From: Natronococcus sp. A-GB1
GTDB lineage: Archaea > Halobacteriota > Halobacteria > Halobacteriales > Natrialbaceae
NCBI RefSeq assembly: GCF_029688845.1
Contig: NZ_JARUKW010000015.1
Span: forward strand, 62,001-126,000
Length of the DNA: 64,000 nucleotides
Reading direction: 5' to 3'
The position numbers and the translations under genes are program-made. Of the stretch, positions 1 through 64,000 are shown in pieces; position 1 is the first letter of the stretch, and each line of letters begins with the position of its first letter. The notes below the pieces were generated by a model that did no database searches, had not been told where the DNA came from, and worked only from the letters and a program-made list of their open reading frames with translations.

Positions 1-197
1 GTACTACCGATCGGTTCACCGACCGCAGCGAGCACGGACGCGCTCGCTGTCTGCCGACTCGGTCGATGCGGTCGTAGATCCGCTCGGTCGGCCGATCGAG
101 CCGGTCTGTAGCCCGGCCCGACGAGGGTGGACGTAGAGCGGTTGTCGGCTCGACCGATCGGTACGTTCTCACCGACGGAGGTCGAAGCGACGAACGA

Positions 198-3050
198 ATG
201 GCTTCCGTATGGACTCGCGACGATCCTCGGCTACTCGTCGTCGAAACCGGCGCCGAGACGCCGCTCGCGAATCGCGTCCGCGAACTCGAGCCGGGCACGG
301 TTCGATCGGCACCCGACATCGGGACCGCACTCGAGACGCTGTCGGCGACCGAGATCGACTGCGTCGTCACCGCACAGCGACTCGACGGCACGACCGGGCT
401 CGAACTGCTCGAACGACTCCGCGAGCGCGATCCGGCGTTGCCGGTCGTTCTCGTCCCCGAGGAGGGCAACGAGGGGCTCGCGAGCGATGCGGTCGCCGCG
501 GGAGTGACCGAGTACCTCCCTCTCTGCGGGCTGGACGAACTCGAGTCGACGATCGACCGCGCGCTCTCGACGGGAACCGCCGAGCGCCGACGCCGAGAGC
601 GAGCCCGACAGTTCGAGTCGATCTTCGCGGATCCCGACGCTTACTCGTGGACCCTCGACCCCGACGGCCGGATTCGTCGAGCCAACGAGGCCGCGCTCGA
701 GGCGCTTGACGCCGGTGCAGACGAGTTCATAGACCGATCGTTCGCAACGCTGTCGTGGTGGGAATCCGAGGCGGTGATCGGCGAGGCGATCGATCGGGCC
801 GCGGCGGGAACGATCGCCCGCCGGGAGCTCGAGGTGAGCCTCGACGCCGAGCGCGAGGCAGAGCCCCGGACCCTCGACGTCACGGTACGACCGGTTCGGA
901 ACGAGAGCGGCGCCGTCGTCTCGCTGTTCGCCCGTGCCGTCGACGTCACCGAGCGCGTCCGCCTCGAGACCGAACTCCGCCAGTCCGAGGAGCTCCACCG
1001 GGTGACGCTCAACCACATGACCGATACCGTCCTCATCACCGACGACGAGGGCGCGTTCACCTACGTCTGTCCGAACGTCCACTTCATCTTCGGCTACACC
1101 GACGACCAGATTCACGAGATGGGCACGATCGACGAGCTTCTGGGACCAGAGCTGTTCGATCGCGAGGCCCTCGCCGCAGAGGGCGTGCTGACCAACATCG
1201 AGTGTACGGCAACCGACAGGGCCGGCCGGGAACACAGCCTGCTGGTCAACGTCCGCGAAGTGTCGATCCAGGACGGGACGATGCTGTACAGCTGTCGGGA
1301 TATTACCACCCGAAAGCGCCGTGAGGAGGCGTTGACGGCGCTACACGGCACCGCCCGCGAGCTGCTGTACGCCGAGACCGAACCCGAGATCGCCGACCGG
1401 ATCGTCGCGGACGCGACCGACGTCCTCGACCTCGAGGCCAGCGCGGCCCTGCGGTTCGACACCGAGGAGAACGTGTTGCGGCCGGTGGCGGCCTCGCCGG
1501 GAATGGACCGACTGCACGGTCCACTCCCGAACAGGCGGGCGAACGACGCCAGCATCTCCGGACAGGTCTTTCTCGCGGGCGAGGCCCAGTTCTTCGGCGA
1601 CGTTCGGGAGTCGCCGACGCTGTCGGATCCGACCACGGAGCTCCGGTCTGTGGGGTTCGTCCCGCTGGGCGACCACGGCGTCTTCGTCGTCGGCTCGTCC
1701 GAGGTCGACGCCTTCGACGAGGTCTCGCGGGAGCTGACCGAGCTGCTCGCAGCGACCGCGGAGGCCGCCCTCGACCGGGTCGAGCGCGAGCGGCGCCTGC
1801 GCGATCGGGACCGCGAACTCAAGCGGCGGAACCAGCAACTCACCCGCCTCAACCGGATGAACGAGATCATCCGGGAGATCGACGCCGCGCTCGTCGGCGC
1901 CGAGACTCGCGAGGAGATCGAACGCGCCGTCTGCGAGCGATTGACGGCGGCCGAACGGTTCGCGTTCGCCTGGATCGGGGCCGCAGACGCCGTCGGCGAG
2001 CGCCTCGAGTCGAGCGCACACGACGGCAGCGGGCGGGGCCAGGAGTACCTCGACAGCGTCTCCCTCTCGCTCGCCGAACCGACCGAGCCCGCGGCGCGGA
2101 CGGCGGCCAGCCGGGAGGTGACGGTCGTTCCGAACGTCGTCGAGGAGCTCCACGACGAGCCGTGGCGACGGGCCGCCCTCTCGCGGGACTACCAGTCAGC
2201 CATCGCCGTGCCGCTGGCCTACGACGAGTTTACCTACGGCGTGTTGACCGTCTACGCCGATCGGCCCGACGCGTTCGACGACACCACCCGGGCGGTGCTC
2301 GCGGAACTCGGCGAGACGATCGCCGCCGCGATCGCTGCGGTCGAGCGAAAGCGGGCGCTGCTGTCGGACTCGCGGACCCGCCTCGAGTTCGACGTCGCCG
2401 ACGAGGAGTTCGTCTTCGCGCGGCTGGCCCGTCGGCTGGACTGCGTGCTCTCCTTCGACGGCGGCGTTCGCCAGCACGAGGGTACCGTCGCGGTGTTCGT
2501 CACCGTCGACGGGGCCGCCGCAGAGGACGTCGCGGCGGCCGCGGCCGATCTCGTCGCCGTCGAGGACGCCCAGACGGTGGGTGACGGCGACGGGTCGACG
2601 GTATTGCTCGAGCTCTCGCGGCCGTTCCTGGCGCTTCGGCTCGCCGATCACGGGATCGTTCTCCACCGGCTCGAGGCGACGCCCGAGACGACCCGACTGG
2701 TCGTCGACGTGCCGAGCAGCGTCGACCCCGCCGCCAGCGCCGACGTCGTCGCGAACGCGTTCACCGACGTCGAGCTTCGCTCAAAGCGCACCGTCGAACG
2801 GACGGCCCCACAGGATCTGCGCTCGGAGCTGCTCGAGCGACTGACCGACCGTCAGCTCGAGGTCGTCCAGATGGCCTACTACGGCGGCTACTTCGAGTCA
2901 CCCCGCGAGCGCTCCGGGGCGGAGATCGCCGAGACGCTCGGTATCTCGTCGGCGGCGTTCTACCGCCACATCCGTCGGGTCCAGCGGACGCTGTTCGCAG
3001 TCCTACTCGAGGAGACCGGCCTCCCGGCGGTGCCGTCGGCCGGGGGTTGA
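198..3050 (+). CDS. Multi-domain sensor/HTH-10 transcriptional regulator (Bat-like)
   Basis: This is a 950-residue cytoplasmic sensory regulator of the haloarchaeal bacterio-opsin-activator type. In order I see a receiver-like domain (about residues 10-130, degenerate), two PAS domains (about 135-255 and 262-375), two GAF domains (about 385-530 and 560-715) joined by a short coiled segment, a Bat-type domain (about 720-880) and a C-terminal HTH-10 (about 885-940, with LTDRQLEVVQMAYYGGYF). It has no histidine-kinase catalytic domain, so ligand, redox or light sensing probably feeds directly into DNA binding. The ATG follows a GGAGG-like site about 14 bases upstream. The signal and targets cannot be read from the sequence. 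The architecture call is firm; the biological role is not. Confidence 0.9.
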   Translation: MASVWTRDDPRLLVVETGAETPLANRVRELEPGTVRSAPDIGTALETLSATEIDCVVTAQRLDGTTGLELLERLRERDPALPVVLVPEEGNEGLASDAVAAGVTEYLPLCGLDELESTIDRALSTGTAERRRRERARQFESIFADPDAYSWTLDPDGRIRRANEAALEALDAGADEFIDRSFATLSWWESEAVIGEAIDRAAAGTIARRELEVSLDAEREAEPRTLDVTVRPVRNESGAVVSLFARAVDVTERVRLETELRQSEELHRVTLNHMTDTVLITDDEGAFTYVCPNVHFIFGYTDDQIHEMGTIDELLGPELFDREALAAEGVLTNIECTATDRAGREHSLLVNVREVSIQDGTMLYSCRDITTRKRREEALTALHGTARELLYAETEPEIADRIVADATDVLDLEASAALRFDTEENVLRPVAASPGMDRLHGPLPNRRANDASISGQVFLAGEAQFFGDVRESPTLSDPTTELRSVGFVPLGDHGVFVVGSSEVDAFDEVSRELTELLAATAEAALDRVERERRLRDRDRELKRRNQQLTRLNRMNEIIREIDAALVGAETREEIERAVCERLTAAERFAFAWIGAADAVGERLESSAHDGSGRGQEYLDSVSLSLAEPTEPAARTAASREVTVVPNVVEELHDEPWRRAALSRDYQSAIAVPLAYDEFTYGVLTVYADRPDAFDDTTRAVLAELGETIAAAIAAVERKRALLSDSRTRLEFDVADEEFVFARLARRLDCVLSFDGGVRQHEGTVAVFVTVDGAAAEDVAAAAADLVAVEDAQTVGDGDGSTVLLELSRPFLALRLADHGIVLHRLEATPETTRLVVDVPSSVDPAASADVVANAFTDVELRSKRTVERTAPQDLRSELLERLTDRQLEVVQMAYYGGYFESPRERSGAEIAETLGISSAAFYRHIRRVQRTLFAVLLEETGLPAVPSAGG

Positions 3051-3161
3051 ATAGTGAACCCCGTTTGGGCTGAGGGGCTAGCTATCTGACGGACACGCTC
3101 AACCTAATATCCCTTTTATTGTTAGTATACGAGCTCGACCGAACCGCTCGTTCCACACCCT

Positions 3162-3302
3162 ATGAAAGACGTGAAACTCGATCCAAGCGAGGAATCGACG
3201 TACGAGTGCTTCGGCTGCGGAACCGTCGTCAGCGCGACGGCGCCCGGAAGCTGTCCTAACTGCGGCGCGGACATGCGAAACCGGGGAACGCCCCTCGAGT
3301 GA
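3162..3302 (+). CDS. 46-residue zinc-ribbon (rubrerythrin-like) mini-protein
   Basis: This small ORF encodes an acidic 46-residue protein with two Cys pairs, ECFGCG near residue 16 and SCPNCG near residue 30, i.e. a compact zinc ribbon or rubredoxin-like knuckle. Such CPxCG mini-proteins are common in Halobacteria and usually have no assigned function. An AT-rich stretch with TTTTATTG about 45 bases before the ATG is a likely TATA box. It stands alone between the HTH-10 regulator and a convergent phosphoribosyltransferase gene. Coding is supported by codon use and the intact paired cysteines. Confidence 0.75.
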   Translation: MKDVKLDPSEESTYECFGCGTVVSATAPGSCPNCGADMRNRGTPLE

Positions 3303-3314
3303 TCGACCGGACGG

Positions 3315-3941
3315 CTACCGTTCCTCGAGATATCCGACCGCCTCCTCGTCGGTAACCTGGCCGAACTCTCGGTAGAACTGGCCGACGGCCCGGAAGTTTC
3401 CCGGAGCGACGAGTGCGATCACCTCGTCGGCCTCCGACTCGAGGTCGGCGACGGACTCGGGCGAGCCGACCGGAACCGCGAGGACGACCCGTTCGGCGCC
3501 GGCCTCACGAACCTGTCTGAGACAGGCGATCGCGGTCGCCCCGGTCGCGACCCCGTCGTCGACGACGACGACCCGTTTTCCCGCGAGTTCGGGCAGAGGT
3601 TCTCCCCCTCGGTACCGATCGGCTTTCTCCCGCGCGTTCGTCGCTTCTCGCTCGCGAACGTCCGCGAGGTACGACTCCGAGACGCCGAGGCGTTCGACGA
3701 GGTCGTCGTTCAGCCAGACGCTGCCGTCGCTCGCGACCGCGCCGATCGCGAGTTCGGGGTTCGACGGTGCACCGAGCTTCCGGGCGACGACGACGTCGAG
3801 ATCGGCCTCGAGCGCGTCCGCGACGGGGCGGGCAACCGGCAGCGCGCCGCGTGGAATGCCGAGGACGACGTCGGCTTCGATCCTGCGATCCTCGAGTTCG
3901 GCCGCGAGTCGGTCGCCGGCGTCGGATCGGTTCGCGAACAT
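3315..3941 (-). CDS. Phosphoribosyltransferase family protein
   Basis: The 208-residue protein has the type I PRTase signature VVVVDDGVATGATA (about residues 123-136), where two acidic residues and the following loop bind ribose-5-phosphate and PRPP. The N-terminal ADVVLGIPRGALPVA segment resembles stand-alone PRTase-like proteins found beside hydrolases or erythromycin-esterase-like domains rather than a defined purine or pyrimidine salvage enzyme. The acceptor base is therefore unknown. It starts at an ATG on the minus strand, is convergent with the zinc-ribbon gene and divergent from the NAD(P)HX dehydratase-like gene. Confidence 0.85.
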   Translation of the reverse strand: MFANRSDAGDRLAAELEDRRIEADVVLGIPRGALPVARPVADALEADLDVVVARKLGAPSNPELAIGAVASDGSVWLNDDLVERLGVSESYLADVREREATNAREKADRYRGGEPLPELAGKRVVVVDDGVATGATAIACLRQVREAGAERVVLAVPVGSPESVADLESEADEVIALVAPGNFRAVGQFYREFGQVTDEEAVGYLEER

Positions 3942-4055
3942 AGGCGTCCTACGACGCCGACATACTATGCGTTGTCGTCACACACACTGACCGGTACGCC
4001 GGAGACCGGGAGACGCCTGCCGAACGGCTACCTAGCTGCCGACGAACGACAAGGT

Positions 4056-4832
4056 ATGGGACGACTCCAGCGGACGCTCTCGAACATCACCGAGGAATCG
4101 GGAACGGACAACGGCTGTATCGGTATCGTCGCCGGCAGCGTCGACTACCCGAACCAGCCCGCGATCGTCGGTCGGGCCGCGCTCCGAACCGGCTCCGATC
4201 ACGTCAGAACGGTAGTCACCGAGGAGATTTACGAGATCGTCGCGAGCCACGATCCGAACCTGCTCGCCAGCAAGTACGAGGGCGAACGGTTCGACGCCGT
4301 CGCCGTCGAACGCGTCGTCGAGGTCAGCGAGTGGGCCGACGCGATGGTGATCGGCCCCGGCTTCGCCGACGCCGACCCCGACGCGGTCCGCGAGGCGATC
4401 GATCGGATCGACGTCCCGATCGTCGTCGACGCAATCGCGATCGAACCCGCCCTCGAGGCCGACCTCTCGAACGCGATACTGACGCCCAACGAGTCCGAGG
4501 AGGACGCGATCGCCGAATCCTACGAGTCCCTCGAAGCCTTCACCAGAGAGACGGGGGCCGTCCTGACGTTTACCGGGGGAGTCGACGAGATCATCGCCGA
4601 CGGCGAGCGAATGGAAAACGACACCGGGACCTCGGCGCTGACCGTCGCCGGGACGGGCGACACGCTGGCCGGGATCACGGCCTCCCTGCTCGGCCAGGGG
4701 ATGGACCGCGAGGAGGCCGCCGAACTCGGCGCCTGGATCCTCGGCAAGAGCGGGGAACTCGCGACGGCCGAGCACGGCCCCGGGGTCCTCGCGACGGACG
4801 TCATCGATCGAATCCCGGATACGACCCGCTGA
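4056..4832 (+). CDS. NAD(P)H-hydrate dehydratase-like protein (NnrD/YjeF C-domain family)
   Basis: The 258-residue protein resembles the ribokinase-fold ADP/ATP-dependent NAD(P)HX dehydratase domain, which repairs hydrated NAD(P)H. Visible motifs are GIVAGSVDYPNQPAI near the N terminus, the glycine-rich GPG near residue 96, LTPNESE near 145 and the terminal VAGTGDTLAGI motif near 195 whose Asp is the usual catalytic base. There is no N-terminal epimerase domain, unlike the fused enzyme. I chose the ATG at 4056 rather than an upstream in-frame TTG because homology begins there. It is followed after 54 bases by a methyltransferase on the same strand. Confidence 0.75.
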   Translation: MGRLQRTLSNITEESGTDNGCIGIVAGSVDYPNQPAIVGRAALRTGSDHVRTVVTEEIYEIVASHDPNLLASKYEGERFDAVAVERVVEVSEWADAMVIGPGFADADPDAVREAIDRIDVPIVVDAIAIEPALEADLSNAILTPNESEEDAIAESYESLEAFTRETGAVLTFTGGVDEIIADGERMENDTGTSALTVAGTGDTLAGITASLLGQGMDREEAAELGAWILGKSGELATAEHGPGVLATDVIDRIPDTTR

Positions 4833-4886
4833 TCGGCACCGTCCGGAACCAGGCTTTTGTCTACCCGCGCTCGAATCGGGGACGCT

Positions 4887-5564
4887 ATGCTCGATCCGCA
4901 GGAGTCCGAGGAGATCGCCCACCCGTTCGTGGCGGCCGTCTACGACACCGTCGTCCCCGACCGGCTGCTGTTCAGGACCCACCGGGAGTACCTGACCGCG
5001 GACCTCTCGGGTCGCGTTCTCGACGTCGGGGCGGGAACGGGCGCGAACTTTCCGTACGTCGCCGACGGGGATGACGGAATCGACTACGAGGCGGTCGAGC
5101 CCGATCCACACATGCGCCGACAGGCCGCCGAGAAGGCCCGCAAGGTCGGCTACGAGGTCACCCTGCGGGACGCACGGGCCGAGTCGCTGCCGTACGCCGA
5201 CGACAGCGTCGACGTCGTCCTCTCGAGTCTCGTCTTCTGTACGATCGCCGACCCCGACCGCGCACTCGAGGAGGTCGCCCGCGTGCTGAAACCCGGCGGC
5301 GAACTGCGCTTTCTCGAGCACGTCCGGGCGGACGGCTGGCGGGCGACGGGCCAGGAGCTGCTGAACCCACTGTGGAGCCGCGCCGCGGGCGGCTGTCAGC
5401 TCACCCGAGATACCGTCGAGCGGTTCGTCTGTCACGACGCCTTCGCCGTCGATGACCTCGAGCGCGTCGGGGTCGGGATCTTTCCCGCGACGCCGATCGT
5501 CCGCGGGCGGCTCCGTCGGCGTCGCGGCGGAGTTTGCGGCCGAGATCGGACCAGCTTTATTTAG
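4887..5564 (+). CDS. Class I SAM-dependent methyltransferase
   Basis: This is a 225-residue Rossmann-fold methyltransferase of the UbiE/Methyltransf_11 type. Motif I is VLDVGAGTGANF (about residues 43-54), the acidic motif II residue lies in YEAVEPDP, and the post-I to IV region reads VDVVLSSLVFCTI. ARVLKPGGELRFLEHV is the classical motif VI. The substrate is unknown; relatives methylate quinones, lipids or small metabolites. The ATG start is 30 bases inside a longer frame that would begin at TTG. It ends 21 bases before the aminotransferase, so the two may be cotranscribed. Confidence 0.85.
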   Translation: MLDPQESEEIAHPFVAAVYDTVVPDRLLFRTHREYLTADLSGRVLDVGAGTGANFPYVADGDDGIDYEAVEPDPHMRRQAAEKARKVGYEVTLRDARAESLPYADDSVDVVLSSLVFCTIADPDRALEEVARVLKPGGELRFLEHVRADGWRATGQELLNPLWSRAAGGCQLTRDTVERFVCHDAFAVDDLERVGVGIFPATPIVRGRLRRRRGGVCGRDRTSFI

Positions 5565-5585
5565 ACGGAAGCCCCCGATCAAGCT

Positions 5586-6683
5586 ATGTCAGACGACAGG
5601 CTGCGGATGACGCCGGGACCCACCGAGGTTCCCGAACCCGTCCGGCAGGCGATGGGGGAGCCGACGCCGAATCCGGATCTCGAGTCCGAGTTCTTCGAGT
5701 TCTACCGTTCGCTGACTGACAAGCTCGAAACCGTCTACGAAGCGGGCGACGAAGCGGAGGACGACGACCGTGACGTCGTCGTCCTCGGAGGTGAGGGGAT
5801 CCTCGGCCTCGAGGCGGCGGTCGCCTCGCTGGTCGGTCCCGGCGACCGGGTGCTCTGTCTCTCGAACGGGCTCTACGGCGACGGGTTCACCGACTTCGTC
5901 GAGAACTACGGTGGGGAGGCGGTCGTCAGCGAGGTGCCGTGGCACGAGACCCTCGACGGCAACGTCGTCGCGGACGTCATCGACAGGGGCGGCGAGTTCG
6001 ACGTCGCGACGATGGTCCACTGCGAGACGCCGACCGGATCGCTGAACGACCTCGAGGGAATCCTCGACGTCCTCGAGGACCGCGACGTGCTCTCGATCGT
6101 CGACGCGGTCTCCTCGCTGGGTGGGACGCCGGTGCCGACCGGGCGGATCGACGTCTGTCTCGGCGCGAGCCAGAAGTGTCTCAGCGCGCCTCCGGGGCTG
6201 ACCACCTGCGCCGTCAGCGACCGGGCCTGGAGGCGCATGGAGTCGGTCAACAACCCCTCGCTGTACGCCGATCTCGAGCCCTGGCGAACGGCCGCAGACG
6301 AGGAGTGGTTCCCATACACCCACCTCTCGTCGAATCTCTACGGGCTCGACGCCGCGGTCGACCTGCTGCTCGAGGAGGGGCTCGGGGACGTCTTCGCGCG
6401 CCACGAGGAAGCCGCGGCGACGTGTCGATCCCGCGCGGCAGACCTCGGCCTCGAGCCGTACCCGACCGACGAGGCCGACTGCTCGCCGACGGTCACCGCC
6501 CTCGCGGTCGAGGGCCAGGCGACGGCGCTCCAGCAGGCGGTGCTCGAGGATCACGACATTCTGCTGGCCACGGGACTGGGCGAACTCGAGGACGACGTTC
6601 TCCGGATCGGTCACATGGGGCACAACGCTCGAGTGGACCGCGTCGAGCGAACGATGGACGCGCTCGCGGACGTCCTCGGCTGA
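5586..6683 (+). CDS. PLP-dependent class V aminotransferase (alanine-glyoxylate type)
   Basis: The 365-residue fold-type I enzyme opens with RMTPGPTEVP, typical of the alanine-glyoxylate/serine-pyruvate aminotransferase group. The PLP phosphate site is near GGEGILGLEAAVASL, the cofactor-stacking Asp lies in IVDAVSSLGG, and the Schiff-base lysine is in GASQKCLSAPPG (about residue 199). Substrates are probably small amino or keto acids such as alanine, serine or glyoxylate. The start is an ATG after AT-rich DNA (CTTTATTTAG), suggesting its own promoter. Confidence 0.88.
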   Translation: MSDDRLRMTPGPTEVPEPVRQAMGEPTPNPDLESEFFEFYRSLTDKLETVYEAGDEAEDDDRDVVVLGGEGILGLEAAVASLVGPGDRVLCLSNGLYGDGFTDFVENYGGEAVVSEVPWHETLDGNVVADVIDRGGEFDVATMVHCETPTGSLNDLEGILDVLEDRDVLSIVDAVSSLGGTPVPTGRIDVCLGASQKCLSAPPGLTTCAVSDRAWRRMESVNNPSLYADLEPWRTAADEEWFPYTHLSSNLYGLDAAVDLLLEEGLGDVFARHEEAAATCRSRAADLGLEPYPTDEADCSPTVTALAVEGQATALQQAVLEDHDILLATGLGELEDDVLRIGHMGHNARVDRVERTMDALADVLG

Positions 6684-6775
6684 CGGATCTCCGAGCCAGA
6701 ACCGGACGGGTGTCCTCCCCAAACCCGGAGCGTGCAGGTGGAACCGTTTCGTCGGAACCGCCGCTATACCTACGC

Positions 6776-7063
6776 ATGGACGAACCCGACAAGGAACCCA
6801 CCGAGAAACCGACTCACGACAGGCAAGAGGCCGAGCGGGAAGGGAAGTGGATGGCGCGCAACTGGCTCGGTATTGCGGTCGTCTCGATTCTTACCCTGCT
6901 CCTGCTCGCCGTCGGTATGATGCAGGCGACCGGTCTCGTCAACGTCTTCGCACCGATTGCGGACTCCGAAACCGGCCAGTGGGCCGCCTTCGGCGTCCTC
7001 GCGCTCGTCGTGATCGCGCTGGCCGGCTGGAGCTGGCGCGCGATCAGCAGGAGTAACGTCTGA
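6776..7063 (+). CDS. Small two-TM membrane protein
   Basis: The 95-residue protein has a charged N-terminal tail (about residues 1-28) followed by two hydrophobic helices (about 30-52 and 65-87) separated by a short loop, and a basic end. No enzymatic motif is visible. The start ATG was chosen because upstream codons of the longer frame are shadow-like and arginine-rich. The gene sits alone between an aminotransferase and ychF. It is a hypothetical haloarchaeal membrane protein. Confidence 0.65.
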   Translation: MDEPDKEPTEKPTHDRQEAEREGKWMARNWLGIAVVSILTLLLLAVGMMQATGLVNVFAPIADSETGQWAAFGVLALVVIALAGWSWRAISRSNV

Positions 7064-7201
7064 CGGAGCCGGATCGCCGACGCAACCGACGAAACGTTCC
7101 GAAGCGCGACCCGAGCCGCGACCTTTTCGTTGATACGACTCAGCATAGCACTCCGCCTCGAGAGAGTAACCCGTATACGTTCGTCCCGACGAACCCGAAC
7201 A

Positions 7202-8395
7202 ATGAGTTACAGGATCGGGCTGGTCGGCAAACCGTCGGTCGGCAAATCCAGTTTTTTCAACGCGGCGACGATGAACGACGTCCCTGAAGGGGCGTATCCG
7301 TTCACGACCATCGACCCGAGCGTCGGCGAGGCCTACGTGCGCGTCGAGTGTGCTGCCCCGGAGTTCGACGAGGAGTGTACGCCGTCGGTCGGCTACTGCG
7401 ACGACGGCACCCGCTTCGTCCCGACGAAGCTCGTCGACGTCGCCGGACTGATCCCCGGCGCCCACGAGGGCAACGGACTGGGTAACCAGTTTCTGACCGA
7501 TCTCAACGAGACCGACGTGCTCGTCCACGTTGTCGACTTCTCCGGCGAGACCGACCTCGAGGGCGAACCTACCGAGGGCCACGACCCCCGCGACGACATC
7601 GACTTCCTCGAGGAGGAACTCGACCAGTGGTACCTGGGTATCCTCGAGAAGGGGATCGAGCGCTACGAGTCCGGCTACACGACGGAGGACGACGCGATCG
7701 AGGAGGAGCTCGCCGAGCAGATGAGCGCGTTCAAGACCAACGAGGACGAGATCAAGCGCCTGATCCGTCGGGTCGGGATCGGTTTCGAGCCCGCCGAGTG
7801 GGGCGCCGACGACAGGCTCGCGCTCGCCCGCGAGATCCGCACGGAGACCAAGCCGATGCTGATCGCGGCGAACAAGATGGACACGCCGGAAGCCCAGGAG
7901 AACTACGAGGAGATCACGAGCGATCCCGACTACGACCACCTGACGATCGTCCCCTGTAGCGCCCACGCCGAGAAGGCCCTGAAGTCCGCGGACAAGGCCG
8001 GCGTCGTCGACTACCGACCCGGCGACGACGACTTCGAGATTACGGGCGACGTCTCGAGCGAACAGGAACAGGGGCTCGAGGAGATCCGCGACTTCCTTGA
8101 ACGCTACGGCGCGACGGGCGTCCAGGCCGCCCTCGAGACGGCGCTGTTCGACGTCCTCGGCGTTGTCCCCGTCTTCCCGGGCGGCGCCAACGGCCTGGGC
8201 AACGAGCGCGGCGAGGTGTTGCCCGACTGCTACCTGATCCCGCCCGAATCGAGCGCGGAGGAGTTCGCCTACAGCCTCCACTCGGATATCGGCGACGGCT
8301 TCCTCCACGCGGTCGACTGTCGGTCGAACCGCCAGCTCGGTAAGGACTACGCGGTCGAATCGCGGGACGTCCTCGAGGTCATCACGACCAACTGA
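7202..8395 (+). CDS. ychF: Redox-regulated ATPase/GTPase YchF (OLA1 family)
   Basis: The 397-residue translation-associated P-loop NTPase begins with G1 LVGKPSVGKSSFFNA, and has G3 LVDVAGLIPGAHEG, G4-like AANKMD and a C-terminal TGS-like domain with VFPGGANGLGNERG. The TFIIID-like insertion between G3 and G4 is the long helical form seen in archaeal YchF. These proteins bind ribosomes and hydrolyse ATP or GTP. The ATG at 7202 gives the canonical N terminus; the longer frame begins upstream without homology. The stop abuts the stop of the convergent small gene with no spacer. Confidence 0.93.
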   Translation: MSYRIGLVGKPSVGKSSFFNAATMNDVPEGAYPFTTIDPSVGEAYVRVECAAPEFDEECTPSVGYCDDGTRFVPTKLVDVAGLIPGAHEGNGLGNQFLTDLNETDVLVHVVDFSGETDLEGEPTEGHDPRDDIDFLEEELDQWYLGILEKGIERYESGYTTEDDAIEEELAEQMSAFKTNEDEIKRLIRRVGIGFEPAEWGADDRLALAREIRTETKPMLIAANKMDTPEAQENYEEITSDPDYDHLTIVPCSAHAEKALKSADKAGVVDYRPGDDDFEITGDVSSEQEQGLEEIRDFLERYGATGVQAALETALFDVLGVVPVFPGGANGLGNERGEVLPDCYLIPPESSAEEFAYSLHSDIGDGFLHAVDCRSNRQLGKDYAVESRDVLEVITTN

Positions 8396-8620
8396 TCAGC
8401 GACCCCAGGCGAGCCGATCGCCGAGCGCGCCGAGCCGCTCGGCGACCCCCGAGAGCCAGGCACCCGGCGAGAGACGCCTGAGTTCGTCCTCGTCGACCTC
8501 GATGCGGGCCTCGCCGTACGGATCGCGCTCGGCACGCTCCTCCTCGTCCCGGTCGGCGTTTGCCGCCTCGAGGGCGCTCGAGATCCCGCAGCGACCGCAG
8601 GACTCGCGTTCCTTGATCAT
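8396..8620 (-). CDS. Small Cys-containing haloarchaeal hypothetical protein
   Basis: The 74-residue acidic protein carries a single CGRC pair near residues 8-11, which may bind metal together with another chain or act as a redox pair. The rest is a charged helix and a C-terminal segment RRLSPGAWLSGVAERLG. The stop codon is immediately adjacent to that of ychF on the other strand. The ATG was chosen at the CysXXCys-proximal methionine because the longer reading frame is only antisense to the downstream gene. Confidence 0.6.
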   Translation of the reverse strand: MIKERESCGRCGISSALEAANADRDEEERAERDPYGEARIEVDEDELRRLSPGAWLSGVAERLGALGDRLAWGR

Positions 8621-8704
8621 GTGTGAGACACGTCCTCGAGCGACTAAAGCGTACCCGCCCGCCGATGCCGACGAGTTTTTGGCCTCGCCGTGGTATCTCC
8701 AACC

Positions 8705-9325
8705 ATGGATACCGACGGGCCGCCGGAGTCCGACCTCGAGGAGCCGTCGGGCGAGCGCCCTGCGGACGTACCTGACTGGGACGACGAGTACGTCGACCGG
8801 GTGAGCGACCGACTGCTGCACAACTACGACCTCGAGAAGGAGTACCGGGTCGAGGGCAAGCGCTTCACGCTGTACGGCCGGATGGAGCTGCGAAGCCAGA
8901 AACACTTCCTCCACCCCTCGATCTCGATCGGCGAGCACGGCTCGACCGAGCACCTGTTCGTGCGGCGGCTCGAGCGCGTCGACGACCGGGCGCTCGATCG
9001 GTTCGTCGAACTGGGTGAGCGCCTGGCCGACGAGTGGATCGACACCGACGAGGAACACTTCTCGACCGACTTCACGTTCGTCGCTATCGTGCCGTCGATC
9101 CCCAATCCGGTCCGGGAGCGCGTCGCCGGCTTCGACGGCCGAACCCTCCTGAAGTTCGGCTACAACGGCCACTACGAGATTAACCTCGTCGTCGTCGCGC
9201 CCGACGACGAGGAGCTGGTCGCCAGCGAGAACGCCGACGTCGCGACCGCCTTCCGCCTCTGGGAGCCGATCGAGTACGAGGAGCCGGGCGTTCTGGATCT
9301 GCTCTCGAGGCGGCTCCAACTGTAG
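8705..9325 (+). CDS. Conserved haloarchaeal hypothetical protein
   Basis: The 206-residue soluble, strongly acidic protein has no motif that I recognise. It contains a mixed alpha/beta core with YRVEGKRFTLYGRMELRSQK and a closing FGYNGHYEINLVVVAP segment. There is no signal peptide or TM helix. The ATG lies at 8705; an in-frame start 15 bases upstream is less likely because the promoter-like region would overlap it. The divergent neighbour is the small CGRC protein, so the 84-base gap probably holds both promoters. Confidence 0.7.
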   Translation: MDTDGPPESDLEEPSGERPADVPDWDDEYVDRVSDRLLHNYDLEKEYRVEGKRFTLYGRMELRSQKHFLHPSISIGEHGSTEHLFVRRLERVDDRALDRFVELGERLADEWIDTDEEHFSTDFTFVAIVPSIPNPVRERVAGFDGRTLLKFGYNGHYEINLVVVAPDDEELVASENADVATAFRLWEPIEYEEPGVLDLLSRRLQL

Positions 9326-9417
9326 TCGTCACCGTCAGTGCGGTCGATACTTTCGAATCACCGTCTACCGAGCGACGCCGCTGGTCGATCGCGAAACAAA
9401 AAACGCGGCCCGCGCGA

Positions 9418-11304
9418 TCAGTCGTCGTCGGCACCGACGTCGGCCGCGACGCCGTCGTCACCCTCCTCGAGCGCTCGCAGGTTGTCGTAGCCGATCTTGA
9501 ACAGCGAGATTGCGAGCCAGATGAGAACGGCGATGATGACCAGCTGGGCGACGGCCGACGCCTGTCCGAGCAGTTCGGTCTCCGCCTCGGCGGTCATGCC
9601 GAGTAGTCGCCCGGCGAGGATCTGGTAGAGTCCGACCCAGAGAAGGCCGATCGTCGTGATGAACCCCATCAGCACCATCGGGCCGCCGGTCGAGATCAGC
9701 TGCTTGGACCGGTCCCAGTTCGCGAGCCAGACGGTACCGGTGAGCAGCGCCAGCGACGCTAGCAGCTGGTTCGCGCCGCCGAACAGCGTCCAGAGGTCCT
9801 CCCACCGACCGCTACCGAGCAGGAAGAACGCGACGACGGCGATGATCGACGTGTTGACGTAGCGGCTCGCCGCGTACTCTTCGACCTTCGTCTCCGGCGT
9901 GCCGACGATCTCCTCGACCATGTACCGACCCAGCCGAACGGCCGTGTCCATGCTCGTCAGCAGGAAGCTCGCGAGTACGAGCGCCATAAAGGGCGCGGCG
10001 TACTGGAAGGGGATCCCCAGGGTAGTGAGGATCGCCCCGCCGCCGGTCGCGAAGTTCGGCAACGCGAGTCCGATCCCGCCGTCGGCGGCGGGGATCGCCA
10101 TGACCGCCACGGCACAGAGCGCGACCGCAGCCAGCAGTCCCTCCGCCAGCATGCCGCCGTAGCCGATCAGCTTGGCGTCGCTTTCCTTGTTCAGCTGTTT
10201 CGAGGTCGTCCCCGATGAGACCAGCGAATGGAAGCCGCTGATAGTTCCACACGCGATGGTGAGGAAGAGCAGCGGGAACAGCGGCATCAGCGGGATGAGC
10301 CCCTCGGCCGCGAGGGGACCGCCCTCGCCGAAGAAGCCGTACCAGGCGCCGATCGCGATGTCGAGGTCCAGTTGCGCGCCCGTCTCGGGGTGGACCGCGT
10401 CGGTCCCCATTCCCGTCATGAGCGTACCCACGATGACCGCGAGGAGACCCCCGCCGACTCCAGTGTACAGCAGAAACGACGAGAGGTAGTCGCGAGGCTG
10501 GAGCAACATCCACACCGGTAGGACGCTCGCAGCGCCGCCGTAGACGAGCATCACGAGCACCCAGGCGCCGATGTTGGTACTCTCGAGCAGCGCCGGAATA
10601 AACGCCGGCGCGGAGTCGAGCAGAACGATCGTTCCCTCCGGGTACCCGCCGGCCTCCGCCGGCGGGACGAGCGCGAGCGGGTACTGGATGCCGATCCAGA
10701 CCGACGCGAAGACGCCCGAAACGAAGACGACGGTCCCGACCGAGAACGGGAGCCCGAGCTGGTAGAGCCAGAGCCCGAAGAGGAGCGCGAGCGTGATGTA
10801 GATGATGCTCGCGGTCGCGGCCTGCGGGTAGGCGTCCAGCACGACCCCGATGACGAGCGCGAACACCGCCACCACGAGGATCGTCAGCAGGAACGCGAAC
10901 CACAGCAGCATGTTCTTCCCACGTTCGCCGACGTACTGGCCGATGATGTAGCCGATCGACTTCCCCTCGTGTCGCAGGCTGCTCGACAGCGAGACGAAGT
11001 CGTGGACTGCGCCCATCAGCGGGTTACCGATCGCGACCCACAGCACCGCCGGGACCCACCCCCAAATCAGTGCAGCCGTAATCGGTCCCACGACCGGCGC
11101 GCCGCCTGCGATACTCGAGTAGTGATGCCCCAACAGCACCGGCTTCTTCGCCGGTACGTACTCCTGTCCGTCTCGATACTTGTGTGCTGGCGTCTCTCGA
11201 CTGTCGTCGAGCCCCACGAACTGCGACAGGTACCGCCCGTATACGATGTACGAGGCGGTAAACGTCGTCAGCACCAGTGCCACGATCCAAATTACACCTA
11301 CCAT
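9418..11304 (-). CDS. cstA: Carbon starvation protein CstA family transporter
   Basis: This 628-residue polytopic membrane protein has roughly 15-18 hydrophobic segments. Family features include the early AHKYRDGQEYVPAKK and LLGHHYSSIAGGAPVVGP segments and the later SGFHSLVSSGTTSKQL loop. CstA/BtsT proteins import pyruvate or peptides under carbon limitation. A clear TATA box lies 38-46 bases upstream of the ATG. No operon partner is seen: the next gene, arsA-like, ends 176 bases upstream on the same strand, beyond a hairpin. Confidence 0.92.
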   Translation of the reverse strand: MVGVIWIVALVLTTFTASYIVYGRYLSQFVGLDDSRETPAHKYRDGQEYVPAKKPVLLGHHYSSIAGGAPVVGPITAALIWGWVPAVLWVAIGNPLMGAVHDFVSLSSSLRHEGKSIGYIIGQYVGERGKNMLLWFAFLLTILVVAVFALVIGVVLDAYPQAATASIIYITLALLFGLWLYQLGLPFSVGTVVFVSGVFASVWIGIQYPLALVPPAEAGGYPEGTIVLLDSAPAFIPALLESTNIGAWVLVMLVYGGAASVLPVWMLLQPRDYLSSFLLYTGVGGGLLAVIVGTLMTGMGTDAVHPETGAQLDLDIAIGAWYGFFGEGGPLAAEGLIPLMPLFPLLFLTIACGTISGFHSLVSSGTTSKQLNKESDAKLIGYGGMLAEGLLAAVALCAVAVMAIPAADGGIGLALPNFATGGGAILTTLGIPFQYAAPFMALVLASFLLTSMDTAVRLGRYMVEEIVGTPETKVEEYAASRYVNTSIIAVVAFFLLGSGRWEDLWTLFGGANQLLASLALLTGTVWLANWDRSKQLISTGGPMVLMGFITTIGLLWVGLYQILAGRLLGMTAEAETELLGQASAVAQLVIIAVLIWLAISLFKIGYDNLRALEEGDDGVAADVGADDD

Positions 11305-11341
11305 GGTATCCTTTCTCGAGCGGGTGGTTGCGCGGAGGCAC

Positions 11342-11350
11342 TATAAATAT
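11342..11350 (-). promoter_or_regulatory. TATA box of cstA
   Basis: The + strand text TATAAATAT reads ATATTTATA toward the gene and lies 38-46 bases before the cstA ATG. With an archaeal initiation site about 25 bases downstream, the transcript would have a short 5' leader. Confidence 0.6.
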
Positions 11351-11407
11351 AATTCATTGAGTTCAGATCACGCACAACGACAGCAAATTTCGGCACATTT
11401 GTGAAGG

Positions 11408-11436
11408 ATTTATTCTCCTGAAGGTGAGAAATCCGA
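11408..11436. terminator. Hairpin downstream of the arsA-like operon
   Basis: An imperfect inverted repeat (GGATTT plus CTC pairing with GAG plus AAATCC around a CTGAAGGT-type loop) lies 45-73 bases past the arsA-like stop. It may end that transcript before cstA. Archaeal termination depends mainly on T-tracts, so this is only suggestive. Confidence 0.3.
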
Positions 11437-11480
11437 CACTTGGGTGACGAAACCGGGTCACCGGTCTCCGACAGCAGTGT

Positions 11481-12464
11481 TCACTCGGTTCGCGCCCGCT
11501 CGCCCGCATCCCCGTCGACGGCGATCTCGAGACCGGCCGCGACGTCCTCGAGCAGACTTCCCCGAACCTCCTCGACGCGGGTCTCGATGGTCGCGACTAC
11601 GGGTGCGTCGAGATCGTCTTCGATCCGCTCGAGGCGGTCGCGCTCGGTCGCCACCCGCTGGCGGAGGTAGCGAGCGCCCCGTCCCTCCTCGTGGGATTCG
11701 GGTTCGGGCGTTAGCCGGTTGATCACGAGCCCGCGAACCGGCAGGTTTGCCTCGTCGAGGGTCTCGAGCGAGCGCTCGGTCTCCCGGATCGAGAGCTCGT
11801 CGGGGTTCATCACCAGGTAGAACGCGGCGTTCTCTCGAAGCGTCTCGCCCGCGAACTCGAAGCGCTCCTTGCGCTCTCGCAGTCGGGCGAGGATCGGATC
11901 GCCGTCCATCACTCGCCGCGGCTCCTGGTTGCCGATCGCGGCCTTCTCGTAGAGGTCGATGCTGCGCTCGCGCTTGTGCATCAGCCGTTCGATCCAGCTC
12001 TCGAGCAGCTCCGGCAGGGCCAGGAGCCGCAGCGTCGACCCCGTCGGCGAGGTGTCGAAGACGACCCGATCGTACGGATCGGCCGACCGCATCACGTCGA
12101 CGAACCGGTCGAACAGCGCGGCCTCGTAGGCACCCGGCGTCTGGTGGGCCATCTCGAGCTGGACGTCGACCTCGTTGACCATCGCCGCCGACAGCTGCGA
12201 GTTCAGCTGGCGTTTGAGCCCCTGGAGGTGGTCTTGGACCTCCCGCTCGGGATCGATCTCGAGCGCCGAGAGCCCGTCGTACCCCTCCACGGACCGCGGG
12301 TCGTCGCCAAAGTCCTGATCGAAGACGTCGGCCGTGCTGTGAGCCGGGTCCGTCGAGACGACCAACGTCTCGAGTCCCTCGTCGACGCAGTTCAGCGCGT
12401 ACGCACTCGAGACGGTCGTCTTGCCGACCCCGCCCTTCCCGCCGAAGAAAACGAACTCCGTCAT
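11481..12464 (-). CDS. ArsA/Get3-type P-loop ATPase
   Basis: The 327-residue deviant Walker A ATPase begins FFGGKGGVGKTTVSSAYA. Switch I-like VVSTDPAHSTADVF and switch II-like VVFDTSPTGSTLRLLALP are intact. The usual His of the DTAPTGH motif is Ser here. The fold is that of Get3/TRC40 and ArsA; archaeal members may target tail-anchored proteins or act as metal-linked ATPases, and no arsenic genes are nearby. The start codon overlaps the stop of the upstream 98-residue gene in a TGATG arrangement, so translation of the two is coupled. Confidence 0.88.
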   Translation of the reverse strand: MTEFVFFGGKGGVGKTTVSSAYALNCVDEGLETLVVSTDPAHSTADVFDQDFGDDPRSVEGYDGLSALEIDPEREVQDHLQGLKRQLNSQLSAAMVNEVDVQLEMAHQTPGAYEAALFDRFVDVMRSADPYDRVVFDTSPTGSTLRLLALPELLESWIERLMHKRERSIDLYEKAAIGNQEPRRVMDGDPILARLRERKERFEFAGETLRENAAFYLVMNPDELSIRETERSLETLDEANLPVRGLVINRLTPEPESHEEGRGARYLRQRVATERDRLERIEDDLDAPVVATIETRVEEVRGSLLEDVAAGLEIAVDGDAGERARTE

Positions 12465-12760
12465 CAGAAGTGGTACTGGTGGCCCTTGCGCTCGATCACC
12501 GAGCCCCGATCCCAGAGCCGTCGCTGCCAGGCCTCGTACTCGTCCTCGAGGAAGGGCAGCAGCTCGGCCGTGTAGTACGACACCGGGCTCGGGATGCCGA
12601 AGGCGTCGGGGAAACACGCCAGCATGAACGCGTCCTCCTGGTCCTCGGCCTCGGCCTCGATCTTCTCGTAGGCCGGGTGAGCGATCATCCCGTGATAGAG
12701 CCCGCGGAGCCACTCCTCGAGGATTTCTCGGAACTGCGCGATCCGGTCGGCGAGCGTCAT
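12464..12760 (-). CDS. Hypothetical partner of the ArsA/Get3-like ATPase
   Basis: The 98-residue protein is first in a two-gene operon; its stop overlaps the ATPase start by one base (TGATG). It is predicted to be helical, with DRIAQFREILEEWLRG at the N terminus and a Trp/Tyr-rich middle, and no TM segment or metal motif. Coupled translation with a Get3-like ATPase suggests a physical partner, but I do not recognise the family. The 94-base gap to the divergent cobW gene holds an AT-rich CTAAAAGG element placed about 25 bases before this ATG. Confidence 0.7.
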   Translation of the reverse strand: MTLADRIAQFREILEEWLRGLYHGMIAHPAYEKIEAEAEDQEDAFMLACFPDAFGIPSPVSYYTAELLPFLEDEYEAWQRRLWDRGSVIERKGHQYHF

Positions 12761-12854
12761 TGTCGGTGATCCTCGGGGCTCGAGGCTAAAAGGTGTCGTG
12801 CTCCGGCCGTCCTCGAGCCGACGCACCTTAGTCGCCGAGTTCCAACACACTCGT

Positions 12855-14129
12855 ATGTCAGCGATTCCCGTCACCGTCCTCTCGGGGAGCCTCGGCGCCG
12901 GCAAGACGACGCTGCTCAACCACCTGCTTCGCAACGCCGGCGACCGCGAGCTCGCGGTCCTGGTCAACGACATGGGCGAGGTCAACGTCGACGCCGAACT
13001 CGTCGCCGAGGGGTCGGATCTCGACGCCGGCGGCGTCGCCGAGCTCTCGAACGGCTGCATCTGCTGTGAGCTTCAGGACGACCTCGAGACGGCGGTCGTC
13101 CGTCTGGCCCGCGAGCGCTCGTTCGACCACCTGATCGTCGAGTCCTCGGGGATCTCAGAGCCCGAGCCCGTCGCCCGGCTCTTTACGACGAGTTCGCGGG
13201 TCGCCGCCCGCTACGAGCTCGACGCGCTCGTGACGGTGCTCGACACTCGGCTCTTCCTCGACGCCTTCGCGGGCGAGGACGTCCCCGAACGGCGCGGCGA
13301 TCCCAACGGCGAGGCCGACCGCCCCCTCTCGGACCTGCTGATCGAACAGCTCGAGGTCGCGAACCTCGTCCTGCTCAACAAGGCCGACCTCTGCGAGCCC
13401 GCGAAGCTCGAGGAGGCCGAGGCGCTGGTCCGGGCGCTGCGGCCCGATGCCGAACTGCGCAGAACGGAGTTCAGCGCGATCGATCCCGACGACCTGTTCG
13501 GGGTAGACCTGTTCGATCCCGGCCAGCTGGGAGAGGGCGCGGGGTGGCAGCGGGCACTCGAGGGCGACGAGGGCGAGGGGAACGACGAGAGCGAGAACTC
13601 CGAAACCGACGAGCCCGGCCACGATCACGACGGGCACGGGCACGGACACGGCCACGACGAGGACCACCACGACCACCGTCACCCCGACGAGGTCTACGGC
13701 GTCGACTCGCTGACGTTCCGGGAGCGCCGCCCGGTCCATCCCGAGCGCTTCGCCGCGTTCCTCCGGGAGCTGCCCGAAGACGTCGTCCGATCGAAGGGCG
13801 TCGTGTGGGTCGCCGGCAGCGACGCGAGGGTCGATCTCTCCCAGGCCGGACGATCGGTTCGGGCGACGAGCGACGGTCCCTGGATCGTCGCGCTCTCGGA
13901 GATACAACGCGACCTCTACCGATCGAACCGTCCCGACCTCGAGTGGCACGACGAGTACGGCGATCGCCGGACCGAACTCGTGTTCATCGGGACCGACCTC
14001 GAGGACGAACTGCTGCGCTCGCAGCTCCGGAACTGTCTGGTCACCGACGACGAGTGGGAGCGGGCGGAAGCGCTCGAGAATCCCTTCCCGGACACAGACG
14101 ACGAGCCGGTCGTTCTTCGCGAACCGTAG
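12855..14129 (+). CDS. CobW/COG0523 GTP-dependent metallochaperone
   Basis: The 424-residue G3E GTPase has Walker A GSLGAGKTTLLNHLL, the metal-binding CxCC motif NGCICCEL (about residues 59-66), Walker B-like IVESSGISEPEPVA and the guanine motif LLNKADLC. A His/Asp-rich loop at about residues 256-278 (repeated HDGHGHG and HDEDHHDHRH) precedes the C-terminal CobW_C domain. COG0523 members deliver zinc or cobalt to client enzymes. It is divergent from the ArsA-like operon. The loop suggests zinc or nickel buffering, but no zinc-uptake genes are nearby, so the client is unknown. Confidence 0.9.
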   Translation: MSAIPVTVLSGSLGAGKTTLLNHLLRNAGDRELAVLVNDMGEVNVDAELVAEGSDLDAGGVAELSNGCICCELQDDLETAVVRLARERSFDHLIVESSGISEPEPVARLFTTSSRVAARYELDALVTVLDTRLFLDAFAGEDVPERRGDPNGEADRPLSDLLIEQLEVANLVLLNKADLCEPAKLEEAEALVRALRPDAELRRTEFSAIDPDDLFGVDLFDPGQLGEGAGWQRALEGDEGEGNDESENSETDEPGHDHDGHGHGHGHDEDHHDHRHPDEVYGVDSLTFRERRPVHPERFAAFLRELPEDVVRSKGVVWVAGSDARVDLSQAGRSVRATSDGPWIVALSEIQRDLYRSNRPDLEWHDEYGDRRTELVFIGTDLEDELLRSQLRNCLVTDDEWERAEALENPFPDTDDEPVVLREP

Positions 14130-14156
14130 AACGCGTCGACTCTTGCCTCGAGAACT

Positions 14157-14561
14157 TTAGAACGCGTCGGCCATCGCCTCGAGCGCGCGCTCGAGTTCGC
14201 CCTTTCGCTTCCAGGCGGCGATCCGATCGCCGAACGGTAGCGGGGCCGAAAGCGAGACCGACGATCGAAACTGAATCTCGGTGCCGTCCTCGCGCTCGTC
14301 GAACTCGAGCCACGTCTCCATGTGGTCGAACGGGCCCTGCTCGCCCTCCTGGGTGTAGTAGAGGGCGTCCTCGCGGTATTCGAACCGGAGCGGAAGCCGC
14401 ATGCCGGGCCCGCTGGCGACGACGATCGTCGCGTCGCCCTCGTCGTGAACGTGGTCGACGGTGAAACTCCCCTCGGCCTCGACGATCGCCGGCGGGTCGA
14501 ACCGCGAGGAGAGTTCGACCGCCGTCGCGTCGACCCGCCGAGAGACCGTGACTTCCCGCAT
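14157..14561 (-). CDS. SRPBCC-fold (START-like) protein
   Basis: The 134-residue protein fits the polyketide-cyclase/SRPBCC family: an N-terminal MREVTVSRRVDATA strand-helix, alternating strands containing WLEFDEREDG, and a long C-terminal amphipathic helix KRKGELERALEAMADAF. These proteins bind small hydrophobic ligands or lipids. It has no signal peptide. It is convergent with cobW, with 27 bases between stops, and divergent from a small membrane gene. The ligand is unknown. Confidence 0.7.
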   Translation of the reverse strand: MREVTVSRRVDATAVELSSRFDPPAIVEAEGSFTVDHVHDEGDATIVVASGPGMRLPLRFEYREDALYYTQEGEQGPFDHMETWLEFDEREDGTEIQFRSSVSLSAPLPFGDRIAAWKRKGELERALEAMADAF

Positions 14562-14647
14562 ACCCTGTCGTTCGTCGGAGCCGGCATAAGTGTCGGCCTC
14601 GCCGGCCGACGGAAACGGCTAAGTGAGCCACGTTCGCCTACTCGGGT

Positions 14648-14872
14648 ATGGCCGACCCCGACGCCGACCGGGACGGGTTCCGCGAGGGGCTCGAGTCCTC
14701 CAAGGGCGATCCGCGCGTGCTGCTGGTTCTCAACGCGGTGCTGTCGCTGCTGTTCGGCTGGATGATCGTCGCGGGCGCGGCGGTCATCGGACTGGTCGAG
14801 GTCAGCCTCACGATCGTCGTCGCGGTCGCCGCCGGGCTGTTCGTGCTCACGCTCGTGATGACGCGGCCGTGA
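14648..14872 (+). CDS. Small two-TM membrane protein
   Basis: The 74-residue protein has an acidic 22-residue N-terminal tail and two hydrophobic helices (about residues 24-47 and 50-70). Similar small membrane proteins are frequent orphans in haloarchaeal genomes. No catalytic motif is present. It is convergent with the TMEM175-like gene. Confidence 0.6.
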   Translation: MADPDADRDGFREGLESSKGDPRVLLVLNAVLSLLFGWMIVAGAAVIGLVEVSLTIVVAVAAGLFVLTLVMTRP

Positions 14873-14904
14873 TCGGCCCGTGATAGATCCCGTCGTTTGG
14901 CCCG

Positions 14905-15522
14905 TCAGGGCTCGCGAAATCGATGCACCCACAGCGCCTGTAGCGGAACGATCAGGATCGGCGTTAGAAACGCCGCGGTGAGGCTGACGGCGGCGACGGC
15001 GATCGAGAGGAGAAAGACGGCCGGGCTGATCAGTCCCCGGGTCGCGACGGCACGACCGACCCGCGGCGTGATCTCGTCGATCGTGAACCCGCGACGGTAG
15101 GCGTACCACCAGAGCCCCGTCAGCGAGAGGCCGACGAGCGCGAGGTTACACGCGTACAGCGTCCACGCGAACTGGGTCCCGTAGATTCCGACCAGTTCGG
15201 TCGGGAACGGGATGAACGAGACGAACAGAAGGAAGACGAGGTTACCGTACAGCAGCCCGCGGTCGTGGCGCTCGATCCGCTCGAAGAGGTTGTGGTGAAC
15301 GATCCAGTAGAGGCCGACGACCCCGAACGACAGCAGGTAGCTGAACAGCAGCGTCTCCTGGTCGGCGAGCGCCGCGGGAAGCTCCGTAGCCGCCCGATCC
15401 GCGGGGACGTCGGGGATCTGAAACTGAAGCACCAGCAGCGTCAGCACGATCGCGAACAGCCCGTCGCTCAGTCCGTCGATTCGGTCGGTGTCCTCGCCCT
15501 CGAGGAGACGAACGATCGGCAT
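14905..15522 (-). CDS. TMEM175-family potassium channel-like protein
   Basis: The 205-residue membrane protein has about six hydrophobic segments and the family signature RIDGLSDGLFAIVLTLLVL in the first helix, corresponding to the FSDG-type selectivity motif of prokaryotic TMEM175/DUF1211 channels. Prokaryotic members carry one such repeat and assemble as tetramers conducting K+ or other monovalent cations. I start at the ATG directly before PIVRLLEGEDTDR; an in-frame ATG nine codons upstream (base 15549) is equally possible. Confidence 0.8.
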   Translation of the reverse strand: MPIVRLLEGEDTDRIDGLSDGLFAIVLTLLVLQFQIPDVPADRAATELPAALADQETLLFSYLLSFGVVGLYWIVHHNLFERIERHDRGLLYGNLVFLLFVSFIPFPTELVGIYGTQFAWTLYACNLALVGLSLTGLWWYAYRRGFTIDEITPRVGRAVATRGLISPAVFLLSIAVAAVSLTAAFLTPILIVPLQALWVHRFREP

Positions 15523-15620
15523 ACTCCCGGAGACACCGTGGACGAGCATAACCGATCGTCCCGGACTCGGTGACTGCAACGTGGCCCTCTCTTTAGGCCC
15601 CTCGGGGTGGTGTACACAGC

Positions 15621-16099
15621 ATGCCACGACGGCTTTCTCGAACGAATCTGACGGATACGCTGCTCCGCGACTGCAGACGCCTGCTCCTCTCGGCGCGCGG
15701 CCGATTTTTCACGCGACCGAAACCGCTCGAGCCGGCGCTGCTCGTCTCGCTGTCGTCGTCCGAGGTCGAACGGCTGCTCGGCGAGTGCCACTTCGCGCCG
15801 AACTGGGACATGTCCTTCGCGTACTTCGGGGAGGTGTGCAATCTCCGCCGCGTCGAGTACGTCGCTGACCACCCGAGCGGCTACGAGTGGTGGCAGATCC
15901 ACGTGCGAGGGTATCACCACCCGGAGGGGCTCGAGTTGACGGCGCACTTCGAGACCGATCCGAGCGAGTCCCCGGACGCCCACGTCGACGGGTCGGGATC
16001 GATATCGATCGCGGCCTCGAGGAACTCGAATCCGTCCTCGAGGCGAACGGCGTTCCCTACCGATCGCTCGAGTCTGACGAGGTCGCCGCCCTCGGGTAG
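15621..16099 (+). pseudogene. Frameshifted haloarchaeal hypothetical gene
   Basis: The first 124 codons encode a basic N terminus followed by LVSLSSSEVERLLGECHF and SGYEWWQIHVRGYHHPEG, clearly coding by composition. Near base 15996, at a GGG run, this frame turns into low-quality Ser/Arg sequence, while the frame one base over continues coherently (VGIDIDRGLEELESVL ... SDEVAALG) to a TAG at 16097-16099. Adding one G would give a continuous protein of about 159 residues. It is either a recent null mutation or a homopolymer sequencing error. The function is unknown. Confidence 0.65.
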
Positions 16100-16162
16100 T
16101 TCGACGGGCTCGGCTCGAGCCGACAGGTACTCACGAACCCGGCGACACTGTGGGAACAACGA

Positions 16163-17752
16163 ATGCGGAACGCCCTCCCCGACTACCGGCCCACGAAGCC
16201 CGAGCTCGCCGTCTTCGTCTCGGGGATCACCAGCATGGGCCTCGAGATCCTCGCGGTGCGGATCGTCGCACCGCAGTTCGGCAGCCACATCTACACCGTC
16301 GGCGGGATTCTGACGGTGTTGCTCGCCGCGCTGAGTCTGGGGTACTGGCAGGGCGGCAAGCGGGCGGCGACGGCGACCACCCGGGAGATGTCCTGGCTCA
16401 TGCTCGCAACGGCGGTGTACGTCGCGGTGGTGATCTACGCCAACGACCTGCTGCTCACATACACGGCGACGCTGGCGATCCCGCCCAGATACGCCTCGCT
16501 GCCGGCCGTCATCATCCTCTTCGGCCCGCCGACGTACCTGCTCGGATTCATCAGCCCCTACGCTGCCGAACTCTCCCGAAAACGCGGGATCGGAGAGGCC
16601 TCTGGCCACGTCTACGCGCTCGGCACGATCGGGAGCATCCTCGGTGCCGGCGCGACGACGTTCGTCCTCATCCCCTACCTCAGCATCGCCCAGATCGGCC
16701 TGCTGTTCGGCCTGACGCTGGTCGCGACCGCCCTCACGCTCACGCTGCCGTCGCCCCCGCGGAATCCGACGGTTGCGAGCGTCGTCGTCGTGCTGTTGCT
16801 CGTCACCGCCGCGGGCGGCGGCCCCGTCGACTTCGACCACCGCGGCGACGTCGTCCACGAGAGCCAGACGCCACACCAGCACCTCGAGGTCGTCGACGAC
16901 AACGACGACGTCCGGACGATGTATTTAGACGGCGCCCACCACAGCGCGATGGACCTCGAGGAGCCCGATCGCCACGTCTTCGCCTACACGAGGTACTTCC
17001 ATCTGCCGATGCTCATGGTCGACGACCACGAGGCCGTCGACGACGTCCTCTTCATCGGCGGGGGCGGGTACACCGGTCCCCAGGACTTCGAGGACCGGTA
17101 CGACGTCGACGTCGACGTCGTCGAGATCGACCCCGAGGTGACCGAGGCCGCCGAGGACTACTTCGGCCTCGAGCACGGCGAGACGATGACCAGCCACGCC
17201 GAGGACGGCCGGCAGTTCCTCCAGAGCAACGACGAGGAGTACGACGTGATCGTGCTCGACGCCTACAAACAGGACCAGGTGCCGTTTCACATGACGACCG
17301 AGGAGTTCATGGAGCTCGCGGCCGACCGGCTGAGCGACGACGGCGTCCTGCTGGCGAACGTCGTCTCGGCGCCCAGCGGCTCGGCCTCGGAGTTCTACCG
17401 CGCGGAGCACGCGACGATGGCGGAGGCGTTCCCGGAGGTGTACAGCTTCCGGACCTCCGACGAGGACTCGGTCCAGAACATCCAGCTCGTCGCGACCAAA
17501 GACGACGAGGAACTCTCACAGGACGACCTCGAGGCGCGAAACGACGAGCGCGACCTGGGCGTCGACCTGAGCGGCGAGGTCAACCACTACATGGCCGACC
17601 CCGAGACCGACGACGTTCCCGTCCTCCGCGACGACCGTGCGCCTGTCGACAGCCTGCTCGATCCGATGCTCGGCCAGCGCTACGTCATCGAGGAGACCGA
17701 GGAGTCGGAGCCGACGACGGCGAATCCGACGGTCGCTGCGGAAGCGGGCTAA
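16163..17752 (+). CDS. Membrane-fused spermidine synthase-like protein
   Basis: The 529-residue protein combines about seven TM helices (residues 1-220) with a C-terminal Rossmann methyltransferase/aminopropyltransferase domain. The latter shows VLFIGGGGYTGP, VDVVEIDPEVTEAA (the acidic residue binding decarboxylated or normal SAM), HAEDGRQFL and VIVLDAYKQ. The membrane part has VYALGTIGSILGA typical of fused MFS/spermidine synthase proteins. The in vivo product is unproven; many such fusions may not make spermidine. The ATG lies 63 bases after the frameshifted gene. Confidence 0.82.
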   Translation: MRNALPDYRPTKPELAVFVSGITSMGLEILAVRIVAPQFGSHIYTVGGILTVLLAALSLGYWQGGKRAATATTREMSWLMLATAVYVAVVIYANDLLLTYTATLAIPPRYASLPAVIILFGPPTYLLGFISPYAAELSRKRGIGEASGHVYALGTIGSILGAGATTFVLIPYLSIAQIGLLFGLTLVATALTLTLPSPPRNPTVASVVVVLLLVTAAGGGPVDFDHRGDVVHESQTPHQHLEVVDDNDDVRTMYLDGAHHSAMDLEEPDRHVFAYTRYFHLPMLMVDDHEAVDDVLFIGGGGYTGPQDFEDRYDVDVDVVEIDPEVTEAAEDYFGLEHGETMTSHAEDGRQFLQSNDEEYDVIVLDAYKQDQVPFHMTTEEFMELAADRLSDDGVLLANVVSAPSGSASEFYRAEHATMAEAFPEVYSFRTSDEDSVQNIQLVATKDDEELSQDDLEARNDERDLGVDLSGEVNHYMADPETDDVPVLRDDRAPVDSLLDPMLGQRYVIEETEESEPTTANPTVAAEAG

Positions 17753-17815
17753 GCGAGCGGTCTCGGGGGACGGCAGAACGACGCGGAGTACGGTCCAACC
17801 GAGGACGCGGTCGGC

Positions 17816-19126
17816 TCAGCGTTCGGCGAGGACCGCGTCCGCGGCGTCGAGATACGACTCGAGGTGGCTCTCGTCGTGGGCGAACGAGAGGTGGTGGCGC
17901 TTGTACGGGTTCGGCGTAAAGAACTGCCCACGCTCGCGCATCCCCGCCGCGAACGCGCGGAAGCGCTCCTCGTCGAGCCCGAGCACGTCCTCGTAGGTTC
18001 GCGGTTCGCCGTCCACGCCGAACTGCACGCTGAAGATGCTTCGGTGGCCGACGACCCGCCCGTCGATGGCGTGATCCTCGAGCAGATCGGTCAGGCCGTC
18101 GCGGTAGCGATCCCCGAGATCCGTGAGATACCCCTGGACGTCCTCGTCGACGATCGTATCGATCGTCTCGCGGGCGGCGGCGAGCCCCGGCAGGCTCCCC
18201 GAGTACGTCCCGCTGATGACGACGCCGGACTCGTTGTCGCCGCCCGCCTGCGCGAGCAGGTCCGCCCGACCGCCGACGGCCGCCACGGGGTAGCCGTTGC
18301 CGAGCGCCTTCGCGACGCAGGTAAGATCGGGCGTCACGCCGAACTCGTATTGTACGCCGCGGGGCGAGTGGCGGAAGCCGCTGATGACTTCGTCGAATAC
18401 GAGCGGGACGTCGTGGCTCTCGGTCACCTCGCGCAGTCGCTCCAGAAACTCCGGTTCCGGGAGCAGACAGCCGACGGAGTGGGGGATCGGCTCGAGAATG
18501 ACGGCCGCGAGTTCGTCGCCGTGCTCCCGGAAGACGTCCTCGAGCGCGTCGGGGTCGTTGAACGGCGCGACCAGCGTGTTCTCGACGGCCGCCGAGAGCA
18601 TCCCGTCGGATTCGGGGTAGCGTTCGCCGACGCGGTCGGCGGGCGGGTAGACGCTGACGTCGACGTAGTCGTGCCAGCCGTGGTAACAGCCCTCGAACTT
18701 CAGCACCTTCTCGTTTCCGGTGGCGGCGCGTGCGAGCCGAATCGCGTGGTAGGTCGCCTCGCTGCCGCTGTTGCAGAAATTCACCATTTCGACACTCGGG
18801 ACGAGATCGACGAGGCGCTCGGCGACCTCGACCTCGAGGGGTGTCGTGCCCGCCCCGTACAGCACGCCGTCGTCGATGGCCGCTCGAGCCGCCTCGTCGA
18901 CGCCGTCGTGTGCGTGGCCGAGGACGATCGGCCCGAACCCGAGGTGGTAGTCGGTATACCGTTCGCCCGAAACTGTCGTCAGCGTGGCCTCCGACGCCGA
19001 GTCGAAGGCGACGTCGCCGGTCTCGTAGGCTTGCGCCCGCAGTCCCGTCTGTGCGCCGCCGGGGATAAGTTCACGTGCGCGGTCGACGAGGTCACTCATC
19101 GCTGCAGCGTCGTTCGGATCGGTCAT
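17816..19126 (-). CDS. Class III PLP aminotransferase, glutamate-1-semialdehyde mutase-like
   Basis: The 436-residue PLP enzyme has the cofactor-Asp region VPLVFDEVISGFR and Schiff-base Lys in LTCVAKALGNGYPVAAVGG (about residue 273), with the phosphate-binding NFCNSGSEATYHAIRLAR. It resembles GSA 2,1-aminomutase and related aminomutases. No tetrapyrrole genes are nearby, so hemL function is not asserted. I start at the ATG preceding TDPNDAAAMSDLV; an upstream in-frame ATG at 19168 would add 14 residues. Confidence 0.85.
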   Translation of the reverse strand: MTDPNDAAAMSDLVDRARELIPGGAQTGLRAQAYETGDVAFDSASEATLTTVSGERYTDYHLGFGPIVLGHAHDGVDEAARAAIDDGVLYGAGTTPLEVEVAERLVDLVPSVEMVNFCNSGSEATYHAIRLARAATGNEKVLKFEGCYHGWHDYVDVSVYPPADRVGERYPESDGMLSAAVENTLVAPFNDPDALEDVFREHGDELAAVILEPIPHSVGCLLPEPEFLERLREVTESHDVPLVFDEVISGFRHSPRGVQYEFGVTPDLTCVAKALGNGYPVAAVGGRADLLAQAGGDNESGVVISGTYSGSLPGLAAARETIDTIVDEDVQGYLTDLGDRYRDGLTDLLEDHAIDGRVVGHRSIFSVQFGVDGEPRTYEDVLGLDEERFRAFAAGMRERGQFFTPNPYKRHHLSFAHDESHLESYLDAADAVLAER

Positions 19127-19296
19127 CCTCGAGCCGTTCTCCGTGAGCGCAGTTAGGCGTTTAGACATCGTTCGACGCGCTGAGCCGCCTGTGGCGTGCC
19201 AGGCTTCGGAGACGGATGATAGACGAGGTCGTCCCAAACGTCTCGAAGTGATGAATCCCAAAAGATCTTGTATGTTCGGGACAATTGAATTAAAGA

Positions 19297-19941
19297 ATGA
19301 AACGCCGACAGCTGATCGCCGGAGCGGGGACGATCGGAATCACGGGCCTCGCGGGCTGTCTCGGGACGGTTGGGCTCGACAGACACGAGGCAACGCCGGC
19401 CGGGATCGACCCGGAGGTCCGCGAGGAGGCGGGCTACGAACGGACCGACGTCGACGAGCTTCGCCTCGAGGAGACGGTCAGCGTCTCCGTCATTTCTCAG
19501 GAACTGGTGTTGATCAACGCCCTTACCGAGTACGAGAAGACCATCGACATGGGATTGCTCGGCGAACACCAGGGCGCGGAGTTCGTCGTCCTCTCGAGCC
19601 CGCAGGTCGGGATCGCCGGCCGACAGCTCAATCCGATCGGGGAGCGCTCGGCGAGCGACCTCGTCGATCTGGTCGTGAGCACCTACGACGGGCTCGGAAG
19701 CGTCGATCACGACTCGGACGAAGAGCTGACGATACTCGAGCAGACGACGACGCTGTCGACGTTCACCGGCGAGGCCGAGTTCGACGGGCGAACGGTCGAC
19801 GTCGACGTCCTCGTCACCGAGACCGTCGACGCCGGCGACGACCTGGTCGCGACGCTCGGCGTCTATCCGACCTACCTCGACGACGAGGGCGAGCACGTCC
19901 GCTCGCTCATGAGCGGCGTGCTCGAGGAGCTGCCCGATTGA
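19297..19941 (+). CDS. Haloarchaeal lipoprotein, DUF6517-like
   Basis: The 214-residue secreted protein has a lipobox signal: MKRRQLIAGAGTIGITGLAG followed by the lipidated Cys (about residue 21). The twin Arg at positions 3-4 suggests Tat export. The mature part is acidic with alternating strands (EETVSVSVISQELVLINAL, FVVLSSPQVGIAGRQLNP), fitting the DUF6517 family. Its role on the outer membrane face is unknown. AT-rich DNA just before the ATG (TTGAATTAAAGA) is consistent with a promoter and short leader. Confidence 0.8.
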   Translation: MKRRQLIAGAGTIGITGLAGCLGTVGLDRHEATPAGIDPEVREEAGYERTDVDELRLEETVSVSVISQELVLINALTEYEKTIDMGLLGEHQGAEFVVLSSPQVGIAGRQLNPIGERSASDLVDLVVSTYDGLGSVDHDSDEELTILEQTTTLSTFTGEAEFDGRTVDVDVLVTETVDAGDDLVATLGVYPTYLDDEGEHVRSLMSGVLEELPD

Positions 19942-19956
19942 GATTCTCTCGACGTC

Positions 19957-20568
19957 TCAGAGCCCGGCACTCGACGGGGCGTCGGGCAGATCGTACTTTT
20001 CGCTCTCGACCCCCAGCTCCTCGAGGGCTGCCTCGAGGTGGCGCTCCTCTGCGAAGTCGGCGCCGTCCTCGACCCGGAGTCGCTGGGCGGTCGCCAGCAC
20101 CTCGCCGCGGCGGTCGTCGGGCACGTCGAACTTGTCGGTCGCGAGCTCGATCGTCAGCCCGTTGTGATCGCGAGTGTACAGCGAGTGGAAGATTCCCCGA
20201 TCGAACTCGTTGTAGCCCCGGCCCGCCTCCTCGAGGGCCTCCTTGGTCTCGACGAACCGCTCGGGCTCGACGGAAAATGAGATGTGGTGGACCGAACCGA
20301 CCTGGTGGCGCAGTGGCTGTTCGTTCGACTGGCGATCGTCGCTCACAAAGAAGGTGAGGATCCGTCCGTCGCCCGTGTCGAAGAAGAGGTGTGTCGAATC
20401 GGGATCGTCGAGGTTGGGCTGTCTGAGTACCAGCGGCATCCCCAGCAGATCGCGGTAGAACTCGATCGTGTCGTCCTCGTTGCTGCCGATGAGCGTGATG
20501 TGGTCGGTGCCGGCGAGCTGGATCGGACTGTCGGGTCGGTCGGCCGTGATCGCGGGATCGTCCGTCAT
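19957..20568 (-). CDS. VOC (glyoxalase/dioxygenase) superfamily protein
   Basis: The 203-residue protein has the vicinal-oxygen-chelate pattern: DHITLIGSNEDDTIEFYRDLLGMPL opens the first betaalphabeta-betabeta module and SVHHISFSVEPERF the second, with HNGLTIELATDK near the end. Metal ligands would be His in DHITL, His in SVHHI and Glu in TIELA. Family reactions include ring-cleaving dioxygenation and glyoxalase chemistry; the substrate cannot be inferred. The C-terminal 40 residues are an extra helical tail. It is convergent with the lipoprotein gene (15 bases between stops). Confidence 0.82.
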   Translation of the reverse strand: MTDDPAITADRPDSPIQLAGTDHITLIGSNEDDTIEFYRDLLGMPLVLRQPNLDDPDSTHLFFDTGDGRILTFFVSDDRQSNEQPLRHQVGSVHHISFSVEPERFVETKEALEEAGRGYNEFDRGIFHSLYTRDHNGLTIELATDKFDVPDDRRGEVLATAQRLRVEDGADFAEERHLEAALEELGVESEKYDLPDAPSSAGL

Positions 20569-20738
20569 CAGCCACCGATAGGGGCCCTGGGAACGTAAAC
20601 GGTCCTCAGAATCGGGGGGAACGAATCGGACGTGCGGTCTCGGACCGGTCTCGAGGACGCTTTCGGACCGAACGGCGGGCGAACCGATCCGACGCCGGAG
20701 CCCGAACGACTATGCGCGGGGTCGGGCACGTATACGCT

Positions 20739-21965
20739 ATGCAAACGGCAGTAATCGTCGACGCCGTCCGGACCCCCTTCGGCAAGCGAAACGGGTCGTT
20801 CAGGGACACGCACCCTCAGGACCTCGCCGCGGCGCCCCTCGAGGCGCTCGAGACGCGCAACGGGTTCGACCCGGAGACGATCGAGGACGTGATCTACGGC
20901 TGCGTGACCCCGGTCAACGAGCAGGGACTCAATATCGGCCGCATCGCGCCGATGGTCGCGGGCTGGGGCGACGGCGTTCCGGGCGTCCAGCTCAATCGGA
21001 TGTGCGGCTCGGGCCAGCAGGCGGTCAACTTCGCTGCGACGAACGTGATGGCGGGCCAGCACGACGTGCTGGTCGCCGGCGGCGTCGAGCACATGACCCG
21101 CGTGCCGCTGGGATCGGACGGCGTCGACGGCGTCGCTGGGGAGAGCGCCGTCACCGACACCTACTTCGAACACTTCGACGAGCTGACCCATCAAGGCGAG
21201 GGCGCCGAGCGGATCGCCGAGAACTACGGCTTTACACGGGAGGAGCTCGACGAACTCGCGGTCGACTCCCAGCGCCGCTGGGGAGAGGCCTGGGACGAGG
21301 GACGGTACGACGACCAGGTGGTTCCCGTCGAGACCGAACTGGACGGGGAGGAAAGCGAGTCGCAGCGCGACTCGAACAGTCGAGCGGGGAGCGAAGCGAC
21401 CCGCGAGACGGTCGTCGTCGAATCGGACGAACACACTCGTCCCGAAACCGACCTCGAGACACTCTCCGAACTCCCGCTTTCGTTCCGCGAGGAAGGCGAG
21501 GGCGTCCACCACCCCGGTAACGCCTCGGGGATCGTCGACGGCGCGTCGGCACTGCTGATCGCGAGCGAGGCGGCCGCCGAGGCCCACGGCTGGGAACCGA
21601 TGGCCCGGATCGTCCAGACGGAGGTCGTCGGCGTCGACCCCGTGACGATGCTGACGGGACCGATCCCGGCGACCGAGCGCGTCCTCAAGCAGTCGGCCTA
21701 CGAGCTGGCCGACGTCGACCTGTTCGAGGTCAACGAGGCGTTCGCCTCGGTCGTCGCCGCCTGGCTCGAGGAGACGGGCGCCCCCTGGAAACGAACCAAC
21801 GTCAACGGCGGCGCGATCGCCCACGGCCACCCGCTGGGGGCGACGGGCGCAGCCCTGGTGACGAAGCTGGTCCACGAGCTCGAGCGAACGGGCGGGGACG
21901 TCGGGCTCTCGACGATGTGTATCGGCTTCGGCCAGGGGATCGCGACGATCGTCGAACGGGTGTAG
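20739..21965 (+). CDS. Thiolase family acetyl-CoA C-acyltransferase
   Basis: The 408-residue thiolase has the nucleophilic Cys in NRMCGSGQQAV (about residue 89), the His in NGGAIAHGHPLGATGA and the second Cys in TMCIGFGQG. It condenses or cleaves acyl-CoA units. A Ser/Arg/Glu-rich insertion of about 25 residues (after VPVETELDGEE) makes it longer than most family members; its DNA contains a perfect hairpin at 21356-21374. The ATG at 20739 gives MQTAVIVDAVRTPFGKR. Five bases after its stop begins a small membrane gene, so the two are probably cotranscribed. Confidence 0.9.
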   Translation: MQTAVIVDAVRTPFGKRNGSFRDTHPQDLAAAPLEALETRNGFDPETIEDVIYGCVTPVNEQGLNIGRIAPMVAGWGDGVPGVQLNRMCGSGQQAVNFAATNVMAGQHDVLVAGGVEHMTRVPLGSDGVDGVAGESAVTDTYFEHFDELTHQGEGAERIAENYGFTREELDELAVDSQRRWGEAWDEGRYDDQVVPVETELDGEESESQRDSNSRAGSEATRETVVVESDEHTRPETDLETLSELPLSFREEGEGVHHPGNASGIVDGASALLIASEAAAEAHGWEPMARIVQTEVVGVDPVTMLTGPIPATERVLKQSAYELADVDLFEVNEAFASVVAAWLEETGAPWKRTNVNGGAIAHGHPLGATGAALVTKLVHELERTGGDVGLSTMCIGFGQGIATIVERV

Positions 21966-21970
21966 GGACG

Positions 21971-22174
21971 GTGGTCGACGCCATCACCGAATCGACCGCA
22001 GTCCGGGAAGCGGTACTCCTGCTGGTCGTGCTTCCGCCGCTGATCGGAGCAGTGAGCTACGGTCTCGGTGATGGGTTCGGTTCCGGCGCAGCGTTCGGTT
22101 TCTCGACGGCCGTCGTCGTGAGCGCACTGATCGTCCTGTGGGGCCCGATGAGACAGTCCGACGCCGACCGTTAG
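21971..22174 (+). CDS. Small two-TM membrane protein downstream of thiolase
   Basis: A 67-residue protein starting with GTG five bases after the thiolase stop. It has two hydrophobic helices (about residues 12-32 and 40-60) and a short charged tail. The close spacing argues for cotranscription with the thiolase. The longer frame that begins inside the thiolase gene is less plausible because its first 18 codons are shadow sequence. Function unknown. Confidence 0.55.
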   Translation: MVDAITESTAVREAVLLLVVLPPLIGAVSYGLGDGFGSGAAFGFSTAVVVSALIVLWGPMRQSDADR

Positions 22175-22278
22175 ACCCGTCGAGCGAACGATTCGCAACC
22201 GGAGTAGCGGACGTCCCGGTTCCGTTCCGCGTCCGAGCGAGGTCCACTGTAAAGTATTCTCGTCGCGACCCTTCGGGT

Positions 22279-23454
22279 ATGCGACTCGACGGCGTTCGAA
22301 TTCTCGATCTCTCGAGGCTGTTGCCCGGCCCGTACGCGACACAGCTGTTAGCGGACTCGGGAGCCGAAGTGGTGAAGGTCGAAGACACCGACGCGGGCGA
22401 CTACGCCCGTGCGATGGAGCCGCTTACCGACCGCGGCACCGGCGCGATCTTCGAGATGGTGAACCGAGGGAAGCGAAGCGTCGCGGTCGACCTCAAGAGC
22501 GAGGAGGGACGGACGGCGTTCTACCGGCTCGTCGAGGAGAGCGACGTCGTCCTCGAGAGCTTCCGTCCGGGCGTCGTCGACCGACTGGGGGTCGACTACG
22601 AGACCCTCCGCGAGTACAACGACGAGCTGATCTACTGCTCGATCACGGGCTACGGCCAGGACGGTCCCTGGGCCGATCGTGCGGGTCACGACCTCAACTA
22701 CGTCGCAGCCGCGGGGCTGCTCGACATGACCCGTGGCTCGCCCGACGCCAAGCCGCAGATCCCTGGCTACCCCATCGGCGACATGGCTGGCGGCCTGTTC
22801 GCGGCCTTTGCGATCGTCGAGGCCGTCCTCGCACGGGAACTCGGCAACGCAAGCGGCGAGTACGTCGACGTCGCGCTGGCCGACGTCGTCGCCTCCTTCT
22901 CCCAGGCGGTCGCCTACCAGTCACTCACCGGCGACCCCGCCGAGCCCAGACCGGGCGAGACGCCGCTGACCGGCGCGCTGCCGTGGTACGACAGCTACGA
23001 GACCGCCGACGGTAACTGGGTGACCCTGGCCGCCCTCGAGCCGAAGTTCTGGCGGGCGTTCTGCGAGGCCGTTGGTCGGACGGACCTGCTCGAGGAACAC
23101 GGTTCCACGGACCCGAACGTGCGAGCGGCCCTGCGGGCCGAGCTCGAGTCCATCTTTCGCGAGCGAACACGCGAGGAGTGGGAGACCGCGCTGGCGGACG
23201 TCGACGCCGCCGTCACCGGGATCTACGTGCCCGCGGAGCTGGACGAGCACCCGCAGTTCCGGGCCCGGGGGCTCGTCGAGCATCCCGAGGACGCGCCGCC
23301 GAGGATCGGGTTTCCGGCCCGTCACCGTGAGACGTCGACGGGGACGACCGAGTCCGTCCCGAAACAGGGCGAACACACCCGTCGGTACCTCGCCGAGGCC
23401 GGCTACGCCGAGGCGACGATCGACCGGCTGCTCGAGTCGGGCGCGGTTCGCTGA
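22279..23454 (+). CDS. CaiB/BaiF family CoA-transferase
   Basis: The 391-residue class III CoA-transferase or acyl-CoA racemase starts MRLDGVRILDLSRLLPGPYA, a strong family signature. The likely catalytic Asp is in RAGHDLNYVAAAG (about residue 138). SEEGRTAFYRLVEESDVVLE and ESFRPGVVDRLG are conserved segments. Members move CoA between carboxylic acids or racemise 2-methylacyl-CoA; this one resembles the alpha-methylacyl-CoA racemase side, but the substrate is unproven. The thiolase upstream on the same strand suggests acyl-CoA metabolism. The final A of the stop codon is the first base of the inverted repeat that follows. Confidence 0.87.
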   Translation: MRLDGVRILDLSRLLPGPYATQLLADSGAEVVKVEDTDAGDYARAMEPLTDRGTGAIFEMVNRGKRSVAVDLKSEEGRTAFYRLVEESDVVLESFRPGVVDRLGVDYETLREYNDELIYCSITGYGQDGPWADRAGHDLNYVAAAGLLDMTRGSPDAKPQIPGYPIGDMAGGLFAAFAIVEAVLARELGNASGEYVDVALADVVASFSQAVAYQSLTGDPAEPRPGETPLTGALPWYDSYETADGNWVTLAALEPKFWRAFCEAVGRTDLLEEHGSTDPNVRAALRAELESIFRERTREEWETALADVDAAVTGIYVPAELDEHPQFRARGLVEHPEDAPPRIGFPARHRETSTGTTESVPKQGEHTRRYLAEAGYAEATIDRLLESGAVR

Positions 23455-23535
23455 TACGGTTTGCTGTAAGTCAGTATCGGCGTAACCGCGACCCGTGCGG
23501 CGGTTGCGCCGGTAAATCGTTACAGCAATCCGTAT
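23454..23535. repeat. 82-base imperfect inverted-repeat element
   Basis: The outer arms are ATACGGTTTGCTGTAA (23454-23469) and TTACAGCAATCCGTAT (23520-23535), complementary at 15 of 16 positions. Inner sequence (about 23476-23512) also pairs (CGGCGTAACCGCG against CGGCGGTTGCGCCG with a few mismatches), so the whole element could fold into one long hairpin. It lies exactly between two convergent genes. It may be a bidirectional terminator or a copy of a dispersed miniature element. Confidence 0.7.
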
Positions 23536-23555
23536 GAGACGACGGCGACGCGGCC

Positions 23556-24074
23556 CTACTCGAAGAGGTCGCCGTGACGGCGGGCCAGATCCGTGTACGC
23601 CCCCGAGGAGAACTCCTCGAAGATCGCCTCGGGATCGATCCCGGTCTCCTCGAGGGGGGTGACCTCGGCCGGGACGCCGCGGACGAACGACTCCGGCGGG
23701 ATCGCGTACTCGTCGGGGATCACGGTCCCCGCGGCGACGATGCTGCCGGACCCGACCGTCGCGTCGGTGTTCAGCGTCGCGTTGAATCCGACCAGGGCGC
23801 CCGTCTCGACCGTCGCTTCGTTGAGGACGGCGCCGTGTCCGACCATTACCCGTTCCTCGAGGGTCGCCGCGTGCAGCGTCGCGTTGTCGCCGACGTGGGT
23901 CCCTCGGCCGATCCGAACGGGACCGACGTCGCCCCGCAGGACGACCCCCGGCCAGACGCTCGCTTCGGCTGCGACCTCAACGTCGCCGACGAGGATCGCG
24001 TCCCCGCTCACCTGGGCGTCGTCGTCGATTGACGGACTGGTCCCTTCGAACTCGTAGGTTCGGCTGTCGACCAT
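23556..24074 (-). CDS. Gamma carbonic anhydrase/hexapeptide-repeat family protein
   Basis: The 172-residue protein is a left-handed beta-helix of hexapeptide repeats (VGDVEVAAEASVWPGVVLRG onward). Two of the usual zinc ligands appear, His in TLHAATL and His in MVGHGAVL. The third, normally His in a (L/V)HGC context, reads LNEA, i.e. Asn. Canonical gamma-CAs need three His per site across subunits, so this member may not hydrate CO2. An ATG start is present and it is convergent with the CoA-transferase gene. Confidence 0.85.
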   Translation of the reverse strand: MVDSRTYEFEGTSPSIDDDAQVSGDAILVGDVEVAAEASVWPGVVLRGDVGPVRIGRGTHVGDNATLHAATLEERVMVGHGAVLNEATVETGALVGFNATLNTDATVGSGSIVAAGTVIPDEYAIPPESFVRGVPAEVTPLEETGIDPEAIFEEFSSGAYTDLARRHGDLFE

Positions 24075-24139
24075 AGCCGGTCGACCACGACCGTGATCTT
24101 AAGCGTCGTCGTCCCGACGCTGACTGTCAGCGTGCCTTA

Positions 24140-25127
<988 letters not shown>

Positions 25128-25229
25128 CTGTGCTTCACATATCGAATCTTCTCTTTATGAATTATACGACTGGCGTGGGGGGTCGGCCTGCTCTCGTTTG
25201 TGGTTTGATTCGAGGCTTGCCGGATTCCT

Positions 25230-25249
25230 CCCACGGCTCAAGCCGTGGG
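25230..25249. repeat. IS605-type left-end hairpin
   Basis: A perfect 9-bp stem CCCACGGCT/AGCCGTGGG with a two-base loop lies about 100 bases upstream of the tnpB start, consistent with the other end of the element. Confidence 0.65.
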
Positions 25250-25368
25250 CTTCCTCCTTGCATCTCTGTGAGACCGTATTATAGTGCCAGTAGCGGCGCC
25301 GAAGGCCGTCCAAGGACGTGCAAGCCCGGGATTTATACCGAGCGGTGGTGGAGCCAGGTGGGAACCGC

Positions 25369-26190
25369 ATGAGCCAGTCAGATTCACCGATCCGAGCGAT
25401 GTTCGATGTCCAGCGAGCCGCGATCGAGGGGAGCCAGCAGCTCGCGGAGCGGAGCTTCGCGACCCGGGGAACCGCCAGCCGAATAGCACTCACCGGAGTC
25501 AAGAGCCAGGAGTCCCTTCAGCGCCAGCAACTCGAGCTCGCACAGGCGATGGCCCACGGGACGATCGGAACGATGACCGCGATGGTCCCGGGCGGGAACC
25601 GGGAGCCGATCCAGGAGGGGATCAACGAGGGCTTCGACCAGCTGAAAACCACCCACGCGGAGTTCTACGATGCCCTCGAGCGGGAACTCGAGCGCGATGC
25701 CGAGAGCGTCGATGAGCTCTCCGCGGAGTTTACCGACGCGATGGAGACGAGCACCGAACGGCTGCTCGAGTCCTCCCGCGAGCTCGAGGACCGGACCGTC
25801 GAGAACGTCGACGAGCTCGCCTCACAGCTGCGCGACCAGCTCGAGCGAACCCGGGAGCTACAGGACGAACTCGAAACGCAGCTCGAGCACCGAACCGAGG
25901 ACGTCGAGGAGCTTCTCGAGACCCAGGCCGACCAGATCGACGCCATTCAGGAACAACTCGAGGAGCGTACCGAGCAGGCCCGCGACGCCGGCGGAACGTC
26001 GATCCCGATCGACTCCGACCGCGCGCTCGAGGGAATCGACGGGATCGGAACGACGACCAGCAAGCGACTGTCCGAGGCGGGGATCACGACCGCCGACGAC
26101 CTGACGGATACCGATCCGGAGACCGTCGCCGAGGCCGCGGAGGTCTCGACCTCGCAGGCTCGAGAGTGGATCGACCAGGCCGAAGCCTAA
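25369..26190 (+). CDS. Coiled-coil protein with C-terminal helix-hairpin-helix domain
   Basis: The 273-residue acidic protein has an N-terminal helical region, a long Glu/Gln-rich coiled coil (about residues 95-215, with runs such as LEERTEQ and LEDRTVENVDEL) and a C-terminal HhH pair (about 222-270, LEGIDGIGTTTSKRLSEAG). The latter resembles RecR/Rad51-type or DUF4332-like HhH used for DNA or protein contacts. The start ATG has AGGTGG 9 bases upstream and a TATA-like ATTTATA near 25331. The N-terminal part is reminiscent of phasin-like amphipathic helices, but this is a weak impression. Confidence 0.75.
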   Translation: MSQSDSPIRAMFDVQRAAIEGSQQLAERSFATRGTASRIALTGVKSQESLQRQQLELAQAMAHGTIGTMTAMVPGGNREPIQEGINEGFDQLKTTHAEFYDALERELERDAESVDELSAEFTDAMETSTERLLESSRELEDRTVENVDELASQLRDQLERTRELQDELETQLEHRTEDVEELLETQADQIDAIQEQLEERTEQARDAGGTSIPIDSDRALEGIDGIGTTTSKRLSEAGITTADDLTDTDPETVAEAAEVSTSQAREWIDQAEA

Positions 26191-26482
26191 CCGCAACTGG
26201 TGGCGTTCTCACGCTACGCATAGGTCAAGTAGGTACTGGCGCAGCAATCGAATGCCCAGATATCTGTCAAGGGAAGCCTGCTGAATAGAGAGGATGAGTG
26301 CAGCACAACTGGATCGTTGTTTCCGACCAATCTATGCTGAATCAACTGATCGCTGAAGAGTGCGCATTGATTAGTGACGTTCTATCAGATCCGAGTGAGG
26401 GTCGTCGTATCGTACTGCATACGCAGCGCGCAAGGTCATTCTACATCGGCTAGGAAGTTAACACGTATTAGCACAGTACTCT
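26191..26482. other. AT-rich intergenic region
   Basis: About 290 bases with markedly lower GC than the flanking genes and no ORF I believe. No repeat, RNA or clear promoter pair was seen. It marks the edge of a low-GC segment that continues through the potassium-channel gene. Confidence 0.4.
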
Positions 26483-28075
26483 TTATCCCTTGCCGACAAT
26501 CATATCGCCTGTTTCTAGAATGAACGAATCCGGATCAAACTCAAAAATAGCATTACCATTGCGAATAATAATGAGGGGGTTCATGTCCGTCTTTCGTTCT
26601 GCTTCAGCAACTGTTTTCCCGGATAGATAGTCAGATGTGACCGATGCTGTGAGTATTTGTGCCTTAAATGAAGTTAACGGGGAATCGTCAAAAATAGTTG
26701 TAGCGATCATCTGCCCACTGATTGTCGCAAGAGCTTCGACAGTGGCCGCACCTGCACGATACAACTTCGTTGTGTTCTCTTCTTCGATTGCTCTGACAAT
26801 AATTTCTGCATCAGGATTCATATCACTCGCTATTAGTGTCGTGAAAATCGCAGTCGTATCATTCGAAACAGTCACAATTACTGCAGAAACGTCTTCAATC
26901 CCTGCTTCCTGAAGCACGTCTGGCTGGCGTGCGTCTCCAACAATGTCTACACCAGACTTATCTTCGGTATCAAGTACTGTCACTGCCATATCCTCTTCAG
27001 ATAATGCTTTTTTTGCAGCCGCTCCGGACTCTCCATAGCCGGCAATCAGCACCCGTTGGGGTATCCTTCTATGATTGGTTGATCGCAACCCAGCTTGCAA
27101 ATCATTTATACTATCAGAGGTGCCAGCGATCAAAAGATGGGTAGTCTCCTCAACTTTAAAATCGGAACCCGGTAGTCTAATGAACTCGTTTTTGTCCCAC
27201 GCACCGACCACAGTCACCCCATATCGTTTATGGAATCGACAATCAGCGAGCGTCGTATTACAAAAGGGGCTTTCTTCAGTAACTGAGATTTCAGCCAGTT
27301 CCAGATCATCAGTAATCTCCATCCGGTTTTCGACAATCGACATCGTAGCCGTTTTCGCTCGGACAGCGAGGCTTTCGCCAAGTAATTGCCGTGGGGAGAG
27401 TAATTCGTCAGCACCAGCGATCCGTTGGTACTCACGTAATTCTCTATCTTCGGTGACGGCGATCGTCGTTACTTCAGAATTTATCTCTCGAACAGAAAGA
27501 ATGATGCTGGCATTGACATCGTCAGATGCATCCACAACGACTGCCGCAGCCTTATCGACACTAGCTTGTTCCAGAGTGGTAACGACTTCAGGATCCCCGT
27601 GTACGACTGTCTGCCCTGCTTCGTATAATTCAGTAGCTATTTCGAAGTCAGATTCGACAATTACATATTCTTTTCCCCGCGTGTCCATCTCGGAAGCGAA
27701 TGATTCAGTGCGAGGAGTGACCCCACAAATGACAACATGATCCTCAAGTGTCACTGGATCTGTCGGTAGTGAAGGCTGAAATGCCGATCGGAGCCAGGGG
27801 ACAACGACCGCATTGATCGCTGCAAGAATCAGACCGACACCAGCTAATTGCATTCCGATAACCAGAATATTCATCTGTGGTGTTTCCCAGGGTGCGTCCT
27901 GCCCATACCCGGTCGTGGTAAAACTCTGGAAAACTACTTCAAGCGACTGAATCATGCTCTGTGGCCGGTTCTCCCATCGGGCCATCCCAATGTTGTAAGC
28001 GACTGTGAAGATGACCGTCGTCACCATGACCAAAATCAGAAATCGCCACGTGCGTGATGACAGCCTATATACCAT
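26483..28075 (-). CDS. Potassium channel with tandem RCK (TrkA-N/TrkA-C) modules
   Basis: The 530-residue protein has TM1 (about residues 10-30), a pore loop with the K+ filter-like TTTGYGQD (about 52-59), TM2 (about 68-95) and then two RCK units, each a Rossmann TrkA-N (HVVICGVTPRT and RVLIAGYGESG) plus TrkA-C. This is the MthK/Kch-like layout with a duplicated regulatory ring, gated by nucleotides, cations or redox cofactors. Codon use is AT-rich (many ATA, AAA, TCA) and unlike neighbouring genes, which suggests acquisition by transfer. It is divergent from a short weak ORF and 157 bases from no obvious partner. Confidence 0.87.
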   Translation of the reverse strand: MVYRLSSRTWRFLILVMVTTVIFTVAYNIGMARWENRPQSMIQSLEVVFQSFTTTGYGQDAPWETPQMNILVIGMQLAGVGLILAAINAVVVPWLRSAFQPSLPTDPVTLEDHVVICGVTPRTESFASEMDTRGKEYVIVESDFEIATELYEAGQTVVHGDPEVVTTLEQASVDKAAAVVVDASDDVNASIILSVREINSEVTTIAVTEDRELREYQRIAGADELLSPRQLLGESLAVRAKTATMSIVENRMEITDDLELAEISVTEESPFCNTTLADCRFHKRYGVTVVGAWDKNEFIRLPGSDFKVEETTHLLIAGTSDSINDLQAGLRSTNHRRIPQRVLIAGYGESGAAAKKALSEEDMAVTVLDTEDKSGVDIVGDARQPDVLQEAGIEDVSAVIVTVSNDTTAIFTTLIASDMNPDAEIIVRAIEEENTTKLYRAGAATVEALATISGQMIATTIFDDSPLTSFKAQILTASVTSDYLSGKTVAEAERKTDMNPLIIIRNGNAIFEFDPDSFILETGDMIVGKG

Positions 28076-28099
28076 ATTTACTGCTTTAGTTGAACTACC

Positions 28100-28354
28100 A
28101 TGAAATTGCTCATGGTATTAGTGAACAACGCCGAGCAAGTACGCTTAGCTATGGCTATATTAAAATCCTCAAGAAGTGATAGTTTTACTGTCGTGCTGAG
28201 TATAGAGCATGGATGCAGCAGTCAATACCTGTTTATTGATGTCGGAGAGCTGGCTCTCGAAGTTTTAACGGACTCTGAATTCGAGCGCCGCGAACGCCAC
28301 AGACGACTGGTCGACAATACCCGGCTTTCGTGTGGGAACAGAATATCTAGATAA
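28100..28354 (+). CDS. Possible short ORF, 84 residues
   Basis: An ORF begins at ATG 28100 (KLLMVLVNNAEQVRLAMAIL) divergent from the channel gene and overlaps the 3' end of the UspA-ferredoxin gene by eight bases. The first half looks like a betaalphabeta start reminiscent of PII-like or UspA modules; the second half is Arg-rich and less convincing. It could be a truncated gene. I do not recognise a family. Confidence 0.3.
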   Translation: MKLLMVLVNNAEQVRLAMAILKSSRSDSFTVVLSIEHGCSSQYLFIDVGELALEVLTDSEFERRERHRRLVDNTRLSCGNRISR

Positions 28355-29519
28355 TCCGCTCACGGAGCTGCTCGAGCTGTTTGGCGTTGTAGACTAATTT
28401 CACCTCGTCGGTCGTCGGTGTGGCGACGCAGGTCAACCGCAGGTTCATCTCATCGACCTCCTCATCGGAGAGGCTCCGGTTGACCTCCATCTCGACCTCG
28501 CCATCAACCAGTACCGCAGCACAGTTGATACAGCCACCACCCCGACAGTAGAACGGCCAGTCGTAGCCTTCCCCCTCGGCCGCTTCGAGGATGTACTCGC
28601 CCTTTTCGACGGTCATCGTCCCGTAGGCCTCTGCCGTCAGGTCGGCCTCGGCCGCCTTCTCGAAGAGATCGTCGTCCTCCAGCGACCAGGCTCGATCCTC
28701 GATTACTTCGTAGTTGAGGAACTCGACGGTGGCGCCGACCGACTTCGGTTTCACAGAGACGACCGGAACCGGCGAGAACCGCACCGTGCGTTCGGTGACG
28801 CTCCCGAGCAGGTATCGCCTGAGGCCAGTGTGACCGTGTGTCCCCATCACGACGACATCGATCCCTGCCTCCGCCACGTATCCGGCGATCGCCTCGTGCG
28901 GCCGACCGCTCTGTGTGGCCGTGACGACCTCCACGCCGGCGGCTTCGCTCCGATCTCGGACGTCGTCGATCGGCGACGACTCCTCCTTGCGCTCCTCCGA
29001 CGTGACGTGCAGTGCGTGGAGCGTCCCGCCGACCTCGGCCACGAGGTCGATCGCGTGCTCCGTGGCGGCTTCCGCTCCCTCGCTCCCGTCGGTCGGGACG
29101 AGGACGTTATTCACCTCGAAGTCGATGACGGTATCTTTGTGGACGGTCATGACGGGGATCGGAGACTCCCGGAGGGTCTGTTCGGCCACGCTGCCGAGCA
29201 GGAACCGGCCGAGCCCCGTCCGGCCCTGCGTCCCCATCACGACGACATCGACGCCGCGCTCTTCGGCATAGTCGATGATCGCCCGGTGGATCGCCGACTC
29301 CTCGTCGTCGATGATCTCCGTCTGTGCGGTAAGACCGGCCTCGGTCGCGATGCCCTCGATATCCGTCACGGCCTGTTTTGCTCGCTCTTCGCTGCCCGGC
29401 TCCCGAACGGAGACCACGGTCAGATCGGAGCCGAAGTGTTCCGCCATCCGGACGGCGACGGCTCCGGCTCGCTCCGCCACTTCGCTCCCGTCGGTCGGGA
29501 CGAGGATCTCGTTGTACAT
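28347..29519 (-). CDS. UspA-UspA-[2Fe-2S] ferredoxin fusion protein
   Basis: The 390-residue cytoplasmic protein contains two universal stress domains and a complete halophilic plant-type ferredoxin. UspA-1 (residues 1-130) has the ATP-site motif GTQGRTGLGRFLLGS (96-110); UspA-2 (136-258) has GTHGHTGLRRYLLGS (226-240). The ferredoxin (about 264-390) includes the haloarchaeal acidic insert LEDDDLFEKAA and cluster Cys at 325, 330, 333 and 364 (C-x4-C-x2-C...C). The ending VKLVYNAKQLEQL matches free haloarchaeal ferredoxins. ATP-binding stress domains tied to an electron carrier is unusual. I start at ATG 29519; an upstream GTG is possible. It is divergent from the haem membrane protein at 29755. 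Confidence 0.9.
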   Translation of the reverse strand: MYNEILVPTDGSEVAERAGAVAVRMAEHFGSDLTVVSVREPGSEERAKQAVTDIEGIATEAGLTAQTEIIDDEESAIHRAIIDYAEERGVDVVVMGTQGRTGLGRFLLGSVAEQTLRESPIPVMTVHKDTVIDFEVNNVLVPTDGSEGAEAATEHAIDLVAEVGGTLHALHVTSEERKEESSPIDDVRDRSEAAGVEVVTATQSGRPHEAIAGYVAEAGIDVVVMGTHGHTGLRRYLLGSVTERTVRFSPVPVVSVKPKSVGATVEFLNYEVIEDRAWSLEDDDLFEKAAEADLTAEAYGTMTVEKGEYILEAAEGEGYDWPFYCRGGGCINCAAVLVDGEVEMEVNRSLSDEEVDEMNLRLTCVATPTTDEVKLVYNAKQLEQLRERII

Positions 29520-29608
29520 ACATGAGAGCACCGTTGCCGTCCCATATTAAACCCGGCTGTCATTCCAGTCTAAAGGAACCATCTACAGATGGAGCGAGCC
29601 GAATGTCT

Positions 29609-29620
29609 GAAACCGGGCCA
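29609..29620. promoter_or_regulatory. GAAACCGGGCCA element in the Usp-ferredoxin/haem-protein divergent region
   Basis: This 12-mer lies about 90 bases before the UspA-ferredoxin start and 135 before the haem protein start. A near-identical core occurs at 51362-51374 before the CBS-MaoC gene and a variant at 53650-53662. The function is not known. Confidence 0.3.
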
Positions 29621-29754
29621 ATGCTCCCCCCGCGGGACGCATACGATGACGACCGGAGCAAACCTTATTTTAAACCCGAATCCGGCTGCCAATCCACAAT
29701 CCGATAACTATAATTTATAACTGAAGGCTTCGAACGTCGACGTGGAAACAGATA

Positions 29755-30396
29755 ATGTCGGTAGACACGAACAACGATCTCACTCATCATCTTGCGGTGG
29801 GTATCGGTAGCGTCGTATTCGCCGCGTTGTTGTGGGTGGCCGGATATCACGAGCAGCGAGTCGTCGGAGCAGTGCCGTGGTTCCTCCTGGTTTTGGTGTT
29901 GCTCGTCGGGCCGACGGTGAGGCTGTGGCCCGGAATCAGGCGCCGGTTCTCCGGCAACTTCCCCGTTAACTGGCGGGCGGAACTGGGGATCTGGTTCGCG
30001 ATTTGGAGCGTCGTTCACCTGCTTTTCGTGTTCCACGCGAGGGACTGGGACGTCGTCGGCTACCTGGCTGACATGAGCCCGTGGGCGTTCGGATCGTTCG
30101 TGGCCGTGATCATGGCGGTCGGGCTCGCGGCTACCTCGAACAACCGAGCGTACGACTACATGGGCGGGAAAGCGTGGAAGTGGCATCAGACTGTCGGTGC
30201 GTACGCGATCTTCTGGCTCCTCACCGTCCACATCTACGACAGGGCCTATCTCCGGCCCGGGTTCCCGTCCGACGATCCGCTCCACTGGTTGTATCTGAGC
30301 ACGCTCGTTCTCGTCGTCGCCCTCCAGGTCGCCGCGTTCGCCAAGGTCATCTCCCACTATCAGAAGACGGGTGAGTATCCCTCAGGGCTGAACTGA
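29755..30396 (+). CDS. Ferric-reductase-like haem b transmembrane protein
   Basis: The 213-residue protein has about six TM helices and the His spacing of ferric-reductase-like/YedZ (MsrQ) domains: WSVVHLLFVFHARDWD, then WKWHQTVGAYAIFWLLTVHIY, giving pairs of His on two helices for b haem. MsrQ-type proteins pass quinol electrons to a redox partner; FRE-type ones move electrons across the membrane. No partner molybdoenzyme is adjacent, but the divergent gene encodes a UspA-ferredoxin fusion. AT-rich AACTATAATTTATAAC lies about 40 bases before the ATG as a likely promoter. Confidence 0.8.
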   Translation: MSVDTNNDLTHHLAVGIGSVVFAALLWVAGYHEQRVVGAVPWFLLVLVLLVGPTVRLWPGIRRRFSGNFPVNWRAELGIWFAIWSVVHLLFVFHARDWDVVGYLADMSPWAFGSFVAVIMAVGLAATSNNRAYDYMGGKAWKWHQTVGAYAIFWLLTVHIYDRAYLRPGFPSDDPLHWLYLSTLVLVVALQVAAFAKVISHYQKTGEYPSGLN

Positions 30397-30699
30397 TCTG
30401 CTCGGTTAAATCCCTGATTTTAGACGAGGATCATCCAGCCACCACGACGTATCCACCGACGAGTACCCACTACAGCAGAACCAAACCAGCAATCCAACCT
30501 GTGTGCCCAAAAAATCACATAACATCTCTGTCATATAACCACTGCACGATACGCGCGCTGTATTCAGCACGACTCTCTCAACAGTTCTGTTAGCTGACGG
30601 AAGTAAGCGTGTTAGGTTCGCATGCTCCACATAACGTTCGACTAACTCGGATCTCGCTTCATTACTGAATCACGGAATCGCGTTCCCGCCTACTGTTTC
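30397..30699. other. Intergenic region with no supported gene
   Basis: About 300 bases with reduced GC between convergent genes. A 74-codon minus-strand frame exists, but its composition (Cys/Trp/Ser clusters) is not convincing. It may be residue of an old insertion. Nothing else was recognised. Confidence 0.4.
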
Positions 30700-31665
30700 T
30701 CACTCGAGTTCGGGAAGAACCTCATCGCCGAAGTCCTCGACGAACCGTTTCTGCTCGCGGGTGACGTTGTGCAACAGGAGCTTGTCGACCTCGAGTGCGA
30801 GGTCCCGCTGGAGCCACTCGAGGTGGTCCTTGGGGTCGGCCGAGACCCGGACGCTCTCGGCGACCTGCTCGCGGGTGACCTGCTCGCCCAGCGCGTCGAA
30901 CTCCTCGGGGGTGCGGAGCTTCTGGGTGACCGAGCCGGGGGCGCAGTTGGTACGCCACTGGTTGTAGGCACCCTCGAGAGCCGCGTCGTTGTCCTCGTCG
31001 TAGGCGAGTTGAACCTTGAGGGCGACCGGTTTCTCCGGGGCGTTCTCGCGGAACGCTTCGACTCGGTCCTCGAGGCCCTCGTGGTCGGGCGTCGCGATCG
31101 TGATCAACCCCTCGACCCAGTCGCGGGTGCCGAGCCAGCGGGCGGTCTCTGCCGAGAGCGCGGCGCCGAACAGCGGCGGCGGCGACTCGGGACGGGTGTA
31201 CAGCGTGGCCCGCTCGACGTCCACCCGTCCGTGGTGGGTCACCTCCTCGCCATCCCACAGACGGTGCATGATCTCGGCGCACTCCTCGAGGCGAGCGTTG
31301 CGCTCGTCCTTGAGCGGCCACTCCACACCTGCGACCCCTTCGTTCATCAGCTGGCCGCTGCCGACAGCGAACCAGAACCGCTCGGGGTACATTTCCCGGA
31401 GCGTGGCGGCCGACTGGGCGACGATCGCCGGATGGTAGCGGTAACCGGGCGCGTTGACGGTGCCGAACGACAGCGAGGTCCGCTCCATCGCCGATCCGAG
31501 CCACGACCAGACAAACCCCGACTCGCCCTGGCGCTCGCTCCAGGGGTGGAAGTGATCGGAGGCGAGCACCGCGTCGAACTCGTATTCGTCGGCGAGTTCG
31601 ACGTACTCGAGCAGGTCGCTCGGCGCAAACTGCTCGTGGGAGGCGTGGAAACCGATCTCGACCAC
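30700..31665 (-). CDS. LLM-class flavin-dependent oxidoreductase (F420 or non-F420 type)
   Basis: The 321-residue protein is a bacterial-luciferase-like TIM barrel: MVEIGFHASHEQFAPSDLL, then DAVLASDHFHPWSERQ, AVGSGQLMNEG and ADPKDHLEWLQRDL. It resembles the glucose-6-phosphate dehydrogenase-like subfamily annotated as TIGR03885. Haloarchaea use F420, and many LLM enzymes bind it, but this subgroup may use FMN. The start is GTG, three bases after the stop of a 58-residue gene, indicating coupling. Confidence 0.85.
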   Translation of the reverse strand: MVEIGFHASHEQFAPSDLLEYVELADEYEFDAVLASDHFHPWSERQGESGFVWSWLGSAMERTSLSFGTVNAPGYRYHPAIVAQSAATLREMYPERFWFAVGSGQLMNEGVAGVEWPLKDERNARLEECAEIMHRLWDGEEVTHHGRVDVERATLYTRPESPPPLFGAALSAETARWLGTRDWVEGLITIATPDHEGLEDRVEAFRENAPEKPVALKVQLAYDEDNDAALEGAYNQWRTNCAPGSVTQKLRTPEEFDALGEQVTREQVAESVRVSADPKDHLEWLQRDLALEVDKLLLHNVTREQKRFVEDFGDEVLPELE

Positions 31666-31668
31666 GGC

Positions 31669-31845
31669 TCACACCTCCGTGGCGTCGCTTCGGGATCGCC
31701 CCTCGAGGCGTCGATCCGGCTCGGTCGCTCGAGACGGACGGCTCGCGACGAGCCAGATGCCGTCCGCAAGTCGACTGGTTCGAAGCTCGTTCCGCCTGCG
31801 GTCTACGGGCGACTCGAGGTCGTCTCGTTCGGGCGTCTCGCTCAT
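31669..31845 (-). CDS. 58-residue acidic/basic hypothetical protein, upstream of LLM enzyme
   Basis: An ATG-initiated ORF (SETPERDDLESPVDRRRNEL ... DGIWLVASRPSR) ends three bases before the GTG of the flavin enzyme, so the two are almost surely cotranscribed and translationally linked. It has no TM segment or Cys. Coding is supported by codon bias and operon spacing; the family is unknown. Confidence 0.5.
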   Translation of the reverse strand: MSETPERDDLESPVDRRRNELRTSRLADGIWLVASRPSRATEPDRRLEGRSRSDATEV

Positions 31846-31940
31846 ACTGGCGCTGTCACCGTCCGTCGCCTAAACCCCGCTCCCTGAATGTGCTTCCCGC
31901 GGCCCAGCAGTATTTCCGGATCCGTCCCGTCGAAACGGGC

Positions 31941-32576
31941 ATGCTCGTGCTCGGCGACGCCCACGCCTCCGATCCGGACCGACGGGAGAGCTTGCTCGCA
32001 CACTACCGCAGACTCGAGCCCGACGCCGTGTTGCAGGTCGGCGACCTCGAGTGCTACGAGCTACCGGCGCCGACGTGGTTCGTGGCGGGCAACAACGAGG
32101 CGTTCGACACGATCGAAGTGCTGCGAAACGGGAAGCAGGAGGGAACCCGGAACGTCCACCTGCTGGCGAGTGCGGCGGCGACCGTCGAGGGCGTCCGCGT
32201 GGCGGGGCTGTCGGGCAACTACGCGCCGACGCAGTACGACCGCCTGCGCGCCGAACTCTCGGGCGATCGGCGGCGACACTTCACTCACGAGGACGTCGAG
32301 CGGGCGGCCGAGCTCTCGACCGTCGACGTCTTGCTCGTCCACGAGGCTCCCACCGGGCTGTTGTCGTACGGCTACGACCCCGGCTGCGAGTACATCGACG
32401 GGCTGCTCGAGTCGCTCTCGCCGGAGCTCTGTCTCGTGGGACACCACCATAGTCACCGCGAAGCCGAGATCGCGGGCACCCGCGTCGTGAGCCTCGCGCC
32501 GGCCTGGGAGCGCTACTACGAACTCGACCAAGAGACGCTCGCCCTCGAGAGCCACGAGCTCGACTCGAGCGAGTGA
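31941..32576 (+). CDS. Metallophosphoesterase-like protein
   Basis: The 211-residue protein fits a compact calcineurin-type phosphoesterase: MLVLGDAHASDP (GDxH-like metal motif), VLQVGDLECYE (GD), FVAGNNEAFD (GNxE in place of GNHD), VHEAPTG and VGHHHSHRE (GHxH-like). The substitution of E for HD in the third motif is seen in some family branches but could affect catalysis. Substrates range from nucleotides to nucleic acids. I chose the ATG before the first motif rather than the upstream GTG. It abuts the convergent hydrolase with no spacer. Confidence 0.8.
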   Translation: MLVLGDAHASDPDRRESLLAHYRRLEPDAVLQVGDLECYELPAPTWFVAGNNEAFDTIEVLRNGKQEGTRNVHLLASAAATVEGVRVAGLSGNYAPTQYDRLRAELSGDRRRHFTHEDVERAAELSTVDVLLVHEAPTGLLSYGYDPGCEYIDGLLESLSPELCLVGHHHSHREAEIAGTRVVSLAPAWERYYELDQETLALESHELDSSE

Positions 32577-33371
32577 CTACTGTCGAGGCGCGACGCGCTG
32601 GTGCACGAAGTTCTGAAGCCGTGCGTTGTACATCTTCGGTCGGTGGAGGTTACAGATGTGGCCGACGCCCGCGAGCACCTCGATCCGCGCGTCCTGTGCG
32701 GCGGCCCCGTGCTCGCGCTCGCCGCGACGCATGATCTTGTCGTGCTCGCCGTTGACGATCAGCGTCGGCCCGGGGTACGTCGAGAGCTTCTCACGGAAGT
32801 TCACACCGCGGACGTCCGGGCCGGCGTCGCCGAACTGCTTGGGATAGAAGCCCGCGTCGATGATCGCCGCCTCGACATCCGGTGGCAGATCGCGGTTGCG
32901 GACCCACCGGGTCGCCAGACGTTCGACGGCGCGCTTGCCGACGTCGGGTCGGGTGAGCAGGCGTGCGAGGGTACCGTTGGCCCGCGTCACCAGCCGCATC
33001 CCGCGGACGGGGTTCGCGCTGCTTCCCGTCAGCACCAGCCCGTCGACCTGCTCGGGGTGGCGGGAGGCGTACTCGGTCGCCACGTAGCCGCCCAGCGAGA
33101 GCCCGACCAGCACCGCGCTGCCGTCGGTCGCGGTCTGGATCGCTTCCTCGAGGCGGTCGATCGCCGGCTCCATCCGGAACGTCTCGTCGGCGAACGTTCC
33201 GTGTCCGGGCAGATCGTGCGCGACGACACGGAACTCGTCGGCCAGCGCCCGCCGCTGGGGGAGCCACATCTCCTTGGTGAACATCGCGCCGTGGACGAAC
33301 ACGATCGCCTGTGCGTCCGCCGGGCCGTCGACGTCGACGCCCTCGAGGTCGTTGCGGTCGAATATCTCCAT
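32577..33371 (-). CDS. Alpha/beta-fold hydrolase
   Basis: The 264-residue enzyme has the oxyanion-hole FVHGAMFTKEMW, nucleophile elbow GLSLGG (Ser about residue 94), an acid in VNGEHDKI and catalytic His in GVGHICNLHRP. It is a soluble esterase/lipase-like protein; the substrate is unknown. ATG 33371 is preferred to the GTG two codons earlier. The stop is directly adjacent to the convergent phosphoesterase stop. Confidence 0.85.
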   Translation of the reverse strand: MEIFDRNDLEGVDVDGPADAQAIVFVHGAMFTKEMWLPQRRALADEFRVVAHDLPGHGTFADETFRMEPAIDRLEEAIQTATDGSAVLVGLSLGGYVATEYASRHPEQVDGLVLTGSSANPVRGMRLVTRANGTLARLLTRPDVGKRAVERLATRWVRNRDLPPDVEAAIIDAGFYPKQFGDAGPDVRGVNFREKLSTYPGPTLIVNGEHDKIMRRGEREHGAAAQDARIEVLAGVGHICNLHRPKMYNARLQNFVHQRVAPRQ

Positions 33372-33537
33372 ACCCACTCAGTGTACGACGACGTGGTTAG
33401 TTCCCGGCCCGGAAACGACAACTGAGCGCCGTCGTCGACCATCGAAATAAATTCTAACGTGCGATATCAAACGAGATTGGTGGTAGCGATCGGTCTATCC
33501 CGTCACTCGAGGAAAGGATTCGGACGGCCGCTCGCGC

Positions 33538-34035
33538 TCAGTGGTTCTCAGTGTCGGCGTCGTCGCGACGGTCGTCGTTCGAACTCTCCGTCCGACCCAA
33601 TTTCTCGTCGATCGACACCTCGACCTCGGGGCTGCGGTCCGGATCCGACGGGTCGAGTTCGGCCTCCGGCTCTCGGTCCGTCAGGGCGTCGGGGCCCGCT
33701 TCGGCGCCGCGGTCGGTCGGCTCGGTCGCCTCGAACGCGTCGGTCTCGTCTTCGGTCGCTGCGCGATTTCGATCTTCGGCGTCGAACTCGAGCGAGCGAC
33801 CGGGCTCGAGAACGAGCCGATCACCCTGCCGCTCGTCCACGGCGGCTGGCTCGAGCGGGCGCGTCTCGTCGGGGCCGGTCGCCATGGCGGGCACTGCCGA
33901 CTCCGGACCGTCAGTCGCGGGCGGGGGACAGACCCGGACGACGGCGCCGTCGACCGCCGCGACGACGCCGACTGTCTCGCCGTCGGCCGTCTCGACTCGC
34001 GCACCGATATCGTCGTCCGTGAACGTATCGCACAT
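33538..34035 (-). CDS. PRC-barrel-like acidic protein
   Basis: The 165-residue protein has a short N-terminal beta domain (FTDDDIGARVETADGETVG, VVRVCPPP) like a PRC barrel, then a long acidic low-complexity tail with predicted disorder. PRC barrels bind RNA or proteins in ribosome maturation and photosynthetic complexes. The next gene upstream (34139-34795) has the same fold with a membrane anchor, so the two are probable paralogues and may be cotranscribed. Confidence 0.65.
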   Translation of the reverse strand: MCDTFTDDDIGARVETADGETVGVVAAVDGAVVRVCPPPATDGPESAVPAMATGPDETRPLEPAAVDERQGDRLVLEPGRSLEFDAEDRNRAATEDETDAFEATEPTDRGAEAGPDALTDREPEAELDPSDPDRSPEVEVSIDEKLGRTESSNDDRRDDADTENH

Positions 34036-34138
34036 AGGATCGATCTCACGGCAGCAAAAAAGAGCGTGGTGCCTGCAGAAGTCAGCCTCGAGGCAACCGA
34101 ACGCGGTAGGGGTCCGGGACGTCAGTGGGAGACGGGAG

Positions 34139-34795
34139 TTACTCCGTCGCGGCGGAGACGTCGTCCGTCTCGGTTTCAGTCTCCGGCGTCGGTTCGCCCG
34201 TCGGGCGAACGAACTCCCGCTCGAGGTGGACCCGCGTACTGCTGATCTCCCGGACGTCCTCGGCCTCGAGGACGAAGGCCTCGCCGACCTCCATCCGGTC
34301 GAGGCGGATCAGGATCTGGTCGAGCGCGTCGGGGCTAGGTTCGACGCGGGCCTGCTCGCCGCCGACCGACGCGACGGTGCCGATCACCTTGCCGTCGGCC
34401 CGCTCGACGAGCTTGCCGAGGTCCTCGCTCGTGAACGTTCCCTCCTCGACGTCGTCTGCGTCGCCGACGGCGGCACCTGCGACGCCAGCAGCGGCCGCTT
34501 CGGACGAGGAGACGGCTGTCTCAGCTTCCGGCGAGGCGGCAGCAGCCTCGTCTTCCGAGGAGGCGTCGGTCGTCTCGTCCTCCGGGAGGACGTCGGCCGT
34601 CTCGACGGCGACGTCGGCTCCGAGCTGTTCGCTCCACTTCGAGGAGACGATCGGCGCGACGGCGAGAAACACCATCATGACCATGAACAGCGCCAGCATG
34701 GCGGTCGCGACGACCGTGACGCCGTACGTGGCGTCGAACGCGACGATGTTCGAGGCGATACTCGCTGCGGTGCCACCGGTAGTGACGGGACTCAT
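34139..34795 (-). CDS. Membrane-anchored PRC-barrel protein
   Basis: The 218-residue protein starts with an N-terminal hydrophobic segment (about residues 24-52), followed by an Ala/Glu/Ser-rich linker and a PRC-barrel-like domain (about 115-190, FTSEDLGKLVERADGKVIG). The acidic C-terminal tail is typical. Its 3' end lies 103 bases from the start of the related gene at 34035. The probable role is structural or binding; no catalytic residues are visible. Confidence 0.68.
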   Translation of the reverse strand: MSPVTTGGTAASIASNIVAFDATYGVTVVATAMLALFMVMMVFLAVAPIVSSKWSEQLGADVAVETADVLPEDETTDASSEDEAAAASPEAETAVSSSEAAAAGVAGAAVGDADDVEEGTFTSEDLGKLVERADGKVIGTVASVGGEQARVEPSPDALDQILIRLDRMEVGEAFVLEAEDVREISSTRVHLEREFVRPTGEPTPETETETDDVSAATE

Positions 34796-34906
34796 TGACG
34801 TTGGTCCTCACATCGCGATCCGCTCCTATGAGGATTTCTCTTCTCCGCCGTCCCGAGAGATCCGCTCATGTCGCCCGAGAGCTCCCCTCGAGCGTTCTCG
34901 GCCCAG

Positions 34907-35980
34907 TTATTCGATCGGAAACCGAAGAATCGCGCCGATCCCGTCGAAGGCGTCGGCGAACCGATTGCCGTTCGGGAAGTCGTCAGGCACGACCAGCGCC
35001 TCGCCGCCTTGCTCCTCGGCTCGCTCGCCTAACTTCTGGATCGACGTCCCCTCGAGAGTCGTCGAGAGCAACAGCGTGTCGACGGCCTCGTACTCGAGGG
35101 CGTCGTCGACGTCCGCGTTGCCGTACGCGACCTCGCCGGAGCCGACGTCGTCGAAAAAGCGATCGAGCGCCTCACCGACCGCCTCGCGGTCGCGCTCGTA
35201 GATCGCCTCCTGGCCCCTCTCGGCGAGCTGTTCGAGACCCTGCGTGGTGGCGTACTCGACGGTGAACTCGCCGGCGATCAGCTCCTCGAGGCGATGGTCG
35301 AGCTCGGCCTCCTCGCGGAACCGTTCGGTCGTTCCGGTCGTCCCGCCCAGCAACAGGCCGTCGATCTCGTCGTCCTCGACGAAGGTGACGGTCGCCCGCT
35401 CAGCGACGTCGCCGAAGAACTTGCGTTCTTGGCCTTCGCGGTCGCGCTCGAAGCGCTCGGCCGACTGACCGCCGGCGCCCGACTTGTCGGGGACGTCGCT
35501 GTCGAAGACGTCTATCTCCTCGACGCCCTCGTCGTCGAGCCGGCCCAGCGCCGCGCCGCCGCGCTCGACGACGAGCAGTCCGTACGTCGCCGAGGATTCG
35601 GTGACGGACTCGAGCGGCGAGAGGTCGAACTCGGTGGCGTGTGCGTAGATGGACCCCTGGATCTCGACAGGGGGGTCGTCGAACGTCGCCGTCAACAGGT
35701 CGCCGTCGGGGGCGCCGGCGTAGACAAGTAGGCCGTTGTCGGGAATCTCGTCGTACTCGCCCAGCCGATCGCGAACCGCCTCGAGGGCGTCGACGAGCGG
35801 TTTCGGGGACGACTGCTCGTCGAGCTGGGTCGCCTCGGCGTAGTCGGTCTCGACGGGCTGGCGGGCCTCGCCGATGGAGTCGCCGGGCGGAACGGCGAGC
35901 GAAACCAGGATATCCCGGTCGGCGGAAACGTTCGAGAGGCGGTCGAGTCGTTCGTGGAGGTCGTAGTTCGAGAATGACAT
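34907..35980 (-). CDS. eRF1/Pelota superfamily protein with GGQ motif (baeRF/Vms1-like)
   Basis: The 357-residue protein has the eRF1-like three-domain plan: an N-terminal region (LLVYAGAPDGDLL near residue 95), a central domain with GAGGQSAERFERDRE (GGQ about residue 163), and a C-terminal L7Ae-like domain (EYEAVDTLLLSTTLEG). GGQ inserts into the peptidyl-transferase centre to hydrolyse peptidyl-tRNA. Relatives are called baeRF or Vms1/Ankzf1-like and act on stalled ribosomes. It is not the main release factor by length. It ends 111 bases before the membrane PRC-barrel gene. Confidence 0.8.
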   Translation of the reverse strand: MSFSNYDLHERLDRLSNVSADRDILVSLAVPPGDSIGEARQPVETDYAEATQLDEQSSPKPLVDALEAVRDRLGEYDEIPDNGLLVYAGAPDGDLLTATFDDPPVEIQGSIYAHATEFDLSPLESVTESSATYGLLVVERGGAALGRLDDEGVEEIDVFDSDVPDKSGAGGQSAERFERDREGQERKFFGDVAERATVTFVEDDEIDGLLLGGTTGTTERFREEAELDHRLEELIAGEFTVEYATTQGLEQLAERGQEAIYERDREAVGEALDRFFDDVGSGEVAYGNADVDDALEYEAVDTLLLSTTLEGTSIQKLGERAEEQGGEALVVPDDFPNGNRFADAFDGIGAILRFPIE

Positions 35981-36092
35981 AGGCTCGAAGATCAGCTCGA
36001 GACGACGCGAGATGCGGTCTCGAACCGGAACTAGCTTTCTCTTTGGGGAGCGGCCGATTAGGAAGCCGGCCAGCGCTCTCAAGCACGCCGTC

Positions 36093-37094
36093 TCAGTCGG
36101 ACCGGGAGAACCGGGAGTCGTTCGGCACCGCCGTCCGATCGGACGAGTCGGCGGCGTTCGACCGCGGCCGCTCGAGCGGGAGCCGAGCGAACAGCCGTGA
36201 GCGGACGTCGACCGACTCGCTGCCGAGCACCGCAAAGCCCGCGAAGATCGTCAGGAAGCCGACGACCGCGAGCGGGGCAATCCGTTCGCCGAGGATCGCC
36301 CACCCGCCCAGCGTCGAGACGACGGGGACGACGTAGAACACCAGGTTGGCCTCGATCGCGCCTGTCTCGTCGAGCAGCGCGAAGTACGCGAGGTAGGCGA
36401 GGACGCCGGCGAAGACGCTGACGTACGCGAGCGCGGCGATCGCACTGGCGCTCCAGGTGATAGACGACGCCGACTCGCCGGCGGCAAGCGACAGCGCGTG
36501 GGAGAGCGCCGCGGCGAGGGGCAGTCCCCAGGCGATCCGGACCGAACTCGAGAGGGTCGCGTCGACCCGTCGGATGAGTACGGCGCCGAGGGCGGCGCTG
36601 GCCGCCCCGGCGAACAGGATCGCGCGTCCGAGGGCGTCGCCGCCGACCAGCATCGCGGGGTCGGGGCTGACGACGAGCGCGACGCCGACGAGGCCGAGCC
36701 CCATCCCGATCGCACCGCGACCGGAGAGGCGCTCAGTCGAGAGGAGCGCGGCCGCGAACACGGGCGTCAGGATCGGGTTGAGACTGAAGACGATCGCGCC
36801 GACGGCGCTGGTGGCGTACTGCTGGCCGACGAACAAAAGCGAGTTCGCCAGCCCGATGACCAGTCCGCCGGTCGCGAGTATCCCGATGATGTCGCCTGCG
36901 GTCGTCGGGGTAAGGTCCTCCCGCGAGAACCGGACGACTGCGTACGCGACCATGATGAGGGCCGCGATGTCGAAGCGCAGCGCCACGAACAGCAGCGGCG
37001 GGAAGTACTCGAGACCGGCCTTCGCGGCGACGAACGTGCCTCCGAAGAAGAGGCTCGCGAGCGCGAATAGGACGATCGTTCGCTTGGCGATCAC
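36093..37094 (-). CDS. EamA/DMT superfamily transporter
   Basis: The 333-residue protein has ten hydrophobic helices in two EamA repeats (about residues 8-140 and 150-290), with RIAWGLPLAAALSHAL in the middle and an acidic-basic C-terminal tail. Members export amino acids or other metabolites, or take up nucleotide sugars. The only good start is GTG at 37094. It is divergent from a FilR1-type regulator; three operator-like repeats lie in the 204-base gap, so it may be that regulator's target. Confidence 0.85.
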   Translation of the reverse strand: MIAKRTIVLFALASLFFGGTFVAAKAGLEYFPPLLFVALRFDIAALIMVAYAVVRFSREDLTPTTAGDIIGILATGGLVIGLANSLLFVGQQYATSAVGAIVFSLNPILTPVFAAALLSTERLSGRGAIGMGLGLVGVALVVSPDPAMLVGGDALGRAILFAGAASAALGAVLIRRVDATLSSSVRIAWGLPLAAALSHALSLAAGESASSITWSASAIAALAYVSVFAGVLAYLAYFALLDETGAIEANLVFYVVPVVSTLGGWAILGERIAPLAVVGFLTIFAGFAVLGSESVDVRSRLFARLPLERPRSNAADSSDRTAVPNDSRFSRSD

Positions 37095-37198
37095 CGACTG
37101 GACACCTCCGCAGTATCGAGCGTAAATAGTGTAGGTTCGAGATCTTCCATCTTGCTCTCGAGTACGAACACCGCACGTATAGGCTCGTTCGTAAAATA

Positions 37199-37267
37199 TT
37201 TCATATCGGGAAAGGTGGAAGTCCTGCGCGGGGATTTCATAGCGTGAAAACTTTTCATGGTGCGAAA
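37199..37267. promoter_or_regulatory. Three-copy operator-like array TTTCATnnnGnGAAA
   Basis: Three 15-base sites occur at 37199-37213 (TTTCATATCGGGAAA), 37235-37249 (TTTCATAGCGTGAAA) and 37253-37267 (TTTCATGGTGCGAAA), offset by 36 and 18 bases. The middle copy is a perfect TTTCA-N5-TGAAA inverted repeat; the others have one arm decayed to GAAA. They lie 32-100 bases before the regulator ATG and 105-173 bases before the transporter start, consistent with autoregulation and control of the transporter. Confidence 0.55.
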
Positions 37268-37298
37268 CCGACTTACACTCGGAGGACGCAGCGACCGT

Positions 37299-38093
37299 AT
37301 GGAATCGACGCTCGAGGAGATCGAGTTTCTCGCGCTGTCGGCCAACCGCGTCGAAGTCCTCGGACTGCTCGCCGACGGACGGCGAACGCGAGGCGAACTG
37401 GGCGAGGCGACGGGTGCCTCGCAGGCGACGCTCGGACGCATTCTGGGCGACTTCGAGGGCCGATCCTGGACTCGACGCGACGGCGACGCCTACGTGGCGA
37501 CGGCGACGGGACGACTCGTTGCTGAGGGATTTACCGATCTCCGGGAGATTCTCGAGACCGAGATGAAACTTCGGGAGGTAATCGACTACCTTCCGACCCA
37601 CGCGATGGACGTCGACCTGCAACGGCTGGCGGACGCGACGATCACTCGGCCCTCGCAGATGCGGCCGAACGCGCCGCTGTCGCGCCTGCTCGAGCTCCTG
37701 CGCGAGGGCGATGAGGTCCGGACGTTCTCCCACGCGTTCAACGAGCAGACGCTGACGGTCGTCCAGGAGCGAACGACCGCGGGCGACCAGCGGTTCAGGG
37801 GCGTCTTCTCCCGACGCGCGATCGAGGCGCTCGCCGAGGAATCGGGGCTACGAGACCGACTGCGATCGCTCGTCGAGTCCGACCGGGCCGAACTCAGAGT
37901 TCGGGACGAGGGGGTCCCGATCGCGGCGATGATCGTCGACGACGTCGTCTACCTGCTCCTTCGCGACGAGAACGGCGTCCTCCGGGCGTCGATCGACTCC
38001 GACGATCCGGCCGTCCGGGCGTGGGCCGAGGACACCTACGACCACTACTGGCGGACGGCGGATCCGCTCGAGGTCGAGGCGCTGTCATCCTGA
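37299..38093 (+). CDS. Winged-helix transcriptional regulator, FilR1-like (paralogue A)
   Basis: The 264-residue DNA-binding protein has an N-terminal winged helix (about residues 5-75, LEEIEFLALSANRVEVLGLL then GEATGASQATLGRILGDFEG) and a C-terminal FilR1-like effector domain. Two paralogues are at 56167 and 58057. The ATG at 37299 is preceded by GGAGGAC 13 bases upstream; an ATG at 37257 lies inside the third operator copy and is not favoured. It probably regulates itself and the divergent EamA transporter. The ligand is unknown. Confidence 0.8.
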   Translation: MESTLEEIEFLALSANRVEVLGLLADGRRTRGELGEATGASQATLGRILGDFEGRSWTRRDGDAYVATATGRLVAEGFTDLREILETEMKLREVIDYLPTHAMDVDLQRLADATITRPSQMRPNAPLSRLLELLREGDEVRTFSHAFNEQTLTVVQERTTAGDQRFRGVFSRRAIEALAEESGLRDRLRSLVESDRAELRVRDEGVPIAAMIVDDVVYLLLRDENGVLRASIDSDDPAVRAWAEDTYDHYWRTADPLEVEALSS

Positions 38094-38261
38094 GGTACTG
38101 AACCGCCAGCAGCACCGACTTCGATAACGGTGGCTCGTCGTCGAGTTCGCACTCGAGGTCCGTCTCCGCGTTCTGGTGTCGACAGCTATGGCTGCCGGGT
38201 TGCGAACCGCCACACAAGCGCTTTGGAAATCGCGGTCGTCTCCTGCCGACTACTGCCCCAT

Positions 38262-38864
38262 CTATCCACTATCCTGTGCAGAGTCGGGGATCGCGTCGGC
38301 CTCGACGGAGTCCGGCACGTCGTGGACGATCACCTCGCCGTCCTCGACGGTGATGTCGAGGAGACTGGTCGCCTCGTAGGGGGTATCGTCGAGCGCGGAG
38401 TCGCCGACCTTCCGCATGACGACGACGACGTCGACGATTTCCGCGCCGATCTCGTCGAGGGATTCACAGATCGCCGCTAAGGTGCCGCCCGTCGAGAGCA
38501 TGTCGTCGAGGACCACCACGCGGTCGCCCTCGGCGACGTCGTTGATGTACATCTCCGACTCCGAGTACCCCGTCTCCTGGTGGAGCGACACCTCGCCCTC
38601 GAGCCCGTAGGGACGTTTGCGGATCACCACGAGCGGGATATCGGTCTGGAGGGACACCGCGGTCGCGAGGTGGATTCCCATCGCCTCGGGGGCGACGATC
38701 TTGTCGACCTCGAGGTTGGCGGTTCGCATGACCTCGACGACGACCTCCCGCAGCAGGGCGGGCTCGAGCTGGGGGACGCCGTTGCTGATCGGGTGGACAA
38801 GGTACTCGTAGCCGTCTTTGTCGATGATCGGTGCGTCGTCGAGCGAGGCGAGCAGGCGCTCCAT
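38262..38864 (-). CDS. hpt: Hypoxanthine/guanine phosphoribosyltransferase
   Basis: The 200-residue purine PRTase shows [16 protein letters not shown] (about residues 118-133), the PRPP loop of the APRT-like archaeal HGPRTase group, plus [19 protein letters not shown] and [12 protein letters not shown]. It converts hypoxanthine or guanine and PRPP to IMP or GMP for salvage. The assignment to hpt rather than adenine PRTase follows the haloarchaeal family name and is likely but not proven. It sits alone, 51 bases from gldA on the same strand. Confidence 0.85.
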
Positions 38865-38915
38865 GGCGTGGGTTCGGCCAATCCGAGTAAAAGCCGTTCG
38901 TTCTCAGCGGGCGGC

Positions 38916-40013
38916 TCAGTCGCCCGCGCGCCGTCGTGTGCCCAGGTCGTCGGCCGCCAGCAGCGCGTCACGGACCTCCTCGGCGCTCGCATCGAAGGCG
39001 TTGTGGATCGTCTCCCCTTCCGCGACCGCCGCCTGCGCAACCCGCTCGAGGTCGTCCTCGTCGGGGTCGTCGACTCCGAGCTCGCCGAGCGTGACGGGGA
39101 GTCCGAGTTCGATCGAAAAGTCGACCACGTCGTCGACGAACGCGTCGTCCCGTCCCTCGAGGACGAGCTGGGTGACGATTCCGACGTTGACCTTCTCGCC
39201 GTGGGTCGCGTGGTGGGTGGCCTCGAGCTGGGTGAGTCCGTTGTGGACCGAGTGGGCGGCCGCGATCCCGCCGTTTTCGAACCCCAGTCCGCTCAGGAGA
39301 GTGTTGGCCTCGGTCACCGCCTCGACGCCCTCGGTGACGATCCCCCGCTCGACGGCCTGCACCGCCGAGCGACCGTGCTCCCGCAGGAGATCGTAACAGA
39401 GTCTCGAGAGCGAATGGGCGGCGTGGGTCGGCCCCTCGTCGAAGAAGTTCTCGCCGTCGGCCCGGCGAACGGCATCGGCCTCGAACCAGGTCGCCATCGC
39501 GTCCGCGATCCCCGATCTGAAGAAACGAACGGGCGCGCCCGCGATCACTGCCGTGTCGACCAGCACCAGATCGGGGTGGTCCACGTAGAACCAGTAGCGC
39601 TCGAACTCTCCGTCCTCGGAGTAGATCACCGAGAGCGCCGACGTCGGCGCGTCCGTCGAGGCGATCGTCGGCACCGAGACCATCGCGCCGCCCGCGTTCT
39701 CCCGGACGGCTTTGGCCGTGTCGAGGGCCTTCCCGCCGCCGGCGCCGACGATCGCGTCAGCGTCGGCCTCGCGAGCGATCTCGGTGAGGCGGTCGATCTC
39801 GGCCTCCGAGGACTCGCCGCCGAACTCCTCGAGAATCGGTTCGACATCGGCGTCCTCGAGGCTCGCCTCGGCCCGATCGCCGACGATCTCGAGGACGTCG
39901 GCGTCGGCGAGCACCAGCGCCGACTCCCCACTGGGCGCGAGGCGGTCGCCGAGCTGGTCGAGGGCGTCGCGGCCCTGTACGTATGCTGCCGGTGATTTGA
40001 ACGATCGAATCAT
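38916..40013 (-). CDS. gldA: Glycerol dehydrogenase (iron/zinc ADH family)
   Basis: The 365-residue enzyme has GAGGGKALDTAKAV for NAD binding, PTIASTDAPTSALSVIY, and metal ligands in GIADAMATWFEA (Asp), AAHSVHNGL (His) and ATHGEKV (His). These match GldA, which oxidises glycerol to dihydroxyacetone, rather than the sn-glycerol-1-phosphate dehydrogenase EgsA. Glycerol is a common carbon source for haloarchaea (from Dunaliella). The ATG at 40013 lies at the edge of a perfect 7-bp palindrome; another in-frame ATG is at 40028. Confidence 0.85.
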   Translation of the reverse strand: MIRSFKSPAAYVQGRDALDQLGDRLAPSGESALVLADADVLEIVGDRAEASLEDADVEPILEEFGGESSEAEIDRLTEIAREADADAIVGAGGGKALDTAKAVRENAGGAMVSVPTIASTDAPTSALSVIYSEDGEFERYWFYVDHPDLVLVDTAVIAGAPVRFFRSGIADAMATWFEADAVRRADGENFFDEGPTHAAHSLSRLCYDLLREHGRSAVQAVERGIVTEGVEAVTEANTLLSGLGFENGGIAAAHSVHNGLTQLEATHHATHGEKVNVGIVTQLVLEGRDDAFVDDVVDFSIELGLPVTLGELGVDDPDEDDLERVAQAAVAEGETIHNAFDASAEEVRDALLAADDLGTRRRAGD

Positions 40014-40027
40014 GCGAGAATCTCGCA
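40013..40027. promoter_or_regulatory. Palindrome TGCGAGA-A-TCTCGCA at the gldA start
   Basis: A perfect 7-bp inverted repeat with one-base centre overlaps the first codons of gldA. A TATA-like CTATTTG lies about 25-30 bases before it, so the palindrome is near the predicted transcription start, a position used by archaeal repressors. Regulation is inferred only. Confidence 0.4.
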
Positions 40028-40138
40028 TCACGGAGGAACAAATAGGCGTTTCCTCGGGAGCTGACACGTTCGAGCCGAACTTCCGGAACACCACTGTTAG
40101 GCCAACCCGTTAGGTAGGTCGTCCGCCTAGCCACTCCG

Positions 40139-41782
40139 ATGACAGAGGTTTCCGTAGTCGGCGGCGGGATCGGCGGGCTCACCGCGGCACAGGAACTCGC
40201 CGAATGCGGGTTCGACGTGACCGTCTACGAGGCCAACGACCGGTTCGGCGGGAAGGCCCGTTCGATGCCGATCGACGGCGACCCCGGCGGACTGCACGGC
40301 GAGCACGGGTTTCGCTTCTTCCCGGCGTTTTACCGCCACGTCGTCGACACGATGGAGCGGATTCCCGACGACGGCGGAACGGTTGCCGATAACCTCGTCG
40401 AGACCGAGGCGACGCTGATCGCCAGCACTCACCGCCCGGACCGAGTCGCCGAAACCGGAAGCCCCGAGTCGCTCCGCGAGTGGCTCGAGGCGCTCCGGCC
40501 GGCGTTCGCCGAAGACTTGCCGCCCGAGGACGTTCGGTTCCTGCTCGAGCGGCTGGCGTACCTGCTGACGGCCTGCGAGGAGCGCCGCGAGAACGAACTC
40601 GACGACGTCTCCTGGTGGACGTTCATCGACGCAGAGAACCGCTCGCAGGAGTTCCAGGATCGGCTCGCCTTCGCCACCCAGTCGCTGGTCGCGCTCCGGC
40701 CGGAGGTCGGCAGCGCCCGGACAATTGGAACGATCTACATGCAGCTACTGTTCGGGCAGCTCGATCCGAGCCGGCCGACCGAACGGATCCTGAACGGGCC
40801 GACCAACGAGGCCTGGATCGATCCCTGGGTCGCGTACCTCGAGGAGCTCGGTGTCGAGTTCCACCCGGCGACCCCGGTCCACGGGTTCGAGGTCGACAGG
40901 GGGCAGGTCGCGGGCCTCGAGCTGGCTGATGGGAACCGAGTCCGAAGCGACGAGTACGTCCTCGCGGTTCCCGTCGAGGTCGCCCCGAAGTTCGTCACGC
41001 CGGAGCTAGCTCGAGTCGCGCCCGAGCTCCGACGGATCGACCGCCTCGAGACGGCCTGGATGAACGGGATCCAGTTCTACCTCCGCGAGGACATCGAGCT
41101 GACCCGCGGCCACCAGGTGTACGCCGACGCCCCCTGGGCGCTGACGTCGATCTCTCAGCGGCAGTTCTGGACGGGGTACGACCTCGACGAGCACGGTCCC
41201 GAGGAGGTCGAGGGCGTCCTCTCGGTGATCGCCTCAGACTGGGATACACCCGGAATCGTCTACGACAAGCCCGCACGACGGTGTTCCCGCAAGGAGGTCG
41301 CGACGGATATCTGGGAGCAGCTCAAACGACACCTCGACGGCCCCGAGACACGGCTCACGGACGATCTGCTGGTCGACTGGTTCCTCGATCCCGCACTCGT
41401 CGAAGTCGGCAGTGACCCCGTCGAAGGGGTCGAGAACCGCTCCCCGCTGCTGATCAACACGGTCGGTGCGTTGCGAAACCGTCCCCCCGCAGATGTCGGC
41501 GTTCCGAACCTGACGATCGCGAGCGACTACGTCCGGACCAACAGCGACCTGGCGTCGATGGAGTCGGCCAACGAGGCCGGGCGCCGGGCCGCGAACGCGA
41601 TCTGTCGGCGCCACGGCGTTCGCGAAACCGCGCGGATCTGGGAGCTCGAGGAGCCCGCGGTGCTCGAGCCGTTCAAGCGCCAGGATCGGATCCGGTACCG
41701 ACTCGGGCTGCCCCACCCCGGAGCGGTGACCCAGTCGATTCGACGGGTGACGAGTCGGCTGGGCGGTCGAGGTCGAGCCTGA
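40139..41782 (+). CDS. FAD-dependent amine-oxidase/phytoene-desaturase-like oxidoreductase
   Basis: The 547-residue flavoprotein begins MTEVSVVGGGIGGLTAAQEL (Rossmann GxGxxG) followed by VYEANDRFGGKARSM, the typical FAD-binding pair. GEHGFRFFPAFYRH resembles hydroxysqualene dehydroxylase/carotenoid-desaturase-type enzymes, and the terminal NLTIASDYVRTNSDLASMESANEAGRRAA is the second FAD contact. The substrate is unknown; isoprenoid oxidation is plausible. It is divergent from gldA and followed 31 bases later by a SHOCT protein gene. Confidence 0.83.
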   Translation: MTEVSVVGGGIGGLTAAQELAECGFDVTVYEANDRFGGKARSMPIDGDPGGLHGEHGFRFFPAFYRHVVDTMERIPDDGGTVADNLVETEATLIASTHRPDRVAETGSPESLREWLEALRPAFAEDLPPEDVRFLLERLAYLLTACEERRENELDDVSWWTFIDAENRSQEFQDRLAFATQSLVALRPEVGSARTIGTIYMQLLFGQLDPSRPTERILNGPTNEAWIDPWVAYLEELGVEFHPATPVHGFEVDRGQVAGLELADGNRVRSDEYVLAVPVEVAPKFVTPELARVAPELRRIDRLETAWMNGIQFYLREDIELTRGHQVYADAPWALTSISQRQFWTGYDLDEHGPEEVEGVLSVIASDWDTPGIVYDKPARRCSRKEVATDIWEQLKRHLDGPETRLTDDLLVDWFLDPALVEVGSDPVEGVENRSPLLINTVGALRNRPPADVGVPNLTIASDYVRTNSDLASMESANEAGRRAANAICRRHGVRETARIWELEEPAVLEPFKRQDRIRYRLGLPHPGAVTQSIRRVTSRLGGRGRA

Positions 41783-41813
41783 CTGGCCGCGAAAGCACCC
41801 GTTCGATACGTTG

Positions 41814-42191
41814 GTGATCGCCGTCGAACGTCCCCGTACGGCTGCCGACGAAACAGTCGTCCGAACCCTGCTGCTCGTTCTCGCCGTCCTGTTCTTGCTG
41901 TCGGTTTTGCTGATGCTGCTGGCCGTTCCGATGATGGGACTGAGGGGCGGCAGCCACGTGTGGACCCGGAACGAAACCGCAGGGTGGTTCACAGTCCTGT
42001 TGTGGCTGTTCCCGCTGGCTGTAATCCTCGGCGACGGCTACCTGCTGTATAGGGCTCTCGTCGGCTCCTCGAGTCGTCGCTCGGATCCGGCACTCGAGGA
42101 GCTACGAGTCGCGTACGCTCGCGGAGACCTCTCCGACGAGGAGTTCGAAAAGCGCCGGAATTGGCTCCGAAGCGAGGACGAACGGCCCTAA
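41814..42191 (+). CDS. SHOCT-domain membrane protein (paralogue 1)
   Basis: The 125-residue protein has two TM helices (about residues 15-42 and 58-82) and a C-terminal SHOCT motif (DPALEELRVAYARGDLSDEE). SHOCT modules are short helical pairs that mediate oligomerisation. A close paralogue is at 60122-60478 with nearly identical SHOCT sequence. I use GTG at 41814; a TTG one codon earlier is possible. The gap to the upstream flavoenzyme is 31 bases. Confidence 0.75.
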   Translation: MIAVERPRTAADETVVRTLLLVLAVLFLLSVLLMLLAVPMMGLRGGSHVWTRNETAGWFTVLLWLFPLAVILGDGYLLYRALVGSSSRRSDPALEELRVAYARGDLSDEEFEKRRNWLRSEDERP

Positions 42192-42258
42192 GCCGACCGC
42201 TCAGTGCTGGTGGAACCTCATACCTTACAGGGGCGAACGCGGGTCGCGACGTCGACGG

Positions 42259-42546
42259 TCAGTCGGAGCGGCTGGTCACGCGCAGCTCGCCGTCGACTTC
42301 GTAGAGGTAGCCCCGCTCGAGCAGCCGCGTGATCGCGTGCTCGGCGTCGACCCGCTCGAGCGCGGGCTCCTCGACTTCGGTGAGGATCGTCACCGCCCGC
42401 TCGCGATCGATTGCCGGAACCTCGTCGTGGCCGGTGCTCGAGTCGACGATCCGGGTCGACAGCACCTCGTAGGCGTCCGTGATCCACGACGGGAGCGGCG
42501 GGCGTGGGTTGTCAGTGAGAGACACAGTCAACTCTCCGTTATCCAT
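42259..42546 (-). CDS. Conserved haloarchaeal hypothetical protein
   Basis: The 95-residue acidic protein contains a winged-helix-like ending (DAEHAITRLLERGYLYEVDGELRV) that may bind nucleic acid or protein. The ATG at 42546 is about 20-28 bases from an AT-rich AATTAAGTAATA element, so the transcript is probably leaderless. No partner genes are evident. Confidence 0.65.
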   Translation of the reverse strand: MDNGELTVSLTDNPRPPLPSWITDAYEVLSTRIVDSSTGHDEVPAIDRERAVTILTEVEEPALERVDAEHAITRLLERGYLYEVDGELRVTSRSD

Positions 42547-42612
42547 ACTTATCAACGCCGTATTACTTAATTGTACCCGCCGAATTCCTGCCGTGCGTAC
42601 GCCAGCGTTCGA

Positions 42613-42765
42613 TCAGGGCTGTTTCGAACCGATATCAGTATCTTCGTGCTCGTTCTCGCCGTGTTCCGCCAGTTTCTGCTGGGAGTCGAAGGCCTCCTCG
42701 CAGACCGGGCAGGGGAACGCACTCGATTCTTCGACGTTCTCGTCGTCTCGCGGATCCATTACCAT
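42613..42765 (-). CDS. 50-residue C2H2 zinc-finger protein
   Basis: The small acidic protein contains one classical finger, CPVCEEAFDSQQKLAEH followed by GENEH (C-x2-C-x12-H-x4-H). Single C2H2 proteins in haloarchaea are often regulators or structural DNA-binding factors. The ATG at 42765 and a second Met two codons later are both possible. A palindrome CACAATAATTGTG lies 23-35 bases upstream. Confidence 0.75.
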   Translation of the reverse strand: MVMDPRDDENVEESSAFPCPVCEEAFDSQQKLAEHGENEHEDTDIGSKQP

Positions 42766-42787
42766 ACACGCCTGTCCTAACATCCGC

Positions 42788-42800
42788 CACAATAATTGTG
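42788..42800. promoter_or_regulatory. Palindromic TATA/operator CACAATAATTGTG
   Basis: A perfect 6-bp inverted repeat around one A sits 23-35 bases before the zinc-finger ATG, at the expected TATA position for a leaderless transcript. It could be both TATA element and operator. Confidence 0.4.
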
Positions 42801-42932
42801 AACGTTGCACACGATGGGTGTTCGGTCATCGGTTCGGTCATGGAATGGGTCCCAGCGCCGAATCGAGTGTCCGCAACTCGTCGGCGCGTCGAGGCCGCGT
42901 TACGGGAGTCCCTCGAGCAGTTACCGAGCGGC

Positions 42933-44159
42933 TCAGGACCGGCGCCGGCTGTCGGGCGCGAGCGCGTCGTCGTACACCCGCTCGAAGAGCGCCTCGAGTT
43001 CGTCCCGGGTCGGCTTTCGGGGATTGTTGTCCGGCGAGCCCGAGTCGAAGGCGTCCTGGGTCATCCTCGGGACGACCTCGAGATAGGCCTCGCGGTCGGG
43101 AACCTCGCCGAACTCGTCGAGATAGCCGGTGAGCGAGATATCCTCACAGAGCTGCTCGACACCGTCACTGGCCCGTCGTGCGGCCACGCGGTCGGCGTCG
43201 GTTTCGTCGGCGACTCCGAGCATTCGAGCGACCTCGGCGTACTTCCCGGGTGCGGCCAGCTGGTTGAACTCGACGACGTAGGGGAGGATGAGTCCGTTCG
43301 CCAGCCCGTGGGGGATATGGAGCTGTGCGCCGAGGGGACGGGCCATCCCGTGGATGAGCGCGACCGAGGAGTTGCCGAAGGCCTTGCCGGCGTGGAACTG
43401 CCCGATCATCATCTCCGAGCGAGCCTCGATGTCGTCCCCGTTTGCCCAGGCGGCCGGCAGCGAGTCGACGATGCGCTCCATCGCGCTGCGGGCGTACTCG
43501 TCCGTAATGGGGTAGCTCTCGACCGAGGTGAACGCCTCGATGGCGTGGGCGAAGGCGTCGATTCCGGTGAACGCGGTGTGGCTCTTCGGAAGCGACCGGG
43601 TCAGCTCGGGGTCCTCGATGGCGACGTCAGGAACGATGTTCTCGGAGACGATGATGAACTTCGTGGCAGTGGACTCGTCGGTCAGCACCGCCGTTCGGGT
43701 CGTCTCGCTGCCGGTTCCCGCCGTGGTGTTGACCGCGAGAATCGGCGGCGCCGGGTTCGGCACGCCCTCGTAGCCCGCCTTGTCGACGCCGAACTCCCGG
43801 AGGTCGCCGTCGTTAGCCGCGAGGATGCCGACCGATTTGCCGACGTCGATCGAGGAGCCGCCCCCGAGCGTGACGATGACGTCGCAGTCTCGGTCCTCCC
43901 AGACCTCGAAGGCGTTCTCCACGTTCTCGACCGTCGGATCGGGTCTGACGCCGGTGTACAGCGCCGTCTCGACGCCGCTCGCCTCGAGGTTCTCGACGAT
44001 TCGCTCGCCGTGGATGTCGTAGATCATCTCGGAGGCGACCACGAGCGCCGTCTCCCCGTATCGATCGGCGTACTCGCCGATCCGCTCGCTGGCGTCGATG
44101 CCGAACAGCGTCTTTCCCGGCGAGACCACGGTGCGCGTTCCGTGCGTGAGCTCGGACAT
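42933..44159 (-). CDS. Iron-containing (group III) alcohol dehydrogenase
   Basis: The 408-residue enzyme has the NAD-binding VTLGGGSSIDVGKSVGIL and metal ligands in FTGIDAFAHAIEA (Asp and His) and HGMARPLGAQLHIPHGLANG (two His). It reduces aldehydes or oxidises alcohols. It is last in an apparent operon with the aldehyde oxidoreductase and MoaD-like genes, 83 bases after the latter, suggesting linked alcohol-aldehyde-acid conversion. ATG 44159 is used; 44171 is an alternative. Confidence 0.87.
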   Translation of the reverse strand: MSELTHGTRTVVSPGKTLFGIDASERIGEYADRYGETALVVASEMIYDIHGERIVENLEASGVETALYTGVRPDPTVENVENAFEVWEDRDCDVIVTLGGGSSIDVGKSVGILAANDGDLREFGVDKAGYEGVPNPAPPILAVNTTAGTGSETTRTAVLTDESTATKFIIVSENIVPDVAIEDPELTRSLPKSHTAFTGIDAFAHAIEAFTSVESYPITDEYARSAMERIVDSLPAAWANGDDIEARSEMMIGQFHAGKAFGNSSVALIHGMARPLGAQLHIPHGLANGLILPYVVEFNQLAAPGKYAEVARMLGVADETDADRVAARRASDGVEQLCEDISLTGYLDEFGEVPDREAYLEVVPRMTQDAFDSGSPDNNPRKPTRDELEALFERVYDDALAPDSRRRS

Positions 44160-44242
44160 GTGTTGTGCCAACGCAAAGCGTGTTCAAGAAGGTTCACCAT
44201 TATAGATGACGACGGCGGTCGCTCACCGAGGTCCGGAGCCGT

Positions 44243-44524
44243 TCACCCGCCGGTCACAGGCGGCGTGATCGAGAGCGTGTCGCCGTCGGCCAGCTCGGTC
44301 GCGCCGCCCTCGAAGTGAGTAACGTTGGTGCCGTTTCGCAACACGGTGATGCTTCGGGCAACCGCCCCGTCGTTGGCGAGCAGCGTCCCCTCGAGGTCGG
44401 GATGGTCGTCCTCGAGCGTGGCGAGGACGTCCCGAACGGTCGTTCCCGAGTCGAACTCACGAGTCGTCGTCCGCTCGCCGACGGCCTCGCGAATCATCGC
44501 GAAGTACCGGAGTTCGAGCTCCAT
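44243..44524 (-). CDS. MoaD/ThiS-like ubiquitin-fold protein (SAMP-type)
   Basis: The 93-residue beta-grasp protein starts MELELRYFAMIREAVGERTT and ends ITPPVTGG, with the C-terminal diglycine needed for adenylation and thiocarboxylate formation. MoaD serves molybdopterin/tungstopterin synthesis; haloarchaeal SAMPs also form isopeptide conjugates. Its start overlaps the aldehyde oxidoreductase stop (TGATG), so it is coupled to a pterin-dependent enzyme. A cofactor role therefore seems likelier than general protein modification. Confidence 0.83.
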   Translation of the reverse strand: MELELRYFAMIREAVGERTTTREFDSGTTVRDVLATLEDDHPDLEGTLLANDGAVARSITVLRNGTNVTHFEGGATELADGDTLSITPPVTGG

Positions 44525-46383
44525 CAGTCGGCGACGTGCTCGGCGACATCGGATAAGTCGAGGCGCTCGACGGTGTCGGTCGTCGGATGTCCGTTGTCGT
44601 TCCAGCCGCGGAACTCGTAGTACTCGTCGAGCATCCCCTCGAGCTCCTCGGGTGGACAGTACATCCCCTCGGAGGGGCCGTCGGGGATCGGCTCGTGCAT
44701 CGTCCGGTGGGGGAGCGTGTCCGTCCCGCGGTCAGCGACGCCGCGGGCGACGTTGATCAGGCGTTCGAGGTTGTAGATCCGCTCGCCGATCGCCTCGACG
44801 TCCTCCGTCGAGAGCTCCCAGCCGGTCGCGAGGCTGATCGCCTCCGCGTAGCGCTCGTTGACCCGGGCGCCCCAGCCCGCTTCGCTGACGAACCGACACT
44901 GGGTCAGCGAGTCGCCCAGCGCGGTGAAGTGCTGGGTCCGGGCGGCGAACTCGGGGGTTCCCTTGGTCGTCTCGTCGTGGTTGCCGTCGTACTGGAGGGT
45001 GGGTCGGGTGTCGTGGTGAGAGCCACCCCGGGTCGCCGTGGCGTAGCCGATGCTCATCCCCTTCAGGCCGCGTGCGGAGTGGGCCGCGAACTCGAGACCC
45101 TTGGCGCCGTAGAGGTAGCGGTCGGCCTCGTCGTCGAGCGACTCGGCCAGCCGGAACGAGCCCTCGGCGAGGTCGTCGCCGAAGCCCTCGCGCTCGGCCG
45201 TCTTCCGGGCGAGTTCGACCAGCCCGTCGGCGTCCCCGAACTCGAGGTGGGGCGAGTCGTCGTCGTCGAGCAGGCCCTTTTCGTAGCACTCCCGGGCGAA
45301 CGCGACCGTGACGCCCCACGAGATCGTGTCCATGCCGAGGCGGTCACAGAGGTCGTTGGCCTTGATGACGCGCTCGGGGTCGTAGACCTCCTGGAGCGTC
45401 GCCGTCCCGAACAGCGATTCGAACTCCGGGATCTTCCCCTCGGTGATCCCTTCGGCTTCGACCGAGACGTGTTTGCCACACTTGACCGCGCAGTTCGCGC
45501 AGGTGGTGTCCTCGGTGACGTACTCCTCGTACAGGGTCTCGCCGCTTACCGCCTCGGCATCCTCGGCGTCGGCCTGCTCGGTCTGCATGTTCCGATGGCC
45601 GAGTTTGCCCATCTCGTTGATCGGGTTGACCAGCCCCGAAGTACCGTACTCCTGGAGCATCTCGGTCTCCTCCATCAGCCGCCCCATCTGCTGGACTGCT
45701 CGCCCCTGGAGGTCGCCAGCGGGTTCCGGCTGGAAGTCGCCGCCCTGGACCGCGATGGCCTTTACGTTCTTCGAGCCGAGCACTGCGCCCGCGCCGCCGC
45801 GGCCGGCGACGCCCTCGCGAAGCTTCGACTCGTGAACTAAACAGGCGTACCGAACCTGGTTCTCGCCCGCCGGCCCGTTCGCGAGGACGTGCGTGTCGTA
45901 GCCGACGCCCTCGCGGTCGCGGATCTCCCCGCACGTCTCGTAGGTCTCGGTTCCCTCGAGGCCGTCGGCCGACTTCACCTCGGCGCCGTCCTCATCGACG
46001 ACGACGTACGAGTGTTCCTCGGCGGCGCCGTGGAGCACGACGCCGTCGAACCCGGTCGTCTTCAGCGCCTGCGGTAACGTGCCGCCGAACGTCGAGTCGA
46101 AAAAGCCGTTCGTCATCGGGCTCACGAAGCCGACGACGCCGCGCGACGTCGACTGGAACGGGGTGGCGTTCATTGGGCCGACCGCCAGCGCCAGCACGTT
46201 CTCCGGATCGAACGGGTCCGCGTCGACGGGCACGTGTTCGGCGACCTGCTTGGCGACGAACCCGTTCCCGCCGAGGAATCGCCGGGCGTCCTGAGGGTCG
46301 ATCGATTCGATCTCGTTATCGCCGGTTTCGAGGTCGACGTGGAGGATCTCGCCGCCGTACACCGAGGGGAGCGTCTCGGACAT
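44524..46383 (-). CDS. Aldehyde:ferredoxin oxidoreductase (tungsten/molybdenum pterin)
   Basis: The 619-residue enzyme begins with the AOR signature (GGEILHVDLETGDNEIESI, RRFLGGNGFVAKQV) and carries [4Fe-4S] ligands CANCAVKCGK (C-x2-C-x3-C) with a further Cys near the C-terminal half. GPAGENQVRYACLVHESK and LHGAAEEH-type segments bind the bis-pterin. It oxidises aldehydes to carboxylates, reducing ferredoxin. It is first in the operon with the MoaD-like gene (one-base overlap) and iron ADH. Its promoter region contains a 7-bp inverted repeat. Confidence 0.92.
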   Translation of the reverse strand: MSETLPSVYGGEILHVDLETGDNEIESIDPQDARRFLGGNGFVAKQVAEHVPVDADPFDPENVLALAVGPMNATPFQSTSRGVVGFVSPMTNGFFDSTFGGTLPQALKTTGFDGVVLHGAAEEHSYVVVDEDGAEVKSADGLEGTETYETCGEIRDREGVGYDTHVLANGPAGENQVRYACLVHESKLREGVAGRGGAGAVLGSKNVKAIAVQGGDFQPEPAGDLQGRAVQQMGRLMEETEMLQEYGTSGLVNPINEMGKLGHRNMQTEQADAEDAEAVSGETLYEEYVTEDTTCANCAVKCGKHVSVEAEGITEGKIPEFESLFGTATLQEVYDPERVIKANDLCDRLGMDTISWGVTVAFARECYEKGLLDDDDSPHLEFGDADGLVELARKTAEREGFGDDLAEGSFRLAESLDDEADRYLYGAKGLEFAAHSARGLKGMSIGYATATRGGSHHDTRPTLQYDGNHDETTKGTPEFAARTQHFTALGDSLTQCRFVSEAGWGARVNERYAEAISLATGWELSTEDVEAIGERIYNLERLINVARGVADRGTDTLPHRTMHEPIPDGPSEGMYCPPEELEGMLDEYYEFRGWNDNGHPTTDTVERLDLSDVAEHVAD

Positions 46384-46390
46384 TGATACG

Positions 46391-46432
46391 AACACTGTAC
46401 GGCGGAGGGCCCCTTAATTCATCGGCAGTGTT
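46391..46432. promoter_or_regulatory. Inverted repeat AACACTG...CAGTGTT around the AOR promoter
   Basis: Two perfect complementary 7-mers (46391-46397 and 46426-46432) flank a TATA-like GAATTAAG (minus strand) about 30-37 bases before the AOR ATG. The layout suggests a repressor or activator site straddling the TATA box. Confidence 0.4.
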
Positions 46433-46568
46433 CCTGCGTGCCGTATGAACGTCGAGGGTCGTCGGTGCATCGAGAAGGGTCCACGGACGTCACTTTCGTT
46501 CGACATACACGATCGCCCGTCGCCCACGCGCGCAGTGGCTTTTTCCAGATAGCCGCGATACGTTCCCC

Positions 46569-46703
46569 GTGACTCGACTTTCGACCATCGTCATCCTCGT
46601 TGGCGTCGCGAGGGTCGTTCCGCTACCGCCGCCACTCGGAATCGTCCTCGGCGCCCTCTTGACCACCGTCGGCCTCGGACTCAGACGATTCACCGAAAAC
46701 TAA
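46569..46703 (+). CDS. 44-residue single-family membrane mini-protein
   Basis: A GTG-initiated ORF (TRLSTIVILVGVARVVPLP ... GLGLRRFTEN) has two short hydrophobic stretches separated by PLPPPLG, a layout seen in many haloarchaeal mini membrane proteins. It ends 61 bases before the PAP2 gene. Codon use is consistent with coding. Function unknown. Confidence 0.55.
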   Translation: MTRLSTIVILVGVARVVPLPPPLGIVLGALLTTVGLGLRRFTEN

Positions 46704-46764
46704 CACGTTCGCGAGGTGAGCCGGCCCCAGAGTCAAGTAAGTCGTCCTCGAAACGATACGGACG

Positions 46765-47775
46765 ATGAGCGAGGGGCAAGACCTGCCCACGTTCTTCTTC
46801 GACCCGGAGGTGAACAGAGCGGTCAACGAGGCGCTGCCATCGATCGCGGTCGAAGCGTTCGGAATCCTAACCGCCCTCGGCGACGGCGCGACCCTCGTGA
46901 CTGTCGCGGCCCTGCTGTACTGGTTCGGCGCGGCGGAGGACCGCCACGATCGGGCGATGGTGCTCGCGATCGCCGTGACGACCCTCGCGCTCGTCGCGGG
47001 ACTCAAGGGAATCCTCGAGGTGCAGCGACCGCTGTACGCGGCTGACCCACCGCTGGCGTTCGCACCGGAGACGTACCCGGGCTGGAGTACGCCCAGCGCG
47101 CACGCAATGGGTGCCGCAGCGGTCTACGGCGCGCTGGCGGCCGTGATGGGTGCCGGGAAGCGCTGGCAGCGCTACGCGGTTGCGGCTGCGCTGATCGTCA
47201 CGATCCCGTTCTCGCGGGTCGTCATCGGGGTCCACTACCTCGGTGACGTGACCCTCGGCGCGCTGTTGGGACTCGGACTCGTCGCCGTCGCGCTCCGGAT
47301 CACGAACCGGTCGGTCACGCCGATGTTCGCGCTCTCGCTTGCGATCGCGGTCGCCGCCTTCCTTCTCGGCTCCGAGGAGTACACCACGATGGCGATCGGG
47401 GCCTCGCTGGGCGGACTCGTGACGTGGCCGCTCCTCGAGAATCGGGACGCCGAGCCGCTGGGGGCCTCCCTGCTCCTGTTGGGGCTGCTCGTGCTCCCGC
47501 TGCTGGCGGTCGTCAGGCTGCTCGATCTGCTGATTGCTGTCGAGGGCGGGTTCGTGGTCGCCGGAACGGTGACGGTGAGCCTGCTCGCGATCCTCGAGAC
47601 GGTCGGGTTCGCGGTCGCCTTCGGGGGTGCGATCGCTGCACCATACGTCGCGGCCGAGCTCGACGACTCGCGAGCGGTCCGGAAACTGCAGCGGGCGTTG
47701 CCGTTCAGCGGTCGTACCGTCGATCCGGGCGCCGTCGGCGAGGATCCGACTCCGGAACGGGAGGCCGGCGACTGA
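46765..47775 (+). CDS. PAP2-family phosphatase, membrane
   Basis: The 336-residue membrane protein has the three PAP2 motifs: KGILEVQRP (motif 1, KxxxxxxRP), STPSAHAM (motif 2, PSxH) and SRVVIGVHYLGDV (motif 3, SRxxxxxHxxxD). It hydrolyses lipid phosphates such as isoprenyl pyrophosphate or phosphatidic-acid-like archaeal lipids. About nine TM helices are predicted, with extra C-terminal ones beyond the core. Confidence 0.88.
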   Translation: MSEGQDLPTFFFDPEVNRAVNEALPSIAVEAFGILTALGDGATLVTVAALLYWFGAAEDRHDRAMVLAIAVTTLALVAGLKGILEVQRPLYAADPPLAFAPETYPGWSTPSAHAMGAAAVYGALAAVMGAGKRWQRYAVAAALIVTIPFSRVVIGVHYLGDVTLGALLGLGLVAVALRITNRSVTPMFALSLAIAVAAFLLGSEEYTTMAIGASLGGLVTWPLLENRDAEPLGASLLLLGLLVLPLLAVVRLLDLLIAVEGGFVVAGTVTVSLLAILETVGFAVAFGGAIAAPYVAAELDDSRAVRKLQRALPFSGRTVDPGAVGEDPTPEREAGD

Positions 47776-47883
47776 CTACGCTCCGGTCAGAGTGCTCGAG
47801 CGAGCACCTCTCGAACGATCCGTCGCCGGCATCGAGCCCCGACGTCTGCGGCAGACCTTTCCCTGCTCGCGACGAGTGTCGCT

Positions 47884-48534
47884 ATGGCGATCGAAGCCTC
47901 GTTTACCGCGACAGAGGGTGAATTCCCGCTCGCCGAGGTGTTCTCGAAGTTTCCGGCAGCGAGGATCGAGCTGGATCGAGTCGTTCCGACGAACGACGTG
48001 TTGATCCCGTACTTCTGGCTGCAGAAGGGGGAGTCGTCGGAGATCGATCTCGAGGGGATCGACCACCCGGGGATCGACGACCTCCGAATCGTCGACGACG
48101 TTGACGGGGCAGTGTTCGTCCGCATCGACTGGGACTTCGAGTACGAGAGCGTCCTCACCGCAATCCTCGAGACCGACGTGGGGCTCGTCTCGGCCGTCGG
48201 CAAGGAAGGAAAGTGGACCTTCGAGGTCCGCGGGACCGAACAGCGGGACGTGTCCGACTTTCAATCCTACTGCAAACGCCACGACATCCCGGTGGAGCTG
48301 ACCCAGCTCCACGCACTCTCGCCGCTCGAGTCGGGCCAGGAGTACGACCTCACCGAAGCCCAGCGGGAGGCGCTGACGCTGGCGTACGCCCGCGGATTCT
48401 ACGACTCCCCGCGCGAGGTTACCCAGAGGGAGGTCGCCGACGAACTCGAGATCTCCCGGCAGGCGCTGGCCTCTCGGCTCCAGCGCGGAACCAGACGGCT
48501 GATCGCGAGCACGTTGGTTGGCCCATCCGACTAA
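47884..48534 (+). CDS. HTH-10 (bacterio-opsin activator-like) transcriptional regulator
   Basis: The 216-residue regulator has an N-terminal alpha/beta domain (residues 1-150) and a C-terminal HTH-10 (about 155-208, YDLTEAQREALTLAYARGFY and VADELEISRQALASRLQRG). It lacks PAS or GAF modules. The target is unknown; neighbours on the same strand are PAP2 and a small acidic protein. Confidence 0.85.
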   Translation: MAIEASFTATEGEFPLAEVFSKFPAARIELDRVVPTNDVLIPYFWLQKGESSEIDLEGIDHPGIDDLRIVDDVDGAVFVRIDWDFEYESVLTAILETDVGLVSAVGKEGKWTFEVRGTEQRDVSDFQSYCKRHDIPVELTQLHALSPLESGQEYDLTEAQREALTLAYARGFYDSPREVTQREVADELEISRQALASRLQRGTRRLIASTLVGPSD

Positions 48535-48704
48535 TACTTATAAACATATTATGAGAGCAAAAGTCAAACTCAGGGGCGACCCGTACGAACGCTACGGTAT
48601 GAGGGAACGCCAGCGCCAGGTGTCGACCCGATTGGAGCGGGGCGACGCTACGGCCGGGGGAGGGGAGGCAGTCGGAACGAAGACCCGTTACAGAGACCAA
48701 ATCC

Positions 48705-48950
48705 ATGGGTGAGTCGGACGAACCGGGATCGAACGGCGAACAGGTGGTCGAACGGGGGGAGACCTACAACCACGAACGGCACGGTGAGGTCGAAGTAACG
48801 GGGATCTGGAAGGGCATCGAGGAGGTCGACGGCACACACGACGCCAACGAGAACGACGTCTACATCGTTCGCTACTCCGCCAACGAGGACGGCAAGCAGG
48901 TCGACGAACTCACCGACACGCTCGACGAGTTCCTCGAGGCGCTCGACTGA
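48705..48950 (+). CDS. 81-residue acidic haloarchaeal protein
   Basis: The protein is beta-rich (VVERGETYNHERHGEVEV, VYIVRYSANEDGKQVDEL) with a terminal amphipathic helix. Such short proteins with an HGxVxVxGI-like core occur across Halobacteria with no known role. ATG start, codon bias and clean stop support it. Confidence 0.65.
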   Translation: MGESDEPGSNGEQVVERGETYNHERHGEVEVTGIWKGIEEVDGTHDANENDVYIVRYSANEDGKQVDELTDTLDEFLEALD

Positions 48951-48955
48951 CGTCC

Positions 48956-49008
48956 GCCCACGACTGACGTCGCGGGCTTTGCACTGTTTCCCTGGAAGCC
49001 TTCCAGGG
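48956..49008. repeat. Orphan hairpins resembling IS200/IS605 right end
   Basis: GCCCACGAC-TGAC-GTCGCGGGC (48956-48977, one mismatch) resembles the IS605-type hairpin at 24149-24168. A perfect CCCTGGAA-GCC-TTCCAGGG follows at 48990-49008. No transposase gene is near. It may be the scar of a lost element or an unrelated terminator cluster for the gene ending at 48950. Confidence 0.4.
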
Positions 49009-49188
49009 GCGGAGGCCGACCGCGCGGGGTCGCGGGAGATGGGAGCGGGCCCGTCCACCCTCCGCGCACCCCGCATTCCTCGGATACAGTAGCGTCTCAC
49101 CGGCCGAGAAGAGTGAGAACCTCACCGAAGTTTATGCCGAAACCGATAGACAGTAGCCCACCGCACGCCCTCTTCGGTCCACACCATC

Positions 49189-51171
49189 ATGGCTTCAGAC
49201 TTTCCACACCTGTTTGACGCTGCAAGCATCGGTCCCATTGAACTCCGAAACCGCCTCGTCATGGCGCCGATGGGGACGAATTACGCCACCGGCTCCGGAG
49301 AAGCCACCGACCGACTGCTCGACTACTACGCGGAACGCGCAGCCGGAGGGGCCGGGCTCGTCACCGTCGGTACCGCGGCCGTCGAGTACCCGCGGGGACG
49401 CGCGATCGTCAACCAGCTCTCGATCGCCGACGATGGCTGCGTTCCGGGACTCTCGAAGCTCGCCCGGCGTATCCAACAGCACGGGGCGAACGCGTTCGTC
49501 CAGCTCCACCACGCCGGCGGCGGGACCACGGTGAAGAAAACCGGCGGCATCCAACCGGTAGTCTGCTCGAGCGTCGAGAACGTGTACAACGCCCGGGATC
49601 CCCAGGTCCTCGAGACCGAAGCGGTCGAATCGATAGTGGAGCGCTTCGTGGACGCCGCGAGACGCGCCCGGAAAGCGGGGTTCGACGGCGTGGAACTACA
49701 CGGTTCGCACGGCTACCTCATCCAGGAGTTCATGTCCCCGCGGAACAACCAGCGGGACGACCGCTACGGCGGCGATCTCGAGGCCCGCATGCGGTTCCCG
49801 ACGGAGATCGTCGAGGAGATTCGGGACGCGGTCGGCGACGACCTCGCACTGTCGTTCCGGCTGAGCGCCGACGAGTTCGTCGACGACGGCTACGGCCTCG
49901 AGGAAGCCACGCAGATGGCTGAACTGCTCGCTTCGGCCGGCGTCGACGCCTTCAGCGTCACGGTTGGCGCCTACGGCGTGCCGACCCGCGTCCTCGAGCC
50001 GATGAGCTACGAGGAAGCCTGGCGCACTCAGTACGCCGCGGCGATCGGCGAGTCCGTCGACGTCCCGACCGTCACCGTCGGGGTGATCCGCCAGCCGGAG
50101 ACGGCCGAGGCGGTGCTCGCCGACGGCGACGCCGACTTCGTCGCCGTCGGCCGCGGTCACATCGCGGACCCACACTTCGCGCGCAAGGCTCGAGAGGGCC
50201 GCGCGGAAGAGATCAACCGGTGTATCGGCTGCAACATCGGTTGTATCGGCGAGGGAATCTTCGCCGACAGGGAGCTGGGCTGTACGGTCAACCCGACGGT
50301 GGGCCGCGAGCGGGAGTTCGCCACCATCGGGCCCGCACCGGAGCGCCAGCGGGTGCTCGTCGTCGGCGCCGGCCCGGCGGGACTCCGGGCAGCCATCCGA
50401 AGCGCCGACCGGGGACACGACGTCACGCTGTACGACGCGGCCGAGGAGGTGGGCGGGCAGCTTCACCTCGCGGCCGCCCCGCCCGGAAAGAGGAAAAACG
50501 GGTGGTACCTCGAGCATCTGGAGACCCAGCTCGAGCGTCGTCCGGTCGACGTCCGGCTCGGAGAGCACGTCGATCGAGCGACGGTGGAGACGGTCGACCC
50601 CGACGCCGTCGTCGTCGCGACCGGGGCCCGTCCTCGCGGGATCAGCGTTCCGGGAGCCGACGGGTCCCACGTCGTCCAGTCGTGGGACGTCGTCGACGGC
50701 TCCGTTTCGGTCGCTGACGAGACGGTGGTCGTCGTCGGTGGCGGGGACGTGGGCTGTGACACAGCCAGGTTCCTGGCCGACCGGGGCTGTGCGGTTACGG
50801 TGGTCGAGCAGGCCGATCGGATCGCGCCGGACAAAGAACGGATCAGCCGCATCGACGTGCTCCAGACTCTCGAGTCGAACGACGACGTCGCACTCGTCAC
50901 GGGAGAGACGGTGCTATCCATCGAAGAGGAGGCCGTGACCACCGTCCGTCCCGACGGCTCGGAGGCCGCCTACGAGGCCGACCGCGTGGTGCTCGCGGTG
51001 GGACACGAACCGAACGACGGCCTCGCCGACGAACTCGAGGAGTACCCCGCACCGGTCTACGTTGTCGGCGACGCTCGGGAGTCCCGGGACGTCTACCGCG
51101 CGACCCTCGACGGCACCGAGGCCGGCATCTCGATCGGCGATCCGTACCGGACCTTCAGTCCGCGGCCGTGA
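49189..51171 (+). CDS. Dienoyl-CoA reductase-type flavoprotein (OYE TIM barrel + 4Fe-4S + FAD domain)
   Basis: The 660-residue protein joins an N-terminal OYE-like FMN barrel (about 1-340, NRLVMAPMGTNYATG and FDGVELHGSHGYLIQEFMSP), a [4Fe-4S] site INRCIGCNIGC with further Cys in GIFADRELGCTVNP, and a C-terminal FAD/NAD(P)H domain (VLVVGAGPAGLRAAI, VVVVGGGDVGCDTARF). This is the 2,4-dienoyl-CoA reductase/trimethylamine dehydrogenase layout. It probably reduces enoyl or enone substrates with NAD(P)H. A nearby MaoC/CBS fusion suggests acyl-CoA metabolism. Confidence 0.88.
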   Translation: MASDFPHLFDAASIGPIELRNRLVMAPMGTNYATGSGEATDRLLDYYAERAAGGAGLVTVGTAAVEYPRGRAIVNQLSIADDGCVPGLSKLARRIQQHGANAFVQLHHAGGGTTVKKTGGIQPVVCSSVENVYNARDPQVLETEAVESIVERFVDAARRARKAGFDGVELHGSHGYLIQEFMSPRNNQRDDRYGGDLEARMRFPTEIVEEIRDAVGDDLALSFRLSADEFVDDGYGLEEATQMAELLASAGVDAFSVTVGAYGVPTRVLEPMSYEEAWRTQYAAAIGESVDVPTVTVGVIRQPETAEAVLADGDADFVAVGRGHIADPHFARKAREGRAEEINRCIGCNIGCIGEGIFADRELGCTVNPTVGREREFATIGPAPERQRVLVVGAGPAGLRAAIRSADRGHDVTLYDAAEEVGGQLHLAAAPPGKRKNGWYLEHLETQLERRPVDVRLGEHVDRATVETVDPDAVVVATGARPRGISVPGADGSHVVQSWDVVDGSVSVADETVVVVGGGDVGCDTARFLADRGCAVTVVEQADRIAPDKERISRIDVLQTLESNDDVALVTGETVLSIEEEAVTTVRPDGSEAAYEADRVVLAVGHEPNDGLADELEEYPAPVYVVGDARESRDVYRATLDGTEAGISIGDPYRTFSPRP

Positions 51172-51361
51172 TCGACGTCCGACCGTGACCGTCGCAGTTA
51201 TCGGCGGACGAGAGCGATCACGGGGAAGTGACGTGGGAACAGCCCCCTCGGTCGTGGCAAGCGGCTCGCGTTCGGGTCGTTCGGGGTGTAGGTGGCCGGC
51301 CTCGATCGGCGAGACGCGAACGACCGTTCGATGGCAGTCCAGTCTCCGACTCCACAATGGT

Positions 51362-51385
51362 GAAAACCGGGCCACCATACTATGG
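51362..51385. promoter_or_regulatory. GAAAACCGGGCCA element with CCATACTATGG palindrome
   Basis: GAAAACCGGGCCA (51362-51374) is followed by CCATA-C-TATGG (51375-51385), 25-48 bases before the CBS-MaoC ATG. The first part recurs at 53650-53662 and, with one base fewer, at 29609-29620. The palindrome may include the TATA element. Confidence 0.4.
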
Positions 51386-51409
51386 TCGACGCCAGCCTAC
51401 ATCTCTACC

Positions 51410-52333
51410 ATGTCGTATCCGATCCGCGTCGCAGACGTCATGAGCACGCCGGTAGTCACGGCGACGCCGAGCGAGACGGTCGCCGACGCCGCGGGGACCC
51501 TCCTCGAGGAGGAGATCAACTCGATAGTGGTCGTCGAGGACGACGAGGTCGTCGGCATCGCCACCGGAACTGATCTCATCCGGGCGCTCGACCGAGAGGA
51601 GTTGCCGCGCGAACGGTCACTGGATAGCGTCATGTCCACACCGGTCGCGACGACCGATCCGGCCGCCGAACTCGAGGACGCCCTCGAAACCATGCACGAC
51701 CACGGAGTGGCTCGACTGGTCGTCGTCGAGGACGACCGTCTCGTCGGCCTGGTGAGCACCGACGACGTGATCCGGTACGCCCCGCAGGTCTTTCACCGTC
51801 GGACGCTCGCCACTGATCCCGAGTCGAGGCCCCAGTACCGCGCCAGACAGGAGACCGAGTACGAACTCGCCGACTGGACGTTCGACTGTTCGACGGTCTC
51901 CGCCGACGGTCTGAGCGTGGGCGACCGGGCCGAGTTCTCGAAAACTATCTCCGAGGCGGACGTGCGGTCGTTCGCGACGGCGTCGGGCGACACCAACCGA
52001 CTCCACCTCAACGAGCGCTACGCCGGTGAGACGCGGTTTGGCCGGCGAATCGTCCACGGGACCCTCGTGAGCGGGCTCATCAGCGCCGCCCTCGCCAGGC
52101 TTCCTGGGGTCACCATCTACGTCTCCCAGGATCTGGCATTTTTGGGGCCGGTCGACCTCGGTGAGCGCGTTACGGCGGTCTGTGAGATCGTCGGCGAGAT
52201 CGGCGATCGGAAGTTCGAACTAACGACCGACGTCCTCGATGCGGACGGCGAACGAGTTCTCGAGGGAGAGGCGACGGTGCTGGTCGACGACGAACCCGAA
52301 ACGGCGACCGTCGAGGTCGAAGCGATCGCCTAG
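51410..52333 (+). CDS. CBS-CBS-MaoC fusion protein
   Basis: The 307-residue protein has two CBS domains (about residues 5-60 and 70-125, each with VxxVMSTPV and VVVEDDxxVG) followed by a MaoC-like hot-dog domain (about 165-290) with TASGDTNRLHLNERYAGETRFG, the hydratase 2 signature whose Asp and His act in hydration of (2E)-enoyl-CoA. CBS pairs bind adenosine nucleotides, so hydratase activity may be nucleotide-regulated. I start at ATG 51410 (MSYPIRVADVM). The layout is intact and in one frame. Confidence 0.88.
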   Translation: MSYPIRVADVMSTPVVTATPSETVADAAGTLLEEEINSIVVVEDDEVVGIATGTDLIRALDREELPRERSLDSVMSTPVATTDPAAELEDALETMHDHGVARLVVVEDDRLVGLVSTDDVIRYAPQVFHRRTLATDPESRPQYRARQETEYELADWTFDCSTVSADGLSVGDRAEFSKTISEADVRSFATASGDTNRLHLNERYAGETRFGRRIVHGTLVSGLISAALARLPGVTIYVSQDLAFLGPVDLGERVTAVCEIVGEIGDRKFELTTDVLDADGERVLEGEATVLVDDEPETATVEVEAIA

Positions 52334-52411
52334 GGAGGAACAGCGACGCGGAGCGCCGCAGACTCGAGAGGAGGTTGACATCGGCTTGTTTCGTGATCGC
52401 GGATCCCGAGG

Positions 52412-52698
52412 ATGTGTAGCTACCTCGTGGCTTCCCGAGAAAACAGCACCGCCGGCGCTGTGCGGATCTACGACCGCGACGGCTACCACCTGGACCGCTA
52501 CGCCGACGACCGACCGACGTCAGCGGTGGGGGGCCCAGCGATTCGGCGGCTCCGCTCTCGAGGCTGCCGACGAGATCGTCGTTACCGGTTGTCGATCGGA
52601 GTCGAGTTCCCTCCCGCTCGGGAACGATCCTATCGGGACGGCATCACAGGCCTCGAGTATCTCGCGAATCGGACCGCGAACGGGTCGGCCGATTACGC
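52412..52698 (+). pseudogene. Unidentified decayed coding region
   Basis: From ATG 52412 the frame MCSYLVASRENSTAGAV ... YADDR has good haloarchaeal codon bias, then at a six-G run (about 52530) it degrades. The frame one base over continues sensibly (GAQRFGGSALEAADEIVVTG) for about 30 codons before fading. One G fewer would join them. I do not recognise the protein. It lies between the CBS-MaoC gene and a minus-strand asparaginase-like fragment, so this is a relic zone. Confidence 0.4.
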
Positions 52699-52881
52699 TT
52701 ACCACTCCGCGCAGCAACCCCGAATACGTTCCAGGTCGTCGTACGCCTCGAGCGCCAGCAGCAGTTTGATCCGCACCTTGTGTGCCGGCAGATCGTCGCC
52801 GCTGATTGCGCCGTGGTTCCGAAGCGTCTCGCCACCGCCGTTGCCGTAGATCGGGGCGAGCTCGAGCGGGGTGATAGCACT
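52699..52881 (-). pseudogene. C-terminal fragment of an L-asparaginase-like gene
   Basis: About 60 codons with strong G/C third positions encode TPLELAPIYGNGGGETLRNH and LPAHKVRIKLLLALEAYDD before a stop. The latter matches the C-terminal pattern of type II-like asparaginases (L-x-P-x-KxR-x-x-L-x-LAL). No start codon or upstream part exists; the UspA gene begins on the other strand right where it should continue. It is best read as a truncated relic. Confidence 0.5.
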
Positions 52882-52908
52882 ATTTCCCTCGGGGTCGAAG
52901 AGACCCGC

Positions 52909-53502
52909 ATGAGCGTAGACACGATCCTGGTGACCGTCGGCGAGGAGGATCGGGGACGCGCCGACGAAATCGCCGGCGCCGTGATCGACCTCGCCGCCCC
53001 GACGGACGCGACGGTCGTGCTCGTTCACGTCCTCACCGACGAGACGTACCGACAGGCGGTTTCACAGACCGAATCGGCGAGCGGCGAAGAGTCCAGCGAG
53101 TGGGTAAAACGGTGGTCGAAGACGGAACCGGCCACCCAGCCGGGGATCGAGGGCGACGTTCCGGAGTGGGTGAAAGCGTGGTCCGAGAGCGGCGACGCCG
53201 CTGCACGAACCGAATCGCCGTCCCCGGAGGGGATCGAGACGGTTCTCGAGCGAAAGGAACTGATTCGGGAGTTCGTCACGGCGCTCGAGGAGGCCGGCAT
53301 CGACTACGAGATCCGCGGCGACGTCGGCGAACCGACCGAACGGGTCCTGGCCGCGGTCGAGGACGCCGATCCCGACTTCGTCGTGGTCGGTGGCCGCGAT
53401 CGCTCTCCCGCCCGGCAGGCGCTGTTCGGCAGCGTCTCCCAGGAAATCTTGCGATCGGTGGACCGACCCGTGATCTCGGTTCGGGAATCCGGTCGGTCGT
53501 AG
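52909..53502 (+). CDS. UspA-family universal stress protein with WVK insert
   Basis: The 197-residue stress protein has a normal N-terminal strand-helix (TILVTVGEEDRGRADEIAG), an unusual 45-residue insert with two copies of an E-W-V-K-x-W-S motif (SEWVKRWSKTE and PEWVKAWSESG), and the C-terminal ATP-site-like GGRDRSPARQALFGSVSQ. The insert replaces the usual loop region. A TATA-like CACTATTTCC lies about 25 bases before the ATG, suggesting a leaderless transcript. The upstream part of the long frame is antisense to the relic. Confidence 0.83.
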   Translation: MSVDTILVTVGEEDRGRADEIAGAVIDLAAPTDATVVLVHVLTDETYRQAVSQTESASGEESSEWVKRWSKTEPATQPGIEGDVPEWVKAWSESGDAAARTESPSPEGIETVLERKELIREFVTALEEAGIDYEIRGDVGEPTERVLAAVEDADPDFVVVGGRDRSPARQALFGSVSQEILRSVDRPVISVRESGRS

Positions 53503-53649
53503 TCGTCGGATCGTGGACCGACTCGCGAAGACGCGTCTCCCTACTACCGGTGTCGTCCGCCCCCGTTGCGATCGTCCGGAAGCAGGGGACGGAATTCCGT
53601 TTCGAGAGCGAGGCGTCTACACCGGGCAGTGCCACGAGTCCGCGATGGC

Positions 53650-53662
53650 GAAAACCGGACTA
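53650..53662. promoter_or_regulatory. Orphan GAAAACCGGACTA element
   Basis: A variant of the 51362-51374 motif in a convergent region between the UspA and membrane genes; flanking bases (ATGGCG before, ACCAT after, CCCCAGCCTG further on) also match the CBS-MaoC upstream region. It looks like a duplicated promoter segment that has lost its gene. Confidence 0.3.
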
Positions 53663-53753
53663 CCATCTCGAGACAGTAGGGTAACCCCAGCCTGTAGGCC
53701 GGACGGGAATCGCGTCGCTTGATCGCTTCGAGGACGATCGCTCGTGCCGGCCT

Positions 53754-54065
53754 TCAGGATGCGGACGCGGATCCGCTCGAGTCCCGAAACGCACGGATCC
53801 CGTAGTAGAGTCCGCCGACGGCCGCCGCGATCCCGTAACAGACGACGGTAAAGGGAAGCCAGTAGATCCAGAGGCCGTACTGCGGGAGCACGTAGCTTCC
53901 GACGACGGTCATCGCGAGCAGGAGCGCGTATCCCGGCGCCGCGAACGGCGTCATCAGCCGGGTGTCGAGGACGCCGAGGGTCAGGGGGACGAACAGCAGG
54001 CAGAACGCGACGACCGTTGCCGGTCCGAACAGGACCTGAACCGCGAACTCGCGATACTCGTTCAT
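53754..54065 (-). CDS. Three-TM membrane protein
   Basis: The 103-residue protein has three hydrophobic helices (about residues 10-34, 42-62 and 66-90). Its ATG overlaps the stop of the upstream deacylase gene (ATGA), so the two are coupled. Function unknown; it may be a membrane partner of the exported enzyme. Confidence 0.68.
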   Translation of the reverse strand: MNEYREFAVQVLFGPATVVAFCLLFVPLTLGVLDTRLMTPFAAPGYALLLAMTVVGSYVLPQYGLWIYWLPFTVVCYGIAAAVGGLYYGIRAFRDSSGSASAS

Positions 54066-54871
54066 GCGATCCGCTCGAGGCCGTAGCGCTCGAGCAGCCG
54101 TTCCGTGATCTCGATCGTCCAGCGCACCTGCGTCGCCGGGTCGAGCATGAAGTCCGTGAGTTCGACGAGGAAGCCGGGGCGCTCGAGGTCGCCGCCGACC
54201 TTGTGGACCAACAGCGGGTTCGAGCCGGTCAGCGTGTTCCCGATCGTGAACCGGTGGGGGAGCATGAGCCGCGGAACGTGCTCGTCGTTCATATGCTCGA
54301 TCACCGCCCTAGCGTCGTCGGGGGCGTTGCCCGCTCCCGTCGGAAAGATCGCCTGGCCGACCCACCGGTCGTGGGTGTTGTAGATCCCTCGAGAGCGATG
54401 CAGGTCGAGCACGACGTCCGGATCGTAGCGTTCGACCTCCGCCCACAGCGCCCGGGCGAGTTCGGTCGTCGGCTCCTCGCCGGAGGGGAACTTTCGGTTC
54501 AGATCCCCCTCCGGACCGTCGCGGGTGTTTCGCTCGATGGCGACGATCTCGGCCCAGGGGATCACGACTAGCGTTCCCTGTTCGATCCCCCAGCCGATCA
54601 CCTCCTCGGCAGCCCGGTAGCCGTTCGTCTCGCCGCCGTGGATCCCGCCGAAGACGATCGCCGTCGGGCCCGACTCCGGCGCCCCGAGTTCGAACAGCGG
54701 CGTCTCCCGGTCGGTTCCCTCCATGACCGGGCGCGTCTCGAGGTCCATCGACGAGTGGGGGGAGGCCGGCTCGCGCGGTCCCGGCGACTCGCCCCTCGAG
54801 CGGAGGACGCTCGCGCCCGCGACCAGGCCGGCGGTCGCGGCCCCGACGCCGAGCACCGTGCGTCGCTTCAT
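54062..54871 (-). CDS. Tat-exported succinylglutamate desuccinylase/aspartoacylase family protein
   Basis: The 269-residue protein has a twin-Arg signal (MKRRTVLGVGAATAGLVAG) and the M14-type zinc site: His and Glu in FGGIHGGETNGY and His in VLDLHRSRG. NRKFPSGEEP is the conserved Asn-Arg substrate loop. Family members cleave N-acyl bonds on amino acids or peptides. It is probably outside the cell, since the signal is Tat-like. The next gene overlaps its stop. Confidence 0.82.
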   Translation of the reverse strand: MKRRTVLGVGAATAGLVAGASVLRSRGESPGPREPASPHSSMDLETRPVMEGTDRETPLFELGAPESGPTAIVFGGIHGGETNGYRAAEEVIGWGIEQGTLVVIPWAEIVAIERNTRDGPEGDLNRKFPSGEEPTTELARALWAEVERYDPDVVLDLHRSRGIYNTHDRWVGQAIFPTGAGNAPDDARAVIEHMNDEHVPRLMLPHRFTIGNTLTGSNPLLVHKVGGDLERPGFLVELTDFMLDPATQVRWTIEITERLLERYGLERIA

Positions 54872-55023
54872 GTGTGCTCCTTCTCGAGCGCGTGAAGATA
54901 AATCGTGTGTCGGCTGGACGATACGAAACGCTGGGTACGGCTACCCCGTATCTGGGTGATCTCGACGCGCAAATGGAGAGAGCGCACACTCGAGTACTAC
55001 CGCGGTGTCGTACCAGCGCGGCC

Positions 55024-55065
55024 GTCAGTCGCCTCTGGTCGGCGGTCAGTCGCCTCTGGTCGGCG
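55024..55065. repeat. Perfect tandem duplication of 21 bases
   Basis: Two adjacent identical 21-base units (55024-55044 and 55045-55065, each beginning GTCAGTCGCCTCTGG) occur just past the 3' end of the CPBP gene and 150-195 bases upstream of the deacylase start. It may be a recent slippage event. Confidence 0.7.
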
Positions 55066-55076
55066 GTCACGTCGGC

Positions 55077-55889
55077 TCAGGCTACCACGATCAGGACGGT
55101 AGAGACGGCGACGAGGGCGACGTGAAATGCGGCGTGTGCGATCATCGCGGTCTCGAGGGACCGCCGCCAGAACAGCCAGCCGAGAACGACGCCGACGAGC
55201 GCGTTCAGCAGAACGGTTCGGACGATCAGCGGAGCCGTGAGCTCGGTCATCGAGGCGAGGGCGGGCAGGTGGCCGACGCCGAACGCGACGGCGCTCACCG
55301 CGATGGCGACCCACACGATCGTCCCGGACGGCGCCTCGGTCGCGTCGCCGACCCTGTTTCGGCCCCACCAGAGGACGTACGCGAGGGGTGCCATGAACCC
55401 CCAGCGCAGGAGAATTTCCTCGGTTATGCCGCCGTAGAGCAGCCGCATCGGAACCGACGCGTAGAGTTCGCTCAGGGCTTCCGCGTCAGTCGGGGTGTCG
55501 CCGGCGGGGAACTGCGTGAACTGTGCAAACGCGACGTCGAGGACGGCGACGAGCACGAACAGTCCCGTGCCCAGCGCCGCCGCGAGCGGAAGCGAGTCGC
55601 GTATCTCGCCCCAGTTCGGACTGCGGCCGGCCGCCCACGCGAACACGTGAGAATCGAACTCGAGGCGCGGGGCCGTGACCGCGCCGAGGGCGACGGCCAC
55701 CACCAGCAGGAGCGCCGAATTTACCGACGCGAGCACCACCAGTGTCGGGTACGAGACCGTCGACAGTTCGGGGAGTTCCCGCAACAGTGGGACGGAGTAA
55801 ACTGCCAGGGCCAGCACACCGACCATCCCGAGTGCGAACAGTGCAATCGCGCCGCGAGCGGAGGATTTTCGGGTTCGGGTATCGGTCAT
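55077..55889 (-). CDS. CPBP family intramembrane glutamic protease
   Basis: The 270-residue protein has about eight TM helices and the CPBP (Rce1-like) motifs GGITEEILLRWGFM (EExxxR), AFGVGHLPA (first His) and MIAHAAFH (second His). Such proteins cleave prenylated or membrane substrates or process bacteriocin-like peptides. The ATG at 55889 was chosen because upstream codons of the longer frame are antisense shadow. No obvious substrate gene is adjacent. Confidence 0.85.
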   Translation of the reverse strand: MTDTRTRKSSARGAIALFALGMVGVLALAVYSVPLLRELPELSTVSYPTLVVLASVNSALLLVVAVALGAVTAPRLEFDSHVFAWAAGRSPNWGEIRDSLPLAAALGTGLFVLVAVLDVAFAQFTQFPAGDTPTDAEALSELYASVPMRLLYGGITEEILLRWGFMAPLAYVLWWGRNRVGDATEAPSGTIVWVAIAVSAVAFGVGHLPALASMTELTAPLIVRTVLLNALVGVVLGWLFWRRSLETAMIAHAAFHVALVAVSTVLIVVA

Positions 55890-55927
55890 TCTCGAGCAAC
55901 TGATATCACATCTGGTAAAAAGTTGCT

Positions 55928-56023
55928 GATGCGCCGTCCGTCGACGCCCGCTACGTCGCGATAAGCGACGAGCCGGGACAGTTCGTCGACAAGGTGTTCG
56001 ATTGCGTCCGCGAGACGGCGTAA
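55928..56023 (+). pseudogene. Short C-terminal gene fragment
   Basis: Reading to a TAA at 56021-56023, the frame encodes DARYVAISDEPGQFVDKVFD then CVRETA with strong codon bias but has no start or upstream continuation. It looks like the last 30 residues of a lost gene, family unknown. Confidence 0.25.
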
Positions 56024-56166
56024 GTGAGCGGGTCTCACAGCGGATGTCTCGAGCGAGCGACTGGTGCCGATCGGTTCTTTCTCGCACGAGCGTGGTGATC
56101 ACGTTCCTTGCCGGACTGCTCGCCACCTCCCAAAGACGTAATACAGGATCCGTCCCATCGACTGCA

Positions 56167-56994
56167 ATGGGATCGCCGATCGAGGAGATCGAGTTTATCG
56201 CCAGTTCGACCCATCGGGTCGGGGTACTCGATGCGCTCGCTGAACGGGGGTGCGACCGGGCCGACCTGCGATCGCGGACTGGTGCCCACGCGTCGACCGT
56301 CGGACGCGTCCTCGGCGATTTCGAGGAGCGACGGTGGATCGAACGGAACGGGGCGACGTACGAACTTACGCCGCTCGGCGAGTTCGTCGCCGAGCGCTTC
56401 GGCCGGCTACGCGACGCGATGGAGGCCGAGCTGAAACTCCGCGACGTCTGGCGGTGGCTCCCGCGGGAGATGGAGGAGTTCTCAGCGGAGTTGTTTGCCG
56501 ACGCCGTCGTCTCCTACCCTGGTCCGGGCTACCCGTACGAACCGGTCGATCGAGTGGTCCAACTGGTCGACGAGAGCGAGTCGGTGCACGCGCTCGGGGC
56601 GACCGTGTTCAAGTCGGTCGCCAACGAGGCGTTCTGTCGGGCCGTCGAGGACGGCACGGAGATCGAAATCGTCTACTCGCCGGCCGTCCTGGCGGCGACC
56701 GTCGCCTGGGATCCCGACCGGTTCGAAGAAGTGGCCGCCCGGGATCACTGCACCGTCCTCGTCCACGACGACCTCCCCGACAGGACGCGCTGCGGGATCG
56801 ACATCTTCGACGATCGCGTGGGCATCTGCTGTCACGACACCGAAACCAGGGCGCTTCGAGCGTGGGTCGACAGCGACGCGCCCGAGGCCAGATCGTGGGC
56901 GCGAACCGTCTTCGAGCGGTACCGCGAGGAGGCGCGGCCTGTCGACGAAGACGTACTCGAGACGCCGGTTCCCGAGCAGTTCACGGTTCCGTAG
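56167..56994 (+). CDS. Winged-helix regulator, FilR1-like (paralogue B)
   Basis: The 275-residue paralogue has the N-terminal winged helix (EEIEFIASSTHRVGVLDAL, GAHASTVGRVLGDFEERRW) and the FilR1-type effector domain containing TVFKSVANEAFCRAVEDG and GICCHDTET. It is similar to paralogues A and C. The ATG at 56167 gives the same N terminus as the others. No transporter or enzyme is divergent; the alpha/beta hydrolase follows on the same strand after 157 bases. Confidence 0.8.
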   Translation: MGSPIEEIEFIASSTHRVGVLDALAERGCDRADLRSRTGAHASTVGRVLGDFEERRWIERNGATYELTPLGEFVAERFGRLRDAMEAELKLRDVWRWLPREMEEFSAELFADAVVSYPGPGYPYEPVDRVVQLVDESESVHALGATVFKSVANEAFCRAVEDGTEIEIVYSPAVLAATVAWDPDRFEEVAARDHCTVLVHDDLPDRTRCGIDIFDDRVGICCHDTETRALRAWVDSDAPEARSWARTVFERYREEARPVDEDVLETPVPEQFTVP

Positions 56995-57151
56995 CCGGGC
57001 TACGGTGGCCGGCGTCCGATGAGCCTCCGACGGCCAGTGTGCGATCGGGTGCGACGATCGGCGCATCTCGGTTGCACGCCGCGCAATATTTCACTAGATA
57101 GTTACACGTCTGCTCCCGGCGTCGTTTCAGATGAAGGCAGGTGATCGAACC

Positions 57152-57994
57152 ATGACCGAACCCACACTGTCCGACGCGGGTACCGAGGCGGAAACAGTCA
57201 CGTCAGCCGACGGAACCGAGATAGCGTTCGAACGAACGGGGAGAGGACCACCGCTCGTGCTCGTCCACGGAGCGAGCATCGATCGCCGGTACTGGGATCT
57301 CTCCGGTGTCCGCGAAACCCTCGCCGAACACCACACCGTCTACGCGATGGACTGTCGCGGCCACGGCGAGAGCGAACACCCCGGCGAGTTCGAGCTCGAA
57401 CGGGAGTTCGAGGACGTCGTCGCGGTCGTCGACTCGATCGACGAGCCCGTGGCTCTGCTCGCGGAGTCCGGCGGCGCGTTCCACGCGCTGGAAGCGGCCC
57501 TGCGGACCGACAACCTCCGCAGCCTCGTTCTGCACGAACCCGCCGTTCCGGGGTTCGAAGCCGCGCTCGACGTCGAGGAGGTGTTCGCGACCATGCTGGC
57601 GCTGCTGGATGAGGGCGAGAACGACCGAGCGGTCACGGTCTTTCTGGAGGAGCTCGCCCTGCTCACGCCCGACGAGCTCGAGGCGCTGCGCACGGATCCG
57701 ACGTGGCCGACGTACGTCGACACCTTCCTCGAGACGATCCTCCCCAAGCTGAAAGCGGAAGTCGCCGCCGACTACGAGTTCGGCCCGAACCGGTTCGCGG
57801 AGCTGACCGTCCCGACGCTGCTCGTCGCCGGTAGCGAGAGCGGCGAGTGGCTTCTCGAGGCGACGGACGCGGTCGCCGACGCGCTTCCGAACAGCCGCGT
57901 CGTCACCATCGACGGACACGGACACGAAGCGAACGTTACGGCGCCGGACCGGTTCACGAACGAGGTGCTCGCGTTCACCCGTGACCGACGGTGA
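57152..57994 (+). CDS. Alpha/beta-fold hydrolase
   Basis: The 280-residue enzyme has LVLVHGASIDRRYWD (oxyanion), a nucleophile elbow LLAESGGAFHALEAAL in which the usual GxSxG reads AESGG, and a C-terminal IDGHGHEANVTAPDRF His. It is an esterase, haloperoxidase-like or hydrolase of unknown substrate. I use ATG 57152 because AGGTGATC, an excellent Shine-Dalgarno, lies 8 bases upstream; the ATG at 57131 is an alternative. It sits between two FilR1-type regulators. Confidence 0.83.
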   Translation: MTEPTLSDAGTEAETVTSADGTEIAFERTGRGPPLVLVHGASIDRRYWDLSGVRETLAEHHTVYAMDCRGHGESEHPGEFELEREFEDVVAVVDSIDEPVALLAESGGAFHALEAALRTDNLRSLVLHEPAVPGFEAALDVEEVFATMLALLDEGENDRAVTVFLEELALLTPDELEALRTDPTWPTYVDTFLETILPKLKAEVAADYEFGPNRFAELTVPTLLVAGSESGEWLLEATDAVADALPNSRVVTIDGHGHEANVTAPDRFTNEVLAFTRDRR

Positions 57995-58056
57995 CCCGTC
58001 GGCAGTGAACGCAACTTCGGCTATACTGTTTTGGTGTGTCACCGAGTATCAACCGT

Positions 58057-58875
58057 ATGAGTGCGACACTCGAGGAGGTCGAGTTCCTCGCCAGTTCCGC
58101 CCACCGCACCGGGGTTCTGGAAGCGCTGGCCGAGCGCCCGTGCGACCGACACGACTTGCGCGAAGCGACGGGTGCCTCGTCGCCGACCATCGGTCGCGTG
58201 CTCGCGGACTTCGAGGAGCGACACTGGATCGAACGCGACGGCAGGTGGTACCAGCTGACTGGACTGGGCGAGTTCGTCGCCGACCGACTGGCGGCGTTCG
58301 TCGACGCGATGGCGCTCGAGCGCCGACTTCGCGACGTCTCCCCGTGGCTCCCGTACGAACTCGACGGCTTTCGGGTCGGCTTGCTCGCCGACGCGGTGGT
58401 CTCGTACCCGGGGCAGGGGTATCCGTACGAACCGATGGAGCGAAACCGGGAGCTCATAGACGACACCGAGACGATTCGAGGGTTCGGAATGGTGCTGTTG
58501 AAGGCGAGCGTCCTCGAGCACTTCTTCGAGAGCATCTTCGACGGGCTGGCGGTGACGATGATCTACCCGCCCGCGGTGTTCGAGTCCGTCCACGCGTGGA
58601 ATCCCGAGCTGGTCGCGGAGGCGGCCGAGGTGGACACTCACGACGTGTACATCTACGACGATCTCCCGAACAGCGACTGGTGCGGTATCTGTCTCACCGA
58701 TGATCACCTGAGCGTCTGCTGTTACGAGCCGGACTCCGGGATGATCCGATCGCTCGTCGACACCGATTCGCCGCGGGCGTACGAGTGGGGGGAGTCGATC
58801 GTCGAGCGATATCGTGCGGCTGCGACGCCCCTCGACGAAGCGGGGGACCTCCTCTCGGTCGATCCGCTCGCGTAA
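58057..58875 (+). CDS. Winged-helix regulator, FilR1-like (paralogue C)
   Basis: The 272-residue paralogue begins MSATLEEVEFLASSAHRTGV and has the same wHTH plus FilR1 effector plan as paralogues A and B, with GICLTDDHLSVCCYE near the end. It lies 62 bases after a hydrolase and 128 bases before a nitroreductase gene whose promoter has a perfect palindrome, so it may control one or both. Confidence 0.8.
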   Translation: MSATLEEVEFLASSAHRTGVLEALAERPCDRHDLREATGASSPTIGRVLADFEERHWIERDGRWYQLTGLGEFVADRLAAFVDAMALERRLRDVSPWLPYELDGFRVGLLADAVVSYPGQGYPYEPMERNRELIDDTETIRGFGMVLLKASVLEHFFESIFDGLAVTMIYPPAVFESVHAWNPELVAEAAEVDTHDVYIYDDLPNSDWCGICLTDDHLSVCCYEPDSGMIRSLVDTDSPRAYEWGESIVERYRAAATPLDEAGDLLSVDPLA

Positions 58876-58943
58876 TCCAGCCGCTGAATCGAACCGGTGC
58901 CGACGACGCCGAACTCGTTTTCGAGCGCTCGAGGGCTCACGAG

Positions 58944-58958
58944 GTGAAACGATTTCAC
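58944..58958. promoter_or_regulatory. Palindrome GTGAAA-CGA-TTTCAC before the nitroreductase gene
   Basis: A perfect 6-bp inverted repeat with three-base spacer lies 46-60 bases before the nitroreductase ATG. A further half-site-like TTTTCACG is about 15 bases before the ATG. It resembles the half-sites of the array at 37199-37267 (TTTCA/TGAAA) in inverted order. Confidence 0.45.
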
Positions 58959-59003
58959 GCGGGCAATTGACGCCGGTTCGCAGCATCGTTTTCACGTGGG
59001 ACG

Positions 59004-59747
59004 ATGACAGCTTCCGATAGTCGGACGGCGAACGCGGAGGACGGACCGATACGGATCGACGACCTCGACCGGCACAGTATCGACCACGTGCTGACGACGA
59101 CGCGGGCAGTGCGACGGCGACTCGATCTCGAGCGATCGGTCTCCCTCGAGGTCGTAAACGAGTGTCTGGAGATTGGACTCCAGGCCCCGACCGGATACAA
59201 CCTGCAGAACTGGCGCTGGCTGGTGATCACCGACGAGGAAACCCGCAGGAAACTGGCGGAGATCTACCGACGGTCGCTCGAACCCTTCGTCGAGCTGATG
59301 GACGACGAGCTCCCCGAGGACGAGCAGACCCGGAGGGTCGCCGCGTCGTCGCTATATCTTGCCGAACACCTGCACGAAGTGCCAGTTCACGTGATCCCCT
59401 GTACTACCCGTTCGATCAGCAAGGAACGCGAGCTGTGGGATCGCATGGAGTACGAATCGGACCCGTTGAACATGGCTGCCTCGTCCGTCTACGGGGAGGT
59501 GTGGCCCGCCGCGTGGAGCTTCATGCTCGCCCTGCGAAGCCGCGGGCTGGGGTCGTCACTGACCATGATACACCTGGCGGAGGAGCCGACGGTGGCCGAA
59601 CTGCTCGAGGTCCCCGACGGCGTTTCGCAAGCTGGGCTGATCCCGGTCGCCTACTTCAAGGGCGAAGGCTTCAGACGAGGGAACCGGCGTCCGCTGGACG
59701 AGGTCGCGTTCTACGACCGGTGGGAACGGACCGATCCTCTAGGGTAG
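59004..59747 (+). CDS. Nitroreductase family flavoprotein
   Basis: The 247-residue FMN protein has TTTRAVRRRLDLERSVSLE (FMN phosphate Arg pair), the LQAPTGYNLQNWRWLVITD signature and the C-terminal GLGSSLTMIHLAEEPTVAEL. Family members reduce nitro compounds, quinones or flavins. It has an N-terminal acidic extension of about 30 residues. It follows a FilR1-like regulator and has a palindromic upstream element. Confidence 0.87.
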   Translation: MTASDSRTANAEDGPIRIDDLDRHSIDHVLTTTRAVRRRLDLERSVSLEVVNECLEIGLQAPTGYNLQNWRWLVITDEETRRKLAEIYRRSLEPFVELMDDELPEDEQTRRVAASSLYLAEHLHEVPVHVIPCTTRSISKERELWDRMEYESDPLNMAASSVYGEVWPAAWSFMLALRSRGLGSSLTMIHLAEEPTVAELLEVPDGVSQAGLIPVAYFKGEGFRRGNRRPLDEVAFYDRWERTDPLG

Positions 59748-60121
59748 TCGATCGATGACGCTCAGTCGACCGGGAGAACTACTTCAAATCAGTGTCCTCC
59801 GGTCGCACGGGACTCAGAACGGTTTGTGTCTCGAATCGAACAACCGGTCGAGGGGAGTTGGACGGCGACGCCCATCAGGGTGTTCGCCGTCCGCTCCCCC
59901 TCCTGCGCTTCATCAAATTCCGGCGCGTAGTACTCGCCGAACAGGTCTGCGAGCATCGTTCCAAACCAGCTCGAGGACTTGATCGCTTCTCAAACCCCGC
60001 TAACTAGACGGCTCCGTACAAACGATCGCCTTCCGAAGGTGGAACGTTCCCCCGATCTGCATTTCTCATTGCGTGGGACTCGAGGGTTAGATAGAGTACT
60101 TCGACCAGCGTAGCTCCGGGT
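59748..60121. other. 374-base intergenic region with a gene relic
   Basis: A minus-strand stretch at 59789-59956 encodes 55 residues from an ATG (MLADLFGEYYAPEFDEAQEG) with plausible codon bias and then Arg/Ser-rich sequence; it may be a fragment. No other gene was seen. The 3' end holds the promoter for the SHOCT gene. Confidence 0.3.
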
Positions 60122-60478
60122 ATGTCAACCGACGACTCTCTAATTCGGACGGTTCTGATACTCGTCGCCGTGATCCTGTTGCTACCGCTCGTTATGATGA
60201 TTCTGGCGATGCCGGTGATGGGTTTGTGGGGGTGGGGTCACATGTGGGATGGCGGCACGTGGAACGGAACCGGGGCGGCGTGGATGTGGCTTCTCATGGC
60301 GATCGTTCCGGTGGCTACCGTTCTCGTAGTTGGGTACTTGCTGTACCGTCTCCTTCGGCGACCTGCCGCTCGACGGTCCGATCCGGCGCTCGAGGAGTTG
60401 CGGGTTGCCTACGCTCGAGGTGAAATTTCGGACGAGGAGTTCGAAGAGCGTCGGAAGCGCCTCGAGCGCACGGAGTAG
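60122..60478 (+). CDS. SHOCT-domain membrane protein (paralogue 2)
   Basis: The 118-residue protein has two TM helices (about 7-35 and 54-78), a short Trp/Gly-rich loop, and a C-terminal SHOCT motif (DPALEELRVAYARGEISDEE) almost identical to paralogue 1 at 41814-42191. It is next to a relic and the copper ATPase, a neighbourhood shared by several SHOCT proteins in metal loci. Confidence 0.78.
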   Translation: MSTDDSLIRTVLILVAVILLLPLVMMILAMPVMGLWGWGHMWDGGTWNGTGAAWMWLLMAIVPVATVLVVGYLLYRLLRRPAARRSDPALEELRVAYARGEISDEEFEERRKRLERTE

Positions 60479-60480
60479 CC

Positions 60481-60744
60481 TCTCACAAGTACGCGTCAGG
60501 CTACCGGAAAGAAGTCGCATCACAGGCGCTGGGGACGGTAACTGCTGCCGAAGACGTCTCCCCCGCCAATCTCGGAACCGTCGACGAGCCAGAGCTTCGG
60601 GAACAGTATGCTGCCGAAGCAACGCGAATGGCCGAGGAACACGGCCCCGACGATCCGATCACCGCGCTCGACGGCTCACAAGACCGCAAAGCGAGAGAGA
60701 AACCGGCTACAGCTCGAGATTCCGCAGACGGGCCGAGTTCGTGA
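60481..60744 (+). pseudogene. 3' fragment of an unidentified gene
   Basis: This frame encodes about 87 residues to a TGA, with good codon bias (YASGYRKEVASQALGTVTAA, then EDVSPANLGTVDEPELREQY). There is no start codon and the frame enters the SHOCT gene out of frame. It overlaps the 3' end of the copper ATPase gene on the other strand. It is the tail of a lost gene of unknown family. Confidence 0.4.
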
Positions 60745-63007
60745 TAACCGACAGACTGGAGGTAAACATCGCAACGACGGCGATGACCGGATGGAGCAAC
60801 CCGAAGAAGGCGATCGGGATCGCCACCGCGTTGTAGACGAACGCCCAGAAGAGGTTCTGCTTGATCTTCGAGAAGATCCGTTCCGAGAGGGTAAACGAGT
60901 TCACGAGTGCATCGAGCGACCCTCGAACGAGGCTGACGTCGCTCGATTGGATGGCAATATCGGTACCGGTTCCGATAGCGACGCCAACGTTCGCCTGCTT
61001 CAGCGCCGGTGCGTCGTTGATACCGTCGCCGACCATCGCAACCTCGTTCCCTGCGTCCTGTAGCTCCCGGACTTTGTCGATCTTGTCCTCCGGGAGGACG
61101 CCGGCCATAACACGATCGGGATCGATGTCGACCTCGTCGGCGATCGCGCGGGCCGTCCGCTCGTTGTCGCCGGTGATCATCCACGTCTCGAGCCCGCGGT
61201 TGTGGAGTTCCCGGATCGCGTCGTATGATTCTTCCTTGATCGTATCGGCCGTACTGACGAGGCCGACGACCTCGTCCTCGACTCCGACGAGCACGGTCGT
61301 CTTGCCCTCTTCCTCGAGGGCGTTCAGCTCCGCCTCGAAGGCGAGCGGGATGCCGACCTCCTCGAAGAACGTCGTATTCCCGACGTAGACGGTTTGTCCG
61401 TCGATCGTCGCCGTAATCCCTTTTCCGGGGACGCTATCGAACTCGTCCGGTTCGGCCAGTTCGATATCCCGTTCCTCAGCGTAGTCGATAACCGCCTGTC
61501 CGATGGGGTGTTCGCTTCCCCGCTCGGCGGAGGCTGCGAGCCTCACGACGTCTCGCTCGTCGAATTCGGTCGCCGACTCATCAGCCACGGTGCTCCCTCC
61601 ATCGCTGCGTGGCTGCCGGCTAGATTCCGTGACGACATCCGTAACGGAGTGGTTGCCCTCCGTGATCGTTCCCGTTTTGTCGAGCACCACGACATCCAGG
61701 TCTTTCATCGTCTGGATGGCCTCTCCATCGCGGAAGAGGATGCCGTTCTCCGCGGCTTTCCCGGTCCCGGCCATGAGGGCCGTCGGCGTCGCCAGTCCGA
61801 GCGCACACGGACAGGAGATCACCAGGACTGCGACGGCCGCGAAGATTCCCAGCGTCAGGGGGTCCAGTGCGAGGTCGACCCAGGGGAGAGACGCCTCGCC
61901 GAGACCTGCGATGACCGCCATCCCGTCCGGAAACAGGACCCACAGCACGAACGAGAGTGCGGCGAGGACCAGGACGGTCGGCACGAAGTAGTTGGTCACT
62001 CGATCCGTAAGCGCCTGAATCGGAACCTTCGTCCCCTGTGCTTCCTCGACCAGGTCGACGACCTGCGAGAGGAAGGTGTCGTCACCGACCTTCTCCGCAC
62101 GAACCTTGAGTAGCCCCGCCTGATTCACGGTCGCTCCGATCACCTCGTCACCCGCTTCCTTCGTGACGGGATCAGACTCGCCCGTCACCATCGACTCGTC
62201 GACGTTGCTCCGGCCGTCGATGACCGTTCCGTCGACGGGCACTTTTTCGCCGGGACGAACGATCATCACATCGCCGACTTCGACCTCGTCGATGGGGACC
62301 TCCACCTCTTCGCCGTCCCGTTCGACCGCCGCCGTTTCCGCCTGCATCGAGACCAGTCCCTCGATCGCTGCGCTCGCTCGGCCCTTCGCTCGGTGCTCGA
62401 GGTAGGTCCCCACCTTGTGCGAGGCCATGATCATCGCACCGACGCCGGCGTAGTTCTCCATCGGCATCACGAAGACCATGACGCCAGTCACCCACGCGAC
62501 GAGGGTCCCGATCGAAATCAGCGAATCCATGTTGAACGTTCCGTTTCGAACTCCCCTGTACGCGGATTCGTGGGTCGTCCGGCCGTAGTAGAAGACGACG
62601 ATCGTGGCGAAGACCAACATCGCAACGTCGATCTGGAAGCCGGTTAAGACCTCCAGCGGCGTCCACATGAAGACCATCAGAAGAACGATCGGCGACGTGA
62701 CGATCCACGCACGAATCGCTCTCCGGCGCATGTCTCGCAGCCCCGCCTCGTCTTCCATCTCCTGTTCGTCCTCGAGCAGCTCGTCGCGGACTCCGTAGCC
62801 GGCAGCGTCGACGGCGGAAACGAGCGTGTCGACGTCGACGTCCGGATCGTGGTGGACGTTCGCTCGCTCGGTTGCGAAGTTTACGGAGGCGTCGGCGACT
62901 CCTTCGACGTCTTGCAGGCTCTCTTCGATGGTCGAGGCGCACGTCGTACACGACATTCCCGAAAGGGAGAGATCGGTACGCTCGAAATTCGATTGGTCGG
63001 TTTGCAT
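60707..63007 (-). CDS. copA: CopA-type heavy-metal (Cu+) translocating P1B ATPase
   Basis: The 766-residue ATPase has an N-terminal HMA domain with [10 protein letters not shown] (about residues 17-26), the membrane metal motif [11 protein letters not shown], phosphorylation site [15 protein letters not shown], the TGDNERTA nucleotide site and [13 protein letters not shown] with a single HMA fits Cu+/Ag+ export (subclass IB-1). The ATG at 63007 has GAGGTGG 10 bases upstream and a TATA-like TTAAAAAT at about 63041-63048. A neighbouring exported DUF305 His-rich protein fits metal handling. Confidence 0.9.
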
Positions 63008-63411
63008 GGTCTGTCCACCTCGTGCTAACCTACGAGATCCATTTTTAAGCGGCTTGTCGTTAACAGTATTCGACTCTCGACGGGGATGGATCTTCGAATC
63101 CAAAGAAAGCGCTCGAGGTCGATTCGCTTCTTACCGTAGTCGTTCGTATCGCCGTTCCTTGCAGGCGGGCACGAGAGGAGGAGACCTCCTCAAAAGCGCC
63201 TCGAACGAGAATATCTGAATGCGGTGGAATCGACTGTCTGCGGGGGACCCTCGCCGGAACTCACTAGTTGTTCGGGCGTAGTTCGCACTCGAAACCACCA
63301 CCTCACTAGTTACTCACGAGCGCCTCTACCGGCCGATAACAGCCACCTACGATTTCGAAACTGGAACGATATTCACCATTGAAGCGGGACGTATCCGTGG
63401 ATCCGCTTACA
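63008..63411. promoter_or_regulatory. copA/DUF305 divergent intergenic region
   Basis: The 404-base gap has no gene. It holds a TATA-like ATTTTTAAG at 63041-63049 for copA, an inverted repeat CTCGT-N8-ACGAG at 63019-63036 between that TATA box and the copA ATG, and two direct copies of CTCACTAGTTnnTC at 63260-63273 and 63302-63315 before the DUF305 gene. A metal-sensor site is plausible. Confidence 0.4.
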
Positions 63412-64000
63412 ATGCGACGAGTAACACGACGCCGTATCCTGTACGCCACGGGAGCGACGGGCGCAATCGGTCTGACAGGCTTCGCGACCGCCAGCGAAGA
63501 CGAGGACGAACACGATGAAACGGGTCACGGAGAGCACCACGACGACGACCACGATCATCACGAAGAACACGGAGAACACATCCACTTCGACGAAGACTCC
63601 GAGTTCAACGAAGCGGACGTGATGTTCATGCAGGGGATGATTCCCCACCACGAACAAGCGATCGAAATGGCCGAGCTCATTCCCGGCCGGTCGGACAGCC
63701 GAGAGCTGTGTGAGCTCGGTCCGGAGATCATCGACGTCCAGCAAGCGGAGATCGAACAGCTACACGAGTGGCTGAGCGAAGCCGGAGTCGACGATCCCGA
63801 AGAGCACGAGATGGATCACGAGGAGATGGACGGCATGCTAACCGAGGAGGACTTCGAGGAGCTCCGCGAATCCGAAGGACAGGAGTTCGACTGCCTGTTC
63901 GCAGAACACATGATCGTTCACCACGACGGCGCGATCATGATGTCCGAACACGTCCTCGAGGAGGGAGCGTCCGAGCGCGTCGCCGATCTCGCGGACGAAA
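63412..64000 (+). CDS. DUF305 protein, His-rich, Tat-exported (3' end beyond window)
   Basis: The ATG at 63412 starts a twin-Arg signal (TRRRILYATGATGAIGLTG) followed by a His/Asp/Glu-rich linker and DUF305 motifs: MFMQGMIPHHEQAIEMAEL and EHMIVHHDGAIMMSEHVLEE. About 196 residues are present and the frame is still open at the last base. DUF305 proteins belong to the ferritin-like fold and occur in copper and oxidative stress loci. It is divergent from the copper ATPase gene, so a periplasm-like metal-binding role is likely. Confidence 0.85.
   Translation, partial: MRRVTRRRILYATGATGAIGLTGFATASEDEDEHDETGHGEHHDDDHDHHEEHGEHIHFDEDSEFNEADVMFMQGMIPHHEQAIEMAELIPGRSDSRELCELGPEIIDVQQAEIEQLHEWLSEAGVDDPEEHEMDHEEMDGMLTEEDFEELRESEGQEFDCLFAEHMIVHHDGAIMMSEHVLEEGASERVADLADE

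Follow-up and report, generated by a model that had tools for sequence, protein, structure and literature searches.

Among the described systems closest to the locus studied here is MsrQ (YedZ)/Fre/MsrP of Escherichia coli, in which a short membrane protein of the ferric reductase domain (FRD) superfamily, with an arginine in TM3, is served by a separate cytosolic donor, a flavin reductase, and an extracytoplasmic acceptor receives the electrons from across the membrane (PMC11031084, PMC3591440). In the FRD proteins known so far, electrons leave the cytosol and travel outward (PMC11031084). The short bFRD/STEAP type is characterized by two substitutions, arginine for the first TM3 histidine and glutamine for the inner TM5 histidine (Zhang et al., PMC3591440). 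Universal stress proteins (Usps) such as TeaD and Rv2623 have been reported to regulate membrane transporters (PMC5549992). Permease and antiporter fusions are named in a 2025 survey of the Usp architectures of archaea, whose main text does not contain the word 'ferredoxin' (PMC12159084); no description of a Usp-Usp-ferredoxin fusion, or of a module containing one, was found in open-access papers.

The locus described here lies in a 64,000-nucleotide stretch of the Natronococcus sp. A-GB1 genome (the window). As in the MsrQ system, a short FRD membrane protein and a separate cytosolic donor are predicted, with transfer to an acceptor outside the cytoplasm, but the place of the flavin reductase would be taken by a 2Fe-2S ferredoxin that is fused to two Usp domains. 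The fusion gene is almost always paired with the membrane haem gene, which suggests a stress-controlled electron route through the cell membrane. The features of the locus are as follows:

28347..29519, minus strand: Usp-Usp-ferredoxin fusion gene (390 aa, ATG start at 29519)
29139..29519, minus strand: first Usp domain, residues 1-127 (nucleotide motif G96-x2-G99-x9-G109-S110)
28749..29120, minus strand: second Usp domain, approximately residues 134-257 (motif G226-x2-G229-x9-G239-S240)
28350..28730, minus strand: haloarchaeal 2Fe-2S ferredoxin domain, residues 264-390 (Cys 325, 330, 333 and 364; fusion-specific CRxGGC[VI]xC loop)
29520..29754, no strand: divergent intergenic region of 235 bp, with an AT-rich promoter-like stretch before each start (by eye)
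29755..30396, plus strand: six-helix membrane protein, predicted STEAP/YedZ-type ferric reductase domain (213 aa; R74, H88, Q145 and H159, and also H12, H144 and H177)

The fusion protein and its divergent membrane neighbour

The reading frame of the fusion is open from a GTG (28347-29531), and the ATG at 29519 is the better start, giving a protein of 390 aa that ends at 28347. A first-pass annotation had described two Usp domains with intact nucleotide motifs followed by a complete haloarchaeal ferredoxin with its four cysteines and acidic insert, and this description was borne out in both parts. Pfam assigned two Usp domains (1.1e-53) and a Fer2 domain (2e-12). The G-x2-G-x9-G(S/T) motifs, beginning at residues 96 and 226, are present as described, and the cysteines stand at the stated positions 325, 330, 333 and 364; both motifs were found in 32 of the 33 fusion loci. 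The NCBIfam model Frdxn_Halo (NF041393) scored 204 bits on residues 264-390, against a cut-off of 150, and the domain, including its acidic N-terminal insert, aligned end to end with the Halobacterium and Haloarcula ferredoxins 1e0z and 1doi. It differs from such ferredoxins in being fused and in its loop: CRxGGC[VI]xC was found in all fused domains, and CRAGACANC or CRAASCANC in nearly all unfused ones, the three apparent unfused exceptions in this tally being fused copies that had been sampled again. The nearest solved structures to the Usp half were tandem Usps, with the ATP-bound TTHA0350 (3ab8) first, followed by the Archaeoglobus tandem Usp and Rv2623, from all of which the window protein differs by the ferredoxin at its C terminus. 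On the basis of the motifs and of the fold match to ATP-bound 3ab8, the Usp pair is predicted to bind ATP. The predicted structure of the fusion was only moderate around the cluster loop, with blocks at 50-65 pLDDT.

The divergent neighbour had been annotated as ferric-reductase-like. Such an identity could not be read from protein families, because the 213-aa protein has no match of its own in Pfam or NCBIfam; nor did it have a sequence match in the PDB. Ferric_reduct (PF01794) did not match it and was weak in 5 of 34 homologues (best 7e-4), and a distant homologue (L109) scored above the gathering score of that family. The identification is supported by this homologue together with the structural model and the residue signature. 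The AlphaFold model contains six membrane helices (pLDDT 88.9), and its best VIA-align matches were STEAP2 (Z 17.9), STEAP4 (Z 17.4) and STEAP1 (all three at Z 17-18), followed by NOX5 (Z 14.1), SpNOX (Z ~13), NOX2, DUOX1 and cytochrome b561; Foldseek matches were weak (best E 1.2e-3). R74, H88 and H159 are present in all 34 homologues and Q145 in 33, with R74 exactly 14 residues before H88 and Q145 14 residues before H159. This pattern is the STEAP/YedZ residue signature and matches the Arg(TM3)/Gln(TM5) rule (PMC3591440). Three further histidines, H12, H144 and H177, are conserved, but H144 is absent in 7 of the 34 homologues, so that the inner ligands are not fully conserved; it is missing from Aenigmarchaeota, CPR and one Chloroflexota sequence.

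At the level of fold, assignment of the modelled protein to the YedZ/STEAP type of the FRD superfamily is well supported, and one outer b-haem would with high likelihood lie between H88 and H159. The likeness to the STEAP1-4 metalloreductases extends to the one-haem pattern and to the Arg/Gln replacement of the inner histidines; on the other hand, the window protein lacks their NADPH domain, would have a ferredoxin as donor and carries the additional conserved H12, H144 and H177. With the NADPH oxidases (NOX, SpNOX) it shares the FRD fold (Z 12-14) but neither the four-histidine two-haem pattern nor the FNR domain. Membership of the NOX group was ruled out by R74, which replaces the inner TM3 histidine, and by a length of 213 aa without an FNR domain.

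Conservation and rearrangement of the gene pair

Absence of the fusion from relatives had been named in the first-pass annotation as counting against its idea; when looked for, full-length homologues were found in 27 of the 125 genomes of the family and in a few from other families of the order, in favour of that idea. A sample across the whole phylum gave matches in this family only, at the threshold used. In the tree of ferredoxin domains, all 33 fused domains formed one clade apart from 24 other ferredoxins (support 100/98), indicating that the fusion arose once; it is both real and ancient. That the junction of Usp and ferredoxin might stem from a frameshift or a chimeric assembly was ruled out by these 33 copies forming one clade. 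The window pair is likewise not an assembly artefact, because Natronococcus amylolyticus holds both genes at 99% identity. Another haloarchaeal ferredoxin fusion was observed at L201:1135-1917, in which the same type of ferredoxin comes after an apparent J-domain N terminus.

The pairing of the fusion with the haem gene is real. The haem gene was found at 27 of the 33 fusion loci (23 adjoining, three with one gene between and one with four between), an outcome likewise in favour of the idea, against which a haem gene that is no conserved neighbour had also been named in advance. Over the 125 family genomes, 25 contained both genes, 2 the fusion only, 7 the haem gene only and 91 neither (p = 8e-18, an optimistic value, since close relatives were counted more than once). 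Furthermore, the distances of the fusion and haem proteins were correlated (r = 0.92 overall, and 0.75 within the co-directional group, permutation p ~0.02). At eight fusion loci, the window included, the two genes are divergent and 165-530 bp apart; in most other haem-bearing loci they point the same way, and the fusion then typically precedes the haem gene by 73-75 bp. Two fusion loci have neither the haem gene nor the alternative partner described below, and in those genomes the haem gene is present elsewhere. These data provide good support for a partnership of the fusion and the haem protein. Gene calls in the neighbourhoods came from a composition-based script and are approximate.

In four loci without the haem gene (L090, L091, L121 and L131), a 70-aa two-helix protein is encoded directly downstream of the fusion on the same strand. 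Its His4 and His46 (alignment numbering) are invariant, and it weakly matches DUF4405, Ni_hydr_CYTB, bacterial cytochrome b561 and related haem families. Full-length copies were found in five genomes of the family, all with the fusion, four of them adjoining it. The tree requires three partner changes and has strongly supported branches that force two of these, which indicates that this candidate mini-cytochrome was acquired at least twice independently, replacing the haem gene. Purified DUF4405 and FezC proteins bind haem b, the FezC sites being formed by dimerization in the model (PMC11334425); the 70-aa partner resembles these mini-cytochromes through its weak DUF4405 match and differs in having two helices only and in that its haem binding is predicted.

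The co-directional loci (L083-L091, L120-L132) lie in islands rich in Usp genes, and to some extent the link with Usp genes at these loci could reflect the region. The islands also hold genes for a P-type cation ATPase, a thiolase with a ChsH2-type OB protein, an SDR, a ClC channel, a pyridoxamine-oxidase-like protein and a cupredoxin, a set that we take to recall the mycobacterial DosR dormancy set. As a full explanation, an ordinary regional stress island was ruled out by the eight divergent loci including the window, which are mostly without a Usp-rich island and have few other recurrent neighbours. The A-GB1 genome itself carries a second, co-directional fusion-haem pair (L127, G000:C2:61755-63867) whose haem gene is split by a frameshift, and another haem-gene relic with a stop (G000:C2:3930-4213). 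Next to the window pair, a TrkA/RCK potassium-channel-like gene (26483-28075, minus strand) lies in a stretch (26001-28100) of about 50% G+C, against 66-68% for the window; a homologue stands between the fusion and haem genes in one other locus of the genus Natronococcus (L124). Since it was seen only in Natronococcus kin, it was rejected as a core member of the module. Just past the haem gene, an F420/FMN-dependent luciferase-like oxidoreductase of the TIGR03885 family is encoded (30700-31665, minus strand), which was seen there in close kin only.

Where the haem gene occurs without the fusion, other ferredoxin genes recur beside it in several lineages, though not in all. A Tat-type lipoprotein 2Fe-2S ferredoxin is encoded immediately upstream on the same strand in four Natronococcus-genus genomes and one divergent Halobacteriales bin (L097, L098, L100, L101 and L107), and near the haem gene in Halobellus and one Halococcaceae bin. 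In two Campbellbacteria (CPR) bins (L164 and L167), the haem gene adjoins, in convergent-facing orientation, genes for 2-oxoacid:ferredoxin oxidoreductase (POR/PFO-type) subunits and a 4Fe-4S ferredoxin. No ferredoxin gene was found near several other haem homologues, mainly bacterial, including most of those in Chloroflexota bins. A cupredoxin gene is present in some of the haem/fusion loci, and cation/proton antiporter genes were observed beside fusion-less haem genes in L106, L153 and L164 (PF00999 in L106, pairs in L106 and L153). The MsrP (molybdopterin Met-sulfoxide reductase) family was not recognized among those recurrent neighbours that were annotated. The haem-protein family also extends to bins assigned to Chloroflexota, Spirochaetaceae, Campbellbacteria, Nealsonbacteria and Aenigmarchaeota (L147-L168), presumably from soda-lake samples to judge from the bin names, a distribution that suggests transfer between domains.

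A probable ferredoxin-fed conduit and its alternatives

We consider it probable that the two proteins form one electron-transfer module, a ferredoxin-fed transmembrane conduit of the STEAP/YedZ type with a cytosolic donor that is joined to an ATP-binding stress sensor. The cytosolic partner would be the 2Fe-2S ferredoxin attached to the tandem ATP-binding Usp, and the membrane partner the short FRD protein, which is expected to bind haem, with one b-haem probably bound by H88 and H159 close to the outer face. A second cofactor site may exist at the cytosolic face, either for a flavin at R74/Q145, as in STEAP, or for a second haem held through H12/H144. Electrons would pass from reduced ferredoxin to the inner site, from there to the outer haem, and then to an acceptor outside the cytoplasm, for which an exported Tat-lipoprotein ferredoxin or a cupredoxin might speculatively be proposed. 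That ferredoxin would be the donor is suggested by MsrQ, NOX and STEAP as comparators and by the ferredoxin oxidoreductases encoded next to the haem gene in CPR bacteria, which narrows the 'donor or acceptor' role given to the haem protein in the first-pass annotation; the transfer from ferredoxin to the outer haem would be the simplest chain, given the outward flow in known FRD proteins, the covalently attached ferredoxin and the ferredoxin-reducing enzymes encoded beside the CPR homologues. Control of the donor by energy state is plausible, because the Usp pair resembles ATP-bound TTHA0350 and Rv2623 and other Usps are reported to regulate membrane transporters; the pair would most likely control or localize the donor in this way. 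That ATP gates the electron flow, and that redox stress is the trigger, as the first-pass annotation had it, is speculative.

Three other explanations of the locus were weighed. An ordinary stress-island neighbourhood combined with a chance domain fusion, the pairing having no function, would suit the co-directional loci with their Usp, P-type ATPase, thiolase and ClC genes, but it is very improbable and already contradicted by the conservation data, namely the scarcity of other recurrent neighbours in the divergent loci, the co-occurrence over the family and the exchange of the partner for another candidate cytochrome at least twice. Unlikely, but of more weight, is that the membrane protein is STEAP/MsrQ-like with a flavin reductase or a soluble flavin as its donor, in which case the fused ferredoxin would serve other enzymes and the two genes would be only co-regulated stress genes. 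STEAP holds FAD at the Arg/Gln site that corresponds to R74/Q145, and the many haem homologues without a nearby ferredoxin also point in this direction, as does the provenance of MsrQ electrons from a flavin reductase (PMC11031084). Against this, no flavin-reductase gene was recognized in the neighbour families that recur, three different kinds of ferredoxin gene are found repeatedly beside haem genes, and the linkage of fusion and haem gene persists across different gene orders.

The electrons might also run in reverse, from an outside or quinol donor through the membrane protein to the ferredoxin, or the ferredoxin might sense the redox state of the membrane for Usp signalling. As an ATP-binding unit the Usp pair is of a typical regulatory kind, and the Tat-lipoprotein ferredoxins beside other haem homologues would sit outside the cell, both of which speak for this reading. 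We nevertheless regard it as quite improbable, since haloarchaeal ferredoxins are of low potential and a ferredoxin-reducing enzyme adjoins the haem gene in the two CPR loci. The outward electron movement in known FRD proteins also argues against it (PMC11031084).

Returning to the ferredoxin-fed conduit, a bolder form of it can be put forward only tentatively: it would represent a new class of transmembrane electron outlet, with a ferredoxin in place of a flavin or NADPH reductase feeding a STEAP-type haem protein. ATP occupancy of the fused Usp pair would switch the donor on or off, as an energy-gated redox valve, and a membrane cytochrome would have been retained or regained by the fusion through gene rearrangements and at least two changes of partner. 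If ferredoxin-fed, the protein would be, to our knowledge, the first such member of the FRD superfamily, the known donors of STEAP, MsrQ and NOX being flavin- or NADPH-based.

Universal stress proteins are widespread, and the function of most of them is still obscure. A Usp pair joined covalently to an electron carrier, with a specific and conserved membrane partner, would offer a measurable output, electron transfer to haem, that can be followed against ATP. In addition, the proposed module would provide a likely function for a membrane protein family common to haloarchaea and to bacterial bins apparently from soda lakes.
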